20,964 nt of DNA. Source: a virus. The notes under the pieces are model-generated. The model was given only the letters and a program-made list of their open reading frames with translations, made no database searches and was not told where the DNA came from. Shown piece after piece: positions 1-20,964 of this stretch. The DNA is taken from IMG/VR virus record IMGVR_UViG_3300009436_000139, positions 1-20,964 of that record. One strand, 5' to 3'. Each line of letters opens with the position of its first letter. The first letter of the stretch is position 1. Position numbers and translations under genes: made by a program.

Positions 1-1
1 C

Positions 2-2266
2 AATAACTTGCCCATCTTCGTATGCTTGTGCTGATGATGCTAAATCACCTACGAAATCTCCATCTGTACCACTTCCATATGCTCGTTGTACATATATTCT
101 ACCATGCGTTTCATCCTCATTAGAATTATCACCATCTACTGATGCTGATTCTAATAAAATATATTCTGTTTGGAATCCAGTATTATCTACTTTTTTAGCT
201 AAAAGTATTTCACCTTGTGAGAATCCACTAGCATTCTTTACAGACATTGTGGTTTCACCGGCTGTAACTGAACCTGTTATTGTGGTTGCGTTAGCTACCC
301 ACAATTGTCCACCAACTGCGTTTACTGATTCTTTCTCAAAAGTAGTTGTTCTTAACGTACCTCTAATTCTAACATTTTCAAATTCTGCAGTTCCGTTTCC
401 TTCGGATGAAATCTTCCATCCTTTTAATCCACTTGCGAAATCTCTAGTTTGTAAGATACCTTCGGGTTTCATTATAAGGTTACCACCTTCAATAGATGAT
501 GTGGTAATACCCCAACCACCAATCGATGCTGATACGAATCTTGCGAAACCATCTGCTTTTATAGATGATGATGCGTTTGCTTCAGTAGAAGCTGCCCCAT
601 CTATTTGGGATGGAGTTCTAAGATTATCTACAGTTAAATCTGCTAAGATAGTCGCATTAGCCCCAATTGTTAAAGCACCCTCTCCACCATTTGCGTTGGG
701 GTCTAAGTGAAATATAGATGAACTAATTTCAATATTACCATCTGAACCACTTATATATTGGTCGGATAGATTACCAATAAAGAACTTATCGGTTTTAACA
801 TCCAAAATACCACCATTTGCTGTTGAGAATACAAGATGTCTATCATCGTTATCTCCAACGAACTCCATACCAACACCCAATAATTGGTCTTCACCAAATA
901 CAAGATTACCCGAACCACTATAGATTACGAATCCACCTGGTGCTTTTCCTAACGATGCCGATGTAATACCTCTATATCCAACGGAACGTATGAATCCACT
1001 ACTAGCCCCACCAATCTCAATACCAGTTCCTAATGTATTAGATATAAAAATAGAACCACTAATTAAGTTATCCTCACCACCGATGTAAACTTGCTCACCA
1101 TCAAATACAAATGGTTCTGATATCGTTTCTGTTCTTGATATACTACCTTCAGCGTTTAAGTATAGTAACTTTAATATCTTAGGGTCATTTAAGTTTTTAG
1201 ATGGAATTGGTACTTTTATATCGGCTGATGAACTATATGGAATTTGTACTTCATTTAAAAATTCAAAGTCACCTGATAATCCCTGCGATTTTGCTAATAT
1301 TTTTATTTTATCTACAACACCAGTTATAGGGTCTATGTTACTAAATTGTAAGTTTACAAAATTTCTTTTGTTTTGTGTTAATACATTAGAACCACTCTGA
1401 ACATATTGTATTTTGTAATTTGCTTCAGATATTGATTCATATGTATGTGTTAAATCTTCTCTATTATCAAATGATGTAGTAAAGTTTGTTAATGGTTTTA
1501 ATGTGTTACCATTTAATATTGAACCAATTGATGAACTAAAGAATGTAGAACTCTGAGGTCCTTCTATGTTAGTTATAGGTGTTGCTGGTTCTGTAAATTC
1601 ACTTAGGATTATATCACCACTAATCATTTCAGAATTAAGTGTGCTAGAATCTGTAATTTGGATTATAGGTGTTGTACCACTAAATATATACTTAGCTTTA
1701 CCAGTCTGAATGGTTTTTGTTAGTATATCCTCAGTTTGTGCTTGGTTTTCGTAAAATTCTATACTTTGGGAAACTATAACGTTTGGAACATTATTCGTAT
1801 TGAATATAATCTCTGAAGAGTTATTCCTATCTCTATCTACATTTAATGTAGTTTGCCATTTAACGTTTATCTTACCCCGTTGATTAGATGGTAATGGGTT
1901 TCCGTTTAAATCAACATTAGCGATACCCAATAGTGTAATTGTAGCTTCCCCATTCGGAGTGTTATCAATACCCTTATCATTATAAATCCATATAGATATT
2001 ACTCTACTTTTATCATTCTCTAAATAATCAGGAATTTCAAAGTATATAGGTTCTCCATTAGAATCTCTAACATCGACATATATTTGTGTACCATCCACCA
2101 AATTGGTTGGATGTGCAGTAATTCTTAATAAGTTTTTACCTTTTTGTAAAACCTGTGGAACATCTGAAACTCTAAAGTACTTAGTTGAACGCTGAGTATT
2201 ATCAACGATAAACGTTTGTGTATCTTTTAAGTTCTCTCTTTCCGAAAATTTATATTCTAAAGACAT
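2..2266 (-). CDS. Large tail-fibre-like structural protein, 3' end beyond the left edge (partial)
   Basis: The frame is open from ATG 2266 to the left edge in the stretches I translated, giving about 755 visible residues and no stop. The start is MSLEYKFSER; AGGAG lies 6 bases upstream, and an ATG at 2270 in another frame stops after a few codons. The N-terminal 200 residues look like beta-sandwich modules. The rest is rich in Ser, Thr, Gly and Asn. Residues of about 545-660 contain the motifs SASIGGWGI, GWKISSEGNGTAEFENV and IRGTLRTTTFEKESVNAVGG, which I recognise from memory as a recurring module of phage tail-fibre or adhesin proteins. No transmembrane segment or enzyme motif is visible. 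It probably acts at the virion tail tip in host attachment; this rests on composition and motif style. It is separated from the other structural genes by the recombination genes, with a 54-base gap holding a possible promoter. Confidence 0.8.
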   Translation of the reverse strand, partial: MSLEYKFSERENLKDTQTFIVDNTQRSTKYFRVSDVPQVLQKGKNLLRITAHPTNLVDGTQIYVDVRDSNGEPIYFEIPDYLENDKSRVISIWIYNDKGIDNTPNGEATITLLGIANVDLNGNPLPSNQRGKINVKWQTTLNVDRDRNNSSEIIFNTNNVPNVIVSQSIEFYENQAQTEDILTKTIQTGKAKYIFSGTTPIIQITDSSTLNSEMISGDIILSEFTEPATPITNIEGPQSSTFFSSSIGSILNGNTLKPLTNFTTSFDNREDLTHTYESISEANYKIQYVQSGSNVLTQNKRNFVNLQFSNIDPITGVVDKIKILAKSQGLSGDFEFLNEVQIPYSSSADIKVPIPSKNLNDPKILKLLYLNAEGSISRTETISEPFVFDGEQVYIGGEDNLISGSIFISNTLGTGIEIGGASSGFIRSVGYRGITSASLGKAPGGFVIYSGSGNLVFGEDQLLGVGMEFVGDNDDRHLVFSTANGGILDVKTDKFFIGNLSDQYISGSDGNIEISSSIFHLDPNANGGEGALTIGANATILADLTVDNLRTPSQIDGAASTEANASSSIKADGFARFVSASIGGWGITTSSIEGGNLIMKPEGILQTRDFASGLKGWKISSEGNGTAEFENVRIRGTLRTTTFEKESVNAVGGQLWVANATTITGSVTAGETTMSVKNASGFSQGEILLAKKVDNTGFQTEYILLESASVDGDNSNEDETHGRIYVQRAYGSGTDGDFVGDLASSAQAYEDGQVI

Positions 2267-2272
2267 TCATTT

Positions 2273-2277
2273 CTCCT
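2273..2277 (-). promoter_or_regulatory. Ribosome binding site of the tail-fibre-like gene
   Basis: AGGAG on the minus strand lies 6 bases before ATG 2266. It selects this ATG over the out-of-frame ATG at 2270, which soon meets a stop. Confidence 0.7.
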
Positions 2278-2288
2278 ACTATTTCTAC

Positions 2289-2300
2289 TTTATATATAAG
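2289..2300 (-). promoter_or_regulatory. Candidate late-type promoter element
   Basis: In the 54-base gap before the tail-fibre-like gene the minus strand reads CTTATATATAAA. The core TTATATATA ends 24 bases before the start codon. The same nine bases occur 27 bases before the 220-aa structural gene. These are the two longest clean intergenic gaps in the window. T4-type late promoters use a TATAAATA box, so this could be a variant of it. In such AT-rich DNA chance is also possible. Confidence 0.3.
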
Positions 2301-2320
2301 TATGAAAAATACACTTATAA

Positions 2321-5300
2321 CTATAAATATCTAATTGATGAAAATCCACCTAATTTTGTGATATCTATTATTTGGTCAACCATATCCCTAGTTTTATCTA
2401 TGTGTGAAATCGTAACTATGAAATCAAATTGATTCTTTAGATAATCAAATAATAAATATAGAGAATTAAAGTTATCCGTATCTAACGAACCAAAACCTTC
2501 ATCAATTGCAATAAAGTTTGGACGTGGTAAGTTTGATACATTTACCAACGCAGTTCTGATTGCTACAGATGAAATAAACTTCTCCATTCCACTAGTCAAC
2601 TCTAATGGCCAAAACTCTTCTGTTCCATATGCTATATATGAATTTATGTTTTTACCATCTGTATTTAAAATTATTTGAAAATCTACAATTGGTTGTAATA
2701 TATTATTTATCTCAACTTCTAACTTAGGAAGTATCTCTGAGATTAATTGATATGGTATTCCATCTCTTCTAACACATTGTAAGTAATATTCATATCCTTC
2801 ATACTTTTGTTCCATTGATTCTAACTTATCAATAGAATCATTTACAGTTTGAATCACATTCTCTGAGATTCTAATATCACCAACCACATTAGTTATGTCG
2901 TTATGTAAGGCTGACATATCAGTTTCTAAATTATCTAAAGTTTCCTTTGCTATATCAATATGTTGTTGTATCTTTATATTATGCTTTACTGATGCTTCTT
3001 GTTCAAAGGATTTATTTATATTATCTTCAGTTGAAACTAATTTACTTTTTAACTCCGATAATTCTAAGTTACAAGATTTGTTAGTTAGTTCTAACTTTTC
3101 TATTTGATTTTTTAAAGTATCACATTCATCTTTTAAATCCTTAACAGTTAGTAGTACATCTTTAACATCAAACTTATACATATCAGATTTCAAATCAACT
3201 ATTTCTTCAGATAATCGTTTTGATTTGGAAGTTAGTTTAATTATATCATCTGATAATGTTTTTGATTGTTTAGCAAATGGGGTGTTTTGATTCTTTACAC
3301 AATGTTCACAATCATCATCAAATGATAATGAACCAATACCATCTAAGTGTTCTTGCTTATGTTCAATATCTGTATTCAAACTATCTAACGATGATGTTAT
3401 TTCTTCTAACCGATTAACATATGCTTGGTATTTTAAATGACTTTCTTGTAACTTAGGTAAATCATATGTTGAATAGTTAGATTCACATTTTTCTAAAGTA
3501 TCTTTGAACGATTCTAAATTATTAACATAACCATCACACTCATTAGATTTATCTGAAATTTGTTTTTTGAGTTTATCTTTAAGTTCCTTTAACGAATCAA
3601 TATCTATTATTGTATCATCTACAGTTTTTAAATCAGATACTAAACTATCCTTTCGTTCTCTTAAAACACTTTGAGTATCTTTAAATTTAGATAACTCATT
3701 TTTTTGTTTGATTAATACCTTTTCATTCTTTTGTAAATCCTCTTTTGCCTCTACTAACTTATCAGTAAAGTTTTGATTCTTATAATCTTTTAGCAAAGCG
3801 CTTAACTCCCTAATCTCATCATTAGCTATCTGATACAATTCTTCAAATACATTCATATCTAAGAATTGAGCAAGAAGTTCTTTCTTTTCTCTTTGAGATT
3901 TTTCAATGAACCCCCCACTATTAGATTGGTTAGACATTGCTGTAAGGATGAAATCATCATACGAACCAACATACTGTCTAATTATAGAGTTTGTATCTCT
4001 ACGTTCTTCACCATTTAATGAATGCTCTACTCCATCTACAATACAATAAAAGTTTACATCAACCTTTACAGTTCCCCTTTTTGGTGATTTCTTACCAACT
4101 CGTTCTATAAAGTAATCAACACCATTAATCTCAAAGTTGAACTTACAATCAAATTTAGATTTAGAATAGTTTAATACATCCAATGCTTTAGTTGTACGAG
4201 AACATCTATCAAATAAACAAAACGATAGTGCATCCCATAGTGATGATTTACCACTAGCGTTTGGAGCGAAGATTCCGTAAGCACCTTTCATTTGTGAGAA
4301 ATCAACTATGTTGTTTGTACCATATGAAAACATATTAGAAAACTCAAATGTTTTTGGCTTCCATATAATATTCTTCATACCCTTTACACTACCCAATTTG
4401 TTGTTTATATCTTGGTTAATAGTTCGTATAACTTCCATTTGTTCATTACCAATGATATACTTATCTGATAGGTATGATTCTAACATTTGGTTTTGGAATC
4501 CAATATCTCTAACATTTTGTAATGTAATATCAGAATTACCATTGGAATCTTTTGTATCTGATAATACTTTTTGAATTGTTAATTCCTGCACCTTCTTACC
4601 TGTCTTAATCTCTGATATGATTTTCTTTAGTTGAGATTGTGATGTATCCTTAACTCTAATTCTCATACGAGGTTTGTTAGGAATGGTTGGAGTACCAATC
4701 ACCTTACCATCTTCTACATCTATAGTTACATACCCATAATCGTTATGAATTGGAACAAACTCTGATTCTTTTGTATCAACATCCCAAACTAATATCCCAT
4801 GCTCAGGGTATTTAGCTTCAGCATGATTTTGCATAATCGTAGACCCACAATATTTAATCGTACCCTCATCGTTTAGTGATTGATTTGGTACGTGAATATC
4901 TCCCAATAGAACTAAATCGTATCCATCGAATGAATCTACCTTTACGTTTTTATTCTCTAATTGGAATCCGTATTCTGTTTTTACCTTATCAACAGGAGCA
5001 TGATATAGTGCAATCTTATAATCACCATGCACCTCTTCAGATGGAATAATCTCCTTAGATTCTCCGAAAACCGATGAGTGTGAAAAGGAAATTCCACCCA
5101 TCTTCCATACCCCATCATCCTTCATATAATGAAGATTTGAATGGTTTAGTGCATTTACGATTGGTGATAACGCATCTAATCGAGATGGGTTATTTAGGTT
5201 AGCATCGTGATTACCTGGTATCAGAATAGTTGGTAACATATCTGATAAGTTCTTTAGAAATGTTTGTGTCATCTCTATAACTTCAGGTGTCATATCCGTT

Positions 5301-5491
5301 TTTGCGTGAACAATATCCCCACACAGAACGATAACACTATCATCAGTTTTGGTGGTTTTTATGTACTCATAAAGGTTTTCGAATACTTCTCTATACTCTT
5401 TATGTCTTTGTAAATTTCTGATATGTACATCAGCTATGTGGTAAATCTTTTTGATTTGACCATCATACTTAATTCGTTTTGATTTTATCAT
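2321..5491 (-). CDS. Fused Mre11/Rad50 (gp47-gp46, SbcD-SbcC) recombination nuclease
   Basis: A 1056-aa single chain joins what T4 encodes as two proteins. Residues 1 to about 350 are an Mre11/SbcD-type Mn-dependent phosphodiesterase, with D21-x-H23, GD59, GNHD (93-96), H164 and GDIH (197-200). Residues of about 385-1056 are a Rad50/SbcC-type SMC ATPase. This part has a Walker A in APNASGKSS (K415), long coiled coils around 560-900, a zinc hook CEHC (C728, C731), a signature near 967 (LTSGMEKF), Walker B IDEGFGSLD (D997, E998) and a TISHI switch. The complex should process DNA ends, giving 3' single strands for recombination-dependent replication and possibly degrading host DNA. Its ATG overlaps the TGA of the primase's second frame (ATGA), which suggests translational coupling; no well-spaced Shine-Dalgarno is seen. 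All motifs appear intact. Confidence 0.95.
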   Translation of the reverse strand: MIKSKRIKYDGQIKKIYHIADVHIRNLQRHKEYREVFENLYEYIKTTKTDDSVIVLCGDIVHAKTDMTPEVIEMTQTFLKNLSDMLPTILIPGNHDANLNNPSRLDALSPIVNALNHSNLHYMKDDGVWKMGGISFSHSSVFGESKEIIPSEEVHGDYKIALYHAPVDKVKTEYGFQLENKNVKVDSFDGYDLVLLGDIHVPNQSLNDEGTIKYCGSTIMQNHAEAKYPEHGILVWDVDTKESEFVPIHNDYGYVTIDVEDGKVIGTPTIPNKPRMRIRVKDTSQSQLKKIISEIKTGKKVQELTIQKVLSDTKDSNGNSDITLQNVRDIGFQNQMLESYLSDKYIIGNEQMEVIRTINQDINNKLGSVKGMKNIIWKPKTFEFSNMFSYGTNNIVDFSQMKGAYGIFAPNASGKSSLWDALSFCLFDRCSRTTKALDVLNYSKSKFDCKFNFEINGVDYFIERVGKKSPKRGTVKVDVNFYCIVDGVEHSLNGEERRDTNSIIRQYVGSYDDFILTAMSNQSNSGGFIEKSQREKKELLAQFLDMNVFEELYQIANDEIRELSALLKDYKNQNFTDKLVEAKEDLQKNEKVLIKQKNELSKFKDTQSVLRERKDSLVSDLKTVDDTIIDIDSLKELKDKLKKQISDKSNECDGYVNNLESFKDTLEKCESNYSTYDLPKLQESHLKYQAYVNRLEEITSSLDSLNTDIEHKQEHLDGIGSLSFDDDCEHCVKNQNTPFAKQSKTLSDDIIKLTSKSKRLSEEIVDLKSDMYKFDVKDVLLTVKDLKDECDTLKNQIEKLELTNKSCNLELSELKSKLVSTEDNINKSFEQEASVKHNIKIQQHIDIAKETLDNLETDMSALHNDITNVVGDIRISENVIQTVNDSIDKLESMEQKYEGYEYYLQCVRRDGIPYQLISEILPKLEVEINNILQPIVDFQIILNTDGKNINSYIAYGTEEFWPLELTSGMEKFISSVAIRTALVNVSNLPRPNFIAIDEGFGSLDTDNFNSLYLLFDYLKNQFDFIVTISHIDKTRDMVDQIIDITKLGGFSSIRYL

Positions 5492-5634
5492 ACACCTAAT
5501 AACTTATACTCCATTAACTTTCTTAGTGAAAGTAATTCAGTATTTTTTATTTTTTCATTAATATTGTTAAAACCCATATCTGATGGGTCTGAATCGTTTA
5601 GTTCAACGATGTGAACACCCACTCCATTATTCAT
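5488..5634 (-). CDS. Displaced C-terminal part of the primase (second frame)
   Basis: This is a 48-codon frame from ATG 5634 to TGA 5488, open upstream to a stop at 5677-5679. It reads as the missing end of the Toprim primase: SESLMNNGVGV is followed by the DPSD motif and GF, as in DnaG-type proteins after the D-x-D metal site. Its TGA overlaps the ATG of the Mre11/Rad50 fusion, as expected of the authentic end of the upstream gene. It is offset by one base from the main primase frame. It is therefore more likely the tail of the primase, joined by frameshifting or split by an indel or sequence error, than an independent gene. No ribosome binding site was recognised before ATG 5634. Confidence 0.6.
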   Translation of the reverse strand: MNNGVGVHIVELNDSDPSDMGFNNINEKIKNTELLSLRKLMEYKLLGV

Positions 5635-6418
5635 AAGGGATTCTGAATCGGAGTGAGTTCTTAAAAGCGTCTGAATCTAAGGCTAGATATACACTTTTAA
5701 CACCCTTACTAATTATTTTAGTTTGTAGTTCCGTTTGTGGTGATTTACCAAACAATGGAATACTATTCATTCTAACTGCTATTGCATCAAATACTCCTTC
5801 ACATATTACAATTGGTAAATCCCAATTAACAAACATCTCAAATCCTACTACATCTTTAGATACATCTGGATTCTTATGTTTGAATGCCGTATCATAAAAA
5901 CTTCTACCTACAAAATAATTTAACATACCATTCTCATTGTAAGATGGAACTATAATTTTATGTTTGTATATTCCTTCCTCACAATACCCCATTTGGTACT
6001 TTAACACCTCTGCTGATGTTACACCCCTTCTAGTCAAATAAGATAACGCATGCTTCCTTATAACGGATGTAGAAGGTTTCCACAATGGTATATATTCTTT
6101 TGGTAGTTGAACCACCTTAGATTCTTCGGTAGTTGAATCTGTTTTGTATCTATACTTTCTTTTGAATATAGAGTTGTGTGCATCCCATACCTCTTTAGAT
6201 ACTTTAAGTTTTCTGAAAAGGGAACGGATTGATTTACCCTTCTCATCGGATATCCAACAATGCCAAGGGTTATCAGCATTTGAATTTAACTTTATGTTTA
6301 TCTCCAATTTAGGTTTATGATGATTCACAAACGGAGACCAAAACGCATAGTTATCGCCTGATGTTTTCTTAGCTTTACCTAAGACTGACTCTAATAAAGA
6401 TAGTAGCTTTTCTTCCAT
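5627..6418 (-). CDS. DnaG-like Toprim primase (frame broken near its C-terminus)
   Basis: The 263-aa frame begins MEEKLLSLLE and resembles phage DnaG-type primases, which make RNA primers for lagging-strand synthesis beside the replicative helicase. Residues 22-63 have the layout of the N-terminal zinc-binding domain (SPF, HHKPKLEI, WHCW, GKS). However, the usual CxxC pairs read S28-x-x-V31 and C54-x-x-S57, so one of four cysteines remains. The Toprim site is clear: E207-G208 and D211 in CEGVFDAIAV, then D248-x-D250 in ALDSDAFKNSL. After about residue 257 the frame turns into unrelated residues and stops at 5627. The expected continuation is in the next frame down to 5488, giving about 309 aa in total, near the size of T4 gp61. 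It lies 30 bases after the resolvase gene. It could be a functional frameshifted gene, a pseudogene or an assembly error. Confidence 0.85.
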   Translation of the reverse strand: MEEKLLSLLESVLGKAKKTSGDNYAFWSPFVNHHKPKLEINIKLNSNADNPWHCWISDEKGKSIRSLFRKLKVSKEVWDAHNSIFKRKYRYKTDSTTEESKVVQLPKEYIPLWKPSTSVIRKHALSYLTRRGVTSAEVLKYQMGYCEEGIYKHKIIVPSYNENGMLNYFVGRSFYDTAFKHKNPDVSKDVVGFEMFVNWDLPIVICEGVFDAIAVRMNSIPLFGKSPQTELQTKIISKGVKSVYLALDSDAFKNSLRFRIPYE

Positions 6419-6448
6419 ATTCTTTTAAATATACAAAAAATAATTGGA

Positions 6449-6874
6449 TTATCCAAAGAATTTCTTAATTTCTTTTTCATCTATCCATTCTTGGGGTATT
6501 TCTTTCTTAGCCCATTTGAATCCGTTCTTATCACACCATTGTGCATAGGTGGTTTTAGAACCTTTGTATATTTTAGAATTTGGGGATTGTAGTACGAACC
6601 TTAAATCCATATCAGGATTCTGTTCTTTTATAAGTAAGTGTTTTTTTCTATCCTCAGGTAAGAACCATCCTTTTGATTCTATGAAGATATTGTTAGGTAA
6701 TCTAAAATCGGGTTTGTAAGTATGATTAGTTGCTGGTATTGTATATGATACTTCGTGCTCTTCATACTCACCATCAATACCTTGTGATTTAAGTTGCTCA
6801 TCTATACGAGTTTCCAACCCACTTTTATGACCTTTCATCTTTTGGATGTGAGACCAATTGCCTTTTTTATTCAT
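6449..6874 (-). CDS. T7 endonuclease I-type Holliday-junction resolvase
   Basis: A 141-aa protein that matches phage T7 endonuclease I (gp3, 149 aa) along nearly its whole length. Conserved blocks include SGLE (18-21), SYTIPATNHTYKPDF (43-57), IFIESKG (63-69), DRKKHLLIKEQNP and IPQEWI. The T7 catalytic residues have equivalents here: E21, D56, E66 and K68 of the PD-(D/E)xK nuclease fold. The T7 enzyme works as a domain-swapped dimer that cuts four-way junctions and branched DNA. Here it would resolve recombination intermediates and debranch DNA before packaging. It lies between the LamG tail gene (12-base gap) and the primase (30-base gap), so it leads the DNA-processing island. T4 itself uses the unrelated endonuclease VII (gp49). 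No clear Shine-Dalgarno is seen before the ATG. Confidence 0.93.
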   Translation of the reverse strand: MNKKGNWSHIQKMKGHKSGLETRIDEQLKSQGIDGEYEEHEVSYTIPATNHTYKPDFRLPNNIFIESKGWFLPEDRKKHLLIKEQNPDMDLRFVLQSPNSKIYKGSKTTYAQWCDKNGFKWAKKEIPQEWIDEKEIKKFFG

Positions 6875-6886
6875 AACTATTTTTTA

Positions 6887-8914
6887 TTATTTAGTGTAGG
6901 TATTATTTGTACCCCCATTACTTTGTGTATCAAATGTATTTACATTATCTATAGTAGATGGTTGATAATCACCTTGTATTAATATATCAGGTCTATCCAA
7001 CTTCCCCCAAACAAATTTACTATTACCTTGCTTATCCTTAACTTCAGTAACTGTAGCGGTTCTACCACTCATTAAAGAACCAGTACCGGGTGCTCCAAAT
7101 GCCCCATCTAAATCTAATCTAACCTTTAATGTGATATCAACATCATCTCTGTTTTGAATTGCTGATGCTAGTTTACCAATTGCTATTAAATCACCATTTG
7201 GATTATATAACCCAACTGTTGTAAAGTAGTTTTTAAAATCAGAACCAGTAACGAACCCCTTCATTATAGAACTGTTTGTATTATTATTTAGTTTTAATGT
7301 AGGGTTTTGTGATACATTAAATTCATTTGAACCAACTTCACATAATATATTTAACTCATGTAAGGTTTTAGATGATTTGTATTTTGTTAACCAACCATAT
7401 TCTGAAGAGTTAGGTACATCATCGTTTTCATTAACAACCTCATTACCATAATTCCAAATTCCACTCTGACCAGTCCATATATATCTATATTTTGGTCTTG
7501 GGTCTGATACTACCATTATCCCATGATTGTAAAATACTTCACCAACAATATCTGTTTGATATGCTGAACCTGTTATGTAATCATTGTTAGCTAACGATTT
7601 TATTTCATCAGTCGATAATGCTTTATTGTAAATACGGAACTCATCTAATGAACCACTTAATGTAGTATGTGATGATACTGCATCTTCTGCAAAACCATCG
7701 GTTAGAGTTCTACTACCCAAAACAATATCATTTTCGTTTGATATACCACGTAATGTTATAACTTCGTTACTACCACTTGTAGGTAATTCATCAGTATTTT
7801 CTTTAACACCATCTATCCATAATTCTAAAGTTTTACCAACCTTATTGAAACAAATATGATGTGCTTCCGAATCATTTATCACAGTTGTTGATAATGCCTC
7901 TACAGTAGTAATTCCATTTGATAGAGATATATTAACCTTACCCCTATCAGCCATTGCTGCCGTTTGGTTCAATACTTCTATGTTAAATGGGTACTGGGGT
8001 GTTAGTATATTTCTTCTTCTTAGAACGTGTTTTAATTTTTTATCCTGCCCATAATCTTTATGAGTCCCCCTCTTAGATACCAGTGTATTTGTTGTTGAGG
8101 ATGTTTCGGATTGTGTAGGTGGTAATTGAGCCCAAACTGATATTGAGTAATCTGTTGTTTCGAAAAAGTCGTATTGGGGTTTGTGGTCTATTCTGATATA
8201 TGAATTCGTTCCATCAAAATCAACCATAGTTCCCGATGGTAATACCGAACCACCAGTTGTCTTTATACCAGGAATATAGTTTAATTCTCTACCAACACCA
8301 TTATTTATGTATCCACTTCTATCTTCTATTACATAATCGGTTTTAGCGTATCTTGGAACTACTTCATCATTAAATCCCCAATAACCAACTAAGTTACCAA
8401 ATGGGGCATATGAGCTAGTGTCTAACCCAGTATCGTATAAGTGTCCGTGATATTCATCAGCTTTTCTATCTTTTATGATTGCCGATTCACAATCCGATGA
8501 AGTCATAGAAGTATCAACAACCTCTACACTTCCAAATTTAATACCATCACCTAATCTATTTTGTGGTATTGAGAATATCGATGCTGATGCGTATAAGTCT
8601 CTTTCAACTCTAGCCCTATGTTTAAAAAACATTTGATTGAGGCCTGACCAAACAATCTTCTGATGTTTGGATTTAAGAAACGATGTAGTATTAGAATCTT
8701 CGTTATCTAATTGGTCTGTTTCTCTATAAGCTGGTATTGATATTGATTCCGAAACATTAATCTTTTCACCATGTTGTGGGGATATACCTTTTATGACCGA
8801 AATTAATCTTGAATCACTTCGATGATTAATATCAGTAACTACCCAACGTTTGTGAGTATTGAATGGTCTTAATTGTATGCCACCCCCATTTATTGGTTTG
8901 TAAGCTGTTGCCAT
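6887..8914 (-). CDS. LamG-domain tail/virion structural protein
   Basis: The 675-aa protein has three parts. Residues 1 to about 170 are an N-terminal region that I do not recognise. Residues of about 172-440 form a LamG/concanavalin-like fold: LVGYWGFND at the start, MVDFDGTNSYIRI, YSISVWAQ, HHICFNKVGKTLELWIDG, and a closing SGSLDEFRIYNKALSTDEI helix. Residues of about 528-600 match the C-terminus of the neighbouring 352-aa protein (TTVGLYN, then LIAIGKL, then VRLDLD). LamG domains in phage tails usually bind glycans or stabilise trimers, so a surface-exposed tail or baseplate part is likely. There is no signal peptide or membrane segment. It lies 30 bases after the 352-aa gene. The start MATAYKP has no strong ribosome binding site. 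The structural role is likely; its exact location in the virion is unknown. Confidence 0.85.
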   Translation of the reverse strand: MATAYKPINGGGIQLRPFNTHKRWVVTDINHRSDSRLISVIKGISPQHGEKINVSESISIPAYRETDQLDNEDSNTTSFLKSKHQKIVWSGLNQMFFKHRARVERDLYASASIFSIPQNRLGDGIKFGSVEVVDTSMTSSDCESAIIKDRKADEYHGHLYDTGLDTSSYAPFGNLVGYWGFNDEVVPRYAKTDYVIEDRSGYINNGVGRELNYIPGIKTTGGSVLPSGTMVDFDGTNSYIRIDHKPQYDFFETTDYSISVWAQLPPTQSETSSTTNTLVSKRGTHKDYGQDKKLKHVLRRRNILTPQYPFNIEVLNQTAAMADRGKVNISLSNGITTVEALSTTVINDSEAHHICFNKVGKTLELWIDGVKENTDELPTSGSNEVITLRGISNENDIVLGSRTLTDGFAEDAVSSHTTLSGSLDEFRIYNKALSTDEIKSLANNDYITGSAYQTDIVGEVFYNHGIMVVSDPRPKYRYIWTGQSGIWNYGNEVVNENDDVPNSSEYGWLTKYKSSKTLHELNILCEVGSNEFNVSQNPTLKLNNNTNSSIMKGFVTGSDFKNYFTTVGLYNPNGDLIAIGKLASAIQNRDDVDITLKVRLDLDGAFGAPGTGSLMSGRTATVTEVKDKQGNSKFVWGKLDRPDILIQGDYQPSTIDNVNTFDTQSNGGTNNTYTK

Positions 8915-8944
8915 GCGGTTTCATTATCGTTCTTAAAATATTAT

Positions 8945-10003
8945 TTAAAAGTCTAACTTAACTTTCACCAATACTTCATTCGAAAATGATTTTAAAATTG
9001 GTTTAGATAACTTAGCCACTGCTAATAGTTCCTGCGTACTATTGTATAATCCAACAGTCGTAATATACGATTTAGGATTGTTTGCAAATGTGGTTTGTTT
9101 AAATGCCCCGTTTGAACCAGTAGTATATGATGGGTTATTTGAGAAGTTATACTCACCATTCTTAGCTCTTACGAAATAGAATGTTGATTGTACTCTTTCT
9201 TCATTTCTTGCTGCGAACCCATTATTTGCATTAATTACGGCTGAACCACTCATTGATGTAAATAATCTAAATGCGTTATCACCATTTGTGTTTGATGTTT
9301 CAACAGTACCAAAATTCAATTGTGCTAAATCTAACTTATCAGCATTCAGTACAATAACACCCTGCTCAGGATATACAGAACCATATTCAATAGATGCATC
9401 GTGCACCCCATTTAAGATTGAACCTGAAACTAAACTATATACTCTACCAATTTGTGTTGCTGCTTGTTGAGTATCTCCACTATTATCAATTAATGAAACT
9501 ACAAAGTTAGATGAAGATACGGCTGGAGTTGCATTACCATCAAGCTGAGCTAAATGAAGTTCAAAGTTACCAGGATCAAGTCTATCTTTCAATCTAGCTC
9601 TATTAAGGTTGATTGCGTAAATATGTTGAGTTGATGTATTGTTAAACTTAAATACTCTCTGATTATCTGGAAGTAAGATTTGTGCGTATTGAGAATAGAT
9701 AGCATTAGATGGAGAATCTTCATTCTGCCCTAATGAACCACTACCTTGGTTGTGTCCGTATGTTACTGAAAATTGTGATTCAGATGTAACTCCTGATGAA
9801 ATTCCATCGAAAATCTCATAGTAATATTGTTTTTGAATATCTGATTGCGCTGATGATGTGTGAAATGTAGTTAATGTACCTACATTACCACTCCATAATC
9901 CTCTAGTCACTTTTTCTACACCACCTTCTACTACATCACCTACTTTTAGTGCTGTGTAAACTCTTTTTGATGTATTAAACGAACCTGCTGGTAAAATTGC
10001 CAT
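8945..10003 (-). CDS. Virion structural protein sharing a C-terminal module with its neighbour
   Basis: A 352-aa protein without a signal peptide, membrane segment or enzyme motif. The middle is rich in beta-type sequence, with the landmarks FSVTYGHNQGSGSLGQ and AIYSQYAQILLPDN near residues 82-115; I recall these as typical of structural proteins of uncultured T4-like phages. Residues of about 282-352 (EYNFSNNPSY, ITTVGLYN, LLAVAKLSKP, VKVKLDF) align with residues 528-600 of the LamG protein downstream. This suggests a shared docking or multimerisation domain. It lies 18 bases after the 220-aa gene and 30 bases before the LamG gene, so the three are probably co-transcribed. The start region AAGATATGGCAAT is shared with two other genes of the cluster. 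Its exact role is unknown. Confidence 0.82.
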   Translation of the reverse strand: MAILPAGSFNTSKRVYTALKVGDVVEGGVEKVTRGLWSGNVGTLTTFHTSSAQSDIQKQYYYEIFDGISSGVTSESQFSVTYGHNQGSGSLGQNEDSPSNAIYSQYAQILLPDNQRVFKFNNTSTQHIYAINLNRARLKDRLDPGNFELHLAQLDGNATPAVSSSNFVVSLIDNSGDTQQAATQIGRVYSLVSGSILNGVHDASIEYGSVYPEQGVIVLNADKLDLAQLNFGTVETSNTNGDNAFRLFTSMSGSAVINANNGFAARNEERVQSTFYFVRAKNGEYNFSNNPSYTTGSNGAFKQTTFANNPKSYITTVGLYNSTQELLAVAKLSKPILKSFSNEVLVKVKLDF

Positions 10004-10021
10004 ATCTTTTCCCTATTTATT

Positions 10022-10684
10022 TTATAATGTTGAATCCAATGTATTACCTACTGAAATATCAGGATTGTTAGTAACAGTCAATTCAATTTCTGTTCTACCA
10101 CCTGTTTCATTTCCAATACAGAATATTTTTGTTGAAATATCTGTATTATCTGCTAATACTTTAGTGTTAATTGTAAATGATGAATTTGTACTAATAGTCA
10201 TACTTCTTCTATCTTCGTTAGCACCAACTGCATCTGTGTTGTTTGCTATTCCACTACCATCACCAATTATAGATGCTGCATCTGAATTCAATAACGTTAC
10301 CGTATAACCTAATGTATCATTACCACCATTCTTAGTAGTTAATGTTACGGTTTGTGTTTGTCCACCTTCTTCTAAACTAATTGAGCTTGGGTTAGAATTA
10401 ATAATTGGGATTCTAATTGTGTTTTTAGGAAGTGTTAACAACTTATATCGTAATGAGTAATTCTCATCTGTTACTGCCTCTACTATTGGCATGTTTTCAA
10501 TTATGATTCCATAATAGTCTGAACCTAGCGGATGCGCTGGATTCCATAGTTCGTAATCTACTTCATCATCTGCCAATGCGAATTGACTGATTACAAAGAA
10601 GTCCCTACCTTTTGATAATAACTCTCGACCTTTCTTAGTTAGAATAGCGTCTACTGTTATTGATGAATTATCTAAATATCCCAT
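10022..10684 (-). CDS. Virion structural protein with Ig-like C-terminal half
   Basis: A 220-aa protein in two parts. Residues 1 to about 95 start GYLDNSSITVDAILTKKGRE and continue with FALADDEVDYELWNPAHPLG; I recall this as a conserved N-terminus of structural proteins in marine T4-like phages. Residues of about 96-215 are Thr/Ser/Asn-rich beta strands (SSISLEEGGQTQTVTLTT and later ELTVTNN), consistent with an Ig-like or BACON-like sandwich. Such domains decorate virions and can bind carbohydrates weakly. AAGGG precedes the ATG by about 6 bases. It follows one of the longest gaps in the window (79 bases), which holds an AT-rich inverted repeat and a promoter-like element, so a new transcript may begin here. 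Its location in the virion is unknown. Confidence 0.8.
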   Translation of the reverse strand: MGYLDNSSITVDAILTKKGRELLSKGRDFFVISQFALADDEVDYELWNPAHPLGSDYYGIIIENMPIVEAVTDENYSLRYKLLTLPKNTIRIPIINSNPSSISLEEGGQTQTVTLTTKNGGNDTLGYTVTLLNSDAASIIGDGSGIANNTDAVGANEDRRSMTISTNSSFTINTKVLADNTDISTKIFCIGNETGGRTEIELTVTNNPDISVGNTLDSTL

Positions 10685-10710
10685 AAATTTACCCTTTTAC
10701 AATTTGTTTT

Positions 10711-10721
10711 CTATATATAAA
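10711..10721 (-). promoter_or_regulatory. Candidate late-type promoter element
   Basis: The minus strand reads TTTATATATAG, with the core TTATATATA ending 27 bases before ATG 10684. The same core precedes the tail-fibre-like gene at a similar distance. It follows a T-run and inverted repeat that may end the upstream transcript. AT-rich chance cannot be excluded. Confidence 0.3.
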
Positions 10722-10759
10722 TATTAAAAAAAAACTTTTTACACTAACTTTTAATATTT
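10719..10759 (-). terminator. AT-only inverted repeat with T-run, possible weak terminator
   Basis: AAATATTAAAA (10719-10729) and its exact complement TTTTAATATTT (10749-10759) flank a 19-base spacer. On the minus strand a run of nine T falls at 10725-10733, partly in the second arm. The repeat begins 5 bases beyond the stop of the coiled-coil gene. The stem has no G or C, so folding would be weak. It could instead be a protein-binding palindrome or chance. Confidence 0.25.
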
Positions 10760-10763
10760 TTGA

Positions 10764-11855
10764 TTAGTATCTTTTGTTTCTGTCCTGTTTATCGTACTTC
10801 ACACATAAATCTTCTTCACCACTATTGTTACTCATAGACTTCCTTAATACTTCTAAAATCTCTCTCTTTTCATCATAATTTTCGAATGGTGATTTCTGTG
10901 ATGGTTTAATAAGTATATCAGTTTCTTTAGTTGCTGATTGTGAATCGAAATCAGATTCATCACTTTCAACAATATCTCTGTGTGGAACAATTGACCTACC
11001 CAACCGTATTTCCATTTCTTTCATTTCTTTGATAGTTCTCTGTACTTTGTTCAAACCATCTAACTCAGGATTTCTTTGTTTCTTCTCCTGTTGTTCTATA
11101 ATTATCTCTTCTTCTAAAAAAGTTGAAACATTTGCTTCTGTTTTAGTGTTTGTAACCAATTTAATTTCTTTTTGCTTTCGTATCTTTTCTTCTTCAACAC
11201 GCTTAACCATGTTTTCTTTTAACTTTTGTTTTTTAATAAGTATCTCTTCGGCCTTACGTTTAGCTTCTTCTTTTGTTTTTTCAACATCCCCATCTTTGAT
11301 ATTTTTTTCACCAACGATATCAGGATATTTTTCTTTAAGATATATTTCGAAATCAATTTTCATTTGTTTCAATTCTTCTCTGAACATATCTCTTCTTGCA
11401 ACCTCATCAGCAAAAGCTTCTTTAATCTTTTGAAATCGCTCATCTTCAATTTGCCTACGTTCAATTTCTTCAATATAAATTCTACGTGTATCTTCTTCGT
11501 TATAATCTTTAACATCTAATACTGGGTCTGATAATATTTCCGTTTCTTTGGGATTTACTATAGAATCTATAATATTCTTAACGTTCCCATCAGCGATTGG
11601 CAATGGTTTTATTAAATTAATTAAATCCTGTTCACTCTTCTTATCATCTTTAGTGATTAGTATGTTATCCTTTAAAGGTTTACCTGTTTTTACTAATAAT
11701 TCAGGTTCTTTTATTATCTTACTAATTTTAGTAGATTCATCAACCGGTCTTTTTGGGTTTTTAATCAATGGTCTAGATATACGCTCGGACATTCTATCTT
11801 CGATTAATCTGTTTAACCGATTACCTGTATTTCTTATGTTTCTTCTTATTGCCAT
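10764..11855 (-). CDS. Charged coiled-coil protein of the tail cluster, function unknown
   Basis: A 363-aa protein that I do not recognise. The first 30 residues are basic (MAIRRNIRNTGNRLNRLI). Residues of about 120-290 are almost entirely Lys, Glu, Arg, Asp, Ile and Leu, with a strong heptad-like pattern (for example RIYIEEIERRQIEDERFQKI), consistent with a long helix or coiled coil. The tail, after residue 290, is acidic and Ser-rich and probably disordered. There is no signal peptide or membrane segment. AGGAG (11863-11867) lies 7 bases before the ATG, between the upstream stop and this start. Position in a baseplate operon suggests a structural linker or assembly factor. The preceding 1480-aa protein also ends in a charged helix, so the two might interact. 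It is too short and wrongly placed for a typical tape measure protein. Confidence 0.75.
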   Translation of the reverse strand: MAIRRNIRNTGNRLNRLIEDRMSERISRPLIKNPKRPVDESTKISKIIKEPELLVKTGKPLKDNILITKDDKKSEQDLINLIKPLPIADGNVKNIIDSIVNPKETEILSDPVLDVKDYNEEDTRRIYIEEIERRQIEDERFQKIKEAFADEVARRDMFREELKQMKIDFEIYLKEKYPDIVGEKNIKDGDVEKTKEEAKRKAEEILIKKQKLKENMVKRVEEEKIRKQKEIKLVTNTKTEANVSTFLEEEIIIEQQEKKQRNPELDGLNKVQRTIKEMKEMEIRLGRSIVPHRDIVESDESDFDSQSATKETDILIKPSQKSPFENYDEKREILEVLRKSMSNNSGEEDLCVKYDKQDRNKRY

Positions 11856-11862
11856 ATCTTAT

Positions 11863-11867
11863 CTCCT
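11863..11867 (-). promoter_or_regulatory. Ribosome binding site of the coiled-coil gene
   Basis: AGGAG on the minus strand lies 7 bases before ATG 11855 and directly before (in plus coordinates) the stop codon of the 1480-aa gene at 11869-11871. It supports this start and tight operon packing. Confidence 0.65.
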
Positions 11868-11868
11868 A

Positions 11869-14800
11869 TTAAAAGGGTGAACCATTTTTTATATCAAATT
11901 CTTTTCTTCTGAACATTTCTGCTTCACGACGTAGTAATTCTTTTTTGTATCTTAAATCAAACTCATCTGCTCTCGCATCTTCGATATCAATCATTTTTTC
12001 AATCTTACGTCTGAACTCTCTAAGTTCTCTTCTGTATTCTTGCAAACGTTTCCAATACAAATCATCGCTGATTATTAAATCATCAATATCTAATGTTCCT
12101 AACCCAGTTCCAGATATAACATCTAAGTTTCCTTCTTCTGAAGTTTGTGATGTGTTTATTAATACATTAGGGTCTGCTTTAAATATTTCTATTACAGGTT
12201 TGCCATCAGGTGTATGTGGTGAATTGGTTGTTAACGAATCCGATGTCATCTTACATCCTAAGAATCTTAAATTCTCAACTGCCAATGGTAACTCATCTGT
12301 TGATGTTTCTGATGGTACTAATGATGATGAATTTGGAAGATTCATTGATGCTGATAGTTCTGTATTAAAGAACAACTTTTTACGTTGTGCGTATTGAGAT
12401 GGTTTACTATTTACAATAGTTGTTGCCAATGGGTTGTAGTTCCAACTACCATTAGAACCAGTATTCCAATTTAAACCATACCCAACATCAGAACCTAAAT
12501 TATAAACAGGTATTATATATTTGTATGTTGAACCCGCATACATATCTCTAATTTTTGGATTACCCAATGCGTCTAAATCACTTTTTTGAGAAGTAATGAT
12601 AAACATCTTATTCAAATCTATAGAATCACCTTCAAATAATATGTTCTCAGCTGATACGTTGATTATTGATTCGGATATTTCTGCTTCGTATCCAATTTTT
12701 TCTGCTGAGAAATTGTATGAGCTCGAAATCTCAGTTTCGAATAAATGGTTAGATGCACTTACAGGTCTAGCCATTGTAAGAATATGTGCATCATACATTG
12801 GTCTAGTCTGAGTTACCTGAGTTAGTGATTTAACTTTAGGTCTTTCTAAAATATGTGGTTCAATTAAGATACCTGAATTGTAATCAACCCTAGCTGGCAT
12901 CGTTTGTCTGATTTGTTCGAATACCGACATATCGTATTTAGCAAGAATATCAATTGTATTATTGATTAAGTTTTTGTTTGAGTATTTTTTAAACACCTGT
13001 CTACGAACATAATCTAAATCTTCGTTTTGTTCGGTATAGCCAATCCTATTATCAGGATCGCCAATCAAATCATCTATTTCAAAATAACCTGTATGATTTA
13101 TGATATCATCATTGTACATTTTAGTAGCGGCTAAATAAACACCTACCACATTTGAATCAACTGGTGCTGAATCGTATTGTGATTTTTCAACTTTATTTTC
13201 AGAATTGAGAACTGATGTTAATGGGTTATTTTCAACTCTAACTTTATTGTTCATAATATTGTTAGCACCGGCTGATGGTACTTTTGTGTAGTACTCTTCA
13301 GTTACACCAATCAAATCATCGTTTTCAAAATTAAATAATGATGCTGATAATATAGAACCATTCTGTGTGGTTGATACCTGTTGATTTGGGTGTTGTGATG
13401 CGTGTGAATCAGGATTGGCAATCGTTTTTAAATTAGAATCTGGTAAAAATCTAAACTTTAAATCAAAGTAGGCGGCTGTCATACTATTACCATGATACGA
13501 TTCTCTAGATAATGTATGTTCATCAATTACCACATCTTTTAGTGGATTAGCCCAATATCTTATTTCTTGAATAGAACCACTCATAGGATTTACAGAATCC
13601 CATATAGATGGTGCGCCGGCTATTACTCCGAATGAGTTACCAAACTCAACAGTACCACTACTAACCCAAGCAGTATTGTAAGATGATTCAGTTGAACCAT
13701 CGATTGATATACTAGCTGACTTACTTACTACTATTCTATCTTTTTTATTTTTTCTGTATTGTAATTTGTATATGTTATCTTTAGTTACATCATCAACTGA
13801 ATTTTCTCTTTCAATTAATAACGTACTCATAAGTGAATCAAATATGTTTACATCATTTATAGATGCTGATTTATATCCACTACTTCCACTTAGATAAAAA
13901 TGAATATTACCCCTATTATTAGTTAAATCATTTGGAGTGATTGATTCATATATCACTGCAAAATCATTTCCTTTTCTGATTATACCGGTATGTCTGTTTA
14001 AGTTTTGTTGAACTTGAAGTTCTATAACATCTAATGGATTAGGGTCATTAACTTCATACGTTTTTGGATTTATATCAGTAACCTTATCCCAAGGAACTGT
14101 AATGTAGTTATTCGCATCCATTCTTAAATGGTAAACAAATCTATCATGTTCCCAATACTGCCTTACATTATTTTCAATTATAGGGCCACCATATTCTCTA
14201 ATTGATAAGAATGTTTGTGGGATACCATATGTAGCAATTAATGCTTTAACGGCTCTAGCAGAACCTTTTGTTTTTAGAAGATATGGAATATTGTTTACAA
14301 TTCTTCGCCATACTTCATTATTAATTTGTTCGTGTGATTTAGATGGAAGTGAACCACTATTAGGTACATTACCAAACTTATCAGTTCCCAACCCAAACTC
14401 CCATAACTCAGATGTATCTTTACCATGTGTTAGTTTCCAACCCATAGATTTTGCCACATCATAAAGAAGTTCGTTTGGCATACCATCGTATGGGTGTTCT
14501 TCTCTTTCGTTAACAGATGTTAGTGCGTTTATATAAGACCAAGTTATATCAAAGTGATGTCCAATCATATCTACGAATAAAACATATTCTTTATTTAACG
14601 GGTCCTCAACAATTGCGGCTGGAACTATTTTTGTTAATCGTGCATCGTTAAGTGCATCGAATATACTAGCCGAATCTATTAACCCATTATAATGTGATAT
14701 TCCTTGTGATGATGTAACACTATAATTTATATTTGGATATGTACTACTTTTCGGCCATGGCTCTAGTGGGTAATTGGAAGAACTATAATGCGTATATAAC

Positions 14801-16311
14801 GAACCAGAAGATTCATTATACATCCAACGTTCCCAACCATCCATACCACTAACAACAGCACTTTTTCTAGATACAGATTGAGATATGTTAGTTACTGCCT
14901 CAGAACCACTCACCGATTCTAATGTGTTTATTCTTGAATCATAAGATTCTATAAGGCTCAATTTATATTTTAAATTGTTTACACGTTCTACAGCTGATGA
15001 GTATTTTACAAAGTTACCAAAGTGGGTATAATCTAAATTAAGATTTACACTACCAAATGAACCACTAATATATTTATCAATTATCTGTTGTGATGTTGAT
15101 AGGTTGGTATCTAATAAATCATTCCAACTTTTTAAATCAGTACCTTGAGATTTACCATAGTTACCTGAATCAATCTTAAAGTTTGGTGATGAGAAATTTG
15201 GCTGGTCTTCCGGCTTATCAAATTCATATAATAGAATTCTTTCTATATATGATGCTATCAAAAACTTATCAATAGTACAATCAAATGGTGATAACCCATC
15301 TTTTAATGGTTTATATAACTTTACAATTACATTTGTAATTCTACCTGCATCTATTTGAGGATTATAAAACCTAACTGTTGTTGTTTTATCTATTCTTGAG
15401 TTATTAGATTGCCTAAGATAATTCACTCTAGGTTCTAAGTTGTAGAACTGTGCTCCAGTAGGTATAAAATAATATCTTGATTCATCAATCGGCTCGCCAT
15501 CATTTCCTAATTCATTAGTAAAAAAGATTGGATTATCATCAGCATCTGATTGTTGAATCCAAACCGCAACACCAGAACTTACATCTAATGTAAATTTAGC
15601 ACTACGGCCTGTTGTAGTATATATTCTTCCACCTGCACCATTGTCCATCTTTTCTACATAAAATTCAACCCAATGGTCTCCATCATTGGTTGGTGAAAAG
15701 AATGTTGGTGAGTCTTTAAACGTACTACTCGGGTGAAGTATGGTTTGTTCAACTTCACCTATTTTTTTATTATTAGCAAAACTAACATCGGTTATGATTG
15801 ATATTTCATTATTACCAAAATTCAACCCAATATTTGGCATCCTAGTATCTTCGCCTGAGTGTGTATTCATTTGATTGAATAACGCTACTAAGCCATCCCT
15901 ACCAGATGTGTTTTCTATTTGCAGTTCCAATTCGGTTGAATCGGAGTTTATGTTTATCACCTTCATTGTAGGTGATACTGATTTTAGGAAGTTATTAACA
16001 ATACTATAATATCCTGATTCAAGCCCAGCTAATCTAATATCTCTTTCGGGATGTGTTAAGAAATTTATCTTTTGTGGTTCATCATCTTTTACATTATTAC
16101 TCCAATTCAATACAGTATTATCAAGTGATTTAACCAACTTATCAGCAGAGTAGATATGAGATTCCATTCGTGAACCATTCTCTACAACATTTAGATATAA
16201 ATCTGATTTCTCTAAATTAGCATGGTCTGCTAAGTCATACACTTGTACTCTCTCAACAGGTACTTTACCCGATACTAATAAATCTTTATTTTGGAATCTA
16301 TCTATTGCCAT
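11869..16311 (-). CDS. Giant baseplate protein with P2 gpI-like core and concanavalin-like domain
   Basis: The 1480-aa protein is the largest in the window. Residues of about 560-700 carry the pattern of P2 gpI-type baseplate proteins: a helical stretch with NELLYDVAKSMGWKL, EVWRRIVNNIPYLLKTKGSA, then RAVKALIATYGIPQTFLSIREYGG. Proteins of this type sit in the wedge next to the J/gp6 protein, which here is encoded three genes upstream. Residues of about 720-935 look like a concanavalin/LamG sandwich (FVYHLRMDANNYITV, then GSIQEIRYWANPL). Residues 1-550 and 940-1410 are Ser/Asn-rich and unassigned. The last 65 residues form a highly charged helix (RRELREFRRKIEKMIDIED). T4 gp7 is also a very large wedge protein next to gp6, so this may be its functional counterpart. 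It begins 6 bases after the previous stop and ends 13 bases before the next start. Confidence 0.85.
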   Translation of the reverse strand: MAIDRFQNKDLLVSGKVPVERVQVYDLADHANLEKSDLYLNVVENGSRMESHIYSADKLVKSLDNTVLNWSNNVKDDEPQKINFLTHPERDIRLAGLESGYYSIVNNFLKSVSPTMKVININSDSTELELQIENTSGRDGLVALFNQMNTHSGEDTRMPNIGLNFGNNEISIITDVSFANNKKIGEVEQTILHPSSTFKDSPTFFSPTNDGDHWVEFYVEKMDNGAGGRIYTTTGRSAKFTLDVSSGVAVWIQQSDADDNPIFFTNELGNDGEPIDESRYYFIPTGAQFYNLEPRVNYLRQSNNSRIDKTTTVRFYNPQIDAGRITNVIVKLYKPLKDGLSPFDCTIDKFLIASYIERILLYEFDKPEDQPNFSSPNFKIDSGNYGKSQGTDLKSWNDLLDTNLSTSQQIIDKYISGSFGSVNLNLDYTHFGNFVKYSSAVERVNNLKYKLSLIESYDSRINTLESVSGSEAVTNISQSVSRKSAVVSGMDGWERWMYNESSGSLYTHYSSSNYPLEPWPKSSTYPNINYSVTSSQGISHYNGLIDSASIFDALNDARLTKIVPAAIVEDPLNKEYVLFVDMIGHHFDITWSYINALTSVNEREEHPYDGMPNELLYDVAKSMGWKLTHGKDTSELWEFGLGTDKFGNVPNSGSLPSKSHEQINNEVWRRIVNNIPYLLKTKGSARAVKALIATYGIPQTFLSIREYGGPIIENNVRQYWEHDRFVYHLRMDANNYITVPWDKVTDINPKTYEVNDPNPLDVIELQVQQNLNRHTGIIRKGNDFAVIYESITPNDLTNNRGNIHFYLSGSSGYKSASINDVNIFDSLMSTLLIERENSVDDVTKDNIYKLQYRKNKKDRIVVSKSASISIDGSTESSYNTAWVSSGTVEFGNSFGVIAGAPSIWDSVNPMSGSIQEIRYWANPLKDVVIDEHTLSRESYHGNSMTAAYFDLKFRFLPDSNLKTIANPDSHASQHPNQQVSTTQNGSILSASLFNFENDDLIGVTEEYYTKVPSAGANNIMNNKVRVENNPLTSVLNSENKVEKSQYDSAPVDSNVVGVYLAATKMYNDDIINHTGYFEIDDLIGDPDNRIGYTEQNEDLDYVRRQVFKKYSNKNLINNTIDILAKYDMSVFEQIRQTMPARVDYNSGILIEPHILERPKVKSLTQVTQTRPMYDAHILTMARPVSASNHLFETEISSSYNFSAEKIGYEAEISESIINVSAENILFEGDSIDLNKMFIITSQKSDLDALGNPKIRDMYAGSTYKYIIPVYNLGSDVGYGLNWNTGSNGSWNYNPLATTIVNSKPSQYAQRKKLFFNTELSASMNLPNSSSLVPSETSTDELPLAVENLRFLGCKMTSDSLTTNSPHTPDGKPVIEIFKADPNVLINTSQTSEEGNLDVISGTGLGTLDIDDLIISDDLYWKRLQEYRRELREFRRKIEKMIDIEDARADEFDLRYKKELLRREAEMFRRKEFDIKNGSPF

Positions 16312-16317
16312 ATCTTA

Positions 16318-17289
16318 TTACCTTGAATTACTTGGTGATACATTTGCCACTGCTATGGGGTCTGCCCCATCTGTGTTTGGCCATGGTGTCATATTCGAAT
16401 TTGGTTTTAATGCTGTTACTGTAAATACAGATTTATTACCATATATAAAGTTTTGTCCGTTTCTAGAACCAACTTTACTTCTGATTTCCCACCTATCACC
16501 AACTTTCATTCCATTGTTATTTACTCTAAAAGTCAAACTGTGCATTGGGTATCGAGGCCCATTAGCAGAACTATATAACCCACCTACTTTTTTTGCTTGC
16601 CACGATGGTGCGTTTGGTGTTCTTCTAAGGTGAATATCCACCTCTTGTATAATTTCAGTCCATTGAGTTGTATTTCTCTGAGCCATTCCAACAGTTGCAC
16701 TTATTTGTATATCACGTCCTGAATCTATAAGTTCTTGTGTAATTATATATCCACCATCTTGAAGTGGTGGTCCATATACTACCGAATCGAATGGAATTTC
16801 TTTAAAACCAGCCCATCTAACATACCCATCCGTAGAGTCTTTAACATTGTCATCGTAGTACGATATACCACTAAAGTGTGTGTTTTCTTCACCCCTACCC
16901 TTCTCATCTCTCCAAGATGGAGCGGATGGGGTTAGTTCATATCTACCACTAAACACATCATCAAACCCTTCTTCTTGAATAGCCGATTTGATAGAAACAC
17001 CCTGCACATATAAATCTTGCTCATTGATTGGAGTTTGAGAAATTATATCTAATGGTACAACAGGTGTTGATACAAATAACTCATCTGATAACGTACCCAA
17101 TGTACGTCTATATACAGCCATATCATATCCTTCATAGACTGCTGGTATTTTGTTAGTACCATAATCTTTATCCGAATCTTCTTCTAATGTATATGAAACA
17201 ATTTGTTTAGAACTATTTCGTTTTATAGGTCTAAGGTCAACTGCTTCATGCTCTACTGTTGTATTAGATTGTTTGTTTGTTGCTGCCAT
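16318..17289 (-). CDS. Tail/baseplate cluster protein, unrecognised
   Basis: A 323-aa soluble protein without a signal peptide or membrane segment. It contains two similar Pro-Ser-Trp sites: LTPSAPSWRDEKGRG near residue 125 and RRTPNAPSWQAKKVGG near 230. Both are followed by Gly- and aromatic-rich beta segments, and may mark two related domains. The segment SLTFRVNNNGMKVGDRWEIR near residue 260 resembles a beta-sandwich edge. I cannot assign a family. Its ATG overlaps the TAA of the 671-aa gene (TAATG), and its stop is 6 bases before the 1480-aa gene, so the three are likely translated together. By position it is probably a baseplate or tail-fibre attachment component. Confidence 0.78.
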   Translation of the reverse strand: MAATNKQSNTTVEHEAVDLRPIKRNSSKQIVSYTLEEDSDKDYGTNKIPAVYEGYDMAVYRRTLGTLSDELFVSTPVVPLDIISQTPINEQDLYVQGVSIKSAIQEEGFDDVFSGRYELTPSAPSWRDEKGRGEENTHFSGISYYDDNVKDSTDGYVRWAGFKEIPFDSVVYGPPLQDGGYIITQELIDSGRDIQISATVGMAQRNTTQWTEIIQEVDIHLRRTPNAPSWQAKKVGGLYSSANGPRYPMHSLTFRVNNNGMKVGDRWEIRSKVGSRNGQNFIYGNKSVFTVTALKPNSNMTPWPNTDGADPIAVANVSPSNSR

Positions 17290-19304
17290 TATCTTACCAC
17301 TTTAAATATGAACCCATCGAAATATTGTTTGTTACCACTTCTATCAACTCTAAATTCAAATTGATAAAATCTCTCAGGTTGTAATGTATTAAATCTAAAA
17401 TCAAAGAAGTTTCCTGTTGAATCACAACTAACCTTTGTATAAGTTGTATCAAATGGAATCAACACTAAATTTGTTTCTACATCTCTAACCTGGTAATAAG
17501 TAGTTGATGGGAGATATTTAATTTGGTTGTATGGCGCCGTATTGGTAAAACTTCTTTGAGGATATGTTTCTCTACCAACAACTCTTAATTTAGATGTTGA
17601 TAATTCTTTATATTCTGTTTTTAGGTTCTTCATATATAATGTAATATCATCTGCTGTTAATGATGATAGTGAACCAGTCGTAAAAGAAGAGTCATCCCAT
17701 TTAACTTCTAAAGTAGGAACATATATAGTATGAGTATTATTTGAGAAGAATTTAGATGAACCATACTTTAGAGTATTAGATTCTTCTGAACTCTCTCTTT
17801 TAATTAAGAATCCATCATTTGGTCTAGAACCAGATAACATATCTGTTACATAGTTTGTAACATCTGTATTTAGGTTGGTGTTATATTTACTAAATGTTTG
17901 TGAATACTTTGTGTTATTAATAGATGAGGTGTACCAAGTAGCACCTCCTGAATTCTTACTCCAACCTGCTTCTGATATAGCTGCTGTTGATATACTACCT
18001 GAATATGTTATTTTAAAATCATCCAATGAGCCCGTTTTAGGAGAATTCGTTGAGTTGAAATATGTATATGCAAATATATAGTTCCCAGTCTTTGTAGGTT
18101 CAAATGATATAGATTGAGTTGCCGAATTAGTAAATGTAGATACCAACCCCTCTACCCCGGTTGTCATATTTAAACCATCGGCATCATATATTGTAAAATC
18201 TATTTCGCTAAAATCGCCTGGAATTAAAGATGATGATATCTGATAGTTAACACCTTTTTGAAGTTCTATTGAGTATTGTGCATCTGCCCCACCCTCACTA
18301 GCGTATAAATTTAATTTAGATTCAGAAGCAAACATTCTAACCTTTGAGTCTACAGTATGATTAACTCTATTTCTTAGTTTAAAATTACCTTCGTTCTGAG
18401 TAAACGTATCCCATATTATTAAATTACCTTCTTTTTGATAAACATAAACTTCATCGAATGAACCAGTTGTTGTAGTACCATCACCACTTCCATCAAAGAA
18501 TGTGAATCTTAATTCATGCACACCATCAGCGGTTGCTTGTAAATCAAATGATTGTGTTGATGATGCGGTTATAGCACCTACCATACCAGCATAATCACCT
18601 TCAGTTTTAAGAACACCATTAGGGTCTTTAATTCTAAATGCAACATCATCAAATGATGCAGGGTCTATTTGAAATTGTACACCATAGTTAATATTATTTT
18701 GTAAGTATGCTGGAAATACTAAGGTAGTTCCTGAGAAGTTAGATGCTGATATAATTAATCTACTATTTTCAACTGATGCGAATGGTGTATTACCATTAAA
18801 ATCGTTAACTGATTCTGTTAAAAACGCAGAACCACTTCCTTCTGAAAATCCTTCATATAATACAACTCCTGATTTTGGTGTTGTTTCTACATCAACCCCA
18901 TTAAAGACTTGGGTTTCACCTACATTCCATAATAACTTACCTTCACGTCGTTCCCAAGAACAACCATCAGAAGTATATGGTGTATCGCTATACTGACCCA
19001 TACCCTCAGACCAACTTTGTGATACAGGGTAAACTTCCAATTTATATTCAGATAGTACTTCAGTTTCACTAACCGATGTTAAGTTTAGTTGATACTTTGC
19101 AGTTGATGGTATTTCGTTTGATGATACTGATTTGGATATTTCAGTTAAATCGAATTTAGATAATATTCTAGTATTACCCACAAACAATCCGTTATCATAA
19201 ACTTTACTAACCTCTAAGAGCTCATCCAATCCTGTGTTTTGTACTTTACGAGTAGTTAACTCATAAATCGTAGTATCTTTTTGTCCGTATATTCTGTAAA
19301 TCAT
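17289..19304 (-). CDS. Modular tail protein with DNRLRE-like N-terminus and tandem jelly-roll-like modules
   Basis: A 671-aa protein. The N-terminal 150 residues (KDTTIYELTTRKVQNTGLDELLEV, RILSKFDLTEI, YPVSQSWSEGMGQYSDTPYT, CSWERREG) fit the DNRLRE/CBM96-like beta-sandwich seen in secreted and phage proteins. Residues of about 190-295 and 340-435 are two diverged copies of one module: each has N-Y after a Gln, a P-x-x-F, then F-x-I-x-D-x-x-G, V-x-x-x-T, TQS and a closing TGS-x-D. The C-terminal 200 residues include GSRPNDGFLIKRES and FRVDRSGNKQYFDGFIFKV. No enzyme site is seen. GAGGA lies 6 bases before the ATG and overlaps the gp6-like gene's end. It likely decorates the baseplate or binds surface sugars; this is inferred from folds and position. 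Confidence 0.82.
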   Translation of the reverse strand: MIYRIYGQKDTTIYELTTRKVQNTGLDELLEVSKVYDNGLFVGNTRILSKFDLTEISKSVSSNEIPSTAKYQLNLTSVSETEVLSEYKLEVYPVSQSWSEGMGQYSDTPYTSDGCSWERREGKLLWNVGETQVFNGVDVETTPKSGVVLYEGFSEGSGSAFLTESVNDFNGNTPFASVENSRLIISASNFSGTTLVFPAYLQNNINYGVQFQIDPASFDDVAFRIKDPNGVLKTEGDYAGMVGAITASSTQSFDLQATADGVHELRFTFFDGSGDGTTTTGSFDEVYVYQKEGNLIIWDTFTQNEGNFKLRNRVNHTVDSKVRMFASESKLNLYASEGGADAQYSIELQKGVNYQISSSLIPGDFSEIDFTIYDADGLNMTTGVEGLVSTFTNSATQSISFEPTKTGNYIFAYTYFNSTNSPKTGSLDDFKITYSGSISTAAISEAGWSKNSGGATWYTSSINNTKYSQTFSKYNTNLNTDVTNYVTDMLSGSRPNDGFLIKRESSEESNTLKYGSSKFFSNNTHTIYVPTLEVKWDDSSFTTGSLSSLTADDITLYMKNLKTEYKELSTSKLRVVGRETYPQRSFTNTAPYNQIKYLPSTTYYQVRDVETNLVLIPFDTTYTKVSCDSTGNFFDFRFNTLQPERFYQFEFRVDRSGNKQYFDGFIFKVVR

Positions 19305-19310
19305 AGTGTT

Positions 19311-19315
19311 TCCTC
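19311..19315 (-). promoter_or_regulatory. Ribosome binding site of the modular tail protein gene
   Basis: GAGGA on the minus strand lies 6 bases before ATG 19304 and just after the TAA of the gp6-like gene (19317-19319), so the two genes are tightly coupled. Confidence 0.65.
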
Positions 19316-19316
19316 T

Positions 19317-20963
19317 TTAGAAAGATTGTGTTATAACCTGTCCTCTAATATCTGTGTTTGGGAATTTCACTTCAAATATCGATGGGTCTTTAGGTGGGAA
19401 TATTATACCCCCTTTAGTTGCGTTAAGTATGCTATATTTATTCGGTGAGTAATTTCCGTTAAACTTATTAACTATTTGTAAACCACCCTTACCTTGCTTA
19501 TCAGGTCTAACTACAGTTTGTACACCATCTACTTTATCAATCTCAACATACAATTTAGATAAATTAATCGGTTCATTAATTCTCCAATTATCTATATCAA
19601 AATAACTCTTTAACCTATCAATGGCTCTTAGTAAAACTTCGTTAGAGTTAAACTCAGGTAGAACTATAATTTCAAACATAACCCCAATATTTACAATGTG
19701 TGCATCTTTGATATTAACTGCATCAGTTAACATTCTGTGATATGATATATAATTTTTTAAGTTATATTTAGTTGCCTTATTTAGTGGTGTTAAGTTCTTT
19801 TCGTTATTGTACCCACAAGTATACAAATTCAATGCTAATGGGTTTGGTATTTCAGTATTAATATACTGACCATCTACCTTAGATTGTTCTAATTGATAAT
19901 CTTGAACTAAGTATGCTTTAGCTACTGAACCGAATTGTGGTGGAAGTGCGTAACATCTCATTACATAATCTTCTCTAGTTACAGTTCTGTTTTGTGCTGC
20001 AAAGAATGCCATAGCATTCTGTCTAATTTCTTCTTGAGATTCTGTAGTTTTACCACCCACAGCTGCGTTTGGATTTGAACATGCTATTGATTGTTTACAA
20101 AATTTAACTAAATTAGTATTTAGATTTATTTCGTTTTTAAATGTAACTGATGTTGATATAACATCAACTAAATCATTTGCCGGAACATTATCACCAATAC
20201 CATTACCTACTAAGTAAGTAACAGTTAATTTTGTGTTCTGAGGTGCTACACCATATGTTTTAGTGTATAAGAAATTAGATGGGTCTAATGTTGTATCTAA
20301 GTTCTGATGTTCTTTGTAAAGAGCTGACCCAACATTATCAGGATTAGGAATTATTTCTTCATCTGCATTTGATGATATACCAGCACCAAATCCAATAACC
20401 ATAATTCCATCATCTTCAAAGTTTGTGATATATCTTTTAGGTACTCTGTTTAATTCTAATAAATAAGGAGTATCACCACTATACTGATGTAGGTATGTTG
20501 AATTATCTTCGTTATTATCAATTTGTTCAAACACAGTATCTTGTGCTAAGTAAGGAACTCTAGTCCAAGTATCACCATCCGAATCGGATATGTTTTTTAC
20601 TCTTATTAAGTTTTCTTCTGCAATCTTAATCTTATCATATATTTTAGCCGCTCCAAAAGTAAACTCTTTGGTTTTCTCTTTTCCACTTGTAGCTTTAACT
20701 TGCTTCTTTATTAAGTAATAAACAGGTAGGTTTGTGTTCTCATCTATCTGATATACTGAAACTTCTGTTGGGTCGAATGATGATGAAAACGCAAAATCAA
20801 TAGATGATATTGTTGTAAACTCTACATTAGAATATTCAGTTGAACCAATAACCATACCTTGATTTACTGTCATAGCATAATCAAAATCAGGTTTTACATT
20901 ATCACCAGTACCAGTCGCTGGAAGCAATTGAAATACATCCATTGTTACGGATGCTGGGATAAT
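19317..20963 (-). CDS. gp6-like (baseplate J family) baseplate wedge protein, 5' end beyond the right edge (partial)
   Basis: About 548 residues are visible, and the frame is still open at the right edge. The first ATG (20942) has no ribosome binding site and is preceded in frame by IIPASVT, so it is probably internal; T4 gp6 is 660 aa. Recognisable blocks are PYLAQDTVFEQI, TPYLLELNRVPKRYI, the segment from IIPNPDNVGSALY to GVAPQNTKLTVTYLVGNGIG, and the hallmark GGKTTESQEEIRQNAMAFFA continuing to AQNRTVTREDY (about 294-328 from that ATG), then FGSVAKAYLVQ. This family dimerises to form the ring of the contractile-tail baseplate. It is the first gene of the visible baseplate operon, ending 12 bases before the next start. 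The conserved C-terminal part is intact; the missing N-terminus should hold the rest of the J-like domain. Confidence 0.9.
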   Translation of the reverse strand: MIPASVTMDVFQLLPATGTGDNVKPDFDYAMTVNQGMVIGSTEYSNVEFTTISSIDFAFSSSFDPTEVSVYQIDENTNLPVYYLIKKQVKATSGKEKTKEFTFGAAKIYDKIKIAEENLIRVKNISDSDGDTWTRVPYLAQDTVFEQIDNNEDNSTYLHQYSGDTPYLLELNRVPKRYITNFEDDGIMVIGFGAGISSNADEEIIPNPDNVGSALYKEHQNLDTTLDPSNFLYTKTYGVAPQNTKLTVTYLVGNGIGDNVPANDLVDVISTSVTFKNEINLNTNLVKFCKQSIACSNPNAAVGGKTTESQEEIRQNAMAFFAAQNRTVTREDYVMRCYALPPQFGSVAKAYLVQDYQLEQSKVDGQYINTEIPNPLALNLYTCGYNNEKNLTPLNKATKYNLKNYISYHRMLTDAVNIKDAHIVNIGVMFEIIVLPEFNSNEVLLRAIDRLKSYFDIDNWRINEPINLSKLYVEIDKVDGVQTVVRPDKQGKGGLQIVNKFNGNYSPNKYSILNATKGGIIFPPKDPSIFEVKFPNTDIRGQVITQSF

Positions 20964-20964
20964 G

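Follow-up and report, generated by a model that had tools for sequence, protein, structure and literature searches.

A single-chain Mre11-Rad50 (SbcD-SbcC) gene of the R555-like type in a T4-type phage lineage

The window analyzed here, i.e., the whole 20,964-base IMG/VR virus record IMGVR_UViG_3300009436_000139, carries on its minus strand an open reading frame that combines the nuclease and the ATPase of the Mre11-Rad50 complex and therefore does not follow the arrangement of T4 gp46/gp47 as separate proteins. It very probably encodes a single-chain gp46/gp47 (SbcC/SbcD, Rad50/Mre11) DNA-end-processing complex of the R555-like type, which would make 3' single strands for recombination-dependent replication. 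Fusions of Mre11 and Rad50 were described in 2011 by Yoshida, Claverie and Ogata for Mimivirus R555 and twelve further cases from bacteria, plasmids, eukaryotes, and a Bacillus phage (PMC3175470). The novelty implied by a preliminary description of this DNA thus had to be given up, since such fusions, the marine phage type included, were already published (PMC3175470). The gene is a well-delimited addition to a fusion type known since 2011, and the finding itself is ordinary for its T4-type lineage. The gene and its parts are as follows:

2321..5491, minus strand: fused SbcD-SbcC (Mre11-Rad50) gene, 1056 aa (open reading frame, Pfam, PHROGs, motifs, family conservation)
4751..5449, minus strand: calcineurin-like phosphodiesterase (Mre11/SbcD nuclease) domain, residues 15-247 (Pfam PF00149; SbcD fold match)
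4892..4903, minus strand: motif V GDIH, residues 197-200, with Asp at the usual metal-ligand His (invariant in 79/79 family members)
4565..4738, minus strand: capping domain, residues 252-309 (model secondary structure; fold match to SbcD nuclease and capping domain)
4394..4504, minus strand: helix-loop-helix (Rad50-binding) segment, residues 330-366 (model helices 330-344 and 349-366)
4364..4393, minus strand: fusion linker, residues 367-376 (coil between helix 349-366 and strand 376-385; SbcC residue 1 at 377)
3857..4363, minus strand: Rad50/SbcC N-lobe with Walker A K415 and Q-loop Q522, residues 377-545 (PF13476, motifs, fold match)
2771..3853, minus strand: coiled coil, residues 547-907 (long model helices; fastest evolving region)
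3299..3310, minus strand: zinc-hook CEHC, residues 728-731 (sequence; both C728 and C731 invariant)
2324..2770, minus strand: Rad50/SbcC C-lobe with signature TSGME, Walker B D997/E998, D-loop, and His switch, residues 908-1056 (motifs, fold match)

The frame runs from ATG to stop over 1056 codons with zero internal stops. Pfam profiles matched the protein above cut-off with Metallophos (PF00149) at residues 15-202 (2.4e-12) and also with AAA_23 (PF13476) at residues 385-590 (6.9e-12); matches of SMC_N and SbcC_Walker_B on the C-terminal part were weaker and below cut-off. The PHROGs match was phrog_77, SbcC-like (4.6e-49). An ABC head split by a coiled coil is present with Walker A (K415), Q-loop, signature (T966-S-G-M-E970), Walker B (D997/E998), and D-loop, and the CxxC zinc hook C728/C731 is placed by the model between the two long helical arms. 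Together with the structure matches, this bears out the single-frame fusion proposed in the preliminary description, now assigned to the minus strand where no strand had been given, as well as its complete SMC ATPase and its residue numbers for both the ATPase and the nuclease.

An AlphaFold2 monomer model was calculated from 45 family sequences (mean pLDDT 79, pTM 0.51). It comprises the nuclease at 15-247, the capping domain at 252-309, a disordered loop at about 310-322, and two helices at 330-344 and 349-366, followed by the first ATPase strand from residue 376 (376-385), the coiled-coil arms 547-719 and 738-907, and the C-lobe. In structure comparison, residues 10-309 fit SbcD, with Z 24.5 for S. 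aureus SbcD (7dog) over residues 14-309 and Z of about 22.5 for E. coli SbcD. Residues 377-1056 were superposed on residues 1-1044 of the SbcC/Rad50 chain 7yzo_D (Z 29.8), with E. coli SbcC residue 1 at position 377; counted from the end of helix 349-366, the linker thus amounts to about 10 residues. Consequently, the architecture of N-terminal Mre11, helix-loop-helix, short linker, and Rad50 is that of the R555 type (Yoshida 2011), for which a linker of 9-12 residues had been predicted from the distance of 28 Angstrom that separates the end of Mre11 from the start of Rad50 in the Thermotoga complex (PMC3175470). The earlier statement that the C-terminal helices of Mre11 run straight into the Rad50 N-lobe is likewise right in essence, as the modeled helices and the strand at 376 follow each other almost directly. 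At a pTM of 0.51, the modeled placement of nuclease and linker on the ATPase heads is not reliable.

The nuclease part had been credited with a complete set of phosphodiesterase motifs, which stands for most ligands and fails at two motifs. Its residues are D21/H23, G58-D59, G93-N94-H95-D96, H164, and H200, and the ligands D21, H23, D59, N94, H95, H164, and H200 are conserved in the family. Six of the seven canonical metal ligands are present. The seventh, the first His of the usual GHxH and equivalent to His206 of Pyrococcus Mre11 (PMC3175470), is Asp198 in all 79 members, motif V thus reading GDIH. Motif II reads GDIVH instead of GDxxD. GDIVH, GNHD, GDIH, the Q-loop Gln, and the LD of the D-loop are identical in 79 of 79 aligned family members. 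For Mimivirus R555, the substitutions described in the active site are GDxxD Asp to His and His206 to Asp (PMC3175470), the same two that are invariant in the window family. That the Asp motif might be exclusive to fusions was considered and rejected, because the split D12 of T5-like phages has Asp as well. Motif V is GHFH in T4 gp47, GHIH in E. coli SbcD, and GDLH in T5-like D12, the latter also carrying GDVFH at motif II. As both departures are shared by this split protein, the substitutions mark a wider phage variant and not the fusion as such. The Asp in motif V may affect the nuclease.

The fused frame is neither a chance event nor an assembly error. A scan of IMG/VR gave 33 relatives and a profile scan at least 583, the best 80 of which were used. 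An intact fused frame of 1046-1057 aa was found in 78 of the 99 loci examined, on separate contigs and at 42-95% identity; most of the others are truncated at contig ends or begin at a different start codon, besides one with an early stop (L070) and one with an insert (L028). Split relatives were absent among the 99 loci, barring L028 and LR756508, with the nuclease broken by endonuclease genes, and L070 with its early stop; as loci were ranked by their match to the fused query, true split genes could be under-sampled in this set. Nei-Gojobori dN/dS at the junction (residues 311-390) was 0.07-0.20 in six comparisons. The nuclease, with 0.04-0.09, is among the most conserved regions and the coiled coil, with 0.2-0.38, the fastest evolving. 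Because of the 78 intact frames and the purifying selection over the junction, we regard the fusion as a maintained gene and not as the result of a missing stop. Cultured phages carry it too, annotated under vague names (Mel-JY01, pT24, PTm1, MA9V-1, and PAU). A likely small indel elsewhere in the record, in the adjacent primase, and the rule of split genes in T4, T5-like, Kayvirus, and Moorella phages would fit a sequencing or assembly error that deleted a stop and thereby merged two adjacent or overlapping genes. Considering the independent contigs, the fused isolates, and the selection on the junction, this artefact was rejected and retains practically no probability. The question raised earlier, whether other phages contain SbcD-SbcC fusions, is hereby answered in the affirmative, and the relatives with a fused frame dispose of the possibility that all relatives have split genes.

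With regard to bacterial or plasmid homologs, a single scan of genome contigs returned two contigs only, one with the same phage neighborhood as the window gene and one with its downstream tail gene; the plasmid scan gave weak split or partial matches only. The fusions reported in 2011 for Clostridium kluyveri and Deferribacter (PMC3175470) were absent from the recovered matches. One contig binned with an uncultured Nitrosopelagicus genome (L125, CALBOT010000005.1) holds the fusion along with endonuclease I, primase, and tail genes; it is probably a mis-binned phage contig, otherwise a clue to the host.

The genes upstream encode a primase and a T7-type endonuclease I, then a laminin-G-like protein and other virion proteins; the downstream gene encodes a tail protein. 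The two conserved upstream neighbors are:

5492..6418, minus strand: DNA primase, open reading frame broken near 5645 (phrog_47, 4.4e-20; intact in relatives)
6449..6874, minus strand: T7-type endonuclease I (PF05367, 1.6e-54; in 92/103 loci)

Among 103 loci, the primase was found in 98, endonuclease I in 92, and the downstream tail gene in 83, with truncated contigs explaining many of the gaps. The order of primase, fusion, and tail protein, with endonuclease I upstream, holds down to about 42% identity. The primase frame of the window (263 aa) changes near its end, the window being two bases shorter than the related locus L002, and all relatives checked are intact; the break is probably a sequencing or assembly error, or else a real mutation. 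At 6887-8914 on the minus strand, a virion-type protein with a laminin-G/concanavalin-A-like domain (PF13385, residues 234-439) varies strongly between relatives and is a candidate receptor-binding or decoration protein.

A gp23 T4-type capsid gene and a RecA-type recombinase were detected in Microcystis phage Mel-JY01 and in all six related IMG/VR records tested (169-190 kb). In the complete 190-kb genome of Mel-JY01, the fusion is the only match to Metallophos (PF00149) and the only one to AAA_23 (PF13476). Likewise, the only PF13476 match in six T4-type IMG/VR records of 162-187 kb falls in the fused frame, the absence of a second Rad50-type ATPase from fragmentary records being weak evidence. 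In many T4-type phages the fusion is hence the only copy that can be detected, so that what looked in 2011 like an isolated oddity becomes the norm for one phage lineage.

Among the closest known systems is cultured Mel-JY01, whose WWT39521 ("AAA domain containing protein") shares 39% identity over 99% of the length. Primase and tail genes are arranged around it in the same order, but a GIY-YIG gene stands beside the primase in place of endonuclease I; a literature search found no paper on Mel-JY01. R555, compared by description, has in common the single chain of Mre11 then Rad50, the helix-loop-helix, and a short linker (about 10 residues here against a proposed 9-12), but it is longer (1351 aa versus 1056 aa), has a longer coiled coil, and belongs to a giant virus of amoebae instead of a T4-type phage. 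In aquatic metagenomes, its homologs reach their highest abundance in the viral fractions; GOS scaffolds bearing them carry phage primases and T7-gp3-type endonucleases (PMC3175470), flanks like those at the window gene. The jumbo phages pT24, PTm1, and MA9V-1 and Sphingomonas phage PAU (gp288) encode nuclease and ATPase parts in single frames of 1301-1326 aa, at about 24% identity, with a longer coiled coil and in another gene neighborhood. T4 gp47/gp46 and T5-type D12/D13 are the same two enzymes with the nuclease gene upstream of the ATPase gene, yet they are two separate proteins, with GHFH as motif V in T4. E. coli SbcCD (cryo-EM 6s6v, 6s85, and 7yzo) would show the same domain order if concatenated and matches in fold (Z 22-30), in contrast having separate subunits, a much longer coiled coil, and the canonical GHIH.

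The viral structures nearest to the model match it over the entire length and comprise giant-virus single chains (Tupanvirus, Harvfovirus, Yasminevirus, and Catovirus) as well as phages pT24 and PTm1; the best giant-virus match, Tupanvirus, reached 26% identity over 1320 columns, and R555 was absent among the viral structure matches listed. A tree of the nuclease and ATPase lobes (622 columns) from 26 rows, i.e., 19 fused phage proteins and seven split pairs, separated all 19 fused proteins, including the distant ones of pT24, PTm1, MA9V-1, PAU, and LR756501, from the split pairs by a branch with support 95/94; the split pairs are thinly sampled and three of them are long branches. This favors one fusion event without proving it.

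The role in replication and recombination is proposed on the basis of T4 knowledge and gene content. By analogy with SbcCD and Mre11-Rad50 structures, two fused chains would pair via their nuclease domains, with each helix-loop-helix docking in cis on the coiled-coil root of its own chain. ATP-driven engagement of the heads would open and close access of DNA ends to the Mn-dependent nuclease, and the resulting 3' single strands may be passed to a UvsX/RecA-type recombinase for recombination-dependent replication and end repair, as for T4 gp46/gp47. A 1:1 stoichiometry, as had been noted, and co-inheritance are guaranteed by the single chain; any fusion-specific effect on geometry, activity, or chemistry is hypothetical. 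With stoichiometry and cis pairing fixed, a single-chain Mre11-Rad50 offers a handy route to the seating of the nuclease on the ATPase heads.

Two other functions were weighed against this end-processing role. The invariance of GDIH and GDIVH in 79 members, unlike GHFH of T4 gp47 and GHIH of E. coli SbcD, could point to a structural or tethering machine with changed or weakened nuclease chemistry, a metal-ligand His being Asp in every member; we consider this improbable, since the other ligands are conserved in one of the most conserved regions of the protein, Asp can bind metal, and the split D12 also has GDLH. Still less weight is given to a main role in defence or counter-defence, e.g., shielding phage ends against nucleases of the host or breaking down its DNA, instead of recombination-dependent replication. 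T4 gp46/gp47 are indeed annotated as needed for host-DNA degradation too, but the neighbors here are primase, endonuclease I, and tail genes, and these genomes also encode a RecA-type recombinase. Within the end-processing reading, the stronger claim that a widespread T4-type lineage relies solely on a cis-tethered Mre11-Rad50 whose altered metal site (Asp for His in motif V) is conserved, its resection chemistry or ATP gating differing measurably from gp46/gp47, appears unlikely, though somewhat less so than either of these functions.

Different endonuclease-like genes interrupt the fused gene of two distantly related phages immediately behind motif V (GDIH), at L028:6624-7582 and L037 (LR756508):4597-5674, one NUMOD3-like with an HNH-like sequence recognized by eye, the other TnsA-like. 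A short tail of similar sequence (..EELExYLxxGW..) closes both N-terminal parts, and each C-terminal part apparently has an ATG of its own. An Rfam search for a group I intron at these inserts gave no match above chance. As far as the sequences suggest, the enzyme may be made there as two pieces cut through the active site, or be spliced. Listeria phage LMTA-57 (L131:3417-6446) has one 1009-aa frame annotated as "recombination exonuclease" where phage P100 has three frames in the same interval (L132:3417-6448), which would mean either that the genes fused independently there or that one of the two records contains frame errors.
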